A stretch of DNA of 64,000 nt from Chryseolinea sp. H1M3-3 (GTDB taxonomy: Bacteria > Bacteroidota > Bacteroidia > Cytophagales > Cyclobacteriaceae), in NCBI RefSeq assembly GCF_029360725.1, contig NZ_JARKMY010000001.1, forward strand, positions 124,001 through 188,000, given 5' to 3'. Under the pieces are notes generated by a model. It worked only from the letters and a program-made list of their open reading frames with translations, had not been told where the DNA came from and did no database searches. This document shows positions 1 through 64,000 of the stretch, piece after piece. A program made the translations under genes and the position numbers. Numbering within the stretch: the first letter of the stretch is position 1; each line of letters starts with the position of its first letter.

Positions 1-98
1 CGCCAAGTATGGTTTGGAACTATCTTTCAAGGCTCTCATTCCATGAGCCTGCATGCTTACACACGGAATCACACATCCTGTCAAAACCGGTCGGCCCC
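1..98 (-). ncRNA. ssrA: tmRNA (ssrA), 5' part, truncated by window edge
   Basis: Transfer-messenger RNA rescues stalled ribosomes and tags the unfinished peptide for proteolysis. Read on the minus strand, the RNA starts at 98 with GGGGCCGACCGG, followed by TTTTGACAGG. This is the conserved 5' acceptor and D-loop-like segment of tmRNA (GGGGC-GA-GGTTTCGACAGG type). Further on is GTAAGCATGCAGG, the form usual in Bacteroidota tmRNAs, then a TAGTTCCAAACCATAC stretch like the region just before the resume codon. The last bases at the edge read GGCG, which fits a tag starting with Gly. The tag end, pseudoknots and 3' tRNA-like half lie outside the window. This is pattern recognition, not a covariance-model hit. 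Confidence 0.88.
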
Positions 99-137
99 AA
101 AAGCTTTCAGCAATCAGCTTTGGTTGCAAAAGGGAGA

Positions 138-145
138 CAAATATA
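138..145 (-). promoter_or_regulatory. Bacteroidota -7 element for ssrA
   Basis: The minus strand reads TATATTTG, an exact match to the Bacteroidota -7 consensus TAnnTTTG. It lies about 40 bases upstream of the mature tmRNA 5' end, which leaves a short leader for RNase P to remove. No clear TTTG -33 element is seen at the right spacing. Confidence 0.5.
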
Positions 146-316
146 GGAGGAAAAAAGTTTCTTAAAGGGAAAACCTTACAGCGGAAAGCTTATCCCCTCT
201 GCTCCAAAGGATTAAGCCATTTACCAAATTGCTGACTGAGCTTTTTTCTCTTCTTAAATGAAAAACCTTGAACGTCAAACTTTAAACTTTAAACCTCAAC
301 GCATATCTTGCAGCGG

Positions 317-1426
317 ATGGAAAATTTTGTTGTCTCTGCGCGTAAGTATCGGCCTACAGGGTTTGATGAAGTGGTTGGTCAGGAGCATATCACCACCACA
401 CTTAAAAACGCCATCGATAATAATAAGCTTGCCCAGGCGCTTTTGTTTTGTGGCCCACGTGGCGTAGGTAAAACAACCTGTGCCCGCATCGTTGCGCGCC
501 TTATCAATGGTTTTGAAGAGAAGTCTGAAACAAATTCCCTCAATATCTTTGAATTGGACGCAGCCTCTAACAACTCTGTTGAGGATATCCGTAATCTGAT
601 TGAACAAGTGCGTTATCCACCGCAGTTCGGAAAATTTAAGGTGTACATCATCGATGAAGTTCACATGCTTTCCAATGCAGCCTTCAATGCATTTTTGAAA
701 ACGTTGGAGGAGCCGCCGTCGTATGCAATCTTTATCCTTGCAACAACTGAAAAACATAAAGTAATTCCGACGATTCTTTCGCGGTGTCAAATTTTTGATT
801 TCAACAGGATTCAAATCAGTGATATCAGCAAGCACTTAAAAAAAATTGCTGAACACGAAGGAATCCCGGCAGAAGACGAAGCACTTCACCTGATTTCTCA
901 GAAAGCAGATGGCGCATTGCGGGATGCCCTGTCCATTTTCGATTTGATGGTTACATATGCCGCAGGAAAAGGTGTTTCATTTAAATCAACCCTGAGCAAC
1001 CTACATATTCTCGACTATGACTATTATTTCGAGATTATCGATGCGCTGCTGAGTCAGAATCATTCTCAACCTTTGGTATTGTTTGATGAGATTCTTCGGA
1101 AAGGATTCGATGGGCATAATTTTATTGTAGGATTAAGTGAACATCTACGCAATTTGCTTGTATCGCAGGATGCACGTACAACCAATCTGATGGAAGTTCC
1201 CGAAAGCGTCAAGAAAAAATACGCTGTTCAGGCACAATCTTCTCCACCGTCTCTCCTGCTCACCTGGCTTAATCTGGCCAACCAATGCGATATCAATTAC
1301 AAGAGCTGTAAAAATCAACGACTAGCTGTTGAACTGGCCTTGATGAAGATGGCGAACGTCGGGGCTGTGCTACAACTTCAGGATGTGGGATTACCAACGG
1401 AAGCATTAAAAAAAAAAGTGATGTGA
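317..1426 (+). CDS. dnaX: DNA polymerase III clamp loader subunit DnaX, gamma form / N-terminal frame
   Basis: ATPase subunit of the clamp loader that places the beta sliding clamp on DNA. Visible: Walker A CGPRGVGKTT (about residues 45-54), Walker B YIIDEVHM, the LEEPP and TTEKHKVIPTILSRC segments typical of DnaX, then the collar region. The Cys-rich zinc module found between Walker A and the DAASN motif in most DnaX proteins is missing; only a short SETNSLNIFE-type linker is present. The ATG at 317 is preferred over an upstream TTG at 308, because homologues start with the SARKYRP segment. The frame ends 369 residues later, directly after AAA AAA AAA GTG ATG TGA. The tau-specific C-terminal part continues in the -1 frame, so this frame alone would give a gamma-like product. 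Confidence 0.93.
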   Translation: MENFVVSARKYRPTGFDEVVGQEHITTTLKNAIDNNKLAQALLFCGPRGVGKTTCARIVARLINGFEEKSETNSLNIFELDAASNNSVEDIRNLIEQVRYPPQFGKFKVYIIDEVHMLSNAAFNAFLKTLEEPPSYAIFILATTEKHKVIPTILSRCQIFDFNRIQISDISKHLKKIAEHEGIPAEDEALHLISQKADGALRDALSIFDLMVTYAAGKGVSFKSTLSNLHILDYDYYFEIIDALLSQNHSQPLVLFDEILRKGFDGHNFIVGLSEHLRNLLVSQDARTTNLMEVPESVKKKYAVQAQSSPPSLLLTWLNLANQCDINYKSCKNQRLAVELALMKMANVGAVLQLQDVGLPTEALKKKVM

Positions 1427-1459
1427 ATCCTTCTTCGCCTCGCCTTGCCGCTGAAGAAG
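1408..1459 (+). promoter_or_regulatory. Probable dnaX slippage site: A10 run with downstream stem
   Basis: Ten consecutive A's (1408-1417) followed by G span three AAA codons of the gamma frame, so A_AAA_AAA tandem slippage keeps perfect pairing in the -1 frame. The gamma stop TGA is at 1424-1426. Downstream, CTTCTTC (1430-1436) and GAAGAAG (1453-1459) form a perfect 7-bp stem with a 16-base loop, 12 bases after the run. E. coli dnaX uses A AAA AAG plus a stem; Thermus dnaX uses transcriptional slippage on a run of A's. Either mechanism would fit here. Confidence 0.7.
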
Positions 1460-2031
1460 TATCCTCTCGTTCTGTACCAGATGTAAAAGAAAACGGGCCT
1501 TCTGTTGCCGTTGAGTCCATCCCAACGACCCCACCCATCTCCAAAATTAGAAATGGCGATAAGCCCGTTATTAAGTCGTCTTCTAAGACAACCATAAAAC
1601 TTAATGATCTTTTAAACAGAAAATCTACCAATGAGCAAGCCACTCAAGTTTTAGAAACCAGATCTGAATTAAACGAACCCTTTACTACGGAACAACTGAT
1701 GCAGGTATGGAAAGATTTTGCAGTACAACGAAAGAACTTGCAGGCAGAATATCAGATGCTTATTCAGCCCGTTGAAATTCGGGGAAATCATGTTATTGTT
1801 CACTTGTTGAGTACGGTACAGGAAACGATGCTTAACGGTTTTAAAAGTGACTTGATTGGTTACTTGAGAGAAAACTTAAAAAACAATACCATTACAGTTT
1901 CAGGTGAGTTGAGAGAAATAGATGATAAACAATTGCTCTATACCCCCCGTGATAAATTTGAGTACCTGCTTGACAAGAATCCGGTTTTGAAAAAAATGCG
2001 CGACCGGCTAGGACTTGATCCGGATTTTTAA
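1417..2031 (+). CDS. dnaX: DnaX tau-specific C-terminal region in the -1 frame
   Basis: After a -1 slip on the A run the reading continues SDVNPSSPR... for 204 residues, giving a predicted tau of about 571 residues. A GTG at 1423 overlapping the gamma stop could in principle start it separately. The first 85 residues are a Ser/Pro/Thr/Lys-rich linker. The last 110 residues (from FTTEQLMQVWKDF to RDRLGLDPDF) are a compact domain of the kind found at the C-terminus of Bacteroidota DnaX, where tau should contact the polymerase and helicase. It has no start site of its own that looks strong, so I read it as part of dnaX and not as a separate gene. A sequencing error in the homopolymer would give the same picture. 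Confidence 0.85.
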   Translation, partial: SDVNPSSPRLAAEEVSSRSVPDVKENGPSVAVESIPTTPPISKIRNGDKPVIKSSSKTTIKLNDLLNRKSTNEQATQVLETRSELNEPFTTEQLMQVWKDFAVQRKNLQAEYQMLIQPVEIRGNHVIVHLLSTVQETMLNGFKSDLIGYLRENLKNNTITVSGELREIDDKQLLYTPRDKFEYLLDKNPVLKKMRDRLGLDPDF

Positions 2032-2079
2032 TTTGAGATTTTGCAGACTTTCTAACAACGAGTCGATATCACGCGAACT

Positions 2080-3345
2080 TTATAATTTCTTCCCCTTACC
2101 ATACAGATCGTTTATGGTCAACACACTGTTCTCTGCGATTTTACTTTTAAAAATACCGAGGTGAAACAACAATGCAACAGTGGTCAAAATGAAAATTGTC
2201 ACATATCCAATATTTAACAAAACGATATTGTAAGGGAACGAGCTCTGATAGGCTGCGATATCGTAACCAAATATTAATACTCCTACCCAAATACTTATCA
2301 TCAAAAACCATGACCCTTGCTCATCGTTGACGAGTGCGCGAACAATTAATATAACACCATAAAGTATTACAAGAACTGCAACGATAAGGTACAGCGATAC
2401 CCACCGTGTATAGATTGTAGCTGGCGTTAGCAACGTGAACAATACGAAAAATATGTTTAGCCCGATCGGAAGATAGACGAAAATTCTATTGCTCGTTTCT
2501 TTAAAAAGTGCACTAAAAAATAAGGCGGCCCAGATTACGGTAAGATATAGCGTGATATATTCAATTCGCACCAGCCATGCCCATGAGAATTGAGGGAACA
2601 TCAGCGCTACCGGATAAATGTTTGAAAACACAGACCGTATTGACCACGTAATGCATATCAGTGCAAAATATAATACGACAGGTTTCTGAATCCGTTTGTA
2701 AAAAAATAAAAAGAAAATCCCTTCGGCGAAAAGAATAAATGCCTCTACAGCGTTGCTACCGATTGACCAATTAAAGTGTGAATTGATGCTATTGACAGTT
2801 CCGAGATAAATTGGGTTTTTTCCGCCGCCTTTATGATGATGAAAATTTGCCAATTGCAGCATAATACGGAGCGTGTCTCCTTTAGCTTTAAACGATACAG
2901 TCTGATAAACCCATCTTGGCTCGCTATTTTCTTTATCGCATGCGGGGACACCTGCAGAAATTATGTGCTGACCATCAACCCAAACGTTGTAACTGCTGTA
3001 TAGTTGAGGGATTTCAAGTGCTAACATGGTGACTGTATCAGGCAACAAAACGTTTAACGCATAAGTAGCGCAACCCGTCCCTTTACCATCGGCGCGATAG
3101 TCGTTCCAGAGCGATGGGAAAGTCATTGTGTTAAAATCCCTTGGGTTCATCGCTTTCGGCGACACCAATTTGTTTTCGATATAACTCCAATTTCCTTTAA
3201 GCGGAAATCTATTGGTAAAGTCCCATTGACGTGCATCCAGAGTTTCTATTTTCTCAGCGGTTTGGGCTCTGACAATAAACGCGCAACCCATTAGAATTAC
3301 CGCGCTGATTAGGGTCATCCTCTTCCTCATCCACCAAGTGATCAT
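2080..3345 (-). CDS. 7TM-DISM-type membrane sensor without output domain
   Basis: Integral membrane protein of 421 residues. An N-terminal hydrophobic signal ending near VRAQ is followed by a periplasmic beta-sandwich region of about 165 residues, with the jelly-roll-like pattern FPLKGNWSY...FPSLWND...YALNV of carbohydrate-binding extracellular 7TMR-DISM domains. About seven hydrophobic helices follow (from roughly residue 200 to 395). In this family the membrane part normally passes a ligand signal to a histidine kinase, guanylate cyclase or LytTR domain. Here the protein ends about 25 residues after the last helix (NDLYGKGKKL), so no output domain is present and any signalling would need a partner. 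Convergent with dnaX. No adjacent kinase gene is visible. Confidence 0.7.
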   Translation of the reverse strand: MITWWMRKRMTLISAVILMGCAFIVRAQTAEKIETLDARQWDFTNRFPLKGNWSYIENKLVSPKAMNPRDFNTMTFPSLWNDYRADGKGTGCATYALNVLLPDTVTMLALEIPQLYSSYNVWVDGQHIISAGVPACDKENSEPRWVYQTVSFKAKGDTLRIMLQLANFHHHKGGGKNPIYLGTVNSINSHFNWSIGSNAVEAFILFAEGIFFLFFYKRIQKPVVLYFALICITWSIRSVFSNIYPVALMFPQFSWAWLVRIEYITLYLTVIWAALFFSALFKETSNRIFVYLPIGLNIFFVLFTLLTPATIYTRWVSLYLIVAVLVILYGVILIVRALVNDEQGSWFLMISIWVGVLIFGYDIAAYQSSFPYNIVLLNIGYVTIFILTTVALLFHLGIFKSKIAENSVLTINDLYGKGKKL

Positions 3346-3740
3346 AGATACAAAATATTTAGTGTGTCCCGGGAGGTTGTGGGAGAATCTGAGAGGATTA
3401 TTGTATTCTCTTAACCATTTATGGTTTAAATCGAAGGCTAAGGTAGAAATTGTTCATTAGCTTAATGACGTCCGTTGTAAAAAAAAGGGAGACTTTGATC
3501 ATTGAAACACTGCATTGGTCAATCTATTGAAAGTGTCCGAAAACACGGGAATTACAGCTCATTTTCAGCTACTTTTGGGATCAGTTAGCTGTCCAAACGG
3601 CGACGATTATGTACGTTAAACGAATTGAATTCAAAGCATGGTCCGGATCTGGCAACCGAGATTGAAATATTGAATCGCGAGTAATCAAAACATCCCTGGA
3701 CGCGCACGTAATTGTGATTTACAAAAGGAATTTGAGTCAG
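3346..3740. other. Intergenic region, no gene recognised
   Basis: A 395-base gap between two minus-strand genes. I see no convincing reading frame or RNA gene. A short AACCAT/ATGGTT hairpin lies around 3414-3427, and a GAGAAT/ATTCTC pair flanks an A/T-rich segment. Neither is followed by a T run. It presumably holds the promoter of the 2080-3345 gene and the 3' end of the HerA-like transcript. Confidence 0.5.
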
Positions 3741-5279
3741 CTAAAATAGACTTCTCTTCCTACTTGTTGATCTAATTGACTTACCAAACAATACGCCAAA
3801 AACACCTCGTACAATTTCTCTTCCTACCTGCTTAGCTACAGGGGATGATAACACCTGATCAAATGTAGATTTCTCCTTTCGGCTTGATGTGGTTTTCACG
3901 ACAGATTTTTCTTCTTGTGTTATTGTCTGTGCCTTCATCCGCTCTTCAAGCAATTCAAAGGCGCTTTGCGGGTTAACGGTGTCTTTGTATTTCCGATAGA
4001 GGTCAGAATTTTTTAATATCTCCTCATATTCACTTGAGCTGAGCGGTCCCATGACGGATGTAGGAGGTGCCAGATGTGTTACCACGGTGGCGGTCGGAAT
4101 TCCTTTTTCATTTAAGACGGTAATGAACGCTTGTCCTGTGCCTAACTGCGTGAATTGCTTTTCCATAGAATAAAATTCCGAGCTAGGGAAAGTCTTAACG
4201 GTCTCCTTCAAAGCCTTGACATCGTTTGGGGTAAATGCCCGGATAACGTGATGCACACGGTTACCCAGTTGCCCTAATACAACGGGTGGGATATCCTGCG
4301 TAAGCTGGGTACAAAAAAACACACCTACACCTTTCGATCTGATTAAGCGAATGACCTGATCAATTTGATCCAGGAAAGCTTTAGGAGCATCCTTGAACAA
4401 CAGATGCGCTTCATCCAGGAAAAAAACCAGTTTCGGCTTATCAAGGTCGCCAGCTTCAGGAAGGCGTTGATAGAGCTCAGCCAGCAATGCCAGCATAAAC
4501 GTTGAAAAAATCGCTGGTTGGTTTTGAATATCAGAGACGTTTAATATGCTGATGACGCCACGACCATCCACTTTTTCGAAAAAATCGTCGATATCAAAAG
4601 AAGTTTCTCCAAAAATCTGATCAACACCCTGTTGTTCAAGCGAAACAATTTTTCTTAAGATGGTTGAAGATGTGGCTGTAGAAATTTTACCATAATCTCC
4701 TTTTATTTCCGCTGCGCCCGGGCCTTCCGTTAGATAATTGAGAACTTTTTTTAAGTCGTTAAAATCAACGATCGGCAGATTTTTATCGTCCGCATATTTA
4801 AACAGAATATTAAGTACGCCTGCCTGGGTATCATTTAATTCCAGGATTTTACTCAGGAGTGCGGGACCAAATTCGGTGACCGTAGCGCGCATTTGAGCGC
4901 CTAACTTTCCACTCAGTGAATAAAGTTCAACTGGAAAGGCTGAGGGCGTATAGTCGATCCCCAGGGCATCCGCCCTTTCTTTTATTTTATCATTGGCGAC
5001 ACCTTCTTTTGCAATGCCGGATAAATCACCTTTCATGTCGGGCATAAAGACCGGAACTCCAGCCACCGACAGTTGTTCTGCGATAAGTTGCAATGTCCTT
5101 GTTTTTCCCGAACCCGTTGCGCCAGTAACAAGTCCATGCCTGTTCATCATGCGCAATGGAAGGTTTACTTTCGCCTCCCCTATAATTTCACCATCTAAAA
5201 CGCCGGCACCTAAATAAATTGAAGGAAGTGGAGTACTGTATGATTTTTTAATGGCGTCAATAAACTTTTCTTTCGTCAT
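3741..5279 (-). CDS. HerA/FtsK-like ATPase of the DUF853 (YjgR) family
   Basis: Predicted cytoplasmic P-loop ATPase of 512 residues. Walker A is GATGSGKT (residues 53-60). Walker B is VFFLDEAHLLF near residue 290, followed by a sensor-like VFFCTQLTQDIP segment and an arginine-finger-like RAFTPNDVKAL region. This order is characteristic of the DUF853/YjgR branch of HerA-type helicases. No transmembrane segment is present. The C-terminus (about 440-512) is Lys/Arg/Ser-rich and probably disordered, ending in a SIRSTSRKRSLF tail. The family is widespread, but its cellular job is not established. No nuclease partner such as NurA is adjacent, so I do not propose an end-resection role. Confidence 0.88.
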   Translation of the reverse strand: MTKEKFIDAIKKSYSTPLPSIYLGAGVLDGEIIGEAKVNLPLRMMNRHGLVTGATGSGKTRTLQLIAEQLSVAGVPVFMPDMKGDLSGIAKEGVANDKIKERADALGIDYTPSAFPVELYSLSGKLGAQMRATVTEFGPALLSKILELNDTQAGVLNILFKYADDKNLPIVDFNDLKKVLNYLTEGPGAAEIKGDYGKISTATSSTILRKIVSLEQQGVDQIFGETSFDIDDFFEKVDGRGVISILNVSDIQNQPAIFSTFMLALLAELYQRLPEAGDLDKPKLVFFLDEAHLLFKDAPKAFLDQIDQVIRLIRSKGVGVFFCTQLTQDIPPVVLGQLGNRVHHVIRAFTPNDVKALKETVKTFPSSEFYSMEKQFTQLGTGQAFITVLNEKGIPTATVVTHLAPPTSVMGPLSSSEYEEILKNSDLYRKYKDTVNPQSAFELLEERMKAQTITQEEKSVVKTTSSRKEKSTFDQVLSSPVAKQVGREIVRGVFGVLFGKSIRSTSRKRSLF

Positions 5280-5391
5280 AGCCTACGCTTTAATGCAATT
5301 TAGAAACGGTTGGCTAATAACTAATTTTTTCCATGAGAAATCAACAAAGACAGGCGAGCTATGCGGCTATATCAATGAGGCGAATCCCTTA

Positions 5392-5420
5392 AAACAAAAA
5401 TGGTCTGATAAATCAGACCA
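5392..5420 (-). terminator. Intrinsic terminator of the DUF3078 gene
   Basis: TGGTCTGAT (5401-5409) and ATCAGACCA (5412-5420) form a perfect 9-bp stem with an AA loop. On the minus strand it is followed directly by TTTTTGTTTT. It lies about 20 bases after the stop of the 5440-6363 gene. Confidence 0.85.
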
Positions 5421-5439
5421 TTCCAGGACGGGCTACAAT

Positions 5440-6363
5440 CTATTTAGGATCTTCGTAGTTTTGAAAAGAGTATGCGAATCCAAGATTAAACACCTGGCTT
5501 ATCTGTGCGCCGGGATCCTGGTCGTAGTCATACAACAGAATTCCTCCCAATCCTACCGTGATAAACCGGTTAACTTTAGCATTAAACATTAGTTCTAAGC
5601 GATGATCGATCGTTTTGAGGGCAAACGTCTCATAGTTCGCGAACATAAGGTATCTCCATTTCAAGTTCAGATTGGTAGCGATGTCTTTATCAAACTCAGC
5701 CAACAATTGAAATGCTAACCATTCAAACCGAGTTTCGTCGGGCGGCACGACGCCATAAGGAGATACAGGATCAACGGATGGAATAAACCTTGCAGGATCA
5801 TTTACAATCGTAAGTCGAGGTGCAAAAGGGGAAATTCTAACTCTGAAATATTCAACGGGATGATATTCCGCGCCTAGTGCAAACGTTACAAAGGCCGGTG
5901 CCATAATATCTGAAATCATTGTGGCCTGCTCCACGCCGTTTACATCCTTATCGTATTTGTAACCTTTGGCGAATTGCGTTTGAAAGTTAAGGGAGGCAAA
6001 CAATCCCCAATCATCACTTAATTTATAGCCGTATTTGGTATCCAGAAAAATCCGGTCAACTGTTTTTCTATAGCCTTGGCCTGCGTTATTCACAAAGCCG
6101 TACAAAAAGTCAATTTCATTATCCCAGCTATCGCGATTCTTGCTGTAGTTAGCCTTGTAGTTGAACATACCGTTAATGCCAAGGGAATTAACTCCACCAG
6201 CTTTCCAGTTAGACGAAAAGGCAGCTTGATTAACATTTATGTTAAACACCAATTTCTTTTTCCAGTTGGAAAGTGTATCGGGCTTGACATTTTGCGCTTG
6301 AACGAGAGAAATGTTGAGGGAAAGTCCAAGAAATAATAAGCCAATGGAAGTAAAGACTTTCAT
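5440..6363 (-). CDS. DUF3078 outer-membrane beta-barrel protein
   Basis: Exported protein of 307 residues. A signal peptide (FTSIGLLFLGLSLNISLVQA, then QN) is followed by alternating hydrophobic/polar strands ending in an aromatic residue (FAYSFQNYEDPK), as expected for a barrel inserted by the BAM machinery. The SSNWKAGGVNSLGINGMFNY segment and the following W-D/N-E-I-D-F-LYGF pattern are hallmarks of DUF3078, a Bacteroidota-specific family of unknown function. It is a single-gene transcript closed by the terminator at 5392-5420. Substrate and partner are unknown. Confidence 0.85.
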   Translation of the reverse strand: MKVFTSIGLLFLGLSLNISLVQAQNVKPDTLSNWKKKLVFNINVNQAAFSSNWKAGGVNSLGINGMFNYKANYSKNRDSWDNEIDFLYGFVNNAGQGYRKTVDRIFLDTKYGYKLSDDWGLFASLNFQTQFAKGYKYDKDVNGVEQATMISDIMAPAFVTFALGAEYHPVEYFRVRISPFAPRLTIVNDPARFIPSVDPVSPYGVVPPDETRFEWLAFQLLAEFDKDIATNLNLKWRYLMFANYETFALKTIDHRLELMFNAKVNRFITVGLGGILLYDYDQDPGAQISQVFNLGFAYSFQNYEDPK

Positions 6364-6405
6364 GTTGTTAGGGTTTTTTTATTTAAACCACAAAACAACG
6401 AAAAA

Positions 6406-6819
6406 TTAGATATTGTTTAGCTTAATTTCGTCTAAAGCTACTTCCGTTAAAGGCTTTGTAATAAATTTTATAACGTGATTGTTGTTGACAATCTTATCAA
6501 TGTCGCGCTTGTTGTCAGAGCTTGACAAAATAATGACCTTACATTTATTTCTAACGTTCTCATTAAATTTCTCGAATTCATACAGGAAAACGAATCCATC
6601 AACTATGGGCATGTTAATATCGAGGAAAATGAGGCTGGGGAGATTTTCTGTACTATCCTGATTTTCCCGTAAGTAATCCAGAGCAGCTTTTCCAGAACCT
6701 TTTACTTCTACACGTTTCGCGAACTTTGTGATTTCGATGATACGTTTACTGATAAAGTTATCAGTATCGTTATCATCCACAAGCATTACTAAGTCAATTG
6801 TTTTAGTATCTGTATGCAT
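6406..6819 (-). CDS. Single-domain response regulator (CheY-like receiver)
   Basis: A 137-residue stand-alone receiver domain. Acidic pocket D15-D16 (LVDDND), phospho-acceptor D67 (FLDINMP), the conserved Ser around 99-100 (VIILSSSD) and Lys122 (FITKPL) are all present, so it should be phosphorylatable. There is no DNA-binding or enzymatic output domain, which suggests a phosphorelay or protein-interaction role. No histidine kinase gene is adjacent. Its own -7 element lies about 35 bases upstream. Confidence 0.92.
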   Translation of the reverse strand: MHTDTKTIDLVMLVDDNDTDNFISKRIIEITKFAKRVEVKGSGKAALDYLRENQDSTENLPSLIFLDINMPIVDGFVFLYEFEKFNENVRNKCKVIILSSSDNKRDIDKIVNNNHVIKFITKPLTEVALDEIKLNNI

Positions 6820-6852
6820 TAATAAAAAGAAATTCTCTGGTTACGGTAAGCA

Positions 6853-6860
6853 CAAAAATA
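6853..6860 (-). promoter_or_regulatory. -7 promoter element of the receiver gene
   Basis: The minus strand reads TATTTTTG, an exact TAnnTTTG match, 34 bases before the ATG of the response regulator. TTTGTTTG lies further upstream, but at a spacing (about 28) longer than usual for a -33 element. Confidence 0.4.
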
Positions 6861-6946
6861 TCCTTTTTTGCAATATCCCTCTATAATGCAAACAAATTTA
6901 CCCCCATTCAAGTAATAAATAGTTTAAAAGGCCATAAAAAACCTGA

Positions 6947-8794
6947 CTACTTGCCTTGTATTTTCAGCTTTTCGCCAATGGCCAGTGAGAAATCCTTTTT
7001 ATTATTCCATTCCATCAAATCCTTGATGGTGACACCATATTTACGAGCAATGCTGTACAGCGTGTCAGTTGTTTTCACTTCGTGCTCAAGGGTAGAAGTA
7101 AATGCCAAATTTTCGCCCTCGGCACTGTTTTCAGAAAGCTTTAACACCTGACCGGGCCGTATGCCGTCCTGTAGATTAAGGTTGTTCCACCGGACGAGAT
7201 CCATCACGCCAATATTATAGGTGTGCGCTATTCCATATAGCGTTTCCTTCGCTTGAACAACGTGTTCTTTCTTTTTTGACTCCGCGATAACTATTGTTTC
7301 TGATTTTTGTGATGCCGAATCAGGCAGCATAGTCACCGCTTTAACCGGTTGTAAGGTTTGAATGGAATCAAGTGGTTTTTCATCAGAATTCTCCTGCATG
7401 ACAGGTTCGGCAACCGACGCGGGGGTAATTACAGGGACTGTAGTCTCATTTGAGGAAACTGTTGGCTGCAAGGATACGCTCGTTTCACCTGAACTGGATT
7501 CGGCCCCCCAGGCAAACGTTGCACCTTCTTTGTCAACCTCTATTACTTCAGCTGGGGATGGTGCTTCGCTATTTGAATTTCTCGGCTTCTTTGCTGCCAA
7601 CCATAACGTGGTGCCAGGTTGAATATCTTCATTGCTATTCAGCCGGTTATAGCGTCTGAGTTTTTTAAGTTGAACACCATACTTCTGACTCACGGCCCAT
7701 AAGTTTTCACCTGGTTCTACTTTATGATATGCTTCCTGGGCACGTGCCCGTTTTTTTCCAAGAAGATAATACTGATCCGTTTCAATTCTTGCACTTCGTG
7801 GAATATCATTCCAGTTCAAAAAATCAGAGATGGGTACACCAGCCCGGCTTGCAATAGATACAGCAGTTTCTCCAGGTAATGCTTTAATAACTTTGATGCC
7901 ATTTATTTTGGTCCGATCAGGGCGAACGAAAGGATCTTTTGCAACTGGCTCAGTCGGAGTTGATGCTACGACAGTTTCTGGAAGTTTAATTTCAGGACCA
8001 TCGCCCACTCTTGGAATAATAACCGTGTAGGTGCGATCATCAGGAATATGGCCGGCCTTTGCCCATTTATTGTATTGTTTTAATTCGTCCTCACTGATGG
8101 ATACTTCCTTGGCAATCTCTGCCAGCATCTTTTTGCTTTTGTTTTGATAAGCTATGGCCTTGATCTGGCCCTCACCTTTTACAGCATCCTCAAAAGCAAT
8201 TTTGTGTGCGAGGTATTTTTTTACATACCAATAGGTTGAACTGGTAATTTCCATGTTTTTTGCTCCGCTGAGATTTTTCGGAACACTTTTCATAGCGCCA
8301 CCTGCACCCATCTGATATGCCTGGAGTGCAAAGATCCAGTTATTAAAATAAAAATTATTCTTTTTGATATAACGCGCTGCCGCACGCGACGAAGAGACAA
8401 TATTCAAGCGTTCATCTATTTCTTTGTCTACACGCAAACCCATTTCCACCGCGGTGTAATCTTTGAATTGCCAGAAGCCAACAGCGTTTGAAACAGAAAC
8501 TGCGTCTGCAATCAGCGCGCTTTCCTGAAGCACTAAATATTTAAAGTCATCCGGTATACGTTCTTCTTCGAAGACTTTTTCAATGATAGGGAAATAAGTC
8601 TTCGCCCGTTCAACTTTAATATTATGATGCCTTGGAGATTGGGTTAATGCATTTACATCTTTTTGAATTTCCCGGCGTGCATCATCGCGAATGGTAAGCG
8701 TCATTCCGGCGAACTCCATCTTATGAGGAACCTGCGGCGGCTGCGCTTGAACAGTGATTACTGCTGTTAAGAAAAGAACAAAAAATAGTCTCAT
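6947..8794 (-). CDS. LysM-containing lytic transglycosylase (MltD-like)
   Basis: Cleaves peptidoglycan glycan strands in the periplasm, forming anhydromuramyl ends. 615 residues. Signal peptide (about 1-17, ending VQAQ). SLT-type catalytic domain about 60-215, with the catalytic Glu in LVLQESAL (E91) and the VGFWQFKDYTA and AYQMGAGG motifs of the MltD family. Then four LysM glycan-binding modules, near residues 300-350, 360-405, 512-555 and 568-613, separated by a Ser/Thr/Pro/Glu-rich linker. The first LysM is the most diverged. It follows the O-methyltransferase gene by 13 bases on the same strand, so the two are probably co-transcribed. Confidence 0.92.
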   Translation of the reverse strand: MRLFFVLFLTAVITVQAQPPQVPHKMEFAGMTLTIRDDARREIQKDVNALTQSPRHHNIKVERAKTYFPIIEKVFEEERIPDDFKYLVLQESALIADAVSVSNAVGFWQFKDYTAVEMGLRVDKEIDERLNIVSSSRAAARYIKKNNFYFNNWIFALQAYQMGAGGAMKSVPKNLSGAKNMEITSSTYWYVKKYLAHKIAFEDAVKGEGQIKAIAYQNKSKKMLAEIAKEVSISEDELKQYNKWAKAGHIPDDRTYTVIIPRVGDGPEIKLPETVVASTPTEPVAKDPFVRPDRTKINGIKVIKALPGETAVSIASRAGVPISDFLNWNDIPRSARIETDQYYLLGKKRARAQEAYHKVEPGENLWAVSQKYGVQLKKLRRYNRLNSNEDIQPGTTLWLAAKKPRNSNSEAPSPAEVIEVDKEGATFAWGAESSSGETSVSLQPTVSSNETTVPVITPASVAEPVMQENSDEKPLDSIQTLQPVKAVTMLPDSASQKSETIVIAESKKKEHVVQAKETLYGIAHTYNIGVMDLVRWNNLNLQDGIRPGQVLKLSENSAEGENLAFTSTLEHEVKTTDTLYSIARKYGVTIKDLMEWNNKKDFSLAIGEKLKIQGK

Positions 8795-8807
8795 AGTTTA
8801 AAAAGTT

Positions 8808-9443
8808 CTACAAAGATAGTTTTCTTATCATCATAATGCCATCCCTAATCGGAAGAACTACATTTTCTACCTGTGAGTTGCGTTGAATTTTTTCATTGAA
8901 GGCAAGAATCACTTTCGTATCTGAATCGGGATTTTTATTTAACACCTTTCCGCTCCATAAAACATTGTCGGCGAGTATAAAACCACCTGGGCGGACTTTA
9001 TCAATGACAAGATCAAAATAGTTGGTGTAGTTGCTTTTATCGGCATCAATAAAAACAAGATCAAACGTATCGGTCAATGTTGGAATAATTTGAAGGGCAT
9101 CGCCGATTTTATAATCGATTTTGTCGTGGACAGAGGCAAAATGCGCTCGTACTTTTGGTTCGAGTTCTTCGTTAATATCGATCGTTATAAGCTTTCCATC
9201 CGGCGCAAGCCCTTCTGCCAGACACAATGCTGAGTATCCCGTGTAGGTGCCAATCTCCAAAACGCGTTTAGGCCGGATCATATGACTGATCATAGACAAG
9301 ACGCGCCCTTGAAGATGCCCGGACAGCATGCGGGGCCTAAGCACGTTGGCATGTGTATCGCGATTTATTTTTTTTAATAAATCACTCTCGGGAGATGTAT
9401 GCTGTTCTGCATACCGTTGAATCTCTTCATTGACAATTTCCAT
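8808..9443 (-). CDS. Class I SAM-dependent O-methyltransferase
   Basis: A 211-residue methyltransferase of the catechol/caffeoyl-CoA O-methyltransferase family (Methyltransf_3), which also includes the tRNA-modifying TrmR group. Motif I VLEIGTYTGYSALCLAE (around 58-74), the acidic loop LITIDINEE, the metal-site DLVFIDADKSNY, and GGFILADNVLWSGKV all match the divalent-metal-dependent fold. The substrate cannot be told from the sequence. No wobble-uridine partner gene lies nearby, so a tRNA role is only a possibility. Upstream of and probably in an operon with the LysM transglycosylase. Confidence 0.88.
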   Translation of the reverse strand: MEIVNEEIQRYAEQHTSPESDLLKKINRDTHANVLRPRMLSGHLQGRVLSMISHMIRPKRVLEIGTYTGYSALCLAEGLAPDGKLITIDINEELEPKVRAHFASVHDKIDYKIGDALQIIPTLTDTFDLVFIDADKSNYTNYFDLVIDKVRPGGFILADNVLWSGKVLNKNPDSDTKVILAFNEKIQRNSQVENVVLPIRDGIMMIRKLSL

Positions 9444-9574
9444 TATTCGTGCTTAATCCCTTTGCTATATTTTCTTTAATAAGAAAGTAAGCAAATAATA
9501 AAACGTTTTCAAAAGTTGGCTCTACTGCCATAGAAAATCACCTTGACTTGTCTAGTCTGGACTTTAACGGTGCA

Positions 9575-9612
9575 GCCAGAAAATCCGTATGTGATTCATC
9601 GGATTTCCTGGC
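9575..9612. repeat. Inverted repeat, 13-bp arms with one mismatch
   Basis: GCCAGAAAATCCG (9575-9587) pairs with CGGATTTCCTGGC (9600-9612) except for one A/C mismatch, with a 12-base loop. It lies between the M16 peptidase stop and the methyltransferase start, both minus strand. No T run follows on the minus strand, so it is not a standard intrinsic terminator. A factor-dependent or transcript-stabilising hairpin is possible. Confidence 0.55.
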
Positions 9613-9633
9613 GCTACCTAGAATAAAAAAATG

Positions 9634-10917
9634 TTAGGGATGTTTGGGCTCGATGATGAGTGAACTTAATTTTTCTTCATCAAACATCTCACATGCAATA
9701 GCCTGCAGTTGTGCAGCATCAACTTCGTTAATCTTTTCGTAGACTTCTTGCAGTGGCGGCACGCGGTTAAGGTCAATCACGGCGCGTCCCATCATAATCA
9801 TCAATCCTTGGTTATGTTCTTCGGACATGGCAAGCTGTCCCTTAAGTTGTTCTTTTGCCGATGCAAGCTCACGTGAACTTAAAGGCGAATGACAAAGCCT
9901 GTCTAACTCTTTGCGAACTAAGTTGAGGCACTTTCGCACTTGCTTGGGTTCAGTGCCGAAGTAAATGGCGAACATACCGGTGTCGGCATACGCCAGGTAT
10001 TGCGCATCAATGGCATACACCAGGCCATATTTTTCACGCACTGATAAGCTAAGTCGTGAATTCATTCCTGGTCCGCCAAGAATATTGTTCAGTAGAAAAA
10101 AAGGAATTCGGTTCTCGTTCATCAACGGATAGGCATCGCGGCCAAATGCACAGCGGGTTTGTTTAACACCGCGTTGAAGAATGGCCTCGCGCTGTTTGTA
10201 CGAGTTAAATTTTTTCCGTTTGATATTCGACTTCCAAACGGGTTTGTTCTCCAGGTATATTTTGGCAATACGTTCTACGTGGTCTAGCGAAATATTTCCT
10301 ACACACGTAAAAACGATCTTTCTGTTATCGGCGTGGTTTTTGAAAAAGGAAATAAAATCGCGTTTCTTAAAAGAATTAACTGTGTTTTCATTTCCCAGAA
10401 TATTCATTCCAATGGAATGTCCTTTAAAGATTAAAGCTTCCATCTCATCCTGCAATGCATCATCGGGATTATCAAAATACATCGCCATTTCTTCCAGGAT
10501 CACCCCCCGCTCCTTCTCCAATTCTTTTTCAGGAAAGGTGGATTGGAAAGTTATATCCGTGAGCACGTCTACAGCTCGTTCAAAATACTGATCACGCACC
10601 GAGGCATAAAACACGATCTTTTCCTTATCTGTAAAGGCATTCAATTCACCCCCTACGGAGTCAAGACTTTTAATAATATCAAGTGACGTACGTTTTTTCG
10701 TTCCCTTAAAAGCCATATGCTCCCAAAAGTGGGCAATGCCTTGCGTTTCAGCTGTTTCATCTCGGCTGCCGATGCCAAGCACAATGCCGCAATGGACAAT
10801 ATTAGTTGTTGGGATATACTGGTGAACCACACGGATGCCGTTGGATAGCTCAAAAATCGTGGGCTTTCTCATAATAGATACACCCCGAAAGTAGGTGTCA
10901 GGCGCAATTCTTTTCAT
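9634..10917 (-). CDS. M16 family zinc metallopeptidase (pitrilysin type)
   Basis: A 427-residue M16 peptidase. The inverted zinc motif HxxEH is HFWEH (H63, E66, H67) and a downstream Glu-rich helix (EERGVILEEMAMYFDNP region) supplies the third ligand, so it is the active type. The FGR and GPGMNSRLSLSVREKYGLVY segments match the M16 C-terminal half. No signal peptide is evident. The first ATG (10917) adds a 15-residue extension; a second ATG at 10872 (MRKPTIFELSNG) fits the family start better. Family members degrade peptides, including processed signal or presequence fragments. Here the substrate is unknown. Confidence 0.9.
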   Translation of the reverse strand: MKRIAPDTYFRGVSIMRKPTIFELSNGIRVVHQYIPTTNIVHCGIVLGIGSRDETAETQGIAHFWEHMAFKGTKKRTSLDIIKSLDSVGGELNAFTDKEKIVFYASVRDQYFERAVDVLTDITFQSTFPEKELEKERGVILEEMAMYFDNPDDALQDEMEALIFKGHSIGMNILGNENTVNSFKKRDFISFFKNHADNRKIVFTCVGNISLDHVERIAKIYLENKPVWKSNIKRKKFNSYKQREAILQRGVKQTRCAFGRDAYPLMNENRIPFFLLNNILGGPGMNSRLSLSVREKYGLVYAIDAQYLAYADTGMFAIYFGTEPKQVRKCLNLVRKELDRLCHSPLSSRELASAKEQLKGQLAMSEEHNQGLMIMMGRAVIDLNRVPPLQEVYEKINEVDAAQLQAIACEMFDEEKLSSLIIEPKHP

Positions 10918-10961
10918 ACATAACTTAAATTAAATTGTTTCATGCTCGAACACTTTTGCCC

Positions 10962-10983
10962 GGTCACGGTCAAACCGTTGACC
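10962..10983. repeat. Near-perfect palindrome in a divergent promoter region
   Basis: GGTCACGGT (10962-10970) and ACCGTTGACC (10974-10983) pair over nine positions with one bulged T and a CAA loop. It sits between the divergent starts of the M16 peptidase (minus) and the 83-residue gene (plus), so it could be an operator or a leader hairpin. No regulator is identifiable. Confidence 0.35.
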
Positions 10984-11052
10984 CAAGCATTTGTTTTTAA
11001 GTAATTCGTATATAAACCAAATGGCATAACTATTGCAAATTTATTCTACGCT

Positions 11053-11304
11053 ATGGACACACAAAGAGTAAAAACCTGCTTTACCATCACCTTTACTGAT
11101 GAACAATACAATCGGGCAAAAGGATACATAGATGATATGAAACGGCACAGAAATCGCATTTTCTGGCAAGGAAAAGAAGGAAAATCGGATGATGAACTCA
11201 TCATCGAACAAATTGCACACCGCATCCTTTCAGGATTTTACAATAATGAGCCTTACGTCGCTGGAAAACACATTATGCGAATGGATAGTTCGAAGAGCGT
11301 TTAA
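11053..11304 (+). CDS. Small hypothetical protein, 83 residues
   Basis: Not recognised. An 83-residue charged, soluble protein with no signal peptide or membrane segment. It starts MDTQRVKTCFTITFTDEQ and contains a predicted helical, charged middle (YIDDMKRHRNRIFWQGKEGK) and a second helix with IIEQIAHRILSGF. Codon use and composition look like the neighbours. It stands alone, divergent from the M16 peptidase and convergent with the nucleoside phosphorylase gene. Confidence 0.6.
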   Translation: MDTQRVKTCFTITFTDEQYNRAKGYIDDMKRHRNRIFWQGKEGKSDDELIIEQIAHRILSGFYNNEPYVAGKHIMRMDSSKSV

Positions 11305-11360
11305 TCGTTTGTTTTTGCTATATCCTGGTAACTAACTGTAGATCAACATTTTAAATACCA

Positions 11361-12233
11361 TTAGATTCTATCCAGGACTTTGCGGATCAAGGCATCAATG
11401 GTGGCCGTTGCATTTAGGGAAAATTTTCGATCGACACGGTTCGCAATAATAGCATTAACGCTTAAAACGTCGTGTCCAAGCAGCCGGCCAAGGGAATAAT
11501 AGCCAGCAGTCTCCATTTCAAAGTTGGTGAGTTTGAAACCACTGGACTTACTGTGATAATCGGTTAAGGCCTGTAATAATCTTGGATACTTTGGATGCAG
11601 TCGAACCGCCCTGCCCTGGGGAGCATAGAAACCCGGTGTCGTTACTGTGTTACCTGCCATCATATCAAACCCAATTTTATCTTTCAAAGTTGAAGATCCC
11701 TTTACGACGTAAGGGGTAAAGGGCATATTGACCTTTCGTTGGATGTCAGAGGCTTTTCTTTTCTCAAAAGCATCCATTTTTAAATTATAAAAATGCATCA
11801 GGTTGTCGAGGCCAATAGCATAGTCTGTCACCACATGTGAATCAAGCGGAATGCTTTTTTGTAGCGACCCTGAAGTGCCGATGCGTATGACGCGAAGTCT
11901 TTTTTGTTCCGGTTTAGGGATTCGTGTTCGTAAATCGACATTTACCAAAGCATCCAATTCGGTAAAAAATATTTCGATATTATCGGTTCCCATCCCCGTG
12001 CTGATAACCGTTAACTTTTTGCCTTTGAATTTTCCAACATGCGTGACGAACTCGCGCTTTTGTATTTTAAAATCAATCTGATCAAAATATTTGCTTACGC
12101 TTGAAACACGATCGGGATCACCGACAGTAATAACGGTAGGGCTAATGTGTTTAGGTAATAAATTAAGGTGGTAAACACTGCCATCCCTGTTCAGGATAAG
12201 ATCTGTTTCAGCAATGCGACGTTGCTTAGGCAT
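11361..12233 (-). CDS. Nucleoside phosphorylase (uridine phosphorylase-like)
   Basis: Phosphorolysis of nucleosides to base and ribose-1-phosphate, PNP_UDP superfamily, 290 residues. Visible: the phosphate/ribose-site VGDPDRV motif near residue 37, STGMGTDNIEIFFTEL, RIGTSGSL, and the nucleoside-binding FEMETAGYYSLGRLLGH stretch near 240-256, where MET in FEMET is the hallmark ribose contact. This is most like the uridine phosphorylase branch, but the base specificity cannot be set by eye. Its ATG overlaps the end of the acyltransferase gene by 8 bases, so translation is probably coupled. Last gene of a four-gene minus operon. Confidence 0.85.
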   Translation of the reverse strand: MPKQRRIAETDLILNRDGSVYHLNLLPKHISPTVITVGDPDRVSSVSKYFDQIDFKIQKREFVTHVGKFKGKKLTVISTGMGTDNIEIFFTELDALVNVDLRTRIPKPEQKRLRVIRIGTSGSLQKSIPLDSHVVTDYAIGLDNLMHFYNLKMDAFEKRKASDIQRKVNMPFTPYVVKGSSTLKDKIGFDMMAGNTVTTPGFYAPQGRAVRLHPKYPRLLQALTDYHSKSSGFKLTNFEMETAGYYSLGRLLGHDVLSVNAIIANRVDRKFSLNATATIDALIRKVLDRI

Positions 12234-12864
12234 TTATTTTTTGGGCAGGATTTCCAAAGACAGTTTCGCCTGCCTTTACAGATGCAACTACAACAGAACC
12301 TGCTCCAACGCGTGCACCCTTGCCGACAGTAACACCGCCGACGATGGTGACGCCCGATCCAATGAAAACTTCATCCTGAATTTCGCTACCTGCATTGATG
12401 ATACTACCTGCTCCGACTTGTACAAAATCACCTAACTTGGTCTCAGTGCCAATGATGGCATTTGTTTGTATGATGCAATGGTTACCAATACTTGACCCGG
12501 GCCCAAACTTGACGCCATGATCGATAAAGTTACCATGTCCCATATCTGTGGAGGCCGGTATATTCGCAGTTTGCGGAATGACATTTACCGGTTGAACTTT
12601 ATAGTCTTCGTTCAACATCGCGACCACATTTTTTCGCAACTTGTTTTCGTCGAGGGCGACAAACACATCACATTTTTTTCCGACAAGTTTTAAAAACGCT
12701 TCATCGTCCGTACTACCCAACACAGATGCGTTGTCAATTTCGGTGTTATGAAGTTTTTTATTATCGTCGAGGAATCCATACACTACATTGCCATTGGTTT
12801 CTAAAATGTCTTTTGCCTGTCGCCCAAGATAATTAGCGCCAAGAATGATTACTGGGTTTTCCAT
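12226..12864 (-). CDS. NeuD/PglD-like sugar O-acyltransferase
   Basis: A 212-residue protein of the NeuD/PglD acyltransferase family, which acetylates sugar hydroxyl or amino groups using acetyl-CoA. The N-terminal PglD-type domain has the VIILGANYLGRQAKDIL Rossmann-like motif (1-75). The C-terminal half is a left-handed beta-helix of hexapeptide repeats (NIPASTDMGHGNFIDHGVKF..., IGSGVTIVGGVTVGKGARVGAGSVV). It ends FGNPAQKINA, as usual for the family. The ATG at 12864 is chosen over an upstream TTG at 12888. Preceded after 41 bases by the polytopic membrane protein. The acceptor sugar is unknown and no glycan biosynthesis cluster surrounds it. Confidence 0.85.
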   Translation of the reverse strand: MENPVIILGANYLGRQAKDILETNGNVVYGFLDDNKKLHNTEIDNASVLGSTDDEAFLKLVGKKCDVFVALDENKLRKNVVAMLNEDYKVQPVNVIPQTANIPASTDMGHGNFIDHGVKFGPGSSIGNHCIIQTNAIIGTETKLGDFVQVGAGSIINAGSEIQDEVFIGSGVTIVGGVTVGKGARVGAGSVVVASVKAGETVFGNPAQKINA

Positions 12865-12905
12865 TCTGTTTTTGTAAATAGACGACAAAGTTATATTCCG
12901 ATGGA

Positions 12906-14189
12906 CTAGCGAACAAGATTACGGATAGGGTTTGATGTCATTAATTTATTAATCCAGGGATTTTCGAGTGTTAAGAGGAAAACCAAGAATGGCAAAAAGC
13001 CAACACGATACCGCGAAAGTGTACCAAAGTTAGGTGTTGACAAGGCCAAAAATGTACACAGTAATAACGTATACATAATAATGGAAAACAACAGCATTCG
13101 TTGCTTTGAACTTATCAGTTGATTGATGCTTTTTAGCCCGAATAAGAAAAGTACAAGCAGCATTGTATTTTCCAAGGCAATAAAAAATTGTAATGGATTA
13201 TGAACTTCAGTGAGCAACGGCCGGAACAACCCTGAGAATAACGCCCACGGAATATTTTTCAGGATGCTTATGGCAGATGCTTCAAGTTCATTGTACACGA
13301 TTAAATCTTCCATATCTGAAATGGATTGAAACTCCTGATTGCTTGTAACAACAACTTCCATAAAACGGCTGGGATAGAAATTGGGGTGAACCGTGCTGAT
13401 AACAAGCAGTGGTACAATGAAAATAGCAAACCACACTGCTACTTTAAACAGCAAAGATTGCATCTTCATTTTTTGTGTTATTAACTTCGATGCAAGCGTG
13501 GTTAACACAACCGGTAAAAAAATGGCGAGGTAATAATACTTCAGGTTCCAGACAATCCACAAGGATAATAGCGCGACAATCCATTCAAGAAGGCGAATAG
13601 TATCTCGCTGCCATGCCTTCAGAAAGATGGTGGATAGAAAGAACAATCCAGCCATCGCTATACTTTCCTTTATAATGCCTGAAGTCCAAAAAACAACCGA
13701 CGGAAAAAACAGAAAGCTTCCTACAGCCGCAACCTCGGCAGGCGGATGTAAAGTAATGATTCTTTTCACGAGCAACCATGCACTATAAAAAGTTATGCCC
13801 GAAAAATAACATGAGATGATCCAATAGTTGTCATCTGTAAGAAGGCAAAAAATGCTGGTGATCTTGGCGAGGAATTGTGCCCGGGGCTGCTGATATGTTA
13901 GTTCATTCCAAACTGAAAAATTATCATCGCCTGACCATAAAAAACTTAAATAGGACGCGAAATCAGTTCTTCCCAATTGGGCTAAAATTTTACCATCAGC
14001 AAGATAAACGAATGTATCTCCGACCGAATAATAGTATGTGTAAACCAATCCCAGGCAAATTCCGGCAAACAGTTTTAACAACAAGGCGGGCCAAAAATAA
14101 TTTCGTAATGGAAGCTTTTCATTTTTCCATAAACTGTAAAATACCCAGACTAGAAATGCAATGTTAACAACAGCAAGTATAACCTTCAT
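12906..14189 (-). CDS. Polytopic membrane protein, unknown function
   Basis: A 427-residue integral membrane protein with about ten hydrophobic helices. A larger polar loop lies near residues 60-115 (YSVGDTFVYLADGKILAQ ... NELTYQQPRAQFLAK). The layout (acidic loop after the first helices, later FFPSVVFWTSGIIKE motif) is reminiscent of GT-C fold glycosyltransferases or O-unit polymerase-like proteins, but I cannot assign a family. Its ATG overlaps the stop of the DUF2851 gene by 4 bases and it precedes a sugar acyltransferase gene, so a role in surface-glycan or lipid-linked sugar chemistry is a reasonable inference only. Confidence 0.65.
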   Translation of the reverse strand: MKVILAVVNIAFLVWVFYSLWKNEKLPLRNYFWPALLLKLFAGICLGLVYTYYYSVGDTFVYLADGKILAQLGRTDFASYLSFLWSGDDNFSVWNELTYQQPRAQFLAKITSIFCLLTDDNYWIISCYFSGITFYSAWLLVKRIITLHPPAEVAAVGSFLFFPSVVFWTSGIIKESIAMAGLFFLSTIFLKAWQRDTIRLLEWIVALLSLWIVWNLKYYYLAIFLPVVLTTLASKLITQKMKMQSLLFKVAVWFAIFIVPLLVISTVHPNFYPSRFMEVVVTSNQEFQSISDMEDLIVYNELEASAISILKNIPWALFSGLFRPLLTEVHNPLQFFIALENTMLLVLFLFGLKSINQLISSKQRMLLFSIIMYTLLLCTFLALSTPNFGTLSRYRVGFLPFLVFLLTLENPWINKLMTSNPIRNLVR

Positions 14190-15472
14190 TGCTGACGTGA
14201 GTTAATTAATGAGATGCCAATATTACAATCCAAGCAGCGTCTTTTGGAACAATAATTATTTTGCAATTCAATCAATGCCTGTGAATCGAATGCTGATTTA
14301 CTTTTTAATCCAAGGGATTTCCACTGCGTTATGATTGCATTATTTTCACCTGGCGTTTGTTGCAGGATTACAATAGCCCGGTCGATATAACGCTGATCGT
14401 CTTTTGATTTTCCATAGGCTACGAGCAAAGGTACAACAGTATTGATGATAATGTTTGAGATGCTGGCTTCACCTATACAACTTACCGGCTCTTTTGAATT
14501 TTTAAAAAATCGGTAATGATGGATCCAGTAAGAGGATTGTTCGATTGAAAAAAGCGCGACAAACGCCTTATATGTTTCTGTTTCCAGCATCATAGAAAAC
14601 AACATGGGTCGCTCATATATTAACGCGGCAAGTTGCGCCAGCCGTATCGTTGGGAAATTTGCGGGCCTCAATCTTAAGAACTTCCATTGCGCTTTGTTGA
14701 GTCTTCTATCGGAAAGCTGATATTTCTGTCTTAGTAAATTGTATTCTCGCTTCAACAGTTGATATTGTTCGTCGTCAGCATTTTCTTCCAGGAAACCAGC
14801 TTGCCCGAAAAGCAAAGCTTCCAGGTGCAGTAATTTATCGCCATGTTTTCGAAGTACTTTGTAAGGAAGCAACTGGGCCAGCTGCTGAAACGGATCTGCG
14901 TTTACTTTGAAGCCAAAATTCCGGGCGAGCAACTGGTAACACGTTTCCTGCCAGTCATTGTGATTTTTTTGGAGAATATCAAAGACTCTTTTTGATTTAG
15001 CCTCGAGGCGACTCATCATCACCTTATCCACCATGGCAAGCTTTGTAATTTCTTTTACCGCAGGTAAGTAAGGAGCACATGGGACGCTTTCAGGGCTGTT
15101 GACCAATTTTTGGTAATCGATGAATAACTTCCGGTCTACACGCTGACCCAATTCCAATGTAGGCAGCGGTGATCCATCTCTCCGTCTTATCTCACGATCA
15201 TTTTTCCAAACAACATGTAACACAACATTTTCGTACGAAGCATCCCGATCATGCTTATGATCCATCCAACCCGAGGCATGAATGTGAATTTCAGCACTGC
15301 CCACCCATTCAACATCTGCTATTTTTATTCTCGCATTGCTAAAGTCAGGACCTGCATGCGCATTGCGATAACCTGGGTTAAATATTTGGATTGGGTCGCC
15401 AGTAGTAGTTTTCAATTCATTTTTGTCAAAATACTGGAATTGCCATAAATAATGGAGAAAGGCTTCAGACAT
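14186..15472 (-). CDS. DUF2851 family protein
   Basis: A 428-residue cytoplasmic protein of the Bacteroidota-typical DUF2851 family, recognised by IFNPGYRNAHAGPDFSNARI near residues 28-48 and the following WVGSAEIHIHASGWMDHKHD segment. The N-terminal 110 residues are mostly beta; the rest is helical. Three cysteines near the C-terminus (C408, C413, C416; YCSKRRCLDCNIG) could bind metal. The NAHAGPD and EIHIHASGW motifs carry conserved His/Asp/Glu that look catalytic, but no activity is known for the family. First gene of the operon that continues into the membrane protein with a 4-base overlap. Confidence 0.85.
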   Translation of the reverse strand: MSEAFLHYLWQFQYFDKNELKTTTGDPIQIFNPGYRNAHAGPDFSNARIKIADVEWVGSAEIHIHASGWMDHKHDRDASYENVVLHVVWKNDREIRRRDGSPLPTLELGQRVDRKLFIDYQKLVNSPESVPCAPYLPAVKEITKLAMVDKVMMSRLEAKSKRVFDILQKNHNDWQETCYQLLARNFGFKVNADPFQQLAQLLPYKVLRKHGDKLLHLEALLFGQAGFLEENADDEQYQLLKREYNLLRQKYQLSDRRLNKAQWKFLRLRPANFPTIRLAQLAALIYERPMLFSMMLETETYKAFVALFSIEQSSYWIHHYRFFKNSKEPVSCIGEASISNIIINTVVPLLVAYGKSKDDQRYIDRAIVILQQTPGENNAIITQWKSLGLKSKSAFDSQALIELQNNYCSKRRCLDCNIGISLINSRQQ

Positions 15473-15594
15473 CGGTTTAAAATTTAACAGTTAACGGTAT
15501 TGATCTACGATTTACAACTTTGTAGAGGGAAAATCAATAGTTCGTAAACACGGGCTGAAATTTCAAACTTTTATGAGGCTGGATAAAGGAGGGA

Positions 15595-16407
15595 TTAAAG
15601 ATACCTTGACAGATACTCACCCATCTCCTCCTGTACTTTCAATGCCTCCGCTCCCGCTTTTTCAGCAAAGTCTGTGTCATTGGTGGCATAGATGATTGCA
15701 CGGGAAGAATTAATTAGAAGACCACATTGCTTATTCGAACCGTGTTTCATTACGAGTTGCAAATCGCCTCCTTGTGCACCCACGCCCGGAACGAGAAAAA
15801 AATTTTCCGGCGCAAGCGCGCGAATGCTTTCGATTTTTTCCGGGTGGGTTGCACCCACCACAAACATGAGCTGATCCGGAGTAGCCCATTGTTGTGATTT
15901 CAAAATTACTTCTTCATAAAGTCTTCGTTTACTGCTGAGCTCTATTACCTGGAAGTCGTTGCTGCCTGAGTTTGAAGTGTGTGCCAGAAGAATGACCCAC
16001 TTGTCTTTCAAAAGAAAGGGTTTCACAGAGTCTTCGCCCATATAAGGTGCGACCGTTATCGAATCAAAATTCATCTGCTCGAAAAATGCGCGCGCGTATA
16101 AGGCAGAAGTATTGCCGATATCACCACGTTTAGCATCGGCAATCGTAAAAATATCTTTGGGAATATATTCCAGTGTTTTTTGAAGACTCTCCCACCCCTT
16201 CGGACCAAGTGCCTCATAGAAGGCAATGTTTGGTTTGTAAGCCACGCAATACGAATGCGTAGCATCAATAATCTGTTTATTGAATTCGAAAATGGGATCG
16301 CTGGTGGCCAGCAGGTGTTTTGGAATTTTTAAAAGATCGGTGTCTAATCCGACACAAAGACAAGAGTTTTTCTTTTTGATTTGTTCGAAAAGCTGCGCCC
16401 TGTTCAT
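15595..16407 (-). CDS. pyrF: Orotidine 5'-phosphate decarboxylase, PyrF type 2
   Basis: Last step of de novo UMP synthesis: decarboxylates OMP to UMP. 270 residues, the longer form common in Bacteroidota and mycobacteria. The catalytic Lys/Asp set is seen in [14 protein letters not shown] (K93, with D91 and D96). The VAPYMGEDS and VPGVGAQGG phosphate-binding motifs follow at the expected places in the TIM barrel. Upstream on the same strand are lolA and ftsK (75-base gap to lolA), so it may be the tail of that transcript. pyrD is separate, at 22.8 kb. Confidence 0.96.
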
Positions 16408-16482
16408 GCGTTATCCCTTAATCTATTAATAGTGGGGTTGAATCGAAATCAGAAAAATTTTTCAGATAAGAGAGTGCTGAAT

Positions 16483-17124
16483 TCATCGTAGGTCAATGAC
16501 CTCCACTCCTGGATATTTTTTTGGATCGAAAGTGAAGTAATTGTCGTCTACATTCGCTCCAGGATTAAACTTGGTAATGCTGTATTTGTAACGGTTACCA
16601 CCCTTATCAAACATTACCCAGCTTTGAATATTTTTCGATTTTTTGTTGATGAACATTTTTATTTTAAAAAACTGCGCATCTTTTTTTTCAGGCACCAAAT
16701 CAATTTCTTCGCACATTACACCACCTTCAACTTTATCCTGTAAGTATAAATATTTAAAGTTCTTTTTGTAGAGCTCATAGATTTTGGATGGATTCACATC
16801 TTCGGAGTTTGCATCGTAATTATCGATGTTCACTTCCTTGGCTTCCGGCAAGTAAGTCCAAACCGTAGCACCGTTATTGATCACTTCCTGTTCTGGAAGC
16901 TCCATCCTGAATTTATCTCCCTTAACGGTGATTTTTCCTTTGAACTCTTCATTGATTTTTTCGACGTCGTTGGTAAGTACAATGGCAAAGTTGGCTTCAA
17001 AGGAAGGAATCGATTTGTATTTTTTACTCATCGCATCGAGAATTTCCAGTGCCTTTGGATCGTATTGAGCGGTGGCTGTGTAGACTAAAGTGAGCGTAAG
17101 TAAGGCTAAGAACAAATTTTTCAT
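16483..17124 (-). CDS. lolA: LolA-like outer-membrane lipoprotein carrier
   Basis: Periplasmic chaperone that takes lipoproteins from LolCDE and carries them to the outer membrane. 213 residues with a signal peptide (ending YTATAQ). LolA features: SKKYKSIPSFEANFAI near the start, KGKITVKGDKFRMELPEQEVINNGATVWTYLPEAKEV (open beta-barrel strands with a central Trp), and a C-terminal YFTFDPKKYPGVEVIDLR. It lies 32 bases after ftsK on the same strand, a gene order seen widely in bacteria. Confidence 0.9.
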   Translation of the reverse strand: MKNLFLALLTLTLVYTATAQYDPKALEILDAMSKKYKSIPSFEANFAIVLTNDVEKINEEFKGKITVKGDKFRMELPEQEVINNGATVWTYLPEAKEVNIDNYDANSEDVNPSKIYELYKKNFKYLYLQDKVEGGVMCEEIDLVPEKKDAQFFKIKMFINKKSKNIQSWVMFDKGGNRYKYSITKFNPGANVDDNYFTFDPKKYPGVEVIDLR

Positions 17125-17156
17125 TGGGGCAATTAACTTAAAAATAGGCTAAAAAA

Positions 17157-19652
17157 TTACAATTGACTGTGTTTTTCTCTCAAAGTAGTCAATAATTGTT
17201 CCAAACTTAATTCGTCCTTGATGAGCACTTCGCGGGCCTTACTTCCTTCAAAAGGGCCAACAATACCCGCTGCCTCCAACTGATCAATTAGTCTTCCGGC
17301 TCTGTTATAACCTAATTTTAATTTGCGTTGGATCAGCGACGTGCTTCCCTGCTGATGCATTACAATGAGTTTTGCAGCCTCTTCAAACAAGGCATCACGA
17401 TCGGACAAATCAACGCTAGACGGGCCGCTTTCATCGTCACCCTCATATTCGGGTAGCATGTACGCAGAGTCATATCCACGCTGCGAACCTATAAAATCAC
17501 AAACTTTTTCGATTTCAGGTGTATCTACAAAAGGACATTGAAGCCGGATAATATCAGACCCTGATGAAAGCAGCATATCACCTTGTCCTACCAGCTGGTC
17601 AGCACCTCCGGTATCTAAAATCGTTCGGGAATCTACCTTAGAAGTTACCCTGAAAGATAGCCGTGCTGGAAAGTTTGCCTTAATGACACCAGTGATAACA
17701 TTCACGGAAGGACGCTGCGTAGCCACCACGAGGTGAATACCGATGGCACGTGCCAATTGTGCTAAACGGGCAATAGGTGTTTCCACTTCTTTTCCGGCGG
17801 TCATCATCAGATCCGCCAACTCATCAATCACCAACACGATGTAGGGTAAGAAACGATGGCCTTCTTTTGGGTTTAGTTTACGGGATACAAATTTCGCATT
17901 ATACTCTTTTAGATTTCTCGCGCCTGCATCTTTCAAAATCTCATACCGATTTTCCATTTCAATACAAAGGGAGTTGAGCGTATGAACAACTTTCCGTGTA
18001 TCGGTAATAATAGCCTCTTCGCTGTTGGGAAGCTTAGCCAGATAATGCCTTTCAAGTTTCGAGTACAAAGACATTTCAACCTTTTTGGGATCCACCAGCA
18101 CAAATTTCAATTGTGATGGATGACGCTTATATATCAAAGAGGTGAGAATTACGTTAAGCCCCACCGATTTACCTTGACCTGTAGCACCAGCAACTAACAA
18201 GTGAGGCATCTTTGCAAGGTCGATCACTAAAACTTCGTTGGAAATTGTCTTGCCCAAAGCAATGGGTAACTCTTTATCTGTTTTAGCGAAATGTTGCGTG
18301 GAAAATACTGACCGGATACTGACCATCTCACGGTTCTTGTTTGGCACCTCAATACCTATTGTACCTTTTCCAGGAATGGGCGCAATGATCCGTATACCCA
18401 GAGCGGATAAACTAAGTGCGATATCGTCTTCCAGGTTTTTGATACGGGAGATCTTGATTCCCGCATCAGGCACGATTTCGTATAAGGTTACCGTGGGACC
18501 AATGGTCGCTTTAATGCTTTGAATTCCTATCTTAAAATTTACCAGCGTTGCTACGATACGATCCTTATTTTGATTTAGCTCTTCCTGGCTAACGCCGGCC
18601 TTACCGGCATCATATTCGTTGAGTAATTCAAGAGGCGGAAATTTATAGCCACTCAAATCGAGTGTTGGATCATATAGTCCCTGCTCTTCTACCAACTGAT
18701 CCGCGAGTTTATCTGTATCCAAGTTTTCTTCGACCGTAAATAATAATTCTTGTTTCGCTTCTTTCCGAACAGGTTCTATCTTAACTGACAACGGTTTCTG
18801 AACCTCAAGTTTTACTTCCTGAGCAGGTTTCACCGGCAAGTCTTTAACAGTCTTGAGTTCCATCTGAGGTTCCAGTTTCACCTCGTTAATTTTTGGTTCT
18901 ACCTTATCCGGCCAATTGTCCTCATCATCTGTGTAGGTAGAAAATAAAGCATCCTCGTCTGCTTTTTTATCGTCATCAACAATGGCATCATTTCCCATAG
19001 GCTTCGGATCGCGAACGAAAAGCGGAATGGATGTGACATTAAAATAAAAGATGATGAAGATAAAGAGCGAGAGTATCAGGATTAAGAAAGTTCCCCAGCC
19101 AAACATGCCGTCACACAATATTGCCAGGTTATAGCCAAGGCCTCCGCCCAAAAAACTCCATTCGCTGGTGCCTTCATTAATCATCGTCATGTAACCCAAC
19201 AAAAGACTTGTCCAAAGTCCTGTGAAAATCGAGAAAATCGTAAATGAAAAAATGCGCAGCAGCTCACGATGGAAAACGATTTTGAATCCCAACAGAAATA
19301 GCAACGGTGGAAGAAAAAATGCAGCGATACCAAACCACCTGAAAATCATGTAGTGAGATACAACAGCACCATAGAGACCGAGCCAGTTTTCTGCTTCCTG
19401 ACCAGATTCCAGCAAAGAAGAATCACTTAGCGCCTGCACAACACTTACATCGGCTCGCCATGTGAACAGATATGAAAGCATGGCAAGCAGCAAGTATATT
19501 CCGGCAATCATCAGAAAAAATCCGATGGCCAGTTTGAAACGTGCGTCCTTTAAAAAACCAAGACTGAATTTAAATTTAGAGGATGACTTACTACCCTTCT
19601 TTTCCTTTTCTGGCTTTTTGAATGTATTTGACTTGTATGTGTTTTGTGCCAT
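17157..19652 (-). CDS. ftsK: FtsK DNA translocase
   Basis: Hexameric DNA pump at the division septum that clears and aligns the chromosome terminus for XerCD recombination. 831 residues. Four predicted membrane helices lie in the first 215 residues, then a short acidic linker (about 220-340), then the motor: the alpha domain with GIEVPNKNRE, Walker A GATGQGKSV with K495, Walker B YIVLVIDELADLMM, and ATQRPSVNVITGVIKANFPARLSFRV. The C-terminal gamma winged helix (about 765-831; QQGSTSLIQRKLKLGYNRAGRLIDQLE) is intact. The partner recombinase xerD is at 23.9 kb in this window. Starts the ftsK-lolA(-pyrF) transcript. Confidence 0.97.
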   Translation of the reverse strand: MAQNTYKSNTFKKPEKEKKGSKSSSKFKFSLGFLKDARFKLAIGFFLMIAGIYLLLAMLSYLFTWRADVSVVQALSDSSLLESGQEAENWLGLYGAVVSHYMIFRWFGIAAFFLPPLLFLLGFKIVFHRELLRIFSFTIFSIFTGLWTSLLLGYMTMINEGTSEWSFLGGGLGYNLAILCDGMFGWGTFLILILSLFIFIIFYFNVTSIPLFVRDPKPMGNDAIVDDDKKADEDALFSTYTDDEDNWPDKVEPKINEVKLEPQMELKTVKDLPVKPAQEVKLEVQKPLSVKIEPVRKEAKQELLFTVEENLDTDKLADQLVEEQGLYDPTLDLSGYKFPPLELLNEYDAGKAGVSQEELNQNKDRIVATLVNFKIGIQSIKATIGPTVTLYEIVPDAGIKISRIKNLEDDIALSLSALGIRIIAPIPGKGTIGIEVPNKNREMVSIRSVFSTQHFAKTDKELPIALGKTISNEVLVIDLAKMPHLLVAGATGQGKSVGLNVILTSLIYKRHPSQLKFVLVDPKKVEMSLYSKLERHYLAKLPNSEEAIITDTRKVVHTLNSLCIEMENRYEILKDAGARNLKEYNAKFVSRKLNPKEGHRFLPYIVLVIDELADLMMTAGKEVETPIARLAQLARAIGIHLVVATQRPSVNVITGVIKANFPARLSFRVTSKVDSRTILDTGGADQLVGQGDMLLSSGSDIIRLQCPFVDTPEIEKVCDFIGSQRGYDSAYMLPEYEGDDESGPSSVDLSDRDALFEEAAKLIVMHQQGSTSLIQRKLKLGYNRAGRLIDQLEAAGIVGPFEGSKAREVLIKDELSLEQLLTTLREKHSQL

Positions 19653-19668
19653 TTATTTCCTCAATGCG

Positions 19669-19699
19669 CAAAACTAAATAAAACTGCAATCATACCCAA
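19669..19699 (-). promoter_or_regulatory. ftsK promoter (-33 TTG, -7 TAGTTTTG)
   Basis: The minus strand carries TAGTTTTG (19676 to 19669), an exact TAnnTTTG element 17 bases before the ftsK ATG, and TTG (19699-19697) separated from it by 20 bases. This is the best-spaced Bacteroidota-type promoter in the window. Confidence 0.6.
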
Positions 19700-19875
19700 T
19701 GTTCTTAATGTTCTTCGTAGTCTAACCACTCCTTAATTCAACAAAGTATGTACGAAAGATTTCAAAAGAGCACGACAATCTTTTGATTGATGAGCTCACA
19801 ACAAATTCAAAAGGAAGTCATGAAATTTTGCGCGTCATCACTATCTTGTAAGGGAAGTGACTGAAATTTACACCT

Positions 19876-22044
19876 ATGCTTATTAAAACTGGAATCAAGT
19901 GCGGCACCTTTTTGGGTGTTATGATATTGTTGATCTGTTGTAATACAAAGGAGAAGTCTTCGGTAGCCAAAGAATCCATTGAACCACCGAAGCCCGAAAA
20001 AATTCCACATGAACTCACGGCCAACGGGAATACTCGAGTGGATAACTACTATTGGATGAGGCTCAGTGAAGAGCAAAAGAATGCGGAAGTAAAGGATGAG
20101 CAGACTACCAATGTGATCAACTATTTGAATGCCGAGAATGATTACCTCACTGCCAACCTTAAACATACCGAAGGTCTTCAAGCCACTTTATATAACGAAA
20201 TAGTAGGTCGCATCAAACAGAATGATGCGTCGGTGCCTTACAAAGACAATGGCTACTGGTATTACAAACGCTTTAATGAGGGTCAGGAGTATCCGGTTTA
20301 TTGTCGTAAAAAGGGATCATTAGATGCAACCGAAGAAGTTTTGCTGGATGTAAACACTTTGGCGAAAGGACATAGTTACTATTCCATTCAAGGTTTGAGC
20401 GTAAGTGAAGACAATAATTTTTTGGCTTATGCCGAAGACTCCGTTAGCCGCCGCCGATACACCATTTACGTGAAAGATTTGAGAACCGGTACGCTGGCCG
20501 AAAAACCTGTTCCAAACACCGAAGGTGATATTACCTGGGCAAATGATAATAAAACATATTTCTATACGCGGAAAGATTCAGTTACTCTGCGGTCGCGATG
20601 GATTGTAAAGCACAAATTGGGTACTGAATTTACAAATGATAAAGTTGTCTATGAAGAAAAGGATGAAACATTCTATACGGGTATTGGTAAAACTAAGTCG
20701 AAAAAATTTCTGGTCATCTGGTCAAACAGCACGTTAACCAACGACTACCATATCCTAAATGCAAATACACCCGATGATACTTTTAAACCATTTACACCAC
20801 GTGAACGGGGTCTTGAGTATGAGATCGATCATTATAAAAACAACTTTTATGTGATTACAAACCTTGATGCGCAGAACTTCAGGCTAATGGAAACACCGGA
20901 CAATCTGACTTCAAGAAAAAATTGGAAAGAAAAAATTCCACATCGAAAGGACACGATGGTCACAGGTATTGAAATCTTTAAGGATTACCTCGTTTTAAGC
21001 GAACAGGCGAATGCCAACACGTTGATGCGCGTTATCGATCAAAGAACCGGAAAAAAACATTACCTGGATTTCGGAGAACCCGCGTTTACTGTATATCCTT
21101 CCATCAACTTGGAATTTGACACAGAAATTTTACGATATGGATACACATCTTTGACGACTCCTAACTCCATCTATGATTACAATTTGCGGACACGCGAAAA
21201 GAAATTGTTAAAGCAAGACGAAATTGTTGGTGGATACAACCCATCCGACTACGTCACCGAAAGACAATGGGCCGAAGCTGACGATGGCACCAAAATACCG
21301 ATGTCGATTGTTTACAAAAAAGGGTTGAAAAAAGATGGCTCAAACCCAACCCTATTGTATGCGTATGGTTCTTACGGATATAGCACGGATCCGGCATTTG
21401 CCATTACCACGTTAAGTTTGCTGGACCGGGGATTTGTTTATGCGATTGCTCACATCCGCGGAGGACAGGAAATGGGTAGACAGTGGTATGATGATGGTAA
21501 AATGTTTAAAAAGAAAAACTCCTTTACCGATTTTATTGATTGTGCTGAATACCTTGTCGCGGAAAAATATACAAAGCCACAAAAACTTTTTGCAAATGGA
21601 GGAAGTGCAGGAGGATTGCTTATGGGAGCCGTTGTAAACATGCGGCCCGAGCTGTTCAAGGGTGTTATCGCTGAAGTTCCCTTTGTGGACGTTGTGACGA
21701 CAATGCTTGACGAAAGTATTCCGTTAACAACAAATGAATTTGATGAATGGGGCAATCCGAAAACAATGGAGTCGTACATGTATATGCTCGATTACTCACC
21801 TTACGACCAGGTTAAAGCACAAGCCTATCCGAACATGCTGGTAACGACTGGGCTGCACGATTCGCAGGTTCAATATTGGGAGCCTGCGAAATGGGTAGCA
21901 AAGCTTCGTGACATGAAAACGGATACAAACAAAATATATCTTCGTACCAATATGGAAACCGGCCACGGAGGAACTACCGGCCGGTTTAAGATTTACAAAG
22001 AAATAGCACAGGATTATGCATTCTTGCTTGACCTGGCGAAATAA
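19876..22044 (+). CDS. Prolyl oligopeptidase family S9A lipoprotein
   Basis: Serine peptidase that cuts short peptides, prolyl endopeptidase / oligopeptidase B type. 722 residues. The N-terminus is a lipoprotein signal (lipobox LLICC), so it is probably a periplasmic or outer-membrane-anchored enzyme. A seven-bladed propeller region spans about 95-440. The alpha/beta hydrolase domain carries nucleophile S577 (NGGSAGG), D662 (GLHDSQV) and H697 (ETGHGG). The HIRGGQEMGRQWYDDGKM segment is highly conserved in S9A. All catalytic residues are intact and the length is usual for the family. Single-gene transcript. Confidence 0.94.
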   Translation: MLIKTGIKCGTFLGVMILLICCNTKEKSSVAKESIEPPKPEKIPHELTANGNTRVDNYYWMRLSEEQKNAEVKDEQTTNVINYLNAENDYLTANLKHTEGLQATLYNEIVGRIKQNDASVPYKDNGYWYYKRFNEGQEYPVYCRKKGSLDATEEVLLDVNTLAKGHSYYSIQGLSVSEDNNFLAYAEDSVSRRRYTIYVKDLRTGTLAEKPVPNTEGDITWANDNKTYFYTRKDSVTLRSRWIVKHKLGTEFTNDKVVYEEKDETFYTGIGKTKSKKFLVIWSNSTLTNDYHILNANTPDDTFKPFTPRERGLEYEIDHYKNNFYVITNLDAQNFRLMETPDNLTSRKNWKEKIPHRKDTMVTGIEIFKDYLVLSEQANANTLMRVIDQRTGKKHYLDFGEPAFTVYPSINLEFDTEILRYGYTSLTTPNSIYDYNLRTREKKLLKQDEIVGGYNPSDYVTERQWAEADDGTKIPMSIVYKKGLKKDGSNPTLLYAYGSYGYSTDPAFAITTLSLLDRGFVYAIAHIRGGQEMGRQWYDDGKMFKKKNSFTDFIDCAEYLVAEKYTKPQKLFANGGSAGGLLMGAVVNMRPELFKGVIAEVPFVDVVTTMLDESIPLTTNEFDEWGNPKTMESYMYMLDYSPYDQVKAQAYPNMLVTTGLHDSQVQYWEPAKWVAKLRDMKTDTNKIYLRTNMETGHGGTTGRFKIYKEIAQDYAFLLDLAK

Positions 22045-22312
22045 GTTTGGCTTAAAACTTCAAATTTGGTGGAAGTTCGGCGCTAGCGCTTGACTTTTTA
22101 CAACGCCAGCCATCGAATTTCTAACGCTGATTTATATCACTCACCGATTCCAGAAACAATTGAGCTATTCTTAGGTTTTACCTTGAATAATTGATTGTAT
22201 TTTAATTGAGTAAAGTTTCGCACTATTTAAGTCCTCTCATATTTTACCCGCCATACGGCGGCCTGTCCTGTCTGCTGACTAGCAGGCTCAACACTGTAAA
22301 ACGTTTAAGCCT

Positions 22313-22771
22313 ATGACAGTTAAAATTCTTATCTCCGTTTTATTCTCCGCGTTGTTAGTATTTGGACCTTTTGGATGTGATGAGGATGAAAAGACGGCAT
22401 CCATTGAAGGCTCGTGGCAAGGCAAAAAAGCAGAAGGCAAGGTACTTGTTTTTGGCGTCCCTTCAGGTTTTGAAGAAGAAGACAATAATTTGAAACCACT
22501 TCTTGAATTTGAGGAAGGCGGTGTTGTTACCTTGACACAAGGTGGGGTCCGTTCACATGGTACCTGGGTTCAAGATGGTGAGAAGCTAACGATGTCTTTA
22601 ACGTTTAATACAAATTTCGTTGACCTTTCCGGCACCTATGACATTCAGACTTTAACAGATTCTAAATTGGTGTTGTATTTAGAGAAAGAAGGTATTTACG
22701 AAGACCCTGATACCGGTATTGCCATTGAAGGGATGTTAAAAGCAACCGTAAGTTTTGATAAACAAGACTGA
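22313..22771 (+). CDS. Lipocalin-like lipoprotein
   Basis: A 152-residue predicted lipoprotein: hydrophobic leader, then FGPFGCDEDEK with Cys22 as the lipidation site. The mature part begins SIEGSWQGKKAEGKV and continues in a beta-rich pattern (LEFEEGGVVTLTQGG, HGTWVQDGEKLTMSL), as in lipocalin-like domains of Bacteroidota. The function and ligand are unknown. The two Asp/Glu after Cys may affect sorting to the surface. Monocistronic, convergent with pyrD. Confidence 0.75.
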   Translation: MTVKILISVLFSALLVFGPFGCDEDEKTASIEGSWQGKKAEGKVLVFGVPSGFEEEDNNLKPLLEFEEGGVVTLTQGGVRSHGTWVQDGEKLTMSLTFNTNFVDLSGTYDIQTLTDSKLVLYLEKEGIYEDPDTGIAIEGMLKATVSFDKQD

Positions 22772-22808
22772 GTTTCCCTTGAAAAATTAGAAGCTCAAAA
22801 ACCAATGA

Positions 22809-23846
22809 TCAATTTTTGGATTTTAGAATTGCCTTATTAATGCATTTGGCGAAACCCGGACCTTCGTAGATAAATCCCGTATAAATCTGAATTAAGTCTG
22901 CGCCTGCTTTAAGTTTCTCAAGTGCGTCTTCTGGGGTCATGATACCTCCTACACCAATGATGGGAAAGGTAGCTCCCAGTTTCTGGCGCAAATAACGGAT
23001 AACTTGTGTAGATCTTTCTGTTAGTGGCTTTCCGCTTAATCCACCATTGCCAATAGCTTTCACGTCTGCTTGATCTGTTTTCAGACCATCTCTGGAAATG
23101 GTGGTATTTGTTGCCACTACGCCATCTAATTTAGTTTCTTTTAAAATCTCAATGATATCATCCAACTGACTGTCTACCAGATCGGGTGCAATTTTTAATA
23201 GCACGGGTTTGTATGAAGGTTTCGCAGTGCTCAGTTGTTTGATATGCAACAGCAGTTTTCGCAGCGGTTCTTTATCCTGAAGTTCGCGAAGTCCGGGTGT
23301 ATTGGGAGAACTTATGTTCAACACGAAATAGTCAACGTATGGAAAGAGCGCATCGAAGCAGATCGCATAGTCATCCAGTGCTTTTTCGTTGGGAGTTACT
23401 TTATTTTTACCAATGTTACCTCCAATGATTATATCCGATTTCCTTTTTTTCAAACGCTCAATTGCCGCTTTTACGCCCCCGTTATTAAATCCCATTCGGT
23501 TGATCAAGGCTTGATCTTCAGGCAATCGAAACAGTCGTGGTTTCTCATTTCCCGGTTGGGGCAATGGTGTGAGCGTACCAATTTCAATGAATCCAAAACC
23601 GAGAGATGCAAGCTCATCAATCAACTTAGCATCCTTGTCAAAACCGGCGGCAAGGCCTACCGGATTTCTGAACGTTATTCCAAATAATGTCTTTTCAAGT
23701 TTGGGGTGATGGAAATTAAACATCCCATTAAGCAAAGCCCGGGTTCCGGGAAGTTTACTTTGAAATTTTAAAAGGCTAAAAATAAAGTGATGAATTTTTT
23801 CCGCGTCGACCGAAAACAAAAGCGGACGAATGAGCCATTTATACAT
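22809..23846 (-). CDS. pyrD: Dihydroorotate dehydrogenase (quinone), class 2
   Basis: Oxidises dihydroorotate to orotate in pyrimidine synthesis, passing electrons from FMN to membrane quinone. 345 residues. The N-terminal amphipathic membrane helix typical of class 2 enzymes ([12 protein letters not shown]...) is present. Motifs: [59 protein letters not shown] with the catalytic Ser of class 2, NTTISRDGL, and [32 protein letters not shown] for FMN phosphate. All expected residues are intact. Confidence 0.97.
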
Positions 23847-23943
23847 GCGCCAAAGATAAAGGCATTCGGGTTTATTTTGCTATACGTATTTGTTTGATTT
23901 TTTGTCAGAAACGCGGTGAAGCCTGAACCTGGTAACTTTTCTA

Positions 23944-24849
23944 TCAGCTCCTCGGATGAAACTCCTGAACCACCTGTCTCAAATAATCCCGGTCGAGATG
24001 CGTGTAGATTTCTGTGGTAGTAATGGATTCATGTCCCAACATTTCTTGTACAGCTCTTAGGTCAGCACCACCTTCAATTAAATGAGTAGCAAACGAATGC
24101 CTGAAGGTGTGCGGGCTGATATTTTTTTTCAACCCGATTTGAAGGGCCAATCCTTTAATGATCATAAAAACCATTTCTCGTGTCAGCTTTCTTCCATTTC
24201 TATTTAAAAAGGTGTAAGATTCAAATCCTTTTTGGGGTGGTTTGTGGGGAGCTTTCCCCCTGATTTCCTCGATATAAATTTTCAGGTATTTGAGTGCATC
24301 GCGTCCGATGGGAACAAGCCGCTCTTTATTGCCCTTTCCAATAACGCGAAGGAAGCCAACGTCAGCGTGAATATTATTAAGTCGCAGATCTACCAACTCA
24401 CTGACACGCAAACCTGAACTGTAAAGAATTTCCAGCATCGCCCGGTTGCGTCCGCCCTCTGGCTTCGATTGATCAATTGCTTGTAAGAGTTTCTCTATTT
24501 CAATGTAACTTAAGGAGTCGGGAAGTTTCCTGCCTAGCTTAGGTCCTTCAATTAAAGTCGTTGGGTCCTTCTCCAATAATTCCTCAAACACCAAATATTT
24601 GTAAAAAGCTTTTATGCCCGAAAGAATTCGGGCCTGACTATGTGCGCTCATACCCAGTTCATTAATGTACTGCAGCAATTCTTGAAGATGCTTTGACGTA
24701 ACTTTTGTTGCCTCTACCTGCGGATGTTTCATTAACATAAACTGATGTAAAAGCTCAACATCATGCACATACGCATCAACTGAATTACCAGACAACGAGC
24801 GCTCCAACTTCAGGTAGTTCGAAAAATGTTTGATATGCAACTCCCACAT
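23944..24849 (-). CDS. xerD: Tyrosine recombinase XerD
   Basis: Site-specific recombinase that resolves chromosome dimers at dif together with XerC/FtsK. 301 residues. N-terminal SAM-like core-binding domain about 1-90 (SLSGNSVDAYVHDVELL). Catalytic domain with R148 (SSGLRVSEL), K172 (GKGNKER), H247 and R250 (HTFRHSFATHL), H273 (LGHESI) and the nucleophile Y282 (EIYTHL). The length and the HLIEGGADLRAVQEMLGH segment match XerD, the housekeeping form, and no mobile-element context is present. XerC versus XerD is judged from overall similarity. Confidence 0.93.
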   Translation of the reverse strand: MWELHIKHFSNYLKLERSLSGNSVDAYVHDVELLHQFMLMKHPQVEATKVTSKHLQELLQYINELGMSAHSQARILSGIKAFYKYLVFEELLEKDPTTLIEGPKLGRKLPDSLSYIEIEKLLQAIDQSKPEGGRNRAMLEILYSSGLRVSELVDLRLNNIHADVGFLRVIGKGNKERLVPIGRDALKYLKIYIEEIRGKAPHKPPQKGFESYTFLNRNGRKLTREMVFMIIKGLALQIGLKKNISPHTFRHSFATHLIEGGADLRAVQEMLGHESITTTEIYTHLDRDYLRQVVQEFHPRS

Positions 24850-24971
24850 GGTGCGAAGTAACCGGTATGCCTTTTAAAAAACAAGGCAACAGATTTTCTG
24901 AATGGCTTTACTTATTAACTTGCTACCAAATAAGTTATGAGTTCAGGAGTTCGGACTGAGAAATTGCATGT

Positions 24972-25007
24972 CTTCAACACTTCGAACCTCAACACTTCAA
25001 CACTTCG
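24972..25007 (+). repeat. 13-base direct repeat upstream of aroQ
   Basis: CTTCAACACTTCG occurs at 24972-24984 and again at 24995-25007, separated by AACCTCAACA. The second copy ends six bases before the aroQ ATG. A similar motif (two AAACTTT units then AACCTCAAC) precedes dnaX at 277-300. Confidence 0.6.
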
Positions 25008-25013
25008 TAATAC

Positions 25014-25433
25014 ATGAAAATACAAATCATTAACGGACCTAATCTAAATTTGCTTGGCAAACGCGAAACATCCATTTACGGAAGTGAGTCGTTCGAAGTC
25101 TATTTCGAAACGCTGAAGAAACGCTTCCCTTCAGTAGAGTTGCAATATTATCAATCCAACATTGAAGGTGAACTTGTAAATAAACTCCACGAAGTAGGTT
25201 TTTCATTTGATGGCATCATTCTCAATGCGGGCGCCTATACCCATACCTCTGTCGCCATACACGACGCCATTGCAGGAATCAAGACCCCGGTCGTTGAAGT
25301 CCACATTTCGAATGTTTATAGCCGGGAAGAATTTCGCCATAAAAGCCTCATTACTTCCAAATGTATTGGCTTAATTACCGGCTTCGGGCTCGAAGGATAT
25401 GCGATGGCACTCAGTTACCTGACACGGGGCTGA
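25014..25433 (+). CDS. aroQ: 3-dehydroquinate dehydratase, type II
   Basis: Third step of the shikimate pathway: dehydrates 3-dehydroquinate to 3-dehydroshikimate. 139 residues, a dodecamer-forming flavodoxin-like fold. Visible: NGPNLNLLGKRETSIYG (catalytic Arg17 and Tyr22), YQSNIEGELVNKLHE, LNAGAYTHTSVAIHDAI, EVHISNVYSREEFRHKS (catalytic His). All active-site residues are in place. Single gene, divergent from xerD. Confidence 0.97.
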   Translation: MKIQIINGPNLNLLGKRETSIYGSESFEVYFETLKKRFPSVELQYYQSNIEGELVNKLHEVGFSFDGIILNAGAYTHTSVAIHDAIAGIKTPVVEVHISNVYSREEFRHKSLITSKCIGLITGFGLEGYAMALSYLTRG

Positions 25434-25495
25434 ACGTGAGACACAGCCGACAGCTTCTAAGGAAAAACAATTACAACCACAGGCGACTTCTTACC

Positions 25496-26728
25496 TCAAG
25501 ACTTTAGCGCTTCCAGCCTTTTTAGCAACGGTGGATGGGAGTAATGAAAAAACACATACCATGGATGCGGATATAAATTACTAAGGCTATCGACCGAGAG
25601 TCTTTTCAATGCGTTCACTAAAGCTCCACCGCTGAATGTTTCTTTGGCATAAGCATCGGCTTCAAATTCATTTTTGCGGCTATACATATTCATGAGCAGC
25701 CCGGTGATTCCGGATATGGGAGAAAACAATATCCCAAACGCCAACAAGTTCAGATGGATGGCTAACTGAGAACCGCCTAATGCTACGGATACATCTTCAT
25801 TGAAGACCATGCGTGACAGGACAAATAATGTGAAGACAATTTGAAGCACCGAAAGTATATATCCCCAAATAATATGCTTTTTCTTAAAGTGCCCCACTTC
25901 ATGTGCTAACACTGCCACCAGTTCCTCCGTTGTGTGACTCGAAATAAGTGTGTCGTATAAGACAATTTTTTTCTTCTTACCAATTCCAGAAAAAAAAGCA
26001 TTTGCTTTCCTAGATCGTTTCGATCCGTCGATAATAAATATATTGTCGAGCGGAAAGTTTACTTTTCTTGAAAAATTTTCAATTGCTGTTTTAAGTTCAC
26101 CTTCCGGCAGTGGCGTAAGTTTATTGAACAACGGCAGGATCAAAGAGGTGTAAAACATGTTTACCACCAATATAAATATCGCAGCAATAATTGAGAACCA
26201 AATCCAAAAAGACGGGCCTATCAATTCAATGAGATATATAAGCAGTGAAAGTAATCCTCCTCCAACGATAGCACCTAATAAGTATCCTTTGAGCTTGTCA
26301 GTTATAAAAGTTTTAATGGTGGTTTTGTTAAATCCGTATTTCTCTTCAATCACAAATGTGCTATACCACTGAAAGGGAATTGTAAGCATATCGGATGTCA
26401 GCATCAATATTCCGAAGAATGCAAGCGCCAATAAAATTTCATTCTCAATTTCAACGCGAAGCAGTCCGTCGAGCCAACCAAAGCCGCCTAACAAAAGCAT
26501 TAATCCCGAAAGTAAAAAACCAAAAGCTGAAGTAAGAAACGAAAATTTTGTTCTCTCCTCGTGATAGGCCAATGCTTTTAAATATTTTTCCTTTTCATAA
26601 AAAGATTCGACCTCTTTCGGTATATCCGTGCGCTGTGCTTTAAGGTTGATGTAGTCAAGAATCTGGTCAAATAGGTAGCTTAGAAGGGTAATGATCAATA
26701 TTATCATCAAAATCGTTTGCGGGTGCAT
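25496..26728 (-). CDS. M48 family metallopeptidase (Ste24-like)
   Basis: Membrane zinc protease of the Ste24/CAAX prenyl protease 1 family, 410 residues. About six or seven hydrophobic helices. Active site HEVGH (in VAVLAHEVGHFKKKH, near residue 278) and the third ligand in NEFEADAYAKE near 355. Also the family segments PFQWYSTFVIEEKYGFNKTT, DGSKRSRKANAFFSGIGKKKKIVLYDTLI and YSHPPLLKRL. In bacteria these proteins are thought to process or clear membrane proteins, not prenylated ones. The substrate is unknown here. Confidence 0.93.
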   Translation of the reverse strand: MHPQTILMIILIITLLSYLFDQILDYINLKAQRTDIPKEVESFYEKEKYLKALAYHEERTKFSFLTSAFGFLLSGLMLLLGGFGWLDGLLRVEIENEILLALAFFGILMLTSDMLTIPFQWYSTFVIEEKYGFNKTTIKTFITDKLKGYLLGAIVGGGLLSLLIYLIELIGPSFWIWFSIIAAIFILVVNMFYTSLILPLFNKLTPLPEGELKTAIENFSRKVNFPLDNIFIIDGSKRSRKANAFFSGIGKKKKIVLYDTLISSHTTEELVAVLAHEVGHFKKKHIIWGYILSVLQIVFTLFVLSRMVFNEDVSVALGGSQLAIHLNLLAFGILFSPISGITGLLMNMYSRKNEFEADAYAKETFSGGALVNALKRLSVDSLSNLYPHPWYVFFHYSHPPLLKRLEALKS

Positions 26729-26933
26729 AATAATGTAAGGTTAAAGGCCCTAACGAATGACCAATTACTAATTTCTATAGGACTTTGATCATTGAGTCGG
26801 ATAAAATTAAACCGTAAAGTTGTATAACTTTTTTATTGTTGGAGATATAAAATAGACTTTTTCAACAAGATGTGTAAACGTTCAGTTCCAAAACCACGAC
26901 AACCAAATTTTCAATAATTCAATTCTACCATAT

Positions 26934-28259
26934 ATGAAATTCACCGAATCTAACCGTTTGCAAAAGAGGTTTAATGATCTTATCCCCGGGGGCGCACATA
27001 CATATGCAAAAGGAGATGACCAGTTTCCTGAAGGGATGGCTCCTTATATCGCTAAAGGTAAAGGCTGTCGCGTGTGGGATGTAGATGGTAACGAATTTAT
27101 TGAATATGGCAGCGGACTCCGCAGTGTGACGTTGGGCCATGCTATAGAACCGATTATTAACGCCGCTTGCAATCAAATGAAGCTGGGAACAAATTTCGGG
27201 CGTCCTTCTACTATAGAACTTGAATGCGCTGAAGAGTTTCTCAGCATCATTGATGGAGCAGACATGGTTAAGTTCTGTAAGAATGGCTCAGACGCCTCTG
27301 ACGGTGCTGTTAAACTCGCACGCGCATATACCGGCCGTGACGTGGTAGGTATTTGTGGTAGTCAACCATTTTTATCGGTGAGCGATTGGTTCATTGGCTC
27401 CACTCCCATGGACAACGGAATTCCAAATGCCGTAAAGAACCTAACCACCAAATTTTATTACAACGATCTGGCCAGTGCAGAAAGAATGTTTTCTGATTAT
27501 CCCAATCAAATTGCCTGCGTTGTTTTAGAAGCTGAAAAGATCGATCCACCCGTCGATAATTTTTTACACAAACTCCAAGACCTTTGTCGCAAACATGGTG
27601 CTGTTTTCATTCTAGATGAAATGATCACCGGCTTTCGTTGGCATTTAGGTGGAGCACAAAAAAAATTCGGTATTGTTCCAGACCTTTCATCATGGGGTAA
27701 GGCACTGGGAAACGGTTTCGCCATTTCAGCGTTAGCTGGTAAAAGAGAAATTATGGAACTCGGGGGATTATATCATGATAAAGAAAGAGTGTTTTTATTA
27801 TCAACAACACATGGCGCAGAAACTCATGCGATGGCCGCGGCTATTGCTACTATCCGGTTTTACAAAGAACATAACGTCATTGAACGTTTGTATGATCAGG
27901 GAAAAAAATTAGAAGATGGTGTCATGAAAGCTTCACGAGATCTGGATCTGCAAGATAAAGTTGCCATCCTTGGACCTCCATGTTGTTCGGTTTATACTTC
28001 CCGCGATGAAAATAATCAGCCGTCGCAGCCCTTCCGTACTTTGTTCATTCAGGAAACCATGAAGCGCGGACTATTGATGCCATCAAGCATCGTTTCATTT
28101 TCGCATTCCGATGCTGACATTGAAGAAACTGTTCAGAAGATTCATGAAGCGCTCGTTATTTATAAAAAGGCGTTGAACGAGGGAGTTGAAAAGTATGTGA
28201 AAGGCAGAAGCATTCAACCTGTATGGCGAAAATACAATGCCGCTTCAGCCAATCATTAA
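26934..28259 (+). CDS. Class III aminotransferase related to glutamate-1-semialdehyde aminomutase
   Basis: PLP enzyme of 441 residues. The PLP lysine is K256 in SWGKALGNG. Other signs: LIPGGAHTYAKGDDQFP, the GSDASDGAVKLARAYTGRD phosphate/PLP loop and FILDEMITGFRWHLGG with the PLP-ring Asp. The fold is that of HemL. However, the HTYAKG start, the FLSVSDWFIGSTPMDNGIP segment and the longer C-terminus resemble the HemL-like aminotransferases found in surface-sugar and secondary-metabolite clusters. I therefore do not assign hemL. Single gene, with no sugar-biosynthesis neighbours to fix the substrate. Confidence 0.85.
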   Translation: MKFTESNRLQKRFNDLIPGGAHTYAKGDDQFPEGMAPYIAKGKGCRVWDVDGNEFIEYGSGLRSVTLGHAIEPIINAACNQMKLGTNFGRPSTIELECAEEFLSIIDGADMVKFCKNGSDASDGAVKLARAYTGRDVVGICGSQPFLSVSDWFIGSTPMDNGIPNAVKNLTTKFYYNDLASAERMFSDYPNQIACVVLEAEKIDPPVDNFLHKLQDLCRKHGAVFILDEMITGFRWHLGGAQKKFGIVPDLSSWGKALGNGFAISALAGKREIMELGGLYHDKERVFLLSTTHGAETHAMAAAIATIRFYKEHNVIERLYDQGKKLEDGVMKASRDLDLQDKVAILGPPCCSVYTSRDENNQPSQPFRTLFIQETMKRGLLMPSSIVSFSHSDADIEETVQKIHEALVIYKKALNEGVEKYVKGRSIQPVWRKYNAASANH

Positions 28260-28423
28260 ACTTTGACTTCCGTCTGTAAGAAAAACATACCGTTCAGAAA
28301 CCTGTTTCGTTCTTAAAGTATACGCTTGTTGTCCGTTTGGAAGAGAAAGTCTAAATTTTCACAAATGTGTAATTGAGGACCGACACTTTGCTTACACTGC
28401 CTAACCAATAACCTATACCGGAA

Positions 28424-29644
28424 ATGAAAATCAAACACCTTTTACATCGTGGTACGTTTTGTATTATCACATCAATAGCCCTCCTCGTTGCCTGTCAGCC
28501 GGCTAAGAAAGATGAAGTCACTCAGGAAAAAAATGACTCTATCCCCGCATCAACAACTGGCTTTAAACCAAATCCACAGCGGGTATCAGAAGTGGAAGTG
28601 AAAACGCTCGCCATCGGCACGGTAGCACCTCCATTCAATCTTCCTGATGTAACCGGTAAGTTTTATACATTGGATGATTTTAAGGATGCGAAAGTTTTGG
28701 TGATGATCTTCACTTGTAACCATTGTCCAACAGCACAAGCTTATGAAGATCGTATCATCAAATTTACGGATGAATATAAAGACAAAGGCGTAGCAGTAGT
28801 AGGGGTGATGCCGAATAGTACAATGGGGCTTCTTCCGGAAGAGTGCGGATACACAGACTTGAATGATTCCTATGAAGAGATGATCATCCGCCATCGTGAT
28901 AAGAAATACAATTTTCCTTATCTCTATGATGGTGATACCCAAGCTATGGCAATTACTTACGGTCCAGTAGCAACACCACATGCCTATGTGTTTGATGTTG
29001 ATCGTAAACTAGCTTACATCGGCCGGATAGATAATATCGAAAAACCAGGTAAAGCCAACGCAGAAGATCTCCGTGCTGCTGTAGATGCATTACTTGCCGG
29101 AAAACCTGTGGCTAACCCTGAAAATAAAACTTTTGGTTGCTCAGTCAAGTGGGGCTGGAAGGATCAGTACAACAAGAAAGTAGAAGACCAGTGGGCCGCA
29201 AAACCTGTCGCGCTTGACAAAGTAAAGGAAAGTCAAATAAAAGATATTGTTAAAAACTCTTCTGATAAACTCCGGCTTATTAACCTGTGGGCTACCTGGT
29301 GCGCTCCTTGTGTTGCTGAGTATCCAGACTTAGTTGAATTACAACGTTGGTATGGTGCCCGTAATTTTGAATTTGTTTCTTTATCGGCAGACAAACCTGA
29401 AAACAGCGACAAAGCATTGAATTTTCTTAAGAAGGTTCACTCGCCTGTAAAAAACTACCTCTACGATGGAGAGGATAACTACAAACTAATTGAAGCTGTC
29501 GATCCAAAGTGGAATGGCGCATTGCCGTATACCTTACTGGTTGAGCCAGGTGGAAAAATTGTATATAGTTATCAAGGCCCGGTAGACCTGCTTGAGCTTA
29601 AGCGCGCAATCGTAGAACATCCATTAATGGGCCGGTATTACTGA
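28424..29644 (+). CDS. Lipoprotein with two fused thioredoxin-like domains
   Basis: A 406-residue envelope protein. Lipobox LLVAC (Cys24). Domain 1 (about 60-225) is AhpC/TSA-like: PPFNLPDVTGKFYTLDDF, then FTCNHCPTAQAYEDR, a C-x-x-C site of the kind found in CNHCP redoxins, and VATPHAYVFD with the cis-Pro. Domain 2 (about 270-406) is TlpA/ResA-like: LINLWATWCAPCVAEYPDL with CAPC and GALPYTLLVEP with the cis-Pro. The two domains sit in one chain, which may let them exchange electrons. The next gene (DUF2911) is 49 bases downstream and may be co-transcribed. Confidence 0.88.
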   Translation: MKIKHLLHRGTFCIITSIALLVACQPAKKDEVTQEKNDSIPASTTGFKPNPQRVSEVEVKTLAIGTVAPPFNLPDVTGKFYTLDDFKDAKVLVMIFTCNHCPTAQAYEDRIIKFTDEYKDKGVAVVGVMPNSTMGLLPEECGYTDLNDSYEEMIIRHRDKKYNFPYLYDGDTQAMAITYGPVATPHAYVFDVDRKLAYIGRIDNIEKPGKANAEDLRAAVDALLAGKPVANPENKTFGCSVKWGWKDQYNKKVEDQWAAKPVALDKVKESQIKDIVKNSSDKLRLINLWATWCAPCVAEYPDLVELQRWYGARNFEFVSLSADKPENSDKALNFLKKVHSPVKNYLYDGEDNYKLIEAVDPKWNGALPYTLLVEPGGKIVYSYQGPVDLLELKRAIVEHPLMGRYY

Positions 29645-29693
29645 AGGCAAACAATAAGTTATAGTAACAGCATCTATTTTTAACCCTCTCCCT

Positions 29694-30248
29694 ATGAAAA
29701 ACTTCTTACTAGCATTCGCAGTCATGGCTATGTGTTTCTCCGGGCTGCACGCTCAAAATTTCCGGAAGGTTGATAAGAGTCCTTTAGACTACGCGTACTT
29801 TCCCGATCATTTTGCTCACGACAGGAAAGAAGGTGACAAAGCAATCGCGCGTGTTACCTACAGCAGGCCCGCAAAAAACGATCGTGAGGTTTTTGGTAAA
29901 CTGGTGCCTTATGGCAAGGTGTGGCGAACAGGGGCGAATGAAAACACCGAAATCAAGTTCTACCAGGATGTTGAATTGGGCGGTAAAAAAGTAAAGGCTG
30001 GTACTTATTCACTTTTTACAATTCCTGGCGAGAAGGAATGGACCATCATACTCAACAGTGATCTTGATTATTGGGGTGCATTTAAGTACAACGAGAAAAA
30101 CGATGTAACAAGATTCACAGTGCCTGTTGCAAGCCTGAGTGAACCATTAGAAAATTTTTCTATTCAATTTGAAGGAAAGGGGGACAAGCAAGCCGTGATG
30201 AAGTTAGGTTGGGATAAGACGGCGGTCGAAGTTCCTATGAAATATTAG
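29694..30248 (+). CDS. DUF2911 family periplasmic protein
   Basis: A 184-residue exported protein (signal peptide ending GLHAQ) with the DUF2911 pattern: KAIARVTYSRPAKNDREVFGKLVPYGKVWRTGANENTEIKF, then AGTYSLFTIPGEKEWTIILN. The family is common in Bacteroidota and has a lipocalin-like or jelly-roll fold, with no known activity. It follows the double-redoxin gene by 49 bases, so a joint envelope role is possible. Confidence 0.88.
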   Translation: MKNFLLAFAVMAMCFSGLHAQNFRKVDKSPLDYAYFPDHFAHDRKEGDKAIARVTYSRPAKNDREVFGKLVPYGKVWRTGANENTEIKFYQDVELGGKKVKAGTYSLFTIPGEKEWTIILNSDLDYWGAFKYNEKNDVTRFTVPVASLSEPLENFSIQFEGKGDKQAVMKLGWDKTAVEVPMKY

Positions 30249-30266
30249 GTTGGTTTCAGCAAGGTC

Positions 30267-30677
30267 TCACTGAAATTTAACACAGGTCCAAACTAGCGTC
30301 ATGCAGGCAACTTCGTCTACATAACCAGTACCGGATTGTTTTATGTATTTATCGGCGATCTTTATATTCGTGATCACCATTTTAAAAACTTGTCCATACG
30401 CAACGCCTTTGTAGAAGTTCGCAGTTTCAATGTTTGCAAATCCAAACAGACCATTTGCCAGATTTAGTTTTTTTATACCAGCTCCCCCACATTGAGCCAT
30501 TGCTTCAATAAGGATTACGCCCGGAACATAATTGAACTCAGGAAAACTACCGGTCAGAAAGTTATCGGTATCCGAAAAAATTCGCGTACCAATAATTTCC
30601 TCTCTCGACAAGGATATGATCTTATCCACATACAAAAATGGATGCCGGTGCGGAATTAATGTTTCAATTTCTTTCAT
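30267..30677 (-). CDS. FabZ-like hot-dog protein lacking the catalytic His
   Basis: A 136-residue hot-dog fold protein of the FabZ/FabA beta-hydroxyacyl-ACP dehydratase family. The N-terminal LIPHRHPFLYVDKI matches the FabZ pattern, and E58 in VPGVILIEAMAQ is the catalytic acid. The catalytic His of the GHFP motif is replaced by Ser44 (LTGSFPEFNYVPG; codon AGT at about 30549-30551). It may thus be a non-catalytic hot-dog, an ACP-binding protein, or a dehydratase variant with another mechanism. It ends the minus-strand transcript 56 bases after argH, though a link to arginine synthesis is not evident. Homologues with the same change occur in aryl-polyene type dehydratases only as far as I can guess. 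Confidence 0.8.
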   Translation of the reverse strand: MKEIETLIPHRHPFLYVDKIISLSREEIIGTRIFSDTDNFLTGSFPEFNYVPGVILIEAMAQCGGAGIKKLNLANGLFGFANIETANFYKGVAYGQVFKMVITNIKIADKYIKQSGTGYVDEVACMTLVWTCVKFQ

Positions 30678-30733
30678 AGGCTGGCATAATAAAATACATG
30701 AAAAACCCAGTGATTGATTTTCCGGAAGAGGTT

Positions 30734-32065
30734 TTATTCTAAAAGTTTTAGCAATGCGTTATTTACTTTCTCAAAACCAAAGCGGGTAATGGCGTCATCC
30801 ATCAATCTCCGAATATCATCCAGACAAAGGTTGCCAATGCTGCCCTCATGGGTATGATGCACGGTAGTAGTTGGACTATAATTCCCCTGTTCAATATCCA
30901 AGCCTACTTTTTTATACGCATCCCGGAATGGCATACCAGCAAGAACAAGCTTGTTTACTTCCTCCACACTGAACAAAAACTTGTACTTGTCATCTGTCAA
31001 AATATCTTTTTTCACTGAGATATTTGACAGCATAAGATGCGCCATTCGCATGCAATCTTTCAAATTTTGGATAGCGGGAAAAAGCATTTCTTTTAGTAAC
31101 TGCATGTCGCGATGATACCCTGAAGGAAGATTGGCCATTGCCAATGCGATATCATTCGGGAGTGCTTGCATCTGGTTGCAACGAGCCCTGATCAATTCAA
31201 AAACATCGGGATTTTTTTTGTGTGGCATGATGCTCGACCCGGTCGTCAATTCATCCGGAAAGCTTATAAAGGCAAAATTCTGATTCAGGTAAAGACAAGC
31301 ATCCATGGAAAGCTTAGCTAACGTTGCGCCAATGTTGGCTAACGCACTGGCTACTATACGTTCACTTTTTCCACGGCCCATTTGCGCATACACAACGTTA
31401 TAGTTAAGATCATCAAACCCTAAAAGCGACGTTGTCATTTTACGATTTAGCGGAAACGAAGAACCATAACCCGCTGCGGAACCCAATGGGTTTTTATTGA
31501 CAACGCGATAGGCCGCTTCCATCGTAATCAGATCGTCAACAAGACTTTCAGCGTAAGCGCCAAACCACAACCCAAAAGACGACGGCATGGCCAGTTGCAG
31601 ATGCGTGTATCCGGGCAGCAGGTGATCTTTAAATTTTTCGCTTTGGGCGATGAGTAGTTCAAAAAGATTTTTTACTTCACCAACAACCTGTTCGATTTCA
31701 TAACGGAGGTAAAGTTTGACATCCAACAAAACCTGGTCATTGCGTGAACGTCCGCTATGAATTTTTTTTCCTACCTCTCCTCTTTTTTTTGTCAACTCTA
31801 TTTCCACCTGGGAGTGAATATCCTCCACACCGGCCTCGAGATTGAATTCTCCCTGTCTTATTTTATGATAAATGTTTTTCAGCTCGGCAGATAAAACTTC
31901 CAGTTCATTTGATTTTAGCAAACCGATGGATTCAAGCATTGTGATGTGAGCCAACGACCCCAGCACATCGAATCGTGCCATGTACATATCCATCTCCTGG
32001 TCTCTTCCTATCGTAAATTTTTCTACTTCTTTCGTGTACGTCTTGTCTTTTTGCCAGAGCTTCAT
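30734..32065 (-). CDS. argH: Argininosuccinate lyase
   Basis: Last step of arginine synthesis: splits argininosuccinate into arginine and fumarate. 443 residues. Fumarase/aspartase superfamily signatures: the catalytic Ser loop TGSSIMPHKKNPDVFELIRARCNQ, SGRSRNDQVLLDVKLYLR (substrate loop), PGYTHLQLAMPSSFGLW (catalytic His). Last arg gene of the operon. Separated from the isochorismatase-fold gene by 26 bases. Confidence 0.97.
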   Translation of the reverse strand: MKLWQKDKTYTKEVEKFTIGRDQEMDMYMARFDVLGSLAHITMLESIGLLKSNELEVLSAELKNIYHKIRQGEFNLEAGVEDIHSQVEIELTKKRGEVGKKIHSGRSRNDQVLLDVKLYLRYEIEQVVGEVKNLFELLIAQSEKFKDHLLPGYTHLQLAMPSSFGLWFGAYAESLVDDLITMEAAYRVVNKNPLGSAAGYGSSFPLNRKMTTSLLGFDDLNYNVVYAQMGRGKSERIVASALANIGATLAKLSMDACLYLNQNFAFISFPDELTTGSSIMPHKKNPDVFELIRARCNQMQALPNDIALAMANLPSGYHRDMQLLKEMLFPAIQNLKDCMRMAHLMLSNISVKKDILTDDKYKFLFSVEEVNKLVLAGMPFRDAYKKVGLDIEQGNYSPTTTVHHTHEGSIGNLCLDDIRRLMDDAITRFGFEKVNNALLKLLE

Positions 32066-32091
32066 TCGATTAGGATTTGTGGATTGTCGTT

Positions 32092-32655
32092 TTAAATTGA
32101 TAGTATGATTTCTTCAGTCGTTCTGATGGTTGCATATTCATCATTCAGATTTGCCAAAGATAACTGATGAACTACATCGGAAGGATATTTTGTGCCGTTG
32201 ATTGTAATTTTGTCGAAACAAGCAGTCGCATCGCTAACTACAGTCGTATTAAAGCCTATGTCCCCGGCATATCGGGCGGTTGCTTCCACCGAATTATTGG
32301 TCACAAAGCCAGTGACAACTAAAGATTTGATTTTTTTGTCCTCAAGGTATTCCGACAACCCGGTTTTGATAAATGCATTTGTTGTCGATTTCTTAATCAG
32401 CCGTTCATGCGGATTTACTGTTATGAAGTCCATGAGTTTGTGACCTGGGGCACCCGGTCTGAAAGGAGATTGAGGAGAAACTGAGCAATGTTGTACAATT
32501 ACAACTGGCAGGCTTAGTCTGCGCCAGTGCTTCAATAACTTTACAATGTTATTCTCAGCTTCCGGATTATTCCTGTTTCCGCCCCAATGGGTTTCCTCTT
32601 TGATGCCATCTTGTACATCAATCACGATTAAAGCTGGATTGTTTGAAAGAATCAT
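32092..32655 (-). CDS. Isochorismatase-fold hydrolase-like protein, nucleophile Cys replaced by Ser
   Basis: A 187-residue Rossmann-like protein of the isochorismatase/cysteine hydrolase family. D13 (ALIVIDVQDG) and the Lys around 88-89 (RLIKKSTTNAF) of the D-K-C triad are present. The expected Cys in the TGxxTxxCVxxTA motif is Ser122 (VTGFVTNNSVEATARYAGD; codon TCG). Relatives hydrolyse C-N bonds such as N-carbamoyl groups, nicotinamide or biuret. The gene overlaps argE' by four bases and sits between it and argH, so it is translated with the arginine enzymes. It could act on a ureido by-product, bind a ligand, or be a passenger. Confidence 0.85.
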   Translation of the reverse strand: MILSNNPALIVIDVQDGIKEETHWGGNRNNPEAENNIVKLLKHWRRLSLPVVIVQHCSVSPQSPFRPGAPGHKLMDFITVNPHERLIKKSTTNAFIKTGLSEYLEDKKIKSLVVTGFVTNNSVEATARYAGDIGFNTTVVSDATACFDKITINGTKYPSDVVHQLSLANLNDEYATIRTTEEIILSI

Positions 32656-33713
32656 ACCGAGATCACATTATTCAGCAATGCGATATATGTCTCAATGCCT
32701 TTTTCGATCTCATGAAGGTAAATGAATTCATCAGCAGAATGTGAACGTGCAGAGTCGCCGGGCCCAATTTTCACAGAAGGTGCTGGAATTAATGCTTGGT
32801 CAGACGTCGTGGGCGAGCCATATAATTTCAATCCCATTTTTTTTGCTGATAATACCAGTGGGTGATCCATAGCAATGCCTGAAGAGCGAATGCGCAACGA
32901 GCGCGGCCTAACGTCGCACTTTACGTGCTGCCTAATAATCTCCAATGCATCCTCAAGGGAGTATGAATCTGTGACACGAACATCCACCGTAAATTTGCAT
33001 TCAGCTGGCACCACATTATGCTGACTTCCGGCATTAATGATGGTTACTGTCATTTTCATTTCACCCAGCGCTGCAGACCGTTTGGGAAACTTGAAATGTC
33101 TGAACCAATCAATATCGGGAAGGGCCTCATAGATTGCATTTATACCCTCTTCCCGTGCAGCATGGCCAGGCTTGCCTTTCGAGGTACAATCGAGAACCAT
33201 CAGACCTTTCTCGGCCGTGGCCATGTCGCAAAGCGTTGGCTCACCAACGATAGCAAAATCAATCGGCGACAGTGCATTCCAAATGCTCTCAATCCCGCCC
33301 GTACCAGATATTTCTTCTTCCGCAGTAGCAGCAAGAACGACGTTGTATTTTAGATCGGAACGATTGTAAAAATGAAGGAAAGTTGCAATCAATGCAACGA
33401 GTGGTCCACCCGCATCATTGCTTCCTAATCCAAATAATTTACCATCAATGATTTCAGGCTTGAACGGATCACGTGTATACCCAGAGTTGGGTTTTACGGT
33501 ATCGTGATGGGAATTTAATAAAACTGTCGGTTTATTAGGGGTAAATAATTTATTCTTCGCCCAAATATTATTTCCGGTGCGATGAACGGTTACACCTTCC
33601 TTCTCAAGAAATTCGCGTATGATGGAAGCAGTTCCATCTTCTTCCTTGCTAAAGGATGGTTTAGCAATGAGCCTGCTTAATAAATCCGTTGCCTTTTCGT
33701 ATAGCCCATTCAT
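32652..33713 (-). CDS. argE: M20 deacylase, probable N-acetylcitrulline deacetylase
   Basis: Zinc-dependent M20 amidohydrolase of 353 residues. Metal and catalytic residues: LNSHHDTVKP (His, Asp), LFGLGSNDAGGPL (bridging Asp), AATAEEEISGTGG (catalytic Glu pair), IVGEPTLCD, and a C-terminal SARSHSADEF His. The dimerisation domain is at about 170-280. In genomes with an N-acylornithine carbamoyltransferase, the deacylase acts on N-acylcitrulline, not on acetylornithine. The position right after argB and argF' supports that role. The substrate choice is inferred from context. Confidence 0.9.
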   Translation of the reverse strand: MNGLYEKATDLLSRLIAKPSFSKEEDGTASIIREFLEKEGVTVHRTGNNIWAKNKLFTPNKPTVLLNSHHDTVKPNSGYTRDPFKPEIIDGKLFGLGSNDAGGPLVALIATFLHFYNRSDLKYNVVLAATAEEEISGTGGIESIWNALSPIDFAIVGEPTLCDMATAEKGLMVLDCTSKGKPGHAAREEGINAIYEALPDIDWFRHFKFPKRSAALGEMKMTVTIINAGSQHNVVPAECKFTVDVRVTDSYSLEDALEIIRQHVKCDVRPRSLRIRSSGIAMDHPLVLSAKKMGLKLYGSPTTSDQALIPAPSVKIGPGDSARSHSADEFIYLHEIEKGIETYIALLNNVISV

Positions 33714-33807
33714 AGCAGAACATTCATTAAAATTTGTGAGCCACGTCTATTCAATATAGAATGAAATGCCGTGTACTCTAAACTAAAAATAAACCATTGG
33801 TTTCAAG

Positions 33808-34596
33808 CTACTTTGTTATCAAGGTCCCAGCGGTTTTAGGTCCGGTGTTTTTTATAAGATCGCCGGCTTCACCAATCAATACTTCTTTCACTCCCGCATC
33901 TATTGCAGCATATGCATTTTCAAGCTTAGGCAATATTCCATCCGCAAAAATCTTTTGTGGAAGCAAATCTTCATAAACACTTTTTGGTAAATGATGAATG
34001 ACTGAATCCAGGTTGTTGATATCTTTCAATACGCCTTTTTTCTCAAAACAGAATATCAAACGAACATCGAAATGGTTGCTCAGTCCAACGGCGAGAACAG
34101 ACGCAATGGTATCGGCATTGGTATTCAGAACTTTCCCGTCAGCGTGTGTGAGCGGAGCAAAAACAGGAACGATATTTTGATTTAATAGAGACGCAAGCAA
34201 AGTTTTGTTCACACCCTCTGACGTTATATCGCCTACATAGCCGTAGTCAATGTCTTTGACCGGGCGCTTTCTGGCTTTTAGCATATTACCATCAGCACCC
34301 GTCACACCAAGTGCATTACAATTTAATGACTGGAGCTGTGCAACAATTTGCTTGTTAACCAACCCACCATAAACCATGGTTACCAGATCAAGAGTTGCGG
34401 CGTCTGTGATTCGGCGGCCGTTGATGTATCTGGATTCAATTCCTAATTGCTCCCCAAGCCGTGTGGCAATTTTACCCCCTCCGTGGATAAGAATCTTCCG
34501 TTCGTTGATTGACGCAAAATCTTTTAGAAAAGCTTGCAAAGCAACCTCATTATCCAAGACATTTCCACCAATCTTAATAATGAATAGTTTCTCCAT
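33808..34596 (-). CDS. argB: Acetylglutamate kinase
   Basis: Phosphorylates N-acetylglutamate, the second step of arginine synthesis. 262 residues, amino acid kinase family. KIGGNVLDN and ILIHGGGKIATRLGEQLGI (ATP and substrate glycine-rich loops), INGRRITDAATLDLVTMVYGG, VTGADGNML, and LNTNADTIASVLAVGLS are all present. The N-terminal extra helix that marks arginine-inhibited hexameric enzymes is missing, so the protein resembles the short, arginine-insensitive type. The 90-base gap before it holds a 13-residue Arg-rich ORF. Confidence 0.96.
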   Translation of the reverse strand: MEKLFIIKIGGNVLDNEVALQAFLKDFASINERKILIHGGGKIATRLGEQLGIESRYINGRRITDAATLDLVTMVYGGLVNKQIVAQLQSLNCNALGVTGADGNMLKARKRPVKDIDYGYVGDITSEGVNKTLLASLLNQNIVPVFAPLTHADGKVLNTNADTIASVLAVGLSNHFDVRLIFCFEKKGVLKDINNLDSVIHHLPKSVYEDLLPQKIFADGILPKLENAYAAIDAGVKEVLIGEAGDLIKNTGPKTAGTLITK

Positions 34597-34642
34597 GGAA
34601 CTTGAGCCTGCGTTATTTAATTTTTTTTACGAAGAGCATAAC

Positions 34643-34684
34643 CTATGTGAAAAGAAACGTACGCGCTCTCTTACGCATACGCAT
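34643..34684 (-). CDS. Tiny Arg-rich ORF between argF' and argB
   Basis: A 13-residue frame, MRMRKRARTFLFT, begins two bases after the argF' stop and ends 46 bases before the argB start. Four of the first eight residues are Arg, plus one Lys, which is what an arginine attenuation leader peptide would look like. A weak AGAGC/GCTCT pairing spans its end and the spacer, but no T-run terminator follows. Chance occurrence is quite possible. Confidence 0.35.
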   Translation of the reverse strand: MRMRKRARTFLFT

Positions 34685-34686
34685 GT

Positions 34687-35643
34687 TCATTTTTTATCTT
34701 GCAATAATTCACTAAGAACAGCTTGCGCGGCCCAAACCCGGTTCGTTGCTTGTTGCGTGACAACGCTATTGGGACCGTCAAGAATTTCATCACTTAACTC
34801 CACATTTCTTCTGACTGGCAAACAGTGCATAACCTTTGCGTTGTTTGTCAGTTGCAATTTTTTATTCGATAACATCCATTTAGGATCATTACAATAAATT
34901 CTACCGTAGTCTGCGTACGTACTCCAGTTTTTCACATACACAAAGTCAGCATTTTTTAATGCTTCATCTTGATTGTGCAAGATGTCTGCACCCTTAGTAA
35001 AGGCCTCATCCAGTTCGTAATCCTCCGGATGCGTAATGGTAAAATCTGCTTCGCCCCATGCATTGATCCATTCAGAAAAACTATTGGCTACACACTGGGG
35101 AAGTGCTTTAACGTGCGGTGCCCACGTCAACACTATTTTAGGTTTCCTTTTTTCCTTAAATGTCTCTGTTATCGTAATGATATCCGTAAGACTTTGCAGT
35201 GGGTGTAACGTTGCACTCTCTAAACTAACGATAGGTATACCCGCATATTTAATAAATTGCTTAATATATAATTCACTGTAGTCATCTGCTTTGTTTTTAA
35301 GGGATGGGAAAGTTCGGATACCGAGAATATCAAAATACCTGCCCAAAATCGGTGCAGCATCTTTCACATGTTCCACCGTGCTTCCACTCATGATCGCTTC
35401 ATCTTCGAACTCCAGCATCCAGCCATCCTGACCGACATTAAAAACGATAGCCTCCATCCCTAAATTCTGTGCTGCGATCTGTGTGCTTAATCGCGTTCGC
35501 ATGCTAGGGTTAAGGAAGAGCAATCCGATACGCTTATTAGTACCAAGGGATTTATCTTTTAATGGATTCGCTTTGTAAGCAATGGCCTTTTGTACTAACT
35601 GATTAATATTACCAGCGTCCTCTACAGAGATAAAATTCTTCAT
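34687..35643 (-). CDS. argF': N-acetyl- or N-succinyl-ornithine carbamoyltransferase
   Basis: Transfers carbamoyl from carbamoyl phosphate to N-acylated ornithine, giving N-acylcitrulline. 318 residues. The carbamoyl-phosphate loop is SMRTR (47-51) in place of the STRTR of ordinary ornithine carbamoyltransferase, and the C-terminal HCLPVRRNVELSDEI motif is of the AOTCase/SOTCase type. E91 (STVEHVKD) may correspond to Glu92 of Xanthomonas AOTCase, the position that is Pro in Bacteroides fragilis SOTCase. If so, N-acetylornithine is the substrate; that needs an alignment. Its ATG overlaps the argD stop by four bases. Confidence 0.92.
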   Translation of the reverse strand: MKNFISVEDAGNINQLVQKAIAYKANPLKDKSLGTNKRIGLLFLNPSMRTRLSTQIAAQNLGMEAIVFNVGQDGWMLEFEDEAIMSGSTVEHVKDAAPILGRYFDILGIRTFPSLKNKADDYSELYIKQFIKYAGIPIVSLESATLHPLQSLTDIITITETFKEKRKPKIVLTWAPHVKALPQCVANSFSEWINAWGEADFTITHPEDYELDEAFTKGADILHNQDEALKNADFVYVKNWSTYADYGRIYCNDPKWMLSNKKLQLTNNAKVMHCLPVRRNVELSDEILDGPNSVVTQQATNRVWAAQAVLSELLQDKK

Positions 35644-36761
35644 GGCAGCTCTTTTTTCAGTGCGGAAATAAAAATGTCAATTTCGTTTTTACTTAAAGCC
35701 AAAGATGGCAAGAGACGAATCGTATTAGGCTTAGCTTCGCCAACAAAAATATGATGTTTGAAAAGCAGATTGTTTCTGACGTCTTTATCCGCCTCAGGAA
35801 GATCGAAACCTATTATCAAGCCTCTACCTCTCAGCCGCTGTACTTTCTCAACAGCAATAAGCTCAGCCATTAAATAGGCGCCCATTTGCGTAGCATTCGC
35901 TAAAAGATTTTCTTTTTCCATTACCTCCAGTACAGCAAGGCAGGCTGCGGCTGCTAGATAATTTCCACCGAATGTGGTTCCCAGCATTCCAGACCAGGGC
36001 TTAATATCGCCATGAATCAATACCCCGCCTACAGGAAATCCGTTGCCCATACCTTTCGCCATCGTAATCAGAGGAGGTTTTATCCCAGCATACTGGTGCG
36101 CAAAAAACTTTCCGGTACGACCATATCCGGATTGGATTTCGTCCAATATCAAAAGTGAATTATTCTTTTGACATTCCCTTTCCAAAAACTGGAGAAACGA
36201 ATCTTCGGGAAGTTGAATTCCTCCTACGCCCTGGATGCCCTCAATAATAACTGCTGCAACATCGTTGTCTAACGCATCGAGAAACGCGTCTTCATCATTC
36301 ATTGGTACAAAAACAACGTCATGCCCTGCGTTGAAAGGTGATACGATTTTTGGATTGTCAGTAACTGCGACTGCGCCAGAAGTTCTTCCGTGGAATGCTT
36401 TCTTGAATGCAATTACCTTTTTCCTACCCGTAACAAATGAGGCTACTTTCAAAGCATTCTCATTTGCTTCGGCGCCCGAGTTGCAAAGAAAAAGTTGGTA
36501 GTCAGGATAACCGGAGAATTGCCCCAGTCGTTCTGCAAGGTTTTCTTGTGAAGGATTGCGAACGCTGTTTGAATAAAACGAAATATTGCTTAATTGATCT
36601 GTTAACGATTTTATGTAATGCGGATGAGAATGACCAATTGAAATTACCGCGTGGCCTCCGTAGAGGTCGAGGTACTTAGTTCCTTTATCATCCCATAGCC
36701 AGGATCCCTCACCCTTCACCGGATTGATATTGAATAAGGGATACACGTCAAATAGTTTCAT
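35640..36761 (-). CDS. argD: Acetylornithine aminotransferase
   Basis: PLP aminotransferase that makes N-acetylornithine from the semialdehyde. 373 residues, class III. FLCNSGAEANENALKVA (phosphate loop), ALKVASFVTGRKKVIAFKKAFHGRT, LLILDEIQSGYGRTGKFFA (PLP-ring Asp), TMAKGMGNGFPVGGV with the Schiff-base Lys. All features of the ArgD branch are present. 57 bases after argC and overlapping argF'. Confidence 0.95.
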   Translation of the reverse strand: MKLFDVYPLFNINPVKGEGSWLWDDKGTKYLDLYGGHAVISIGHSHPHYIKSLTDQLSNISFYSNSVRNPSQENLAERLGQFSGYPDYQLFLCNSGAEANENALKVASFVTGRKKVIAFKKAFHGRTSGAVAVTDNPKIVSPFNAGHDVVFVPMNDEDAFLDALDNDVAAVIIEGIQGVGGIQLPEDSFLQFLERECQKNNSLLILDEIQSGYGRTGKFFAHQYAGIKPPLITMAKGMGNGFPVGGVLIHGDIKPWSGMLGTTFGGNYLAAAACLAVLEVMEKENLLANATQMGAYLMAELIAVEKVQRLRGRGLIIGFDLPEADKDVRNNLLFKHHIFVGEAKPNTIRLLPSLALSKNEIDIFISALKKELP

Positions 36762-36818
36762 TTTATTAAAAGCTTTTAATTGCTAACAGCTAAAGCAGGC
36801 AGATGTAAATATTTCAAT

Positions 36819-37793
36819 TTAAAAAACTATGCTTTTCAGTTTCAGGCCGGCATCTTCCTCAAACCCACACATCAAGTTCATGTTTTGCACGGCCTGACCA
36901 GAAGCGCCTTTCAGTAAATTATCAATCGCGGAGTGCACAACCAGCTTATCCTCTTCTTTCTCCAGACCAATCAGGCATTTATTGGTGTTAACCACTTGCT
37001 TAAGATCCATGCCGTTATCTGCAACAAACGTGAATAAATGACCTTTGTAAAAATTATGATAAAGCTTTTTGATTTCGTCGAGAGGCAGATCAACGGTGAC
37101 ACACGAGCTCACGTAGATACCACGGGCAAAATCTCCACGCCAGGGAATGAAATTTACGTTTCCGGAAAAGCCCGGCTGGAGTTGACGTAATGTCTGATTA
37201 ATTTCTTTTATATGCTGATGTGTCAGGGTCTTGTAAGCAGAGATATTATTTGCCCTCCAGGTAAAATGAGTGGTTTCCTGAAGTTTTTGACCTGCGCCTG
37301 TCGACCCCGTTATTCCGGTAGTATAGGCTTCTTTTAAAATACCAGCGTTCGCCAATGGTAACAAACCTAGCTCAATCGCCGTAGCAAAACATCCCGGGTT
37401 GGCAATGTTTTTCGCTTGTTTGATCTGTTCTCTGTTGATTTCAGGCAGGCCATAAATGAAGTTTCTCCCAGGTAAACTTTCACCTAACCTAAAATCCTGG
37501 CTTAAGTCGATAATTTTTATGCTACTCGGAATAGGACTGTCTTGCAGGAACTTCTTGCTTTCGCCATGACCCAGACAAAGAAAAAGAACATCTACATCCT
37601 CTTGAATGGTATCGGTAAAATACAAAGAAGTATCGCCCAATAAATCAGGATGCGTAGCGTGCAACGGATTGCCAGCGTTGCTTCTGCTGTGTACAAAGGT
37701 CAGTGTTGCATACGGATGATTCAACAATAACCGGATGGTCTCCCCTCCTGTATATCCCGCTCCGCCAATAATACCGACGTTAATTTTTTTCAT
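36819..37793 (-). CDS. argC: N-acetyl-gamma-glutamyl-phosphate reductase
   Basis: Reduces N-acetylglutamyl phosphate to the semialdehyde with NADPH. 324 residues from the ATG at 37793. An upstream start at 37820 would add nine residues overlapping the argG stop and is not favoured, because the family starts at INVGIIGGAGYTGGETIRLL. The catalytic Cys is in NPGCFATAIELGLLPL; the later HTHQHIKEI-type His (LTHQHIKEINQTL) is also present. Ten bases separate it from argG. Confidence 0.96.
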   Translation of the reverse strand: MKKINVGIIGGAGYTGGETIRLLLNHPYATLTFVHSRSNAGNPLHATHPDLLGDTSLYFTDTIQEDVDVLFLCLGHGESKKFLQDSPIPSSIKIIDLSQDFRLGESLPGRNFIYGLPEINREQIKQAKNIANPGCFATAIELGLLPLANAGILKEAYTTGITGSTGAGQKLQETTHFTWRANNISAYKTLTHQHIKEINQTLRQLQPGFSGNVNFIPWRGDFARGIYVSSCVTVDLPLDEIKKLYHNFYKGHLFTFVADNGMDLKQVVNTNKCLIGLEKEEDKLVVHSAIDNLLKGASGQAVQNMNLMCGFEEDAGLKLKSIVF

Positions 37794-37803
37794 CGTAAAA
37801 TTT

Positions 37804-39006
37804 TTAGCTCTTGGCACCATCTTCTCTGACCTGGTGATAGATCATGGTCTGATTGCCAAAGATTTTTGAAAAACCTCTCACATCATCTCCAGTCCATCCC
37901 AAATTCATTTCACCGTACTTACCAAACTTGGATGACATCAGGTCATTTGTGGAATCGATTCCCAGTACCTGGAAGCGGTAGGGATACAGTTGGATCTTTA
38001 CTTCGCCGGTGACTTGTTGCTGTGTGCTGCTTAGATAAGCTTCAATATCCCGCATAACCGGATCTAAGTATTGACCTTCGTGCAGCCAATTACCATAAAA
38101 TTGTGCGAGCTGATCTTTCCAACTCAACTGCCATTTGGTAAGCACATGTTTCTCTAGGGCATGATGTGCTTTTATCACCACCATTGGTGCCGCAGCTTCA
38201 AAGCCCACACGACCCTTTATTCCGATAATGGTGTCTCCAACGTGAATGTCTCTGCCAACACCATAAGGGCCGGCAATTTTCTGTAAAGCCTGAATGGCTT
38301 CAACCGGGTGACTAAAATTTTCCTGATTGATTCTTTTAAGTTCTCCCTTCTCAAAATACAACGTGACTTCTTCCGAGTTTGACTTCGTTACTTGCGTGGG
38401 CCATGCTGACTCAGGGAGCATACCCATCGACTTCAGTGTCTCTTTTCCACCGACTGACGTTCCCCAAATTCCTTTGTTGATTGAATACATCGCTTTCTCG
38501 AAGTTCATCTGAATACCTTTTGCTTTCAGATAATTAATTTCCTCTTCCCTTGAAAGCTTCAGATCTCTTATCGGCGTGATGATTTCCACACCGGGAATCA
38601 GGACATGGAAAATCATGTCAAAACGGACTTGATCATTTCCTGCTCCAGTGCTACCGTGGGCAACAGCATCCGCCTTTAATTCTTTGGCGTAATTAGCGGT
38701 AGCAAGGGCTTGCGACATTCGTTCAGCGCTAACGCTCAGTGGATACGTATTATTCTTTAATACATTTCCATAGATCAGGTAGCGGATTACCTTATCATAA
38801 TAGTTCTTCGTCTCGTCTACAGTTTTATGGGAAGCCACGCCGAGGTTTTTAGCGCGCTGCTCAATGGATTTTACCTCGTCTGCATCGAAACCACCAGTAT
38901 TGACGGTAATGGTATGGACCTCAAATCCCCTGTCGTCACTTAAATATTTGACGCAATAGGATGTGTCCAATCCGCCACTAAAGGCAACTACTACTTTCTT
39001 TTTCAT
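37804..39006 (-). CDS. argG: Argininosuccinate synthase
   Basis: Joins citrulline and aspartate using ATP. 400 residues. N-type ATP pyrophosphatase P-loop VVAFSGGLDTSYCVKYL (SGGLDTS near residues 10-16), VAHGSTGAGNDQVRFDM, SINKGIWGTSVGGKE and YGVGRDIHVGDTIIGIKGRVGFEAAAP are typical ArgG segments. Placed directly after the GNAT gene. Confidence 0.96.
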   Translation of the reverse strand: MKKKVVVAFSGGLDTSYCVKYLSDDRGFEVHTITVNTGGFDADEVKSIEQRAKNLGVASHKTVDETKNYYDKVIRYLIYGNVLKNNTYPLSVSAERMSQALATANYAKELKADAVAHGSTGAGNDQVRFDMIFHVLIPGVEIITPIRDLKLSREEEINYLKAKGIQMNFEKAMYSINKGIWGTSVGGKETLKSMGMLPESAWPTQVTKSNSEEVTLYFEKGELKRINQENFSHPVEAIQALQKIAGPYGVGRDIHVGDTIIGIKGRVGFEAAAPMVVIKAHHALEKHVLTKWQLSWKDQLAQFYGNWLHEGQYLDPVMRDIEAYLSSTQQQVTGEVKIQLYPYRFQVLGIDSTNDLMSSKFGKYGEMNLGWTGDDVRGFSKIFGNQTMIYHQVREDGAKS

Positions 39007-39096
39007 TTTAATATTGTCGATTTAATAAATGTTCTAAATGCGCGCATGACGATCCCTTAGGATGTCAGGCGCGCAATTTCAAACATGAATGCTGGA

Positions 39097-39960
39097 TTAC
39101 CAAAAAAATATGCCAAGTAGAGACCTTCTTTTCTGGGAAGGATCAACGCTGGCAGCTTCTTTCTTACGGAAGGATTTTAGCAGCACAAATTGTTTGAAGC
39201 GAAGCCATCGTTCAAACAATTTCTGATTACCCTTAAATTCACGGTGACGGTGTGTCACGCCTTCGTGGTCGGCATGGACAGGCTCGGGTTGTTTTGCTGC
39301 CTGAGCTTCTGCTTTCGCGAGCTCCGCTGCTTTAATTTTGGCTTCGGCCTCCGCCGGGTCGAACAGCATAGCAGTACACATACAGTTTTTACGACCTTTA
39401 CTCATGAGGATTTCATAATTCACACAACTCTGACATCCTTTCCAGAATTCCTCATCTGTTGTGAGTTCCGAATACGTCACCGGTTCATAGCCAAGATCCG
39501 AATTGATCTTCATGACGGCTAATCCGGTTGTAAGTCCAAATATTTTAGCGGCAGGATATTTTTCTCTGGAGAGCTTAAAGATTTTCTTCTTTATCTCAGT
39601 AGCAACTCCTGTTTTTCGAAAAGCGGGTGCAACAATAAGGCCTGAGTTGGCAACATATTTTTCATGTTCCCACGCTTCGATATAACAAAAACCAACCCAG
39701 GTACCGTCCTGCGTGGTGGCAATAACCGCCTTACCTTCCTTCATTTTTTGTTCGAGGTAGGCTGGTGAGCGCTTGGCTATTCCGGTACCGCGCGCTTTTG
39801 CTGATTCTTCCATCTCCGTAGTGATGGTTTCAGCGTAATGTGTATCGTCAGCAGTTGCTACTCTGACAATGAGTTTTTGATTTTCCAATTTCTTTTTAAA
39901 AGTTGTCGTGAATAATATAACAACCGTGCCAGAAGCACTAGAGCGCAATGTCCTTGACAT
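39097..39960 (-). CDS. GNAT acetyltransferase heading the arginine operon, candidate N-acetylglutamate synthase
   Basis: A 287-residue protein with a GNAT fold at about 30-165: KLIVRVATADDTHYAETI, GFCYIEAWEHEKYVANSGLIVAPAFRKTGVATEIKKKI (acetyl-CoA loop around residues 110-120, RKTGVAT in place of R/QxxGxG/A), and INSDLGYEP. A cysteine set, C176-C179 (CQSC) and C193-C195 (CMC), follows and could bind metal. Then comes an Ala/Lys/Glu-rich, probably coiled or disordered tail to residue 287. The first 25 residues look unlike GNAT sequence; TTG at 39885 (LENQKL) may be the real start. No argA or argJ is present in the operon, so this enzyme probably makes N-acetylglutamate. That role is inferred from position. 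Confidence 0.78.
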   Translation of the reverse strand: MSRTLRSSASGTVVILFTTTFKKKLENQKLIVRVATADDTHYAETITTEMEESAKARGTGIAKRSPAYLEQKMKEGKAVIATTQDGTWVGFCYIEAWEHEKYVANSGLIVAPAFRKTGVATEIKKKIFKLSREKYPAAKIFGLTTGLAVMKINSDLGYEPVTYSELTTDEEFWKGCQSCVNYEILMSKGRKNCMCTAMLFDPAEAEAKIKAAELAKAEAQAAKQPEPVHADHEGVTHRHREFKGNQKLFERWLRFKQFVLLKSFRKKEAASVDPSQKRRSLLGIFFW

Positions 39961-40195
39961 TACGTCTTTTTAATTTGTGTCGGATGGAGGTATCAGATAC
40001 GCACAAAGCGCGTAGGGCGAGGTCGCCTGGTCACCGTGCAGGCAATTAGATAGAACGGAAGCGTTCTCTTTGAGTTGTAAGCAGCAATGGCTGCTGAGAT
40101 TATGGTGAACAATGTTTTCAATTTCTTTTCGGTCGTTTAAGGTTGAACGTTAGAGGTCAGTCATTCAGCTGCTTTTTTTGGTTTGGATACTAAAT
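39961..40195 (-). promoter_or_regulatory. Long structured leader of the arginine operon
   Basis: About 235 bases between the promoter and the GNAT gene, with no gene of its own. Short perfect hairpins follow each other: AGCAGC/GCTGCT (40080-40095), AGAACG/CGTTCT with a tetraloop (40052-40067), GGCGA/TCGCC (40016-40027) and ACGC/GCGT (39999-40013). None is followed by a T run. I cannot match it to a known riboswitch. It could be an attenuator or an RNA-binding regulatory leader. Confidence 0.4.
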
Positions 40196-40196
40196 G

Positions 40197-40230
40197 CAAA
40201 ATTAAACGATAAAGTTTGGTAAAAGACAAA
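40197..40230 (-). promoter_or_regulatory. Arginine operon promoter
   Basis: The minus strand has TAATTTTG (40204 to 40197), an exact TAnnTTTG -7 match, with TTTG (40230-40227) upstream at a 22-base spacing. The spacing is a little long for the -33 element. Confidence 0.45.
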
Positions 40231-40320
40231 GTTTTTGAGCAAAAGACTAAAAAAAAATTTTACTAACGAAAGTTTGTAATGAATTATACGAATGAACGTT
40301 ATGCTATCCGTATCGTTAAT

Positions 40321-40328
40321 TATCTTTG
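40321..40328 (+). promoter_or_regulatory. -7 element of the 120-residue gene
   Basis: TATCTTTG matches TAnnTTTG exactly and lies 17 bases before the ATG at 40346, the same distance as at ftsK. No good TTTG -33 element is seen. Confidence 0.4.
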
Positions 40329-40345
40329 AGCATCGTTAAACCATT

Positions 40346-40708
40346 ATGCAAACAAAAAAAATAGTTGTAGCTAGTATTTTTCTGCTTTTGATGATCACGT
40401 TAGGGATAGTTTTCAGGCCCTTGCCACCCGCAACTCCCGATAATACACTTCGGACACAAGGAACGATTGAACAAGTGCTGGAGACGCAAAACAAAAATGT
40501 TGTCTTTAAATTAAAAGATGACGATCGTTTTTATTATATACAGGACGATTTAGAAAAAGAGCGTTCGTTTCGAGAACTTCAACGCGAACTTTCAGGAAAG
40601 CCGGTAGAAATTTACTATGTGAAACACTGGACGGCTGTCGATCCGCTCCGGGTCAAACATGTTACCAAGGTACATTTGAATAAACTGACTTTGTATTCAA
40701 GTAACTAA
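40346..40708 (+). CDS. Small membrane-anchored protein, unknown
   Basis: Not recognised. 120 residues: one N-terminal hydrophobic helix (about 5-24, VVASIFLLLMITLGIVF), a Pro-rich stretch, then a charged beta-rich domain (TQGTIEQVLETQNKNVVFKLKDDDRFYYIQDDLEKE...). The pattern suggests a membrane-anchored OB-like or small beta domain facing the periplasm. It stands alone between the arginine operon and the sortase gene, with convergent orientation to the latter. Confidence 0.6.
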   Translation: MQTKKIVVASIFLLLMITLGIVFRPLPPATPDNTLRTQGTIEQVLETQNKNVVFKLKDDDRFYYIQDDLEKERSFRELQRELSGKPVEIYYVKHWTAVDPLRVKHVTKVHLNKLTLYSSN

Positions 40709-40722
40709 GGATACCTGCCGCT

Positions 40723-43700
40723 TTACGGCCGTCGCATCAAAACAACTTTTCCTTTTTTCTCTATAAAACGGTCCTTGGTGTACAGCATCATTTTGTAGAT
40801 GTACACACCGTTCGACAATACATTGCCTTGCTGATCCTTTCCATCCCAACTCAACTCATTAGTGCCTATGTGGAAGCCAGGTGCGCTGTAATTTCCATAA
40901 TGCGCCACAACCTTCCCATTGACGTTGATTACCTGCCAGTCGAACGCATCCGGTAATTCATTGCCGCTGATTACAATTTTGAAATATAGTTCATTGGTAA
41001 AAGGGTTAGGGTAAGGATCGGCGATCTTAATAGCGTTCTCACTATTAACGGTGAATTGAATCTCAAAAGGAACGGTTCCGCTGCTGTTATTTCTTCCATC
41101 CCTGGCTTCAACACGCAAGGTATATACGCCATTAGACAAGTTCGCCGGTCGCAGTTCTACCCTGAACGGCAAATTCCCGGTCGCGGGAAACCAGGTTATA
41201 TCCTGGCGATTAAAAAATATTGGTGTCGGTTCGCACACCTGAGATTCACATGGATATGTCAGGTAGATTTTTACACCCGTTGTGTCGGTTATCAGAATGT
41301 GTTGGTTTTCATCCCAAACCTTAATTAATATCAACGGATTTGAGGTGACAAATTCCTTGTTTTCAATATAACGGCCATCGATGGAAACATCCAGTACCGG
41401 GTGAATCTTCTCTTCCTCGACCAGCAAGTGGTTATGGAGTTGAAGAATGTTGTTGTCGTAATATTGCTCAGGAATAATTTTAGGATTTACGTAGACGTTT
41501 AAATCATTCAAACCTCCCTTGTTAATGGTGTTAACTTCGAGATAGAATTTTGTTGTATCGCCTGGCAACGGAGCTTTAATTTTTATCTCACCTAATTGAG
41601 AGGTGCGGGCCGTCTGATTAAAAACTTCTGTGTTAACAGTGAGTGAATCTGGGAATGTCTTATCTGTTATGTTAACAAAATCGTATTCACCAATCCAGTT
41701 CTCTCCTTCAATAAGCACCTGCTGTTCAATTGCACCTTTAAAACTCAACAAACCATCCGGGACGGGTGTAAAGGCGACAATCCAATTATTAACCTGAGGA
41801 GCAGTGAGATTTGCGTCGTCAGTGACTTTAAACATTACTTTTACATAAGGAAATTCATTTGCATCTATCCCACTTAAATCCTGCTCTCCAATTACATCCG
41901 AAAGTAAAAATTGTTCTTCTCCATTTAATTTTACGCCAATCAAATCGAAAGCGATAATATCGTCCTGTTCTACCTCAGAAGATCGTGAACTTAGAGACTG
42001 CCAGTTCAGAGCGGGGCCTATCAAGCCAGAAATCATTGAGCCCGAAGAATATCTTCCTGTAACGGTTTTAGAAACACTTAGTTCCTGCGCATCAGATGGC
42101 GATGCTGAGGTTTTATAAATTCTTGCACCGCCAGGTGCTAATCCTTTTTTGGCAAAAATTACGATGGGTTCGCCTGGTAACAAGCCATCGATTTGTGCTA
42201 CCGAAATTCCAAGTTCCCCCAGTTTAGTCTTCGCGGCGGCTGGCCACGCACTATATTGCGCGTCGCCGATATTAAATAGCACAACCGAATCGCCTTCCTG
42301 AACATTATTCACAAATTGTATGATGTCAAATTCATTTCCGGTCACCATGTCGCCGGGAACATAATTATTAATGACCCACGGCTCTCGACCACACGCCCGA
42401 TTACCGCGATTATACCATTTGAATTTTACGCCTATGTATGGTGCAGCAGAGTTTTTATCGAAAGCAATCAGGTTAATTGAATTATCGCGACAAATAAACC
42501 CTTGTTGAGTTAAGTTATATTCTTCGTTATTGATCTTAATGCTAACATCCGTGTTAAGAGAAGGGTGATTAGCGCCATAAGTTCTAATATTCACATCGGT
42601 AATCGTCTCTTTAAACGTAATCCTTCTGGCGTATTCATCGTTCACCAGTCCAACCGTTTGGTCTTGCAAATATTGGGGAAAATGCACTTGGGCCCAACCT
42701 TCAGGTCCATTGTTTATGTATGTAAACGAGCTTTGTGTCCACTCAGTACTTTCTTCCGGCAAAGGATCAACAAGTCTTGTACGCCAATAGTAAGCGAGCG
42801 TATCGGAAGCTAGCAGGGAGACGGTCTGTCTTACCAATATTGTTCCCTTCACAGGAAACTCCTGCTTCCACGGGCTATCAAAAGTATTGACCGTATCTAA
42901 CTCCAGTATAAAATTCCTTTCTTCCGAAAGCAAGTTGCTGGTTTGAAAGGACAGCGCAATTTCATTTGCATTGACAATTCCAAAATTGGTTGGGTATAAA
43001 TTTTTTGTTCCGTTCAATGGAATGACAAAATCTTTGGTAACTGAATTGTTCGACTTAGACAGTTCTGGCAGAACATTATCCGGATCAATTTTAACAGTGA
43101 ATGAGTTTGTACCAAAACCTTCTTCTCTTCCTTTGTTGATAATAAACATCAACGTATCACTATATTTTGTCACGGGATAAAGTGAATCGTAAACAATAAC
43201 TGAATTATCATTAAGCAGGCGTGTAACTTCTACACGAATGGTATCCGGTTTTGCCTGCCCGAAGTTTCTTACAATTAACTTTAGTCCAAAAGATTCCGTA
43301 AGCGCCGTGATGGGCAGTCCATCAAGTGATTCAACAGAAACATTGTCGTTATTGATTTCAAGATCGGCCTTTGGTGCGCCAAACAGTTTCACTGCAGGAT
43401 CACCCAATAAAATCATTTGTTGCACCTGTGTGGTATTTGGAGGAGAGTCAACGGTTGTAGACATGTACCTCCTTGCGGCTTCCTTTTGGATGTCGCCAAT
43501 GCCTTTGTATATAAAAGATGAATCCTGGTAGCCAACTTCATAGAAATGGTCGGCGTACCGTTTCAATAGGTTTGTAAATCCATAGGAGCTATGCGCAATA
43601 AAAGCAGTGGCTCCTTTGTCGCGCGCAAGAACCCAGTCTTCTCCAAACGTAGTGTACGTTAAAAAATAAGCTCCTACATTACAGCCATTCATCAGGAGTG

Positions 43701-45642
43701 TGGGATACTTACCCTTGTTGTTGTATCCCATCACGGGGTTAGTCACATAACCAATATCAAAATCCAGATTAGTGGCAGAAGAGTGACCAAAAAATGTAAT
43801 CAAGTTTACACCTTCATTCACTTGCTTGGATACATTGACAACTTGAATTTCTTTTGAATATTTCGCCAACGCTGAAACCTTTCCTCCCAAATATTTATCC
43901 TCTGCCACACTTTGCAGGTCTGTTAAATAAGATTGCAACAACTCGGGCTCTCCCTCTTCCCTGCCTCCGCTTAAATGCAATAAATTCTTGCGCCATAAAT
44001 TATCAAAAGGCAAGGCTTCCATTTCCTTGACCTTGTTAAGGTATGCAGCAACTTCTTCGGCTTTTGTGGCTGGTATCCGTCCCGTTGGAATGGCCGGTTC
44101 ATACTGTGTTCCAGCTAACCCTGCCGAATATGCCATATCGGAACCAGGATATCCAGCGGCCGGAATCAGGTTCTTGAATGTTGGAAAACCCGCGGGGTTT
44201 CTGAAATATTTATAGTTTACATCGAGACCCTTACCAACTAGCAGTAAGTATTTTGGAACATTTGCGTTGGTCAAAAATTTCACAAAATGGTAAATCGCCA
44301 GCGGAGACGGCTCACCATAATTAAATTGATCGTATAACTGCTGGATATTGACAATCAAAGTATCGTAACCTCCTCCTTCGGCAGACGCCCGGTATTCTGC
44401 ATAGGCTTTAACCGGATTACTATAACCTAAAGCAGGTTGCTGAAGGAGAGGATGTGCAACAATAATATAGTCGTGTTGACTTGGAATTATCTGCCTGAAA
44501 TTAACAGCTTTAATTGCCGGCGTAATCGTTGCGCTAGATGCGAATATCCTTCGAACAGTTTCAGTGGACGGAACTATTGCGTCAATGGTCGACCCCACCA
44601 CGCCATCAATCCGAACAACGGAATTCGGGTCAGTGACATCAAACAGCCGAAGGCCTGCTGCCGGATTTATGATTTTAATGAAGGATTTTCCATTGATATT
44701 TTCCTGAAGCAGAAAACTTTTTTCCGTAAAGCCAGTGCCATCAAAATTTTGAGGATACTTAAGCTTAATGTAGCCAATGCTAACCCTATCCGGTTGACCA
44801 CCTTGTCCATTAACCTTTACCCGAACCGTGAGCTTACCATCGCCGGCGATGTCAGACCATTGCAAGGGCAAGACAATCTTTTGAGGTTCAAAGCCTGAAA
44901 AATTATGGGTTGCAACTAACCGAAGTCCAGAGCCTACAAACAATTCCACCTGATGCGCCATCACACCCCGGCCGATCAATAATATTTCAAGTTCAGGTAA
45001 TGCAGCCGCAGGAACGGTATTTATTATATCCGATAAGGTGTTGTCTAAAAATTGCGTTTGAAAAATGCGGTGACTCATCCATCCCTCACCAACATCAAAG
45101 AAAGTGTTTAGAATTTCGCCATAGTCAATGCCAGTAGCATAGTCGTTATTCCATAGCAAAAGCTTTTCATCCCAGTGGTAGGTTTCGGCCGAAAGATTGC
45201 CTGTATTTTCTTCATAAAAGGGAGAAATTCGCTTGCCGTTCATTGGCCCCACAGTAAGGAAGTAGCTTGTTGTATCGCTAAAGAGATTGTAATACGAATG
45301 GGGTTGGGAAGACGCGGGTTTATATAACCCTGCATCTAATGTCCCATCATTCTTCTGGCCATAAAATTCAATAAAATCGGTGGGATCAAACTGAGTGTCG
45401 TCTTCCCCTTCCACAAAAATTGCCTGCTCGATGCCTCGGTGAAAAAGCTGAATTCTTTTCGGGTTAGTATTTACTGGGAAACCGGCAGCTTGTAGGTCGG
45501 CAAAATTCAGCCGGTAAATTCCTTCTTTTGCAACTGGAATTTTAAAGTAAACTTGGTTAAAGTCGATCCATTCATTACCAACTTGTGCAACGGATTTTAA
45601 ACTGACTATTATTAAAATTAAAACGAATAGAGATGGTCTCAT
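40723..45642 (-). CDS. porU2: Type IX secretion system sortase, PorU2-like (peptidase C25)
   Basis: A 1639-residue exported protein. Signal peptide (RPSLFVLILIIVSLKSVAQ). The gingipain-fold C25 domain is at about 390-770, with catalytic H620 (FFGHSSATN) and C654 (LMNGCNVGAYF), 34 residues apart as in gingipains. Ig/CARDB-like beta modules follow (about 780-1540). A C-terminal sorting region with PNPFTNELYFK and a FlgD-like WDGKDQQGNVLSNGVYIYKM segment lies at about 1545-1639. T9SS sortases cleave the sorting domain of secreted proteins and link them to surface lipopolysaccharide. Length, its own sorting domain and lack of adjacent porV suggest the PorU2 type, not the core PorU. Confidence 0.9.
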   Translation of the reverse strand: MRPSLFVLILIIVSLKSVAQVGNEWIDFNQVYFKIPVAKEGIYRLNFADLQAAGFPVNTNPKRIQLFHRGIEQAIFVEGEDDTQFDPTDFIEFYGQKNDGTLDAGLYKPASSQPHSYYNLFSDTTSYFLTVGPMNGKRISPFYEENTGNLSAETYHWDEKLLLWNNDYATGIDYGEILNTFFDVGEGWMSHRIFQTQFLDNTLSDIINTVPAAALPELEILLIGRGVMAHQVELFVGSGLRLVATHNFSGFEPQKIVLPLQWSDIAGDGKLTVRVKVNGQGGQPDRVSIGYIKLKYPQNFDGTGFTEKSFLLQENINGKSFIKIINPAAGLRLFDVTDPNSVVRIDGVVGSTIDAIVPSTETVRRIFASSATITPAIKAVNFRQIIPSQHDYIIVAHPLLQQPALGYSNPVKAYAEYRASAEGGGYDTLIVNIQQLYDQFNYGEPSPLAIYHFVKFLTNANVPKYLLLVGKGLDVNYKYFRNPAGFPTFKNLIPAAGYPGSDMAYSAGLAGTQYEPAIPTGRIPATKAEEVAAYLNKVKEMEALPFDNLWRKNLLHLSGGREEGEPELLQSYLTDLQSVAEDKYLGGKVSALAKYSKEIQVVNVSKQVNEGVNLITFFGHSSATNLDFDIGYVTNPVMGYNNKGKYPTLLMNGCNVGAYFLTYTTFGEDWVLARDKGATAFIAHSSYGFTNLLKRYADHFYEVGYQDSSFIYKGIGDIQKEAARRYMSTTVDSPPNTTQVQQMILLGDPAVKLFGAPKADLEINNDNVSVESLDGLPITALTESFGLKLIVRNFGQAKPDTIRVEVTRLLNDNSVIVYDSLYPVTKYSDTLMFIINKGREEGFGTNSFTVKIDPDNVLPELSKSNNSVTKDFVIPLNGTKNLYPTNFGIVNANEIALSFQTSNLLSEERNFILELDTVNTFDSPWKQEFPVKGTILVRQTVSLLASDTLAYYWRTRLVDPLPEESTEWTQSSFTYINNGPEGWAQVHFPQYLQDQTVGLVNDEYARRITFKETITDVNIRTYGANHPSLNTDVSIKINNEEYNLTQQGFICRDNSINLIAFDKNSAAPYIGVKFKWYNRGNRACGREPWVINNYVPGDMVTGNEFDIIQFVNNVQEGDSVVLFNIGDAQYSAWPAAAKTKLGELGISVAQIDGLLPGEPIVIFAKKGLAPGGARIYKTSASPSDAQELSVSKTVTGRYSSGSMISGLIGPALNWQSLSSRSSEVEQDDIIAFDLIGVKLNGEEQFLLSDVIGEQDLSGIDANEFPYVKVMFKVTDDANLTAPQVNNWIVAFTPVPDGLLSFKGAIEQQVLIEGENWIGEYDFVNITDKTFPDSLTVNTEVFNQTARTSQLGEIKIKAPLPGDTTKFYLEVNTINKGGLNDLNVYVNPKIIPEQYYDNNILQLHNHLLVEEEKIHPVLDVSIDGRYIENKEFVTSNPLILIKVWDENQHILITDTTGVKIYLTYPCESQVCEPTPIFFNRQDITWFPATGNLPFRVELRPANLSNGVYTLRVEARDGRNNSSGTVPFEIQFTVNSENAIKIADPYPNPFTNELYFKIVISGNELPDAFDWQVINVNGKVVAHYGNYSAPGFHIGTNELSWDGKDQQGNVLSNGVYIYKMMLYTKDRFIEKKGKVVLMRRP

Positions 45643-45686
45643 GAAAAGGTCTGACTACAACACTGAGGTACATACATGGCTACCGC

Positions 45687-45694
45687 CAAAAGTA
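45687..45694 (-). promoter_or_regulatory. -7 element of the sortase gene
   Basis: The minus strand reads TACTTTTG, an exact TAnnTTTG match, 44 bases before the porU2-like ATG. No well-spaced -33 TTTG is found. Confidence 0.4.
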
Positions 45695-45816
45695 AGCAAA
45701 CAACCGCGGTGCGCGGATTGTCAAAACCTTGGAAACCTTACAGATGATACATCAACCTGATGTTACGCGTTTATGCATTGATCCACGAGCCTCGTCTCGC
45801 CCGTGTCACTGCACAG

Positions 45817-45850
45817 AATCGTACAATCGGGTGAACAATAATGTACGATT
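45817..45850. repeat. 9-bp perfect inverted repeat upstream of padR
   Basis: AATCGTACA (45817-45825) and TGTACGATT (45842-45850), 16-base spacer, in the 360-base gap between the divergent sortase and padR genes. The TGTAC half-sites recall the ATGT/ACAT palindromes bound by many PadR proteins, so an operator is possible. It lies about 150 bases before the padR ATG, which is far for autoregulation. Otherwise I see no gene in this gap. Confidence 0.4.
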
Positions 45851-46002
45851 TGGAACATCGGATCCGCTTCAAATTAAGGGCTGAAAAAATTAAAATCCTG
45901 TATTTTAGACGAAAAAGGGTGTTTTTGAAATTTTTCACCAGGTACTTGGTCATGCATAGTACGTTTGCGTTAAAGTTGCTAGGAATGATCTAAACGTGAT
46001 GT

Positions 46003-46338
46003 ATGAATCTTGAAAACACACAAGTACAGATGAGGAAGGGAATATTAGAATACTGCATTCTTCATATTATCTCCCGCGGCGAGGTTTATGCCTCAGATAT
46101 GCTGGACGAACTTACTGCCGCGAAAATAATCGTAGTTGAAGGCACACTTTACCCCTTGCTGACCCGCCTGAAAAATGCCGGTCTTTTAGAATACAAATGG
46201 GTGGAATCAAAATCGGGACCCCCAAGAAAATATTATAAACTAACGGATAAGGGAAGTAAATTTCTGGGAAACCTGACAGCAACGTGGGATGAACTTGTTC
46301 ACTCTACCCAAATGATTACCTCAAAATCTAATGTTTAA
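46003..46338 (+). CDS. PadR family transcriptional regulator
   Basis: A 111-residue winged-helix repressor. NTQVQMRKGILEYCILHIISRGEVYASDMLDEL (helix-turn-helix start), VVEGTLYPLLTRLKNAGLLEYKW (recognition helix and wing; the TLYPLL motif is the PadR hallmark), and GPPRKYYKLTDKGSKFL. It lacks the long C-terminal dimerisation domain of PadR subfamily 1, so it is a subfamily 2 type. It precedes the PspC-domain gene by 18 bases. In Bacteroidota this pair is common, and the regulator probably controls its own operon. Confidence 0.95.
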   Translation: MNLENTQVQMRKGILEYCILHIISRGEVYASDMLDELTAAKIIVVEGTLYPLLTRLKNAGLLEYKWVESKSGPPRKYYKLTDKGSKFLGNLTATWDELVHSTQMITSKSNV

Positions 46339-46356
46339 TACACGACTTACATTGTT

Positions 46357-48780
46357 ATGAAAAAAAATATAAGCATAAACATAAGCGGCATTATCTTTCA
46401 TATTGAAGAAGACGGATATGAGAATCTTCGAAAGTATCTCGATTCTATAAATAAATATTTTGCCTCCTTTGAAGACAGTAGCGAAATCCTGGCAGACATT
46501 GAAAGTCGTGTAGCAGAAATCTTTCTTTCAAAATTAAATGAAGGCAAACAAGTGATCACTGCGGACGATGTAAACGCATTGATCACGACAATGGGAAGTG
46601 TAAGCGATTTTAAAGCTGCTGAAGAACAAGAATTCGCGAAGGCTGAGGCTCCAGGAAGAAATTCATCCGGTCCTTCTTCTTCAAGTTCGTCAAATGAAGG
46701 ATACAAAACATTTACCACGCCGAAACAACTGTTGCGCGATGAGAAGCGAAAAATCCTTGGGGGTGTTTGTTCAGGAATGGCTACCTATTTCAATGTTGAC
46801 CCTATATGGATACGGTTGCTTTTTGCGTTGACTGCCTTTGCGTATGGCATAACGATTCTCGTTTATATTGTGATGTGGATTGTGGTGCCTGGGGCCACTG
46901 ACCTGGAAGAACCGGAGACTGGTAAAAAAATGTTTCGGGATCCGGAAAGGAAGGTGATTGGCGGTGTGTCCGGAGGAATAGCTGCTTATTTTGGTATTGA
47001 CTTGGTTGTAGTCAGACTGCTGTTTGTCATCTTCACCATTTTCTTTGGAATAGGTTTTATCATTTATATCGTCTTGTGGATTGCGTTACCCGAGGCTAAA
47101 ACATTGACCGATCGAATGGAGATGCAAGGCGAACCGGTTACACTTTCTAATATAGAATCGAACATAAAAAAAAATCTTAATGTAGATCCAAGCAAAGAAG
47201 AAACTACTGCAACCAGAATCCTTCTTCTTCCTTTCCGGATAATTGGAATACTTATCTCCGTGCTCGCCAAAATATTGGTACCGCTACTGGAGGTTTTTAG
47301 GGTGGTCATCGGGATCGCTATTATTATGTTCGGCCTTGGTTTGATTTTTACCGCAATAGTAAGCGGTGGTGTACTCATCGGTCTTTTCTCAGACACCGCA
47401 TTTTCATGGCCGTGGGGTCATCCCAACGAATTTAGCATGCCTTTGGAAGTTTTCATTAATGGCATTTCAGGGTGGCTGGTAGTTGCTGCTTTTATTGCGG
47501 CCATTATCCCTGCGATTTTTATAATGATATTAGGAGTGTCTGTGATTGCCCGGAAGTACGTTATCGGACCGACTATGGGCTGGACTATGTTCGTGTTATT
47601 TTTTGTCAGTGTCGCTATACTTAGCGTGGGTATTCCAAAAATTGTCTATGCCTTTAAAGAAGACGGAGAATTTAAAGTTGAGCAGACTTATAATCTCAAC
47701 GGTAAGACTGCAGTTTTTCACATCAATGAAGTTGGCATGGACGACTATGATGCTGCCACACTTACGTTGAAGGGATATAATGGAAAAGATTTCAAATTGG
47801 TCCAGACTTTTGAGGCGCAAGGTTCGACACGGCAACAGGCTATTGAAAATGCGAAGATGGTGGATTATAATGTAGCCGTGCAAGATTCGATAATCACTTT
47901 TGATTCCAATATCAGGTTCAAAGAAAATGCCGTGTTTCGTGACCAGCATTTAAGAATGATCCTCTATATTCCTTACAATTATCCATTTGTTTTGGATGAA
48001 GCAACCAGCCGTTTTATCACACAGTATATTGACTACGATGACTTGGAAGGAAATACGTGGATCATGACAGAGGATGGAATTACTTGCAAGACCTGCCCTA
48101 AAAATGAAACAGAAGAGAATGATGATAACGAGGATAATAATAACGAGGAAGATCAGGCTTCAAATGCCGTGTCCGACCAATTTGGATTAAACAGTTTTTA
48201 TGGATTAGACATAAAGGGCTTATTCGATGTGCATATTATGAAAGGTGATGCGTACGCAGTGGAGCTCATTGGTTCTGCTAAAGAAAAAAGTAAATATGAA
48301 GTTTACCGGGAAGGCAGAACACTTGTTATCAAATATGAAGGCAAGGACCGAAAATTCGACTGGAACGATGGCGTCAACGAACACAATGATATCAGAATTA
48401 ATGTAACGATGCCCTCCCTTGAAAGAATTGAAGCAGAAGGATTTGGCTCTATCAAATTCGACGAATTCACTATGGATGATATGGAGATCGAGCTTCGGGG
48501 ACCAGTAAAACTTCGCGGCTCGCTAAGTGCGCATAACCTTGCCGTTAATCTTACAGGTACATCTGAAGCAGATCTTTCCGGTGACGTCCAAAACATGGAC
48601 GCCGATATTCGCTTTGCCTCCAAACTACTTGCTTACGACCTGGAAGCGAATGACGCAACAGTGGAGGTGAACGGCGCCTCTTCAGCCAAAGTCAATGTTA
48701 GTCACCATCTCGAAATGGATGAAGGTGTTGCCAGCGACATTGACTACCGTGGAAATCCTGAAGTAATTGATAGAGATTAA
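46357..48780 (+). CDS. Protein with two PspC domains and a C-terminal GIN-type adhesin-like domain
   Basis: An 807-residue membrane protein. An N-terminal soluble domain (1-95; INISGIIFHIEEDGYENLRKYL) is followed by a Ser-rich linker. Two PspC domains lie at about 123-182 and 190-248, each a basic LGGVCSGMATYF/IGGVSGGIAAYF start plus a membrane helix. Three or four further helices lie at about 295-430. A periplasmic region follows and ends in repeated beta strands (about 605-800) like the putative auto-transporter adhesin head GIN domain (DUF2807): VHIMKGDAYAVELIG, LERIEAEGFGSIKFDEF. PspC proteins sense envelope stress. Here the C-terminal beta-helix may be the sensor. Co-transcribed with the PadR gene. 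Confidence 0.9.
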   Translation: MKKNISINISGIIFHIEEDGYENLRKYLDSINKYFASFEDSSEILADIESRVAEIFLSKLNEGKQVITADDVNALITTMGSVSDFKAAEEQEFAKAEAPGRNSSGPSSSSSSNEGYKTFTTPKQLLRDEKRKILGGVCSGMATYFNVDPIWIRLLFALTAFAYGITILVYIVMWIVVPGATDLEEPETGKKMFRDPERKVIGGVSGGIAAYFGIDLVVVRLLFVIFTIFFGIGFIIYIVLWIALPEAKTLTDRMEMQGEPVTLSNIESNIKKNLNVDPSKEETTATRILLLPFRIIGILISVLAKILVPLLEVFRVVIGIAIIMFGLGLIFTAIVSGGVLIGLFSDTAFSWPWGHPNEFSMPLEVFINGISGWLVVAAFIAAIIPAIFIMILGVSVIARKYVIGPTMGWTMFVLFFVSVAILSVGIPKIVYAFKEDGEFKVEQTYNLNGKTAVFHINEVGMDDYDAATLTLKGYNGKDFKLVQTFEAQGSTRQQAIENAKMVDYNVAVQDSIITFDSNIRFKENAVFRDQHLRMILYIPYNYPFVLDEATSRFITQYIDYDDLEGNTWIMTEDGITCKTCPKNETEENDDNEDNNNEEDQASNAVSDQFGLNSFYGLDIKGLFDVHIMKGDAYAVELIGSAKEKSKYEVYREGRTLVIKYEGKDRKFDWNDGVNEHNDIRINVTMPSLERIEAEGFGSIKFDEFTMDDMEIELRGPVKLRGSLSAHNLAVNLTGTSEADLSGDVQNMDADIRFASKLLAYDLEANDATVEVNGASSAKVNVSHHLEMDEGVASDIDYRGNPEVIDRD

Positions 48781-48791
48781 AACCCGTTTAT

Positions 48792-48854
48792 ATGATTATT
48801 TTTCTATTGTTAATTATCGCGTTTATCGCAAGCAAGTTGATTGGATGGTTTTAG
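48792..48854 (+). CDS. 20-residue membrane microprotein
   Basis: ATG at 48792, 11 bases after the PspC-domain gene, opens a 20-codon frame ending in TAG: MIIFLLLIIAFIASKLIGWF. It is almost entirely hydrophobic with one Lys, long enough for a single membrane span. The position in the padR-pspC transcript suggests it is translated. The reading frame is very short, so it may be fortuitous. Confidence 0.45.
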   Translation: MIIFLLLIIAFIASKLIGWF

Positions 48855-49060
48855 TCATGGTGGGATAGGGTTGTCTGTAGTATCTTATTGAAAAAACAAG
48901 CTTTTGTGCAAGCTGACCGGCCCGTTTTATGGATAAAGCCAGCACAAAATTGCATTCCCATGCAATGACCATGGGTATCCGTGACTTTATTTTACAATTT
49001 TCTTAAGCCCCCACGCAACCTCATTCGTTAAATTAGCATCATCAAAATGAAACGTTTTAC

Positions 49061-49633
49061 ATGCAGTTTAAAATTTACCGGGCAAAAGAAGACGAACTGA
49101 TAAAGGGATGCCTCAGGCGCGATCGTAGCGCCCAGAAGCTTCTTTACGATTCCTATTCTTCAAAAATGTATGGCCTTTGCTATCGATATGTAAAGGATTC
49201 TATGGAAGCAGAGGATGTGCTGGTGACTGCATTTATGAAGGTTTTTGAAAAAATTGACCAATTTAAAAATGAGGGAAGCTTTGAGGGATGGATTAGAAGA
49301 ATTGTGGTGAATGAGGCATTAACCAGCTTACGAAGAAATCGCTCTATGTACATCGAGACGGAATTGGAGCAAGTCGATTATGATCCAAACTACAAAACGG
49401 TAAGTGATCATTTGGAGGTCGAAGACCTTATTCAAGTGGTAAATGAACTTCCCACAGGGTACAGAATTGTATTTAACATGTATGCCATCGACGGATATTC
49501 TCATAAAGAAATTGCAGAATCTCTGGGGATAAGCGAAAACACATCGAAGTCGCAACTGTGCCGTGCACGCACCTATCTTCAGAAAATATTGAAAGAACAG
49601 GAATGGATGGCGAATAAAAATTTTAGCAAATGA
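49061..49633 (+). CDS. ECF RNA polymerase sigma factor
   Basis: A 190-residue sigma-70 family protein of the ECF type. Region 2 (about 15-85: AQKLLYDSYSSKMYGLCYRYVKDSMEAEDVLVTAFMKVFEKIDQFKNEGSFEGWIRRIVVNEALTSLRRN) binds -10 DNA and core polymerase. Region 4 (about 125-180: LPTGYRIVFNMYAIDGYSHKEIAESLGISENTSKSQLCRAR) is the helix-turn-helix for -35 DNA. The stop overlaps the next start (ATGATGA), typical for sigma/anti-sigma pairs. The target promoters are unknown. Confidence 0.95.
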   Translation: MQFKIYRAKEDELIKGCLRRDRSAQKLLYDSYSSKMYGLCYRYVKDSMEAEDVLVTAFMKVFEKIDQFKNEGSFEGWIRRIVVNEALTSLRRNRSMYIETELEQVDYDPNYKTVSDHLEVEDLIQVVNELPTGYRIVFNMYAIDGYSHKEIAESLGISENTSKSQLCRARTYLQKILKEQEWMANKNFSK

Positions 49634-50379
49634 TGAATCAACAACCGGATAAATATTTTCGTGAGAAACTGAAGGATTATCAAAGACCCGCACCGGCAAG
49701 CGCGTGGGATAGAATTGAAAGCGGGCTGCAAAAAAAAACAACAGTAAAATTTGAATGGTGGAAAGTGGCCGCTTCACTCCTTTTGCTGACATCTGTCGGG
49801 TATGGCCTTTGGGTTTATCGTACTTCGACAGATAAACAGCCATTGGCAAAAACTGAATTGGAAACTGAAACCCAGAAACCTGGTGAACATAAATCTAAAG
49901 ACGGGGGCACACCGCTCAATCATAGAGAAAAAGATATTTCCTCTGAGAACGAAGCGGTTGCGCAACCTCTTTCAAAATCAGAGACGAAAGAAAACGTGAC
50001 TTCTAAGAATGTAATTAAATATAAAACGCAAACCGTCGCTGCGCAAAAATCTCCATTAACGTCTGAACCCATTCAGCCGGCCGAGGTAACCTCCATGCCC
50101 GAGCCTGTTGTGGCGTCTGTCGATAGCGTTGTTCCGCCTACAAAAAAGTCTTCGAATATAACTTTGACAATTACAGCTGAAGAAACAAATCAATATTTAG
50201 ATAAAAATGCATTAGCCCAAGCAACCTCAGAAGAAAAGAAATCATCTACGTTTAAAAAGCTCTTAAGAAAAGCCGGTGATCTGAAAAGTAATCAAGATCC
50301 GTTTGGCGATCTAAGAGAGAAAAAGAATGAAATTCTCGCGCTGAATTTTAAGAATGAAAAACGTGGACAAAACAAATAA
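49630..50379 (+). CDS. Anti-sigma-factor-like single-pass membrane protein
   Basis: A 249-residue protein with a cytoplasmic N-terminus (KYFREKLKDYQRPAPASAWDRIESGLQKK), a single membrane helix at about 45-62 (VAASLLLLTSVGYGLWV), and a long, low-complexity, Lys/Thr/Ser/Glu-rich periplasmic part. The position right after the ECF sigma gene with a 4-base overlap, and the AWDRIE motif near the N-terminus seen in many Bacteroidota anti-sigma proteins, suggest it inhibits that sigma factor. It has no recognisable zinc-binding anti-sigma domain, so the assignment is inferred from context. Confidence 0.7.
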   Translation: MMNQQPDKYFREKLKDYQRPAPASAWDRIESGLQKKTTVKFEWWKVAASLLLLTSVGYGLWVYRTSTDKQPLAKTELETETQKPGEHKSKDGGTPLNHREKDISSENEAVAQPLSKSETKENVTSKNVIKYKTQTVAAQKSPLTSEPIQPAEVTSMPEPVVASVDSVVPPTKKSSNITLTITAEETNQYLDKNALAQATSEEKKSSTFKKLLRKAGDLKSNQDPFGDLREKKNEILALNFKNEKRGQNK

Positions 50380-50385
50380 TTGGGT

Positions 50386-51417
50386 ATGACAAAGAAATTT
50401 TTACTTACAGCAGTAATAGCCCTGGGCACTATCATGACCAAGGCGCAGCAGGCCGATACAGTCATCGTAGAATTGGCAAAGACAAGCCAGGTAATATTTA
50501 CTATAAAAGACCGTAACGATCTTGAGATCTTAAAGCACTATGACTTTCAGCAACTTTTCCAGGATGTGCTTTCCAAACTCGAAAAGAACGATACTACCGC
50601 CCTGGCTAAGCGCGACTCGACTGAAACAGAAGAGGTAGTAGCAAGAAATGAAAATAGTGAGGACGAAGACGATGATGAAGACGATAACGACTGGCGCAAT
50701 CACCGGGATGATAACGATGATGATGATGATGATAATGATGACTACGAATGGAGAAACCACTTTCATGGCAACAGGTGGGGACGTACCTGGCAATCGTTCA
50801 ACTTTGATCTGGGAACAAATAATTATTTAACAGATGGTGAATTTCCGGATAATAATAACGCCCTGTACTCAGTAAGACCATGGGGATCATGGTATGTGGC
50901 CGCGTCATCCATTCAACGCACCCGTTTAGGATCAAAATTTTTCATCGAATGGGGAGTTGGTATGAGCTGGTATAATTTCAAATTCCAAAAAGATAATATC
51001 ACAATCTTAAAAGATGACAACGGCATTGAATTTACAGAAGACCTCCGGGATGTTAACTTTAGAAAAAGCAAACTTACCGTTTCCTACGTCCATGCCTCCC
51101 TTGTACCTATTGTCGACTTTGGAGGTAACAGCCGTAAAGCAAGGCTGTGGGATGGACATCATAATTCATTTCGCATCGGTTTAGGACCTTATGTTGGCTA
51201 CAGAATTTCAAGTCACTCCAAGATCGTGTACAAAGATGGTGATCGTGAAAAAGATAAAGACCGAGACAACTTCTACTTAAACAATTTTCGATACGGCATG
51301 CGGCTGCAATTGGGTTACAGGTCAACCGATTTATTCTTCAATTACGATATGAACGAACTTTTCGCTGAAGGTAGAGGGCCAAAATTAAATGCCTTTAGTT
51401 TCGGAGTAATTTTCTAA
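50386..51417 (+). CDS. Outer-membrane beta-barrel-like protein with Asp-rich segment
   Basis: A 343-residue exported protein (signal peptide ending MTKAQ). The ATG at 50386 is preferred over TTG at 50380. Residues about 80-125 are an acidic low-complexity segment dominated by Asp/Glu/Asn (for example DEDDDEDDNDW and NDDDDDDNDDYEW). The rest has amphipathic strands ending in an aromatic (FSFGVIF), as in porin-like barrels: FIEWGVGMSWYNFKF, LRLQLGYRSTDLFFNY. The acidic stretch may bind calcium. Third gene of the sigma/anti-sigma operon, so it is a likely target or sensor of that pathway. Confidence 0.75.
   Translation: MTKKFLLTAVIALGTIMTKAQQADTVIVELAKTSQVIFTIKDRNDLEILKHYDFQQLFQDVLSKLEKNDTTALAKRDSTETEEVVARNENSEDEDDDEDDNDWRNHRDDNDDDDDDNDDYEWRNHFHGNRWGRTWQSFNFDLGTNNYLTDGEFPDNNNALYSVRPWGSWYVAASSIQRTRLGSKFFIEWGVGMSWYNFKFQKDNITILKDDNGIEFTEDLRDVNFRKSKLTVSYVHASLVPIVDFGGNSRKARLWDGHHNSFRIGLGPYVGYRISSHSKIVYKDGDREKDKDRDNFYLNNFRYGMRLQLGYRSTDLFFNYDMNELFAEGRGPKLNAFSFGVIF
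50707..50742 (+). repeat. GAT/GAC trinucleotide microsatellite inside a gene
   Basis: A run of GAT-type codons, GATGATAAC followed by GATGATGATGATGATAATGATGAC, encodes the Asp-rich stretch of the outer-membrane protein. Copy-number change by slippage would keep the frame and alter only the number of Asp residues. Confidence 0.6.
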
Positions 51418-51423
51418 ACCGCT

Positions 51424-51453
51424 AAACCTCCAGAAATCATCTGGAGGTTTTTT
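51424..51453 (+). terminator. Intrinsic terminator of the ECF operon
   Basis: AAACCTCCAGA (51424-51434) and TCTGGAGGTTT (51440-51450) form an 11-bp perfect stem with an AATCA loop, followed by TTT. It lies 6 bases after the stop of the Asp-rich protein gene and is the clearest terminator in the window. Confidence 0.9.
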
Positions 51454-51626
51454 CTGTTTCCACCCATCAACATGCTCATAGCAAGTTAGACTCTCATCCT
51501 TCCTAACATCTGTTTGTGCAGAACATTCTCTCTGAATCTTTTCGAGTTTGATTTGATGAAGATTTGCGATGTTTTTATTTTCGCTCCGCTGTAACGATTA
51601 TTTTCTAACTTTATATATTTAAGCGT

Positions 51627-52217
51627 ATGTCGGAAGCAGGAAATTTAACCCGTAAGGAACAAGTAATACGAAAGGCTGCAGAGCTTTTTAAAGAAAAGGG
51701 GTATGCAGCTGCCTCCATGCGGGATCTCGCCCAATTGCTTGGTATTGAAGCCGCTAGTTTGTATTCACACATTAAATCGAAGGAGGAAATTTTAAGAAGT
51801 CTTTGCTTTGACATGGCTACTGAATTCAGAAAGTCATTGAATGAAGTGGAGAAGCAAAATGTTTCAGCAAGTGAAAAACTCCGCATGGGAATCATTGGTC
51901 ATATCCAGGTAATGGCAAAAGACCTCACAGCCTCAGCGGTATTCATGAATGAGCATCGGCATCTAAGTGAACCCTATCTGCGTGATTTTTTACTGTTGCG
52001 CATCAATTACATCAATCGCTTTAAGACAATTTTGGAAGAAGGTGTTCGCACCGGAGAATTCAAAAACACCATTGATAAAAAATTGGCAGTAATGACCTTA
52101 TTTTCATCTTTAAACTGGATGCCAATGTGGTATGATCCAGACTCAGCAATCGATCCTGCTGCCTTGGGCGATCAACTGGCTGACATGCTTATAAACGGGT
52201 TGAAGAAAACGGCCTGA
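51627..52217 (+). CDS. TetR family transcriptional regulator
   Basis: A 196-residue repressor. The N-terminal helix-turn-helix is at about 7-55: RKEQVIRKAAELFKEKGYAAASMRDLAQLLGIEAASLYSHIKSKEEIL. The C-terminal ligand domain begins with CFDMATEFRKSLNEVEKQNVSASEKLRMGI and is poorly conserved, as usual. The ligand and target are unknown. No efflux pump or metabolic gene is next to it; the neighbours are a small hypothetical and a DinB protein. Confidence 0.93.
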   Translation: MSEAGNLTRKEQVIRKAAELFKEKGYAAASMRDLAQLLGIEAASLYSHIKSKEEILRSLCFDMATEFRKSLNEVEKQNVSASEKLRMGIIGHIQVMAKDLTASAVFMNEHRHLSEPYLRDFLLLRINYINRFKTILEEGVRTGEFKNTIDKKLAVMTLFSSLNWMPMWYDPDSAIDPAALGDQLADMLINGLKKTA

Positions 52218-52230
52218 TACCTTTTGGAAT

Positions 52231-52476
52231 TTAATTCTGCCTTACAAAAGGTCCTGCAAGTAATAGAATTTCTTTCCAAACCGCCGACAACGCTTCATAC
52301 GGTGAACTGAAACAACTTTTTAGGTAAACAAGCGTACTGCTATCTTCCGGCAACTCATTATTTATCCATTTGAAGATATCATCCGCCAAAATCAAAAGCT
52401 CATTTGAATGGTACTTGGGATAATGCCGGTACAGAAAGTCTAATGCCCACAAAAAGTCCAGGTATTTCAAAGTCAT
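52231..52476 (-). CDS. Small hypothetical protein, 81 residues
   Basis: Not recognised. From ATG at 52476 the frame gives a helical, aromatic-rich 81-residue protein (MTLKYLDFLWALDFLYRHYP... WKEILLLAGPF) with no signal peptide. An upstream TTG at 52491 would add MRSCC. Convergent with the TetR gene (13-base gap) and divergent from the DinB gene. The composition is gene-like, but no family is evident. Confidence 0.5.
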   Translation of the reverse strand: MTLKYLDFLWALDFLYRHYPKYHSNELLILADDIFKWINNELPEDSSTLVYLKSCFSSPYEALSAVWKEILLLAGPFVRQN

Positions 52477-52534
52477 ACAACAAGAACGCAATTTTTTTAT
52501 CGATAGTTTTTCCTTCTACGTTATATAAATTGCC

Positions 52535-53008
52535 ATGCAAATAATAATACAAGACCTTAAAGAATTAATCCGGGAATTCGGGGATAGGCTCTATGTGATT
52601 CCAGATTCAGATTTCTATGCCAAACCCAATCCAGCAAAATGGAGCAAAATTGAAGTGCTTGGACATTTAATTGACTCTGCCCAAAATAATCTTCGACGAT
52701 TTATTTGCGGCCAATATGAATCTACACCACCCCTGATCGTGTATGATCAGGATTTGTGGGTGGCGGCCAACAACTACCAATTGGCGAAAACTGAGGGTAT
52801 CATCCAGCTTTGGATTTTGCTAAACGAACGGATTTGCAGCATACTATTGTCAATGGAACAAGCCAGTTACAATAAAAACTGCAATACAGGAAGAGAAATA
52901 CCCAGGCTTCGTTCCCTTGAATGGCTGGCGGGCGATTATGTAAAACACATGAAACATCATTTGAATCAAATTATCCCCGGCAGTTTTAATATTATTTACC
53001 CCGGGTAG
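52535..53008 (+). CDS. DinB/YfiT-like four-helix metalloprotein
   Basis: A 157-residue DinB-superfamily protein. The metal-binding histidines are H44 (VLGHLIDSAQNNLRR), H138 and H142 (VKHMKHHLNQI), spaced as in DinB. The PNPAKWSKIEVLGHLIDS start is the usual family signature. DinB-like proteins include thiol transferases (bacillithiol- or mycothiol-dependent S-transferases) as well as uncharacterised DNA-damage-induced proteins. The thiol substrate cannot be judged here. Confidence 0.9.
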   Translation: MQIIIQDLKELIREFGDRLYVIPDSDFYAKPNPAKWSKIEVLGHLIDSAQNNLRRFICGQYESTPPLIVYDQDLWVAANNYQLAKTEGIIQLWILLNERICSILLSMEQASYNKNCNTGREIPRLRSLEWLAGDYVKHMKHHLNQIIPGSFNIIYPG

Positions 53009-53126
53009 CGAACTCGTCTCCTGATCCTGCCTTTACGCCGAAAATCATGCATGCATTACAATTACGAGTAAAACCTGATAACATTTTATCGTAACCAGCC
53101 GTATTCATGAGCAGTAAACTAAAACT

Positions 53127-53726
53127 ATGAGATTACGGATTTCAGGTATTTTAATTTCCTGCCTGGGTATACTGATGTTTAACTGTGAAAAAAGAGGCGA
53201 GACCGATTCCGCTACCTTCACAAAAGCTGACTCTCTTACTGATGTTTACCTGTCTCTCCAAGACAGTATGTTACGCTCCTGGAATATCATGATCAATGAC
53301 GATAACCAGAAGATTACAGCTATGCACAATCTTCTGCACGAATTAATGCTAACTACTGCCAATGAAAATGAACTACAAACCTTCGAAGAACAACTGGATC
53401 GGTTGGCTGATTTAAGATACGATCAGAAGTCGATGGCTAAAGAAGATTTGATTGAAGAATACGATTTTGCTTCAAACTCTTTAGTAACCGAACTTATTTC
53501 CATCGCTGAATCCAGAAGTGAATTTGCTTATAATCCGACGTTGCAAAAATTAGTTGAAGAGATCCGGATCGCGGATCAAAGAGTTGATCTTTACCGCGAA
53601 GAATATGACCTTATCACTCAAAAATATAATAACTTCCTGCAGGCAAACAGAAGTTATCTGGATGAAATGAACCTTGGAGATTCATTGATCATAAGACCTC
53701 TCTTTCAAATGACTTACGGAGAATAA
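53127..53726 (+). CDS. Helical lipoprotein (LemA-like?)
   Basis: A 199-residue predicted lipoprotein: leader ISGILISCLGILMFNC, with Cys20 as the lipid site, then mostly long charged helices (SLQDSMLRSWNIMINDDNQKITAM, FEEQLDRLADLRYDQKSM, EIRIADQRVDLYREEYDLITQKYNNFLQ). The Q-K-Y-N-N-F-L segment recalls the repeated helices of LemA-type proteins, but the match is weak. The function is unknown. Single gene. Confidence 0.6.
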   Translation: MRLRISGILISCLGILMFNCEKRGETDSATFTKADSLTDVYLSLQDSMLRSWNIMINDDNQKITAMHNLLHELMLTTANENELQTFEEQLDRLADLRYDQKSMAKEDLIEEYDFASNSLVTELISIAESRSEFAYNPTLQKLVEEIRIADQRVDLYREEYDLITQKYNNFLQANRSYLDEMNLGDSLIIRPLFQMTYGE

Positions 53727-53857
53727 ATTAGTTAATTTTTACCCTTTCTTTTCTCCTCTCGATTTTCCTACATTAGACCAAACTTATCGGGATCGATAAA
53801 CAACTGCCATAACACGCTGTTTGTAAAAGATAAACTTTATCGGCTAATGCATTTACA

Positions 53858-54685
53858 ATGGCATCTTTAATTAAAACCAGACACTCTTCCGACAATAACT
53901 CCGATATAGAATTTGCAAAAGATCTTCGCCTTGCAGTTTTGATCGATGCAGACAATGTTCCTTACTCAAACATAAAAGGTATGTTAGAGGAAATTGCTAA
54001 ATATGGAAATCCAACGTTTAAGCGCATTTATGCCGACTGGACAAAACCGACCGTGTCGGGCTGGAAGTCTGTATTGCTGGAATATGCGATCACGCCCATT
54101 CATCAATACAGTTACACCACTGGCAAGAACGCTACAGATTCTGCGATGATTATTGATGCGATGGACATTTTATATTCAGGAAGAGTCGACGGCTTTTGTA
54201 TTGTGTCGAGTGACAGTGATTTTACCCGTCTCGCGACCCGTCTTCGGGAGGCCGGCATGAAAGTGTTCGGTTTTGGTGAAAAGAAAACACCTACGGCGTT
54301 CATTTCCGCTTGCGATAAATTTATATACATCGAAATCCTGGCAAAGGAAAAAACATCCGATGAGGAATTAGTCAAATCGACCAAGGCTAAACCCCGGACA
54401 GCCAACACACCCATCGAAGGCGATGGCAAACAACCCATTAGCCCAATTACCAGAAATTTCGTGAAGCTTGTCAGCGATAGCATCAACGATCTGGCTGATG
54501 AAAGCGGCTGGACATTTCTTGGGGATTTGGGTAATCTTCTTTTGAAGAAGCAACCGAACTTCGACCCGCGAAATTATGGGTTTAACAAATTAGTACTGTT
54601 GCTAAAAAGTATGAAACAGTTTGAAGTAGAGAAACGTGATACCGGAAAAGGTAACATCAAAAATTTCTACGTTAGAACGAAGTGA
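53858..54685 (+). CDS. NYN-domain nuclease with C-terminal LOTUS/OST-HTH domain
   Basis: Predicted RNA-processing protein, 275 residues. N-terminal NYN (PIN-like) domain about 22-155: AVLIDADNVPYSNI with D30 and D32, D94 (NATDSAMIID), and D119/D121 (IVSSDSDFTRLATRLREAG) form the metal-binding site of the RNase fold. The C-terminal LOTUS (OST-HTH) domain at about 203-272 (VKLVSDSINDLADESGWTFLGDLGNLLLKKQ... YGFNKLVLLLKSM) binds RNA or nucleic acid. The NYN-LOTUS pairing is known in bacteria, and the targets are largely unknown. The gene ends one base from the convergent LysM protein gene. Confidence 0.93.
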   Translation: MASLIKTRHSSDNNSDIEFAKDLRLAVLIDADNVPYSNIKGMLEEIAKYGNPTFKRIYADWTKPTVSGWKSVLLEYAITPIHQYSYTTGKNATDSAMIIDAMDILYSGRVDGFCIVSSDSDFTRLATRLREAGMKVFGFGEKKTPTAFISACDKFIYIEILAKEKTSDEELVKSTKAKPRTANTPIEGDGKQPISPITRNFVKLVSDSINDLADESGWTFLGDLGNLLLKKQPNFDPRNYGFNKLVLLLKSMKQFEVEKRDTGKGNIKNFYVRTK

Positions 54686-54686
54686 T

Positions 54687-55814
54687 CTATTTATAATATG
54701 TCACCTCGACTCTAAATCGGGAATCAATCGCACCTAACCTGTCGTATGCCGATTTTGAAATTTTTATGACGAGCTTATCATTCACCGCAGTGTCTGGCAA
54801 TTTTCCCATAACACGAACAAACACCTCGCGATTGTTCATTTCATTTCTCACTTTCATAATCGTGCCCACGGGGGCATTGCGGTGAAGCGCGAGATATTTT
54901 CTGTTCCCATCCGTACCTTCTATCAGTTCAGCAAGTCCTGTTTGTAGAACCTCATCGCTGCTTTTCACAGATTCGGAAATACGAATTGTTTGTTCTTTTA
55001 CTTCCGGTTTTGTTGATGCCGTCTGAACAGGAGTTTCTTTCTTTGCCTCGGTTGCCGAAGGTGTTGGGGTTACTACCGGCGGAGCCTGTTGAGTAGTTGG
55101 CGTGTTTTGTACCGGGCTAGTTTGCGCTGGTGAGGTAGTTTTAGCCACCGGCGTGGTTTGTCGCGACCCTTCTTGTGGGGCCGACACAATCAATTCCTGT
55201 CCGATGCTCAATTCATTCCCTTCCAGCTTATTCCAGTCCTTTAATTGTTGAACGGAAACACCATATTGCCTGCTGATCGAGAACATTGTCTCTTTTGGCG
55301 CAACGGTATGGACACCCTTTTTATTTGTGGTTGCAGGGCTGGGAACCGTCGAGGAGGTAGTCGCAGTTGAAGATGGAGTGGTAGTTGAAACAGGTGTGCT
55401 GCCGCTTTTCCTAATGACAAGCTGTTGCCCGACAGACAGGGCATTATCAGTGATATTATTCCATTGCTTGATCTCATCAATAGTAACACCATACATTTTT
55501 GAAATAGAATACATGGTTTCTTTGGCGGCAACGGTATGCGTAGTTCCATTCCCTCCCTGAACTTTTTTTCTAGGCGTATATGGAATTTTCAGAATCTGCC
55601 CAATCTCTAATCCGGCATCAGCCGTGGGATTATATTGAAGAATACTTTCAATGGATGCCCCGTAACGCCTGGAGATTGCATATAATGTCTCCTTCTCTCC
55701 TACGCTATGGATGACAAAAACTTTCCCGTTGACTGTCTCTGTTCCTATAGAATCGCGATGTACTTGTTGAGCATTAAAAAATAAAACGCTCGAAAAAATT
55801 ATTTCATTGATCAT
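54687..55814 (-). CDS. Three-LysM protein with C-terminal double-psi beta-barrel domain
   Basis: A 375-residue peptidoglycan-binding protein. Three LysM modules are at about 33-78 (VHSVGEKETLYAISRRYG), 90-135 (THTVAAKETMYSISKMYG) and 165-210 (VHTVAPKETMFSISRQYG). A Thr/Pro/Gln/Ala-rich linker follows. The C-terminal ~90 residues (YLALHRNAPVGTIMKVRNEMNNREVFVRVMGKLPD...SKSAYDRLGAIDSRFRVEV) match the RlpA-like double-psi beta-barrel, without the RlpA catalytic Glu/Asp that I can see. Residues 1-16 form a hydrophobic leader of uncertain type. The gene overlaps the upstream DUF4905-like gene by four bases. Confidence 0.88.
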   Translation of the reverse strand: MINEIIFSSVLFFNAQQVHRDSIGTETVNGKVFVIHSVGEKETLYAISRRYGASIESILQYNPTADAGLEIGQILKIPYTPRKKVQGGNGTTHTVAAKETMYSISKMYGVTIDEIKQWNNITDNALSVGQQLVIRKSGSTPVSTTTPSSTATTSSTVPSPATTNKKGVHTVAPKETMFSISRQYGVSVQQLKDWNKLEGNELSIGQELIVSAPQEGSRQTTPVAKTTSPAQTSPVQNTPTTQQAPPVVTPTPSATEAKKETPVQTASTKPEVKEQTIRISESVKSSDEVLQTGLAELIEGTDGNRKYLALHRNAPVGTIMKVRNEMNNREVFVRVMGKLPDTAVNDKLVIKISKSAYDRLGAIDSRFRVEVTYYK

Positions 55815-56590
55815 AAAATCTTGTAACTAACCAGCTCTACTTTATTCTTCACGAAAAATACGCAACCTGATAAGATGAAAAAAGTATCCATTCCGATTCC
55901 TTTCAGGTGTTCATCTAATTTTTCTTTCAGCAACAAATTTCCGTCAGCAGAAATAATAAACAAATAGTTCGCCAAATCAATTTCATTAAAATAACATGAC
56001 ACGAAAATAAGTGAGTCATACTCCAGGTATTCCAACGCTGCTATTGGCAATAAATTGAATTTTTGATTAAAAAATGTTTGTACCGTTCTGAAGTATTCAT
56101 GATCTGCCGGATATTGATGCGGCCGCAATACATTTTCTCTTGCATTCACCTCAGAAACGGCTGATTCAATGATTTTGCCGGTCCTTAGGTCAAGACAAAC
56201 CTCACGCTTCCCAAACTTTTCTGAAAACCCAAATATTGTTTTTCCTGAAATTGAACTGATAGAAAAATCATTATTCCACCAAACTAAACTTCCGTCATCC
56301 ACGCGGTGCGCAAGCGTAGCTTTTTTATCTGGATTGTTCGTATCAAGGTAAAGGGTGAACAGCGCTAAATCTCCCGAAACACCACTGAGGCTCATCCACC
56401 AAGGCTCATCCAGTAATTTGTCCTTCCACAAAAATTGATTGTTTCTGTAGTTAAATGCCGAAAAACGAACTTCTTTCTTATCGCTGTTACGAATCTCTAA
56501 CAACATTACCTGATTTTCCTCTGAAATTTTGGTATTCCATACTACTCCAGCGAAAACATGCGAAAAGTTGAAAGCTACACTGGACGCCAA
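55811..56590 (-). CDS. DUF4905-like protein
   Basis: A 259-residue, mainly beta protein, probably a beta-propeller or WD-like fold (repeated strands VWNTKISEENQVMLLEIRN, FSAFNYRNNQFLWKDKLL, SLVWWNNDFSISSISG). The pattern is like the Bacteroidota DUF4905 family of unknown function. It has no signal peptide. The only plausible start is TTG at 56590, because an in-frame stop lies just upstream. Its stop codon overlaps the LysM protein start (ATGA), indicating translational coupling, so the two probably work together. Confidence 0.65.
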   Translation of the reverse strand: MASSVAFNFSHVFAGVVWNTKISEENQVMLLEIRNSDKKEVRFSAFNYRNNQFLWKDKLLDEPWWMSLSGVSGDLALFTLYLDTNNPDKKATLAHRVDDGSLVWWNNDFSISSISGKTIFGFSEKFGKREVCLDLRTGKIIESAVSEVNARENVLRPHQYPADHEYFRTVQTFFNQKFNLLPIAALEYLEYDSLIFVSCYFNEIDLANYLFIISADGNLLLKEKLDEHLKGIGMDTFFILSGCVFFVKNKVELVSYKIL

Positions 56591-56674
56591 CCGTTTTAAA
56601 GTTTAATTTTATGTAAAGTAAGTGAGCTTTTTTAATTCTTTAGCCTTTACCCGATGATTCATTTCGAGAACATA

Positions 56675-58021
56675 ATGAGGACTTTAGTGACAATGTTAAC
56701 GTTGCTGGTTTTTTGTACACTTGCCGTCCCGGTGTTTGCTCAAAAAACCAAGGTGATGGTAATGGAGATAAAAAATGAAATTGATCCACGAATGACACGT
56801 TATGTGGATTTGGCACTTAACCACGCCACGACCACAGAGGCCGATATTGTGATCATTGAAATGGATACTTATGGCGGTGTTCTGACAGATGCAAAAGACA
56901 TTGTTGACAAGATCATGAGTTTTAAAAAACCGACATGGGTTTTCATCAATGCGGATGCAGCCTCAGCTGGAGCTTTGATCTCCATCGCATGCGACAGTAT
57001 CTATATGGCCCCCGGTGCTAGTATTGGCGCTGCAACTGTAGTTGATGGAAGCGGTGATAGAGCGCCTGACAAATATCAATCCTACATGCGATCGATCATG
57101 CGCTCTACTGCAGAAGAAAATAACCGCAACCCCACCATAGCGGAAGGTATGGTGGATGAGCAGGTTGTTTTGGATAGCGTGAAGAAGGTAGGACAAGTCA
57201 TCACATTCTCAACTTCAGAGGCAATACGGTATGGCTATTGTGAAGGCAAAGTTGAATCTATAGAAGAAATCCTTAAAAAAAATAAGATCGCTGAATACGA
57301 AATAGACCGTTTTGAACTAAGCTCAACTGAAAGGATCATCAGTTTTTTTCTGAACCCATTTATCAGTGGTATACTCATACTCGCGATTCTGGGCGGTATA
57401 TATTTTGAGATGCAAACTCCCGGAATTGGATTTGCCGGTCTTGCAGCTTTAGTTGCTCTAATTCTTTACCTCGTTCCCTACTACTTAAATGGTCTTGCCC
57501 AAAATTGGGAGATCATCGCATTCTTTGCCGGGCTTGCCCTGATTGCAGTTGAAATTTTTGTTCTTCCGGGCTTTGGCGTTGCAGGCATTAGTGGAATTAT
57601 TCTGGTCATCGGTTCGCTGGTGCTCATCATGATCAACAACGAAGCATTTGATTTTGAATTTGTAAGAATGAACGATGTACTCAGCGCGCTGGCTGCGGCT
57701 ATGGCTGGCTTATTTGGCGCCATGGTCCTGTTCTTTGTAGGAGGATCACGGCTACCGGATACAAGATATTTCAAAAAGATCGCCCTGACCACCACACAAG
57801 ACAGCGCCCAGGGGTACACATCAAACTTCATCACCAATGTATTAAGCGGAAAAAGAGGGACAGCGCAAACGGTATTGAGACCGAGTGGAAAAGTTGAGAT
57901 TGATGGATTATTATATGATGCATATACACGCGGCGAGTTTTTGGATAAAGGAACATCCGTTGAAGTGATCAACGTTACAGGATCCAGCCTGTTGGTAAAA
58001 CGATTAATGGAAAACGCATGA
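56675..58021 (+). CDS. NfeD-like membrane serine protease (ClpP class)
   Basis: A 448-residue membrane-bound protease. Signal peptide from ATG 56675 (RTLVTMLTLLVFCTLAVPVFAQ). The S49/ClpP-like domain is at about 25-220: EMDTYGGVLTDAKDIVDKI, INADAASAGALISIACDSIYMAPGASIGAATVV (catalytic Ser in SAGAL), and the Lys in KYQSYMRSIMRS. Then come four or five membrane helices (about 235-370) and a C-terminal OB-fold NfeD domain (GKRGTAQTVLRPSGKVEIDGLLYDA...). Partner genes of the SPFH/stomatin type are not adjacent. Instead kdsB overlaps by 4 bases. The start at 56654 is possible but adds a non-signal N-terminus. Confidence 0.92.
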   Translation: MRTLVTMLTLLVFCTLAVPVFAQKTKVMVMEIKNEIDPRMTRYVDLALNHATTTEADIVIIEMDTYGGVLTDAKDIVDKIMSFKKPTWVFINADAASAGALISIACDSIYMAPGASIGAATVVDGSGDRAPDKYQSYMRSIMRSTAEENNRNPTIAEGMVDEQVVLDSVKKVGQVITFSTSEAIRYGYCEGKVESIEEILKKNKIAEYEIDRFELSSTERIISFFLNPFISGILILAILGGIYFEMQTPGIGFAGLAALVALILYLVPYYLNGLAQNWEIIAFFAGLALIAVEIFVLPGFGVAGISGIILVIGSLVLIMINNEAFDFEFVRMNDVLSALAAAMAGLFGAMVLFFVGGSRLPDTRYFKKIALTTTQDSAQGYTSNFITNVLSGKRGTAQTVLRPSGKVEIDGLLYDAYTRGEFLDKGTSVEVINVTGSSLLVKRLMENA

Positions 58022-58755
58022 AAATAATTGGAATAATACCATCGCGTTATGCCTCAACACGATTTCCTGCAAAATCATTAGCTGTTATCAATGGCAAATC
58101 CATGATCCAGCGTGTCTATGAACAGGTACAACAATCCAGCGCATTAAACGATGTAGTGGTAGCTACCGATCATCGCGAAATTTATGAGCATGTAAAAAAA
58201 TTTGGGGGCGAAGTATGCCTGACTAAACCGGATCATGTAAGCGGCACGGACCGGTGTTATGAGGCGCTGACACTTCAGCAAAAGAAGTATGATTATGTAA
58301 TTAATATTCAGGGGGACGAACCATTCATTCAGCCCGATCAAATTGATCTTCTGGCTGGTAAGCTTGATGGCACGACCGAGATTGCTACATTGGTAAAATC
58401 GTTACATAATGAAGAGCAGCTTTTTAATCCCAATGTTGTGAAGGTTGTGGTAACCAAATCGATGGATGCAATGTATTTTAGTCGTTCTCCAATACCGCAC
58501 ATACGGAACACCCCAGAAGAAAAGTGGATTACCAACCACAAGTTTTATAAACACATTGGGATGTACGCATATCGCTCGGACGTTCTGGAACGAATTACAC
58601 GGCTGTCGGTATCATCACTTGAAACTGCCGAATCACTCGAACAGCTGCGGTGGCTCGAACACGGATTTAAAATAAGTGTTGCAGAAACTGATACAGAAAC
58701 CATGGGAATTGATACGCCCGAAGATCTGCAAAAAGCTATTCAAGGCCTGAGATAA
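58018..58755 (+). CDS. kdsB: 3-deoxy-manno-octulosonate cytidylyltransferase
   Basis: Activates KDO as CMP-KDO for the inner core of lipopolysaccharide. 245 residues. IIPSRYASTRFPAKSLAVINGKSMIQRVYEQ (nucleotide binding loop), YVINIQGDEPFIQPDQIDLLAG with the metal-site Asp, MYFSRSPIPHIR, HIGMYAYRSDVL, and LEQLRWLEHG. All the family motifs are intact. The ATG overlaps the NfeD stop by four bases. Confidence 0.96.
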   Translation: MKIIGIIPSRYASTRFPAKSLAVINGKSMIQRVYEQVQQSSALNDVVVATDHREIYEHVKKFGGEVCLTKPDHVSGTDRCYEALTLQQKKYDYVINIQGDEPFIQPDQIDLLAGKLDGTTEIATLVKSLHNEEQLFNPNVVKVVVTKSMDAMYFSRSPIPHIRNTPEEKWITNHKFYKHIGMYAYRSDVLERITRLSVSSLETAESLEQLRWLEHGFKISVAETDTETMGIDTPEDLQKAIQGLR

Positions 58756-58791
58756 ATCAGACGATTTACCATTTAAACGTTTGACGGAAAA

Positions 58792-59805
58792 TTAATTGTT
58801 AGCTGGCTTCACTTTAGTCATCTTCGACTTTTCAACTGCGAACTTTTCTATCTCTTGATAAACGCCAGCAACATCTTTTGAAGTTAACGATGAACCTATG
58901 ACATGGGCGCCAGCATTGGGCATGGCTTTTTGTACTTTTAACTCGTCAGGTGTGCCTAATTGTTCATGCATTTTCAGCATAGCACTTACTTTTACCTGGG
59001 GATCCTGCGCCGCTTCATTTTTGTAATAATATAATGTCAGCGAAGGCTGCGTTACCTTGTTAAACAATTTTTTATTCATCGAAGACTCTAAAAGTTCCTC
59101 CAGTTCCGTGAGAGACTCCAATCGGTATTTTTTGTTCCAGTACTTAGCATGTTCTTCATTCGCGTCGGTGACCCGATAATCACCTCCCATCACTAACCGC
59201 GCAATTTGTAAACCCCAGGGGTCGTTCAATAGAAATGCCGCACCATCATTGATGGCAATGTTTGGAGATAAATTTATCAACGCAAAAACTTCGTCAGGAT
59301 ATTCAGCAGCCAGCTTCAACGCCAGCGTCCCGCCGGTAGAAGTGCTCATCAGAATAACATTTTCTCCAATCTTCTTTCCAACGGCCAACGCTTCCTTTGC
59401 ACTCTCCCATGCGCGGTCGGCCGTAAAATTGAGTAGCGCCTCCGTTGTATCAATACCATGATCCGCCAAACGAGGTAAAAAAAGGTTGCATCCAAAGGCT
59501 TGGGCAAAATTCCGGTGAACCGGATCACCCTCTACCTGACTCGCTGAAAATCCATGCAGATAAACGACAGCATAACGCGTCTTTTGCTTACTGCTATCAT
59601 ACCAAACAATGCGTGCTTCATTATTTGGTTTGATATTATGTTTCGCTTCTTCGTCAGCAATGAATTTTTCTAATGCTGCTGCATCGTCTGGAACGGTAGG
59701 CTTTACCGTTTCGTATTTTGGCTTATCCGGCTCAGGACCTAAAAAATAGATTCCTACCAGTAACAAGATCGGAAAACTAATTTTAATAAGACGTTTAGAG
59801 GTCAT
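58792..59805 (-). CDS. Alpha/beta hydrolase, serine esterase-like
   Basis: A 337-residue secreted or membrane-anchored hydrolase. N-terminal hydrophobic segment about 10-23 (SFPILLLVGIYFLG). Hydrolase core: VVYLHGFSASQVEGDP (oxyanion region), FLPRLADHGIDTTEALLNFT, nucleophile S156 in LMSTSTGG (a Ser replaces the first Gly of GxSxG), and a late GAHVIGSS supplying the His. It resembles the carboxylesterase or lysophospholipase-like serine aminopeptidase group. The substrate is unknown. Single gene. Confidence 0.82.
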   Translation of the reverse strand: MTSKRLIKISFPILLLVGIYFLGPEPDKPKYETVKPTVPDDAAALEKFIADEEAKHNIKPNNEARIVWYDSSKQKTRYAVVYLHGFSASQVEGDPVHRNFAQAFGCNLFLPRLADHGIDTTEALLNFTADRAWESAKEALAVGKKIGENVILMSTSTGGTLALKLAAEYPDEVFALINLSPNIAINDGAAFLLNDPWGLQIARLVMGGDYRVTDANEEHAKYWNKKYRLESLTELEELLESSMNKKLFNKVTQPSLTLYYYKNEAAQDPQVKVSAMLKMHEQLGTPDELKVQKAMPNAGAHVIGSSLTSKDVAGVYQEIEKFAVEKSKMTKVKPANN

Positions 59806-59955
59806 ATTGGGAGGTTATCGGAGGAAAGATAATGAATCGTTGTTCAAATTAAAGAGCTTTCAGGCTTCGTCATTGCTCAGCAAAAATAATTACGCTTTTC
59901 TTTTATGGAAAACTGTCATGCACAGCATCCTAACACCGTAACAAATAAAATCATC

Positions 59956-61266
59956 ATGAAAAACTGGAAATATTCGATTTTAACATTTATCGCTGTTACG
60001 GCCATTTTAATGTTTGGCTTTACGGTCACGAGATTGAACACACCGGTAAAAAAAGCTCATGCCTTCGTGCCACCGAAAGGATGTGTGTTCAGGACTGTTA
60101 TGGGGGAAGAATCGTCAATGTTTAATGCTGTGCATAAAACGCCGGAAAAAGTGCTGCTCGCAGTGGATCGCGGCCTTGCCTGGATGATTAAAGCACAAAA
60201 TGAAAAGGGTGGATGGGGCGCCGGCAGCCATAGTCGGCAGGACGTCTTTGACCCGCATGCAGTTCCTGCTGATCCCGCAACAACTGCGATGGTCGCCATG
60301 GCGCTGTTGCGAAGTGGTTCGACCTTGACTAACGGTCCATACGCAAATAATTTACAGAAAGGGTTGGAATTTCTAATGAATGCAACCGAAAACTCAGACG
60401 TAAATAGTTACAACATTACTGATTTAACGGGAACACAAATTCAAACGAAACTTGGTCAAAACATTGATGTCATCCTTACTGCTCAATTTTTTTCCAACAT
60501 GCTGGACTATGTCAATCACGATGGAATTTTAAAAAAACGGATACAAAAAAATTTGAATACGTGTGTTTCAAAAATTCAGCGGGCGCAAGATGCCAATGGA
60601 AATATGGCTGGCGCAGGCTGGGCGGGTGTTCTCCAATCTTCATTTGCCACTAACGCACTGGAATCAGCACAAGCAAAAGGGGCAGCTGTAGACGACAAGG
60701 CCCTGGAAAAATCGCGGGAAGCTCAGAAAAATAATTTCGACGCAAAGACAGGGGAAGTGAATACTGAGATGGGCGCCGGCGTGATGTTATATGCTGTATC
60801 GGGATCGGCGCGGGCAAGTGCTAAAGAAGCTCGTCGCGTAGAAGAAGAAATTGAAAAGGCAAAGCGAGGTGGTAGTTTAACCCACGATGCGCCGGCTACT
60901 GCAGAAAATCTTCAAAAGATTGGATTTGATAAAACCGATGCGATGAAATACGCTACCGCCTACGAAGTGTATCAATCTGCAAAAGTTCAAGCGCAACGTG
61001 ACGATGTTATGGATGGCTTTGGAAGTAATGGCGGAGAGGAATTTTTGAGCTACTTACAAACGGGAGAAAGTATGGTTATCGGGAAAGACAACGGATGGCA
61101 GCAATGGTATAATAATATCAGTGGCAGAATGTTAAAGATTCAAAATAACGATGGCAGCTGGAATGGGCATCATTGCATTACCAGCCCGGTATTTTGTACG
61201 GCAACAAGTTTATTAATACTGTCTATTAATAATGACATTGAGAAACTGACAAAAATCGGTGACTAG
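59956..61266 (+). CDS. Exported alpha-toroid protein with squalene-cyclase/prenyltransferase-type repeats
   Basis: A 436-residue protein from ATG 59956 with an N-terminal membrane anchor or signal (SILTFIAVTAILMFGFTV). An upstream ATG at 59905 would add 17 residues. Repeats of the QW type are seen: DRGLAWMIKAQNEKGGWGAG, QDANGNMAGAGWAG, and LKIQNNDGSWNGHHCITSPVFCTATSLLIL, as in squalene-hopene cyclase, terpene cyclase and prenyltransferase alpha-toroids. The DxDD-type acid motif of cyclases is not evident, and a charged segment (EEIEKAKRGGS) interrupts the helices. The envelope location argues against hopanoid synthesis. It may bind or modify an isoprenoid. Confidence 0.8.
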   Translation: MKNWKYSILTFIAVTAILMFGFTVTRLNTPVKKAHAFVPPKGCVFRTVMGEESSMFNAVHKTPEKVLLAVDRGLAWMIKAQNEKGGWGAGSHSRQDVFDPHAVPADPATTAMVAMALLRSGSTLTNGPYANNLQKGLEFLMNATENSDVNSYNITDLTGTQIQTKLGQNIDVILTAQFFSNMLDYVNHDGILKKRIQKNLNTCVSKIQRAQDANGNMAGAGWAGVLQSSFATNALESAQAKGAAVDDKALEKSREAQKNNFDAKTGEVNTEMGAGVMLYAVSGSARASAKEARRVEEEIEKAKRGGSLTHDAPATAENLQKIGFDKTDAMKYATAYEVYQSAKVQAQRDDVMDGFGSNGGEEFLSYLQTGESMVIGKDNGWQQWYNNISGRMLKIQNNDGSWNGHHCITSPVFCTATSLLILSINNDIEKLTKIGD

Positions 61267-61346
61267 TAAACTTCTCATGTATCTCCGCAGGCTCTAGAAA
61301 ATCTGGTTCAATAGAGTATTTTTTTTTAGCAAGAATATCAATGAAA

Positions 61347-61394
61347 CACAGAAGTCCTTAGGTTGACGAAGGTCCAATCGAAAGGACTTCTGTG
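61347..61394. repeat. 13-bp perfect inverted repeat
   Basis: CACAGAAGTCCTT (61347-61359) and AAGGACTTCTGTG (61382-61394), with a 22-base spacer, in the 263-base gap between the alpha-toroid gene and the MOSC gene. No T run follows on either side next to the stem, so it is not a clear terminator. It may be a hairpin for 3' end protection or a binding site. The rest of the gap holds nothing recognisable. Confidence 0.5.
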
Positions 61395-61529
61395 CCTACC
61401 GATAACTGATTCAATTATCGTCTTCCGGACGACATCGTTTTTCTTAACTCATGTCCGCGCTATTCTTACTAACCTTCCGGTTTTTTCAGGCGATTTTTTT
61501 ACATTACATATGATAAACCTTTTGATTTT

Positions 61530-62081
61530 ATGATTGTGCATAGGTCTTTAACCGATCTTGAAGTAGGGCTCGAAAACATAAAAAATTCGCCCGTCGATAA
61601 TGGGACACTCTATATGATCGTTGTTCGCCCTATGAAAAAAGATCGCGCGGTACCATGGTATTGCAGACTAACACCTGAATCAGGACTGGAGGGCGATCAT
61701 TGGTCACAAGGTTGCTGGAAAACTTTGCCGGACGGACGGCCCGATCCAAATGTTCAGGTAACATTAATGAACAGCCGATGCCTGGACTTGATTGCAACTT
61801 CGAAAGAACGGTGGCCTCTGGCGGGTGATAATCTTATCGTCGACATGGACCTAAGTCATCAAAATATAAAACCGGGCCAGCAGCTTGCAATCGGCACAAC
61901 CATTATAGAAGCAACCGATATTCCCCACACGGGATGCATGAAGTTTCGAGAACGTTTCGGTGTTGAGGCTTTGAAATTTGTCAGTTCAAAACTTGCACGC
62001 GAACTTCGTCTCCGTGGCCTGTTTGCCCGTGTGATAAAAGCAGGCGAGGTGCGTATAGGGGATCAGGTAAAAAAAATATAA
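61530..62081 (+). CDS. MOSC domain protein
   Basis: A 183-residue stand-alone MOSC domain, related to the C-terminus of molybdenum cofactor sulfurase. The conserved Cys is C136 in IPHTGCMKFRERFG, the position that carries sulfur in the family. LTPESGLEGDHW and VTLMNSRCLDLIA are the usual surrounding motifs. Such proteins are thought to move sulfur to molybdenum cofactor or related metal centres. The partner enzyme is not in this window. Confidence 0.9.
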   Translation: MIVHRSLTDLEVGLENIKNSPVDNGTLYMIVVRPMKKDRAVPWYCRLTPESGLEGDHWSQGCWKTLPDGRPDPNVQVTLMNSRCLDLIATSKERWPLAGDNLIVDMDLSHQNIKPGQQLAIGTTIIEATDIPHTGCMKFRERFGVEALKFVSSKLARELRLRGLFARVIKAGEVRIGDQVKKI

Positions 62082-62165
62082 GCCTTCAGGTCGGGCATCC
62101 AGCCCAAAGGTTGGGACATCATCAACAAACGCTCTTTAAGATCAGGGTGCGTTCGCGCCCAAATA

Positions 62166-63185
62166 CTATAGGGCCATGATGTCGTCCCATACTTTTTGAA
62201 TGACAGGAATACCATGCTTACTGTTGTCTTCTCTGACAGACAAAACCCTTTCTCCGGGATACAATACCTTCGAATTTTTTTCAGGAATGGATTGATGATA
62301 ATCATCAATTATATGTTGGAGTAAGCCCGGAATCGAACTGGAATTTTTAAGTTTTGAAAGATTAACTACAATAAACACCTGGGAAAGATTGTTCTCAACA
62401 TTTTGTTTTGAGATATCGACTACCGGGAAACCGCCGGAAAGCATTGCTGCAAGTATATCCAAAAGCAACGATAGGCCTGAGCCTTTCCAGTATCCAATAG
62501 GCAATGTTCTTTCGCTATCCCGAATGGATGCAGGATCTGTGGTTAGCGCACCGTGCTTATCATACCCACCGGGTACTGGAAGTTGTTGATTGCGCAACAC
62601 ATGCAAATCAAGTGCGCCATATGAAAATTGCGACATGGCCATATCCAAAACGATCGCTTCATTTTGATAGGGTACCGCAATTACCAGGGGATTATTACCA
62701 AGTTTTGCATCCATACCTCCCCAAGCCGGCATGTTTTTAATGGTGTTTGTCCAGCCAATAAAAGCGTAACCTTGCTTTGCTGCTCTCCATCCATAAGTAC
62801 CGCCACGCATCCAGTGATTTGTGTTAGCGATGGCAACACAACCCATCCCATGCCGGCTAGCAATTTCAATTGCGCGGTCTGTGCAGACTAACGCATTGAG
62901 TGGACCTGGGCCCAACTGTCCGTTCCATTGTTCAATTGCTCCACCCTGGTGTATACAAACAGGTTCTTTGTCCGGCTTTATATGTCCGTCAATAACATAT
63001 TTAATAAACTTTGAAAATCGATTTACGCCATGCGTGTAAACTCCTTCGAGGCTATTGACGGTGTAAATTTCTGCTAGTTTTTTTGCTTTATCTTCCGTGA
63101 AATTATACTTCAGTAGAATGCGATTAAATTCAGATTCCATAAGAGAAGCGGGAACCTTTACAGATTGGGTAGTGGATGTTGACAT
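62166..63185 (-). CDS. YiaK-type 2,3-diketo-L-gulonate reductase (Ldh2 family dehydrogenase)
   Basis: NAD(P)-dependent oxidoreductase of the malate/L-lactate dehydrogenase 2 family, 339 residues. Family motifs: SLEGVYTHGVNRF with the catalytic His (H52), GGAIEQWNGQLGPGP, AIANTNHWMRGGTYGWRAAKQGYAFIGWTNT, MSQFSYGALDLH, and YWKGSGLSLLLDILAAMLSGG. The length and the GSGLS loop match YiaK/DlgD, which reduces 2,3-diketo-L-gulonate, but other keto-sugar acids are possible. It follows the GH3 gene by 57 bases on the same strand, so a sugar-utilisation operon is likely. Confidence 0.9.
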   Translation of the reverse strand: MSTSTTQSVKVPASLMESEFNRILLKYNFTEDKAKKLAEIYTVNSLEGVYTHGVNRFSKFIKYVIDGHIKPDKEPVCIHQGGAIEQWNGQLGPGPLNALVCTDRAIEIASRHGMGCVAIANTNHWMRGGTYGWRAAKQGYAFIGWTNTIKNMPAWGGMDAKLGNNPLVIAVPYQNEAIVLDMAMSQFSYGALDLHVLRNQQLPVPGGYDKHGALTTDPASIRDSERTLPIGYWKGSGLSLLLDILAAMLSGGFPVVDISKQNVENNLSQVFIVVNLSKLKNSSSIPGLLQHIIDDYHQSIPEKNSKVLYPGERVLSVREDNSKHGIPVIQKVWDDIMAL

Positions 63186-63242
63186 TTTAATAACCTGAAA
63201 TTCTCGTTAAAAAATAAGTCCGAAGTATAAGAAGTATTTGTC

Positions 63243-64000
63243 TTAAAAGATTACCTCTCCTGTAAGTTTAACATTTTTTGAAGAATTACCTGTCAAAATC
63301 AGGAACCTGCCAGGCTCAAGCACCCACTCCTTCCGGATGTCATCATAATATTTAAAGGCACTTTCGTCCAAGACTAATTCTACAGCTTTTGATTCTTTAG
63401 GCTTAAGGAATATTTTCTTAAATGCTTTCAATTCCTTATCGGGCCTCTCTACAGTTGCAGCCTCATCGCGAACATACACTTGTATTACCTCCGCCCCGGC
63501 CATAGTACCCGTATTCGTTACTTCAAGACTGACCTTAACCTTAAGGCCTTGCTTTTCTACTTTAAATTTATCAAACGCAAAGTTTGTATACGATAGCCCA
63601 TAACCAAAAGGATACAACGGTTGAATTTTTTTTGTATCAAAATAGCGATAGCCCACTAGCAATCCTTCTTTGTAATGCACAACATCGCTTCCCGGGTATT
63701 CACCTAGTGCATGAGCAGGACTATCTTCAAGTTTTACCGGGAATGTCATGGGCAGTTTTCCTGATGGATTAGTCTCGCCAAAGATAATTTTCGCAATTGC
63801 TCTGCCTCCTTCCATACCCGGATACCAAGCTTGCATGATAGCCGTCGATTGATCACTCCACGCTGACATGTCGGTAGGCCCGCCACCATATAACACAATA
63901 ATTGTATTGTGATTTACTTTCTGAATAGCCTGTATTAACTCATCCTGTCCGAACGGAAGATTCATATTTGGTTTGTCAACCGTTTCAGAGTCAAAGGCGT
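63243..64000 (-). CDS. Glycoside hydrolase family 3, C-terminal part (cut by window edge)
   Basis: The C-terminal portion (about 252 residues in the window) of a GH3 beta-glucosidase or related hydrolase; the start and catalytic Asp of the N-terminal TIM barrel lie beyond 64000. Visible: the GQDELIQAIQKVNHNTIIVLYGGGPTDM region of the second domain, WYPGMEGGRAIAKIIFGETNPSGKLPMTFP (loop next to the acid/base Glu), PLYPFGYGLSYTNFAF and a C-terminal fibronectin-III-like domain (KVSLEVTNTGTMAGAEVIQVYVRDE). The frame stays open to the edge, reading AFDSETVDKPN before the first internal Met. Sugar specificity cannot be seen. Confidence 0.93.
   Translation of the reverse strand, partial: AFDSETVDKPNMNLPFGQDELIQAIQKVNHNTIIVLYGGGPTDMSAWSDQSTAIMQAWYPGMEGGRAIAKIIFGETNPSGKLPMTFPVKLEDSPAHALGEYPGSDVVHYKEGLLVGYRYFDTKKIQPLYPFGYGLSYTNFAFDKFKVEKQGLKVKVSLEVTNTGTMAGAEVIQVYVRDEAATVERPDKELKAFKKIFLKPKESKAVELVLDESAFKYYDDIRKEWVLEPGRFLILTGNSSKNVKLTGEVIF

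Follow-up and report, generated by a model that had tools for sequence, protein, structure and literature searches.

The dnaX gene of Chryseolinea sp. H1M3-3 changes reading frame at a run of ten A's, and this raises the question of whether the gene is broken, misread by the sequencer, or recoded, and, if recoded, whether the change of frame takes place during transcription or during translation. The gene lies within the window (the whole stretch of 64,000 nucleotides that was analysed), which corresponds to bases 124001-188000 of its contig in a genome of 6.88 Mb.

Two open reading frames of one dnaX gene

The upstream open reading frame, which has an in-frame TTG at 308 ahead of its ATG, scores 373 bits against TIGR02397 (curated cut-off 250) and is the sole match in the genome above that cut-off. 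It also aligns to positions 1-364 of 614 in the NF011531 profile with 633 bits, which is below the whole-protein cut-off of 685, as expected for a partial protein, and it contains the Pfam domains DNA_pol3_delta2, DNAX_ATPase_lid and DNA_pol3_gamma3. At the junction the gamma frame reads TTA AAA AAA AAA GTG ATG TGA, while the -1 frame is already open ahead of the A10 run and is not closed until the stop that ends at 2031. The downstream open reading frame as listed begins at GTG 1423, a codon for whose use as a start we found no evidence; it matched no Pfam family, and its match to NF011531 (DNA polymerase III gamma/tau) carries an E value of 5.7e-22. Because the two reading frames match opposite ends of NF011531, they are the two ends of one protein.

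Table 1. Features of the dnaX locus, in positions of the window
Feature	Position	Strand	Basis or remark
dnaX 5' ORF, gamma subunit	317..1426	+	369 aa from ATG 317; TIGR02397, NF011531 and Pfam
A10 slippage run (candidate)	1408..1417	+	Sequence; gamma frame TTA AAA AAA AAA GTG
Two-frame stop trap	1418..1426	+	TGA 1419-1421 shuts the third frame, TGA 1424-1426 the gamma frame
tau-specific C-terminal part, -1 frame	1408..2031	+	NF011531 positions 426-612 of 614
7-bp stem of the sequence-only reading	1430..1459	+	Present, but missing from all five congeners; judged to lie outside the mechanism

Translated from the ATG, the predicted products are a gamma of 369 aa (41.4 kDa) and a tau of 571 aa (64.3 kDa). 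When messages of different A number were translated in silico, those with A9, A10 and A12 ended at 367, 369 and 368 aa, respectively, whereas A8 gave a tau of 570 aa and A11 a tau of 571 aa. The predicted tau junction reads LKKKSDV whether it comes from an A11 message or from a -1 shift, whereas LKKSDV, from A8, would be expected only with slippage or ribosome sliding; the predicted gamma forms end in KKKVM, KKK and KKKK. Both non-tau frames are shut within 2 codons of the run. These results confirm several elements of the sequence-only reading, namely the A10 run with a gamma stop six bases past it, the continuation of the tau-specific part in the -1 frame, and product sizes of about 41 and 64 kDa. 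The perfect 7-bp stem that it placed 12 bases past the run is also there, with arms at 1430-1436 and 1453-1459 around a loop of 16 nt, although its proposed role did not hold up (see below).

The run and the frame break among relatives

The comparison set comprised 310 dnaX loci. Eighty of them came from named genome records, as the best matches among at least 593, and 230 were taken from genomes that share the family, order, class or phylum of the window. Of these 310 loci, 309 were analysed, the gene in the window (L009) included; L317 was dropped because it gave no tblastn match. The 33 genes from outside the class were hand-picked, roughly by family, from among the matches listed, with the large family f29 unsampled. 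Full-length dnaX matches were missing from one of 39 genomes (G013) in one search and from one of 118 in another. In each gene the run was scored over a 360-nt stretch that opens 30 nt ahead of the expected domain III end and closes 330 nt past it.

The site proved to be widely kept. The longest A run in this stretch reaches at least nine in 270 of the 309 genes, with exactly ten in 221 and nine in 27, and runs start at a median of +38 nt from the expected domain III end (all 270 runs). Two of them (L053 and L345) lie more than 260 nt further on and are not the same site; the remaining 268 on-site runs start between -5 and +110 nt, and 220 of the 309 genes have exactly ten A's there, counting the gene in the window. 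At least nine A's are present at the site in 118 of 120 genes from the family, 13 of 16 from the order, 57 of 61 from the class and 69 of the 80 named records, as well as in 11 of 32 genes from the phylum outside the class, where A9 occurs in seven (six of them from family f35) and A10 in four. Within the family, 102 of 120 genes have exactly A10. Furthermore, since 1356 of the 4338 lysine codons (31%) in the gamma domains of run-bearing genes are AAG, and since the A run is found in all three codon phases across genes, the bases themselves appear to be conserved rather than only the lysines that they encode.

Nor is such an arrangement expected by chance. The genome that holds the window has 36 isolated A10 runs in its 6.88 Mb, counting both strands, and by simple arithmetic the chance of an A10 in a 360-nt sense-strand stretch is about 1e-3, or roughly one genome per thousand. 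Among 30 of these 36 sites that were inspected, dnaX alone has two same-strand open frames of more than 200 aa that meet at the run. The dnaX run with its frame break is thus far beyond chance. At other A10 sites of the same genome (L352, L354, L356, L359 and L365) the run sits within a long uninterrupted open frame; slippage of RNA polymerase on A10, if it occurs, should cost these genes part of their product.

A homopolymer sequencing error was the alternative raised by the sequence-only reading, which proposed alignment with close relatives as a check; it is taken here together with decay of dnaX into a pseudogene, the true gene being continuous. Homopolymers are indeed prone to misreading, which could account for some of the runs of 9 or 11 at this site. 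In Flavobacterium, for example, L082 (A9, +1) and L086 (F. denitrificans; A10, -1) have nearly identical junctions, and their difference may be a real one-base change or a sequencing error. Chryseobacterium lathyri (L103) likewise has a split dnaX with A10. For the gene in the window, however, the alignment argues strongly the other way: all five congeners, one of them a single-contig genome, have the identical A10 and the identical -1 offset, their gamma parts are 86-93% identical to that in the window, and the run is retained in over 200 further genes. Moreover, 101 of the 120 family genes are split in the same way, two genes that have no run at all (in genus g15) included. In the 151 run-bearing genes that are split like the one in the window, the tau frame, taken as the frame with the longest opening past the run, continues for a median of 203 codons. 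An error or a pseudogene is therefore rejected on the congeners and the family-wide pattern, and is hardly conceivable as an account of this locus.

Judging from record titles, whose genera we take to belong to the orders named here, the A-run site occurs widely across Cytophagales, Sphingobacteriales, Chitinophagales and Flavobacteriales, although it is not universal in the phylum. Two f23 genes (G358 and G366) have no A run. In Bacteroidales, where 30 loci outside the 309 were collected as the best matches to a runless query, 28 are without a run, a sample biased toward runless genes by that choice of query. L112, L287, L301 and most of L391-L420 (Bacteroidales) have a continuous dnaX with no A run, and L412 and L417 retain runs of 10 and 9. 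Relatives with an unbroken, runless dnaX, which the sequence-only reading had weighed against its own proposal, give a mixed picture: unbroken dnaX is frequent in other families and orders, and many Bacteroidales have neither break nor run, but of such relatives sampled in the class outside Bacteroidales most keep the run.

Two Bacteroidales metagenome-assembled genomes show a different kind of interruption. In L102 (4102-4104) and L105 (2788-2790) there is no A run and the gamma part ends at an in-frame TAG (CCA TAG ATT GC), past which the tau part continues, with no change of frame, over 254 and 201 codons, respectively. Judged from these reading frames, stop readthrough or separate translation of the two parts is possible. 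When 294 Bacteroidales genomes were searched for an internal TAG in dnaX, none was found among the matches listed.

Transcription or translation

Frame behaviour was scored in 269 distinct run-bearing genes, one of the 270 having been removed because its 120-nt context was identical to that of another gene, and L053 and L345 having been kept. Four genes with a stop before any run (L069, L095, L102 and L105) were left out of the frame counts and of the tree, and split calls for the runless, GC-rich L327, L338 and L341, which come from the longest-frame rule, were not counted. Of the 269 genes, 151 are split with tau in the -1 frame, as in the window, five are split with tau in the +1 frame and 113 are continuous, so that of 156 split genes 151 have their tau part one frame back and 5 one frame ahead. 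In the window's own family the corresponding numbers among 120 genes are 101, 2 and 17, and a split frame with A10 is the commonest state (94 of 120). The sequence-only reading had taken the arrangement to be this gene's own; these counts speak against that, as does a 2013 publication of two-ORF dnaX genes with A10 (PMC3711429).

Both frames other than tau are closed just behind the run to a degree that codon usage does not predict. Within 10 codons, both non-tau frames stop in 252 of 269 genes, as compared to 71.5 +/- 7.2 (maximum 90) in 200 codon shuffles of the tau frame, with the reservation that these gene counts are inflated by shared ancestry. The closure holds for genes split in the -1 direction (150 of 151 versus 41.6 expected) as well as for continuous genes (97 of 113 versus 28.3 expected). 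Both frames are shut in only 23% of control windows 60-300 nt further downstream, and at 21 of 90 and 13 of 84 positions in runless genes. The 17 genes that do not shut both frames include 16 continuous ones; of the two genes with displaced runs, L345 fails in both frames and L053 passes. Most telling is the third frame taken alone, which is shut within 10 codons in 150 of the 151 genes split in the -1 direction, as compared to 105.5 expected and at most 118 in the codon shuffles. Because a -1 ribosomal shift visits the gamma and tau frames only, closure of the third frame argues against such a shift; because messages of several A numbers visit all three frames, it favours slippage of RNA polymerase.

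A second line of evidence comes from the history of the encoded state. A gene tree was built from 151 gamma domains with LG+G4 and a quick search. Its 8 runless rows were left unscored; across the 143 that bear a run, the state must have switched between split and continuous at least 19 times, whereas 200 shuffles of the labels gave 47.9 switches on average and never fewer than 39. The encoded state is inherited, yet it has flipped often while the run was kept. For example, L176 (A10, continuous) and L174 (A9, split) are near relatives with similar flanking bases on both sides, and the near relatives L037 (split) and L047 (continuous) both have A10. Such changes between split and continuous, and between +1 and -1, while the run is kept count against a programmed -1 ribosomal shift, and mixed shift direction among orthologues has been treated as a sign of slippage (PMC3711429).

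Structures and sequences that might act on the ribosome were considered on both sides of the run. The 7-bp stem of the window was sought in the five congeners (L010-L014) and is absent from all of them, their longest perfect stems being 6, 4, 4, 4 and 5 bp. Across the 269 genes, perfect stems of at least 7 bp occur within 60 nt past the run in 24, as compared to 10 of 269 in one base shuffle of each, a mild excess. Predicted folding of these 60 nt shows no excess in split genes (mean z -0.32, versus -0.60, -0.16 and -0.07 in controls) and a modest one in continuous genes (mean z -0.65 with 26% below -1.5, versus a mean z of about -0.2 with 12% below -1.5 in three control windows). The stem was accordingly rejected as a functional part, being absent in five of five congeners and accompanied by no excess of folding in split genes, and the role that the sequence-only reading gave it finds no support. 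Upstream of the run, Shine-Dalgarno (SD)-like 4-mers (AGGA, GGAG or GAGG) are present within 25 nt in 134 of 269 genes, as compared to 94 +/- 6 expected by codon shuffle and 76 and 56 by two base shuffles. They are similarly common in split (52%) and continuous (46%) genes, versus 3-11% in windows further upstream, and most of them begin 4-11 nt ahead of the run, a shorter distance than in E. coli. This enrichment could be a ribosomal signal. Within the 30 nt that precede the run, 10 of 269 genes have the full GGAGG, and the dnaX of the window has neither GGAGG nor AGGAG before its run.

Two explanations would place the change of frame in the ribosome. Programmed -1 frameshifting on the A_AAA_AAA that the A10 includes would produce tau from the unaltered A10 message, and it would draw on the strong -1 bias among split genes, the SD-like enrichment, the precedent of E. 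coli dnaX (PMC5009743), the E. coli-like cassette that replaces the run in genus g15, and the folding excess in continuous genes together with the mild excess of 7-bp stems, both of which we count against slippage. We nevertheless consider it unlikely as the main mechanism, given the closure of a frame that a -1 shift would not reach, the changes of encoded state and direction described above, the lack of a conserved stem, and the low SD-assisted shifting reported for F. johnsoniae (PMC12421855). In that organism, prfB shift efficiency is low and Shine-Dalgarno sequences are rarely used in initiation (PMC12421855), and by analogy SD-stimulated frameshifting may be weak in Bacteroidota more generally. 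Non-programmed sliding of ribosomes on consecutive AAA codons, in contrast, would lead into all three frames and would therefore also account for the closure of both non-tau frames, and sliding on poly-A has been documented in vitro with E. coli ribosomes. That same E. coli cell-free system, however, needed a minimum of 11 A's (PMC4363877), more than the ten or nine that most of these genes have, and we regard this explanation as very improbable.

The sequence-only reading left open whether the A10 was a site of frameshifting or of slippage. That it is a recoding site is supported here, and frame closure and flips favour transcription over the ribosome. Indeed, a conserved gamma/tau recoding site in dnaX is almost certainly real and very probably functional, and, to judge from the sequences compared, transcriptional slippage is probably its main mechanism. 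We favour slippage because the run is kept, both non-tau frames are closed, the encoded state flips and the direction is mixed, split genes lack a stem signal, and a precedent exists in Thermus thermophilus, whose A9 dnaX was shown by experiment to undergo transcriptional slippage (PMC1088944, PMC5009743). Thermus dnaX resembles the gene in the window in its late run of at least nine A's, in close stops in both other frames and, if two products are made here as expected, in its two products; it differs in encoding tau directly where the window's gene encodes gamma, and in that slippage there is demonstrated rather than predicted (PMC1088944, PMC5009743).

According to the mechanism that we propose, one dnaX gene would supply two clamp-loader subunits, gamma and tau. 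RNA polymerase would slip on the A10 and produce mRNAs of varying A number, of which faithful A10 messages and those with A9 or A12 would give gamma, ending within two codons of the run, while messages with A11 or A8 would bring the downstream part into frame and give full-length tau. With all three frames populated, selection would keep a nearby stop in both non-tau frames, and with the DNA-encoded product hardly mattering, the encoded state could flip often while the run stays. The occurrence of slippage, the ratio of its products and the production of both proteins are predictions of this model, which is built on the observed run, open reading frames, homology, conservation, stop trap and flips.

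A genus with a ribosomal-type cassette and the meaning of the site

The two family genes without a run (G019 and G101) both belong to genus g15, in which dnaX was found in four of five genomes (L029, L349, L350 and L351). All four have GGAGG, nine bases, seven A's and a G, and then TAG or TAA; read in the gamma frame, an A_AAA_AAG heptamer lies 10 nt past the GGAGG and is followed directly by the stop, with gamma in frame 0 and tau in -1. Set against E. coli dnaX and its SD-to-heptamer spacing, the junction has the same layout, with the roles of gamma and tau reversed. In G101 the GGAGG is kept though the encoded residues differ. Three of the four genes have a GCCT-N7-AGGC hairpin 7 nt past the heptamer and the fourth a longer hairpin with the same start, a feature that on its own carries little weight. 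The third frame is fairly short here too, at 3, 6, 6 and 18 codons when counting begins two codons ahead of the stop, so this feature does not set genus g15 apart. The tree sets the genus among A10 genes, its exact position being poorly supported (11 and 38 for the two nodes closest to it), and since its four genes share ancestry they count as one event. A family search for GGAGG-N10-A7-GTAR matched 12 of 390 genomes, which is no measure of rarity because its spacing is one base over that of the cassette and it missed G019. The cassette appears where the run is gone, and this supports the idea that A10 genes are not reliant on a cassette of the SD type.

The gene in the window joins a described group. 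A GeneTack survey of 2013 reported two-ORF dnaX in 17 genes of 12 genera, nine of them with A10, for which its authors proposed transcriptional realignment or slippage, the dnaX species named in its text being Chlorobi with 7-9 A's (PMC3711429). The defining traits of that type as given there (PMC3711429), namely the same two DnaX parts, a -1 relation between them and poly-A at the junction, are all found in the window, and to them our comparison adds that the run is common to continuous genes, that two frames are closed, that flips are repeated and that one genus has a ribosomal-type cassette. E. coli dnaX, which combines an SD sequence, A_AAA_AAG and a stem-loop in a -1 ribosomal frameshift, shares with the window the gene, the two products (as predicted for the window) and a shift site at a run of lysines, but in the window's type neither an SD at 10 nt nor a stem is conserved, and the frame roles are reversed (PMC5009743, PMC3711429). 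The dnaX of Chlorobium phaeobacteroides, a candidate for ribosomal shifting, likewise would make tau by a shift and has its gamma stop in the zero frame; with seven A's in place of A10 it is closer to genus g15 (PMC5009743, PMC3711429). Finally, the Blochmannia dnaX frame is also broken at an A tract, with slippage proposed to restore tau, but these are eroding genomes of symbionts, and the break falls past the gamma/tau site, within the part that only tau contains (PMC3017870). A 2016 review allows that tau may be the shift product in some bacteria, with reference to the 2013 survey (PMC5009743). In a literature search conducted mostly outside subscription papers, that survey was the only description of two-ORF poly-A dnaX as a type, with none later, and no printed account was found of how broadly the site occurs, of a test for closure of two frames, of repeated flips or of the genus g15 swap.

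Taken more broadly, an ancient A10 slippage switch may operate in dnaX through much of Bacteroidia outside Bacteroidales, indifferent to which subunit is encoded, with genus g15 having swapped it for an E. coli-like ribosomal cassette; we regard this larger proposal as evenly balanced between being right and being wrong. If true, genus g15 would be a natural swap from transcription to translation that leaves the pair of products unchanged, and this in a phylum whose SD-assisted shifting may be weak. The site also offers natural variants for comparing slippage with frameshifting, from A9 to A12, split and continuous, and with one apparent ribosomal switch. For annotation, it should be noted that a split dnaX is the normal state in the family of the window and not a pseudogene. 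The need for gamma has long been debated in E. coli (PMC5009743), and bacteria keep making it, by differing means. Indeed, the retention of ten A's together with the closure of both frames suggests that two forms of DnaX are under selection in the genes sampled here.
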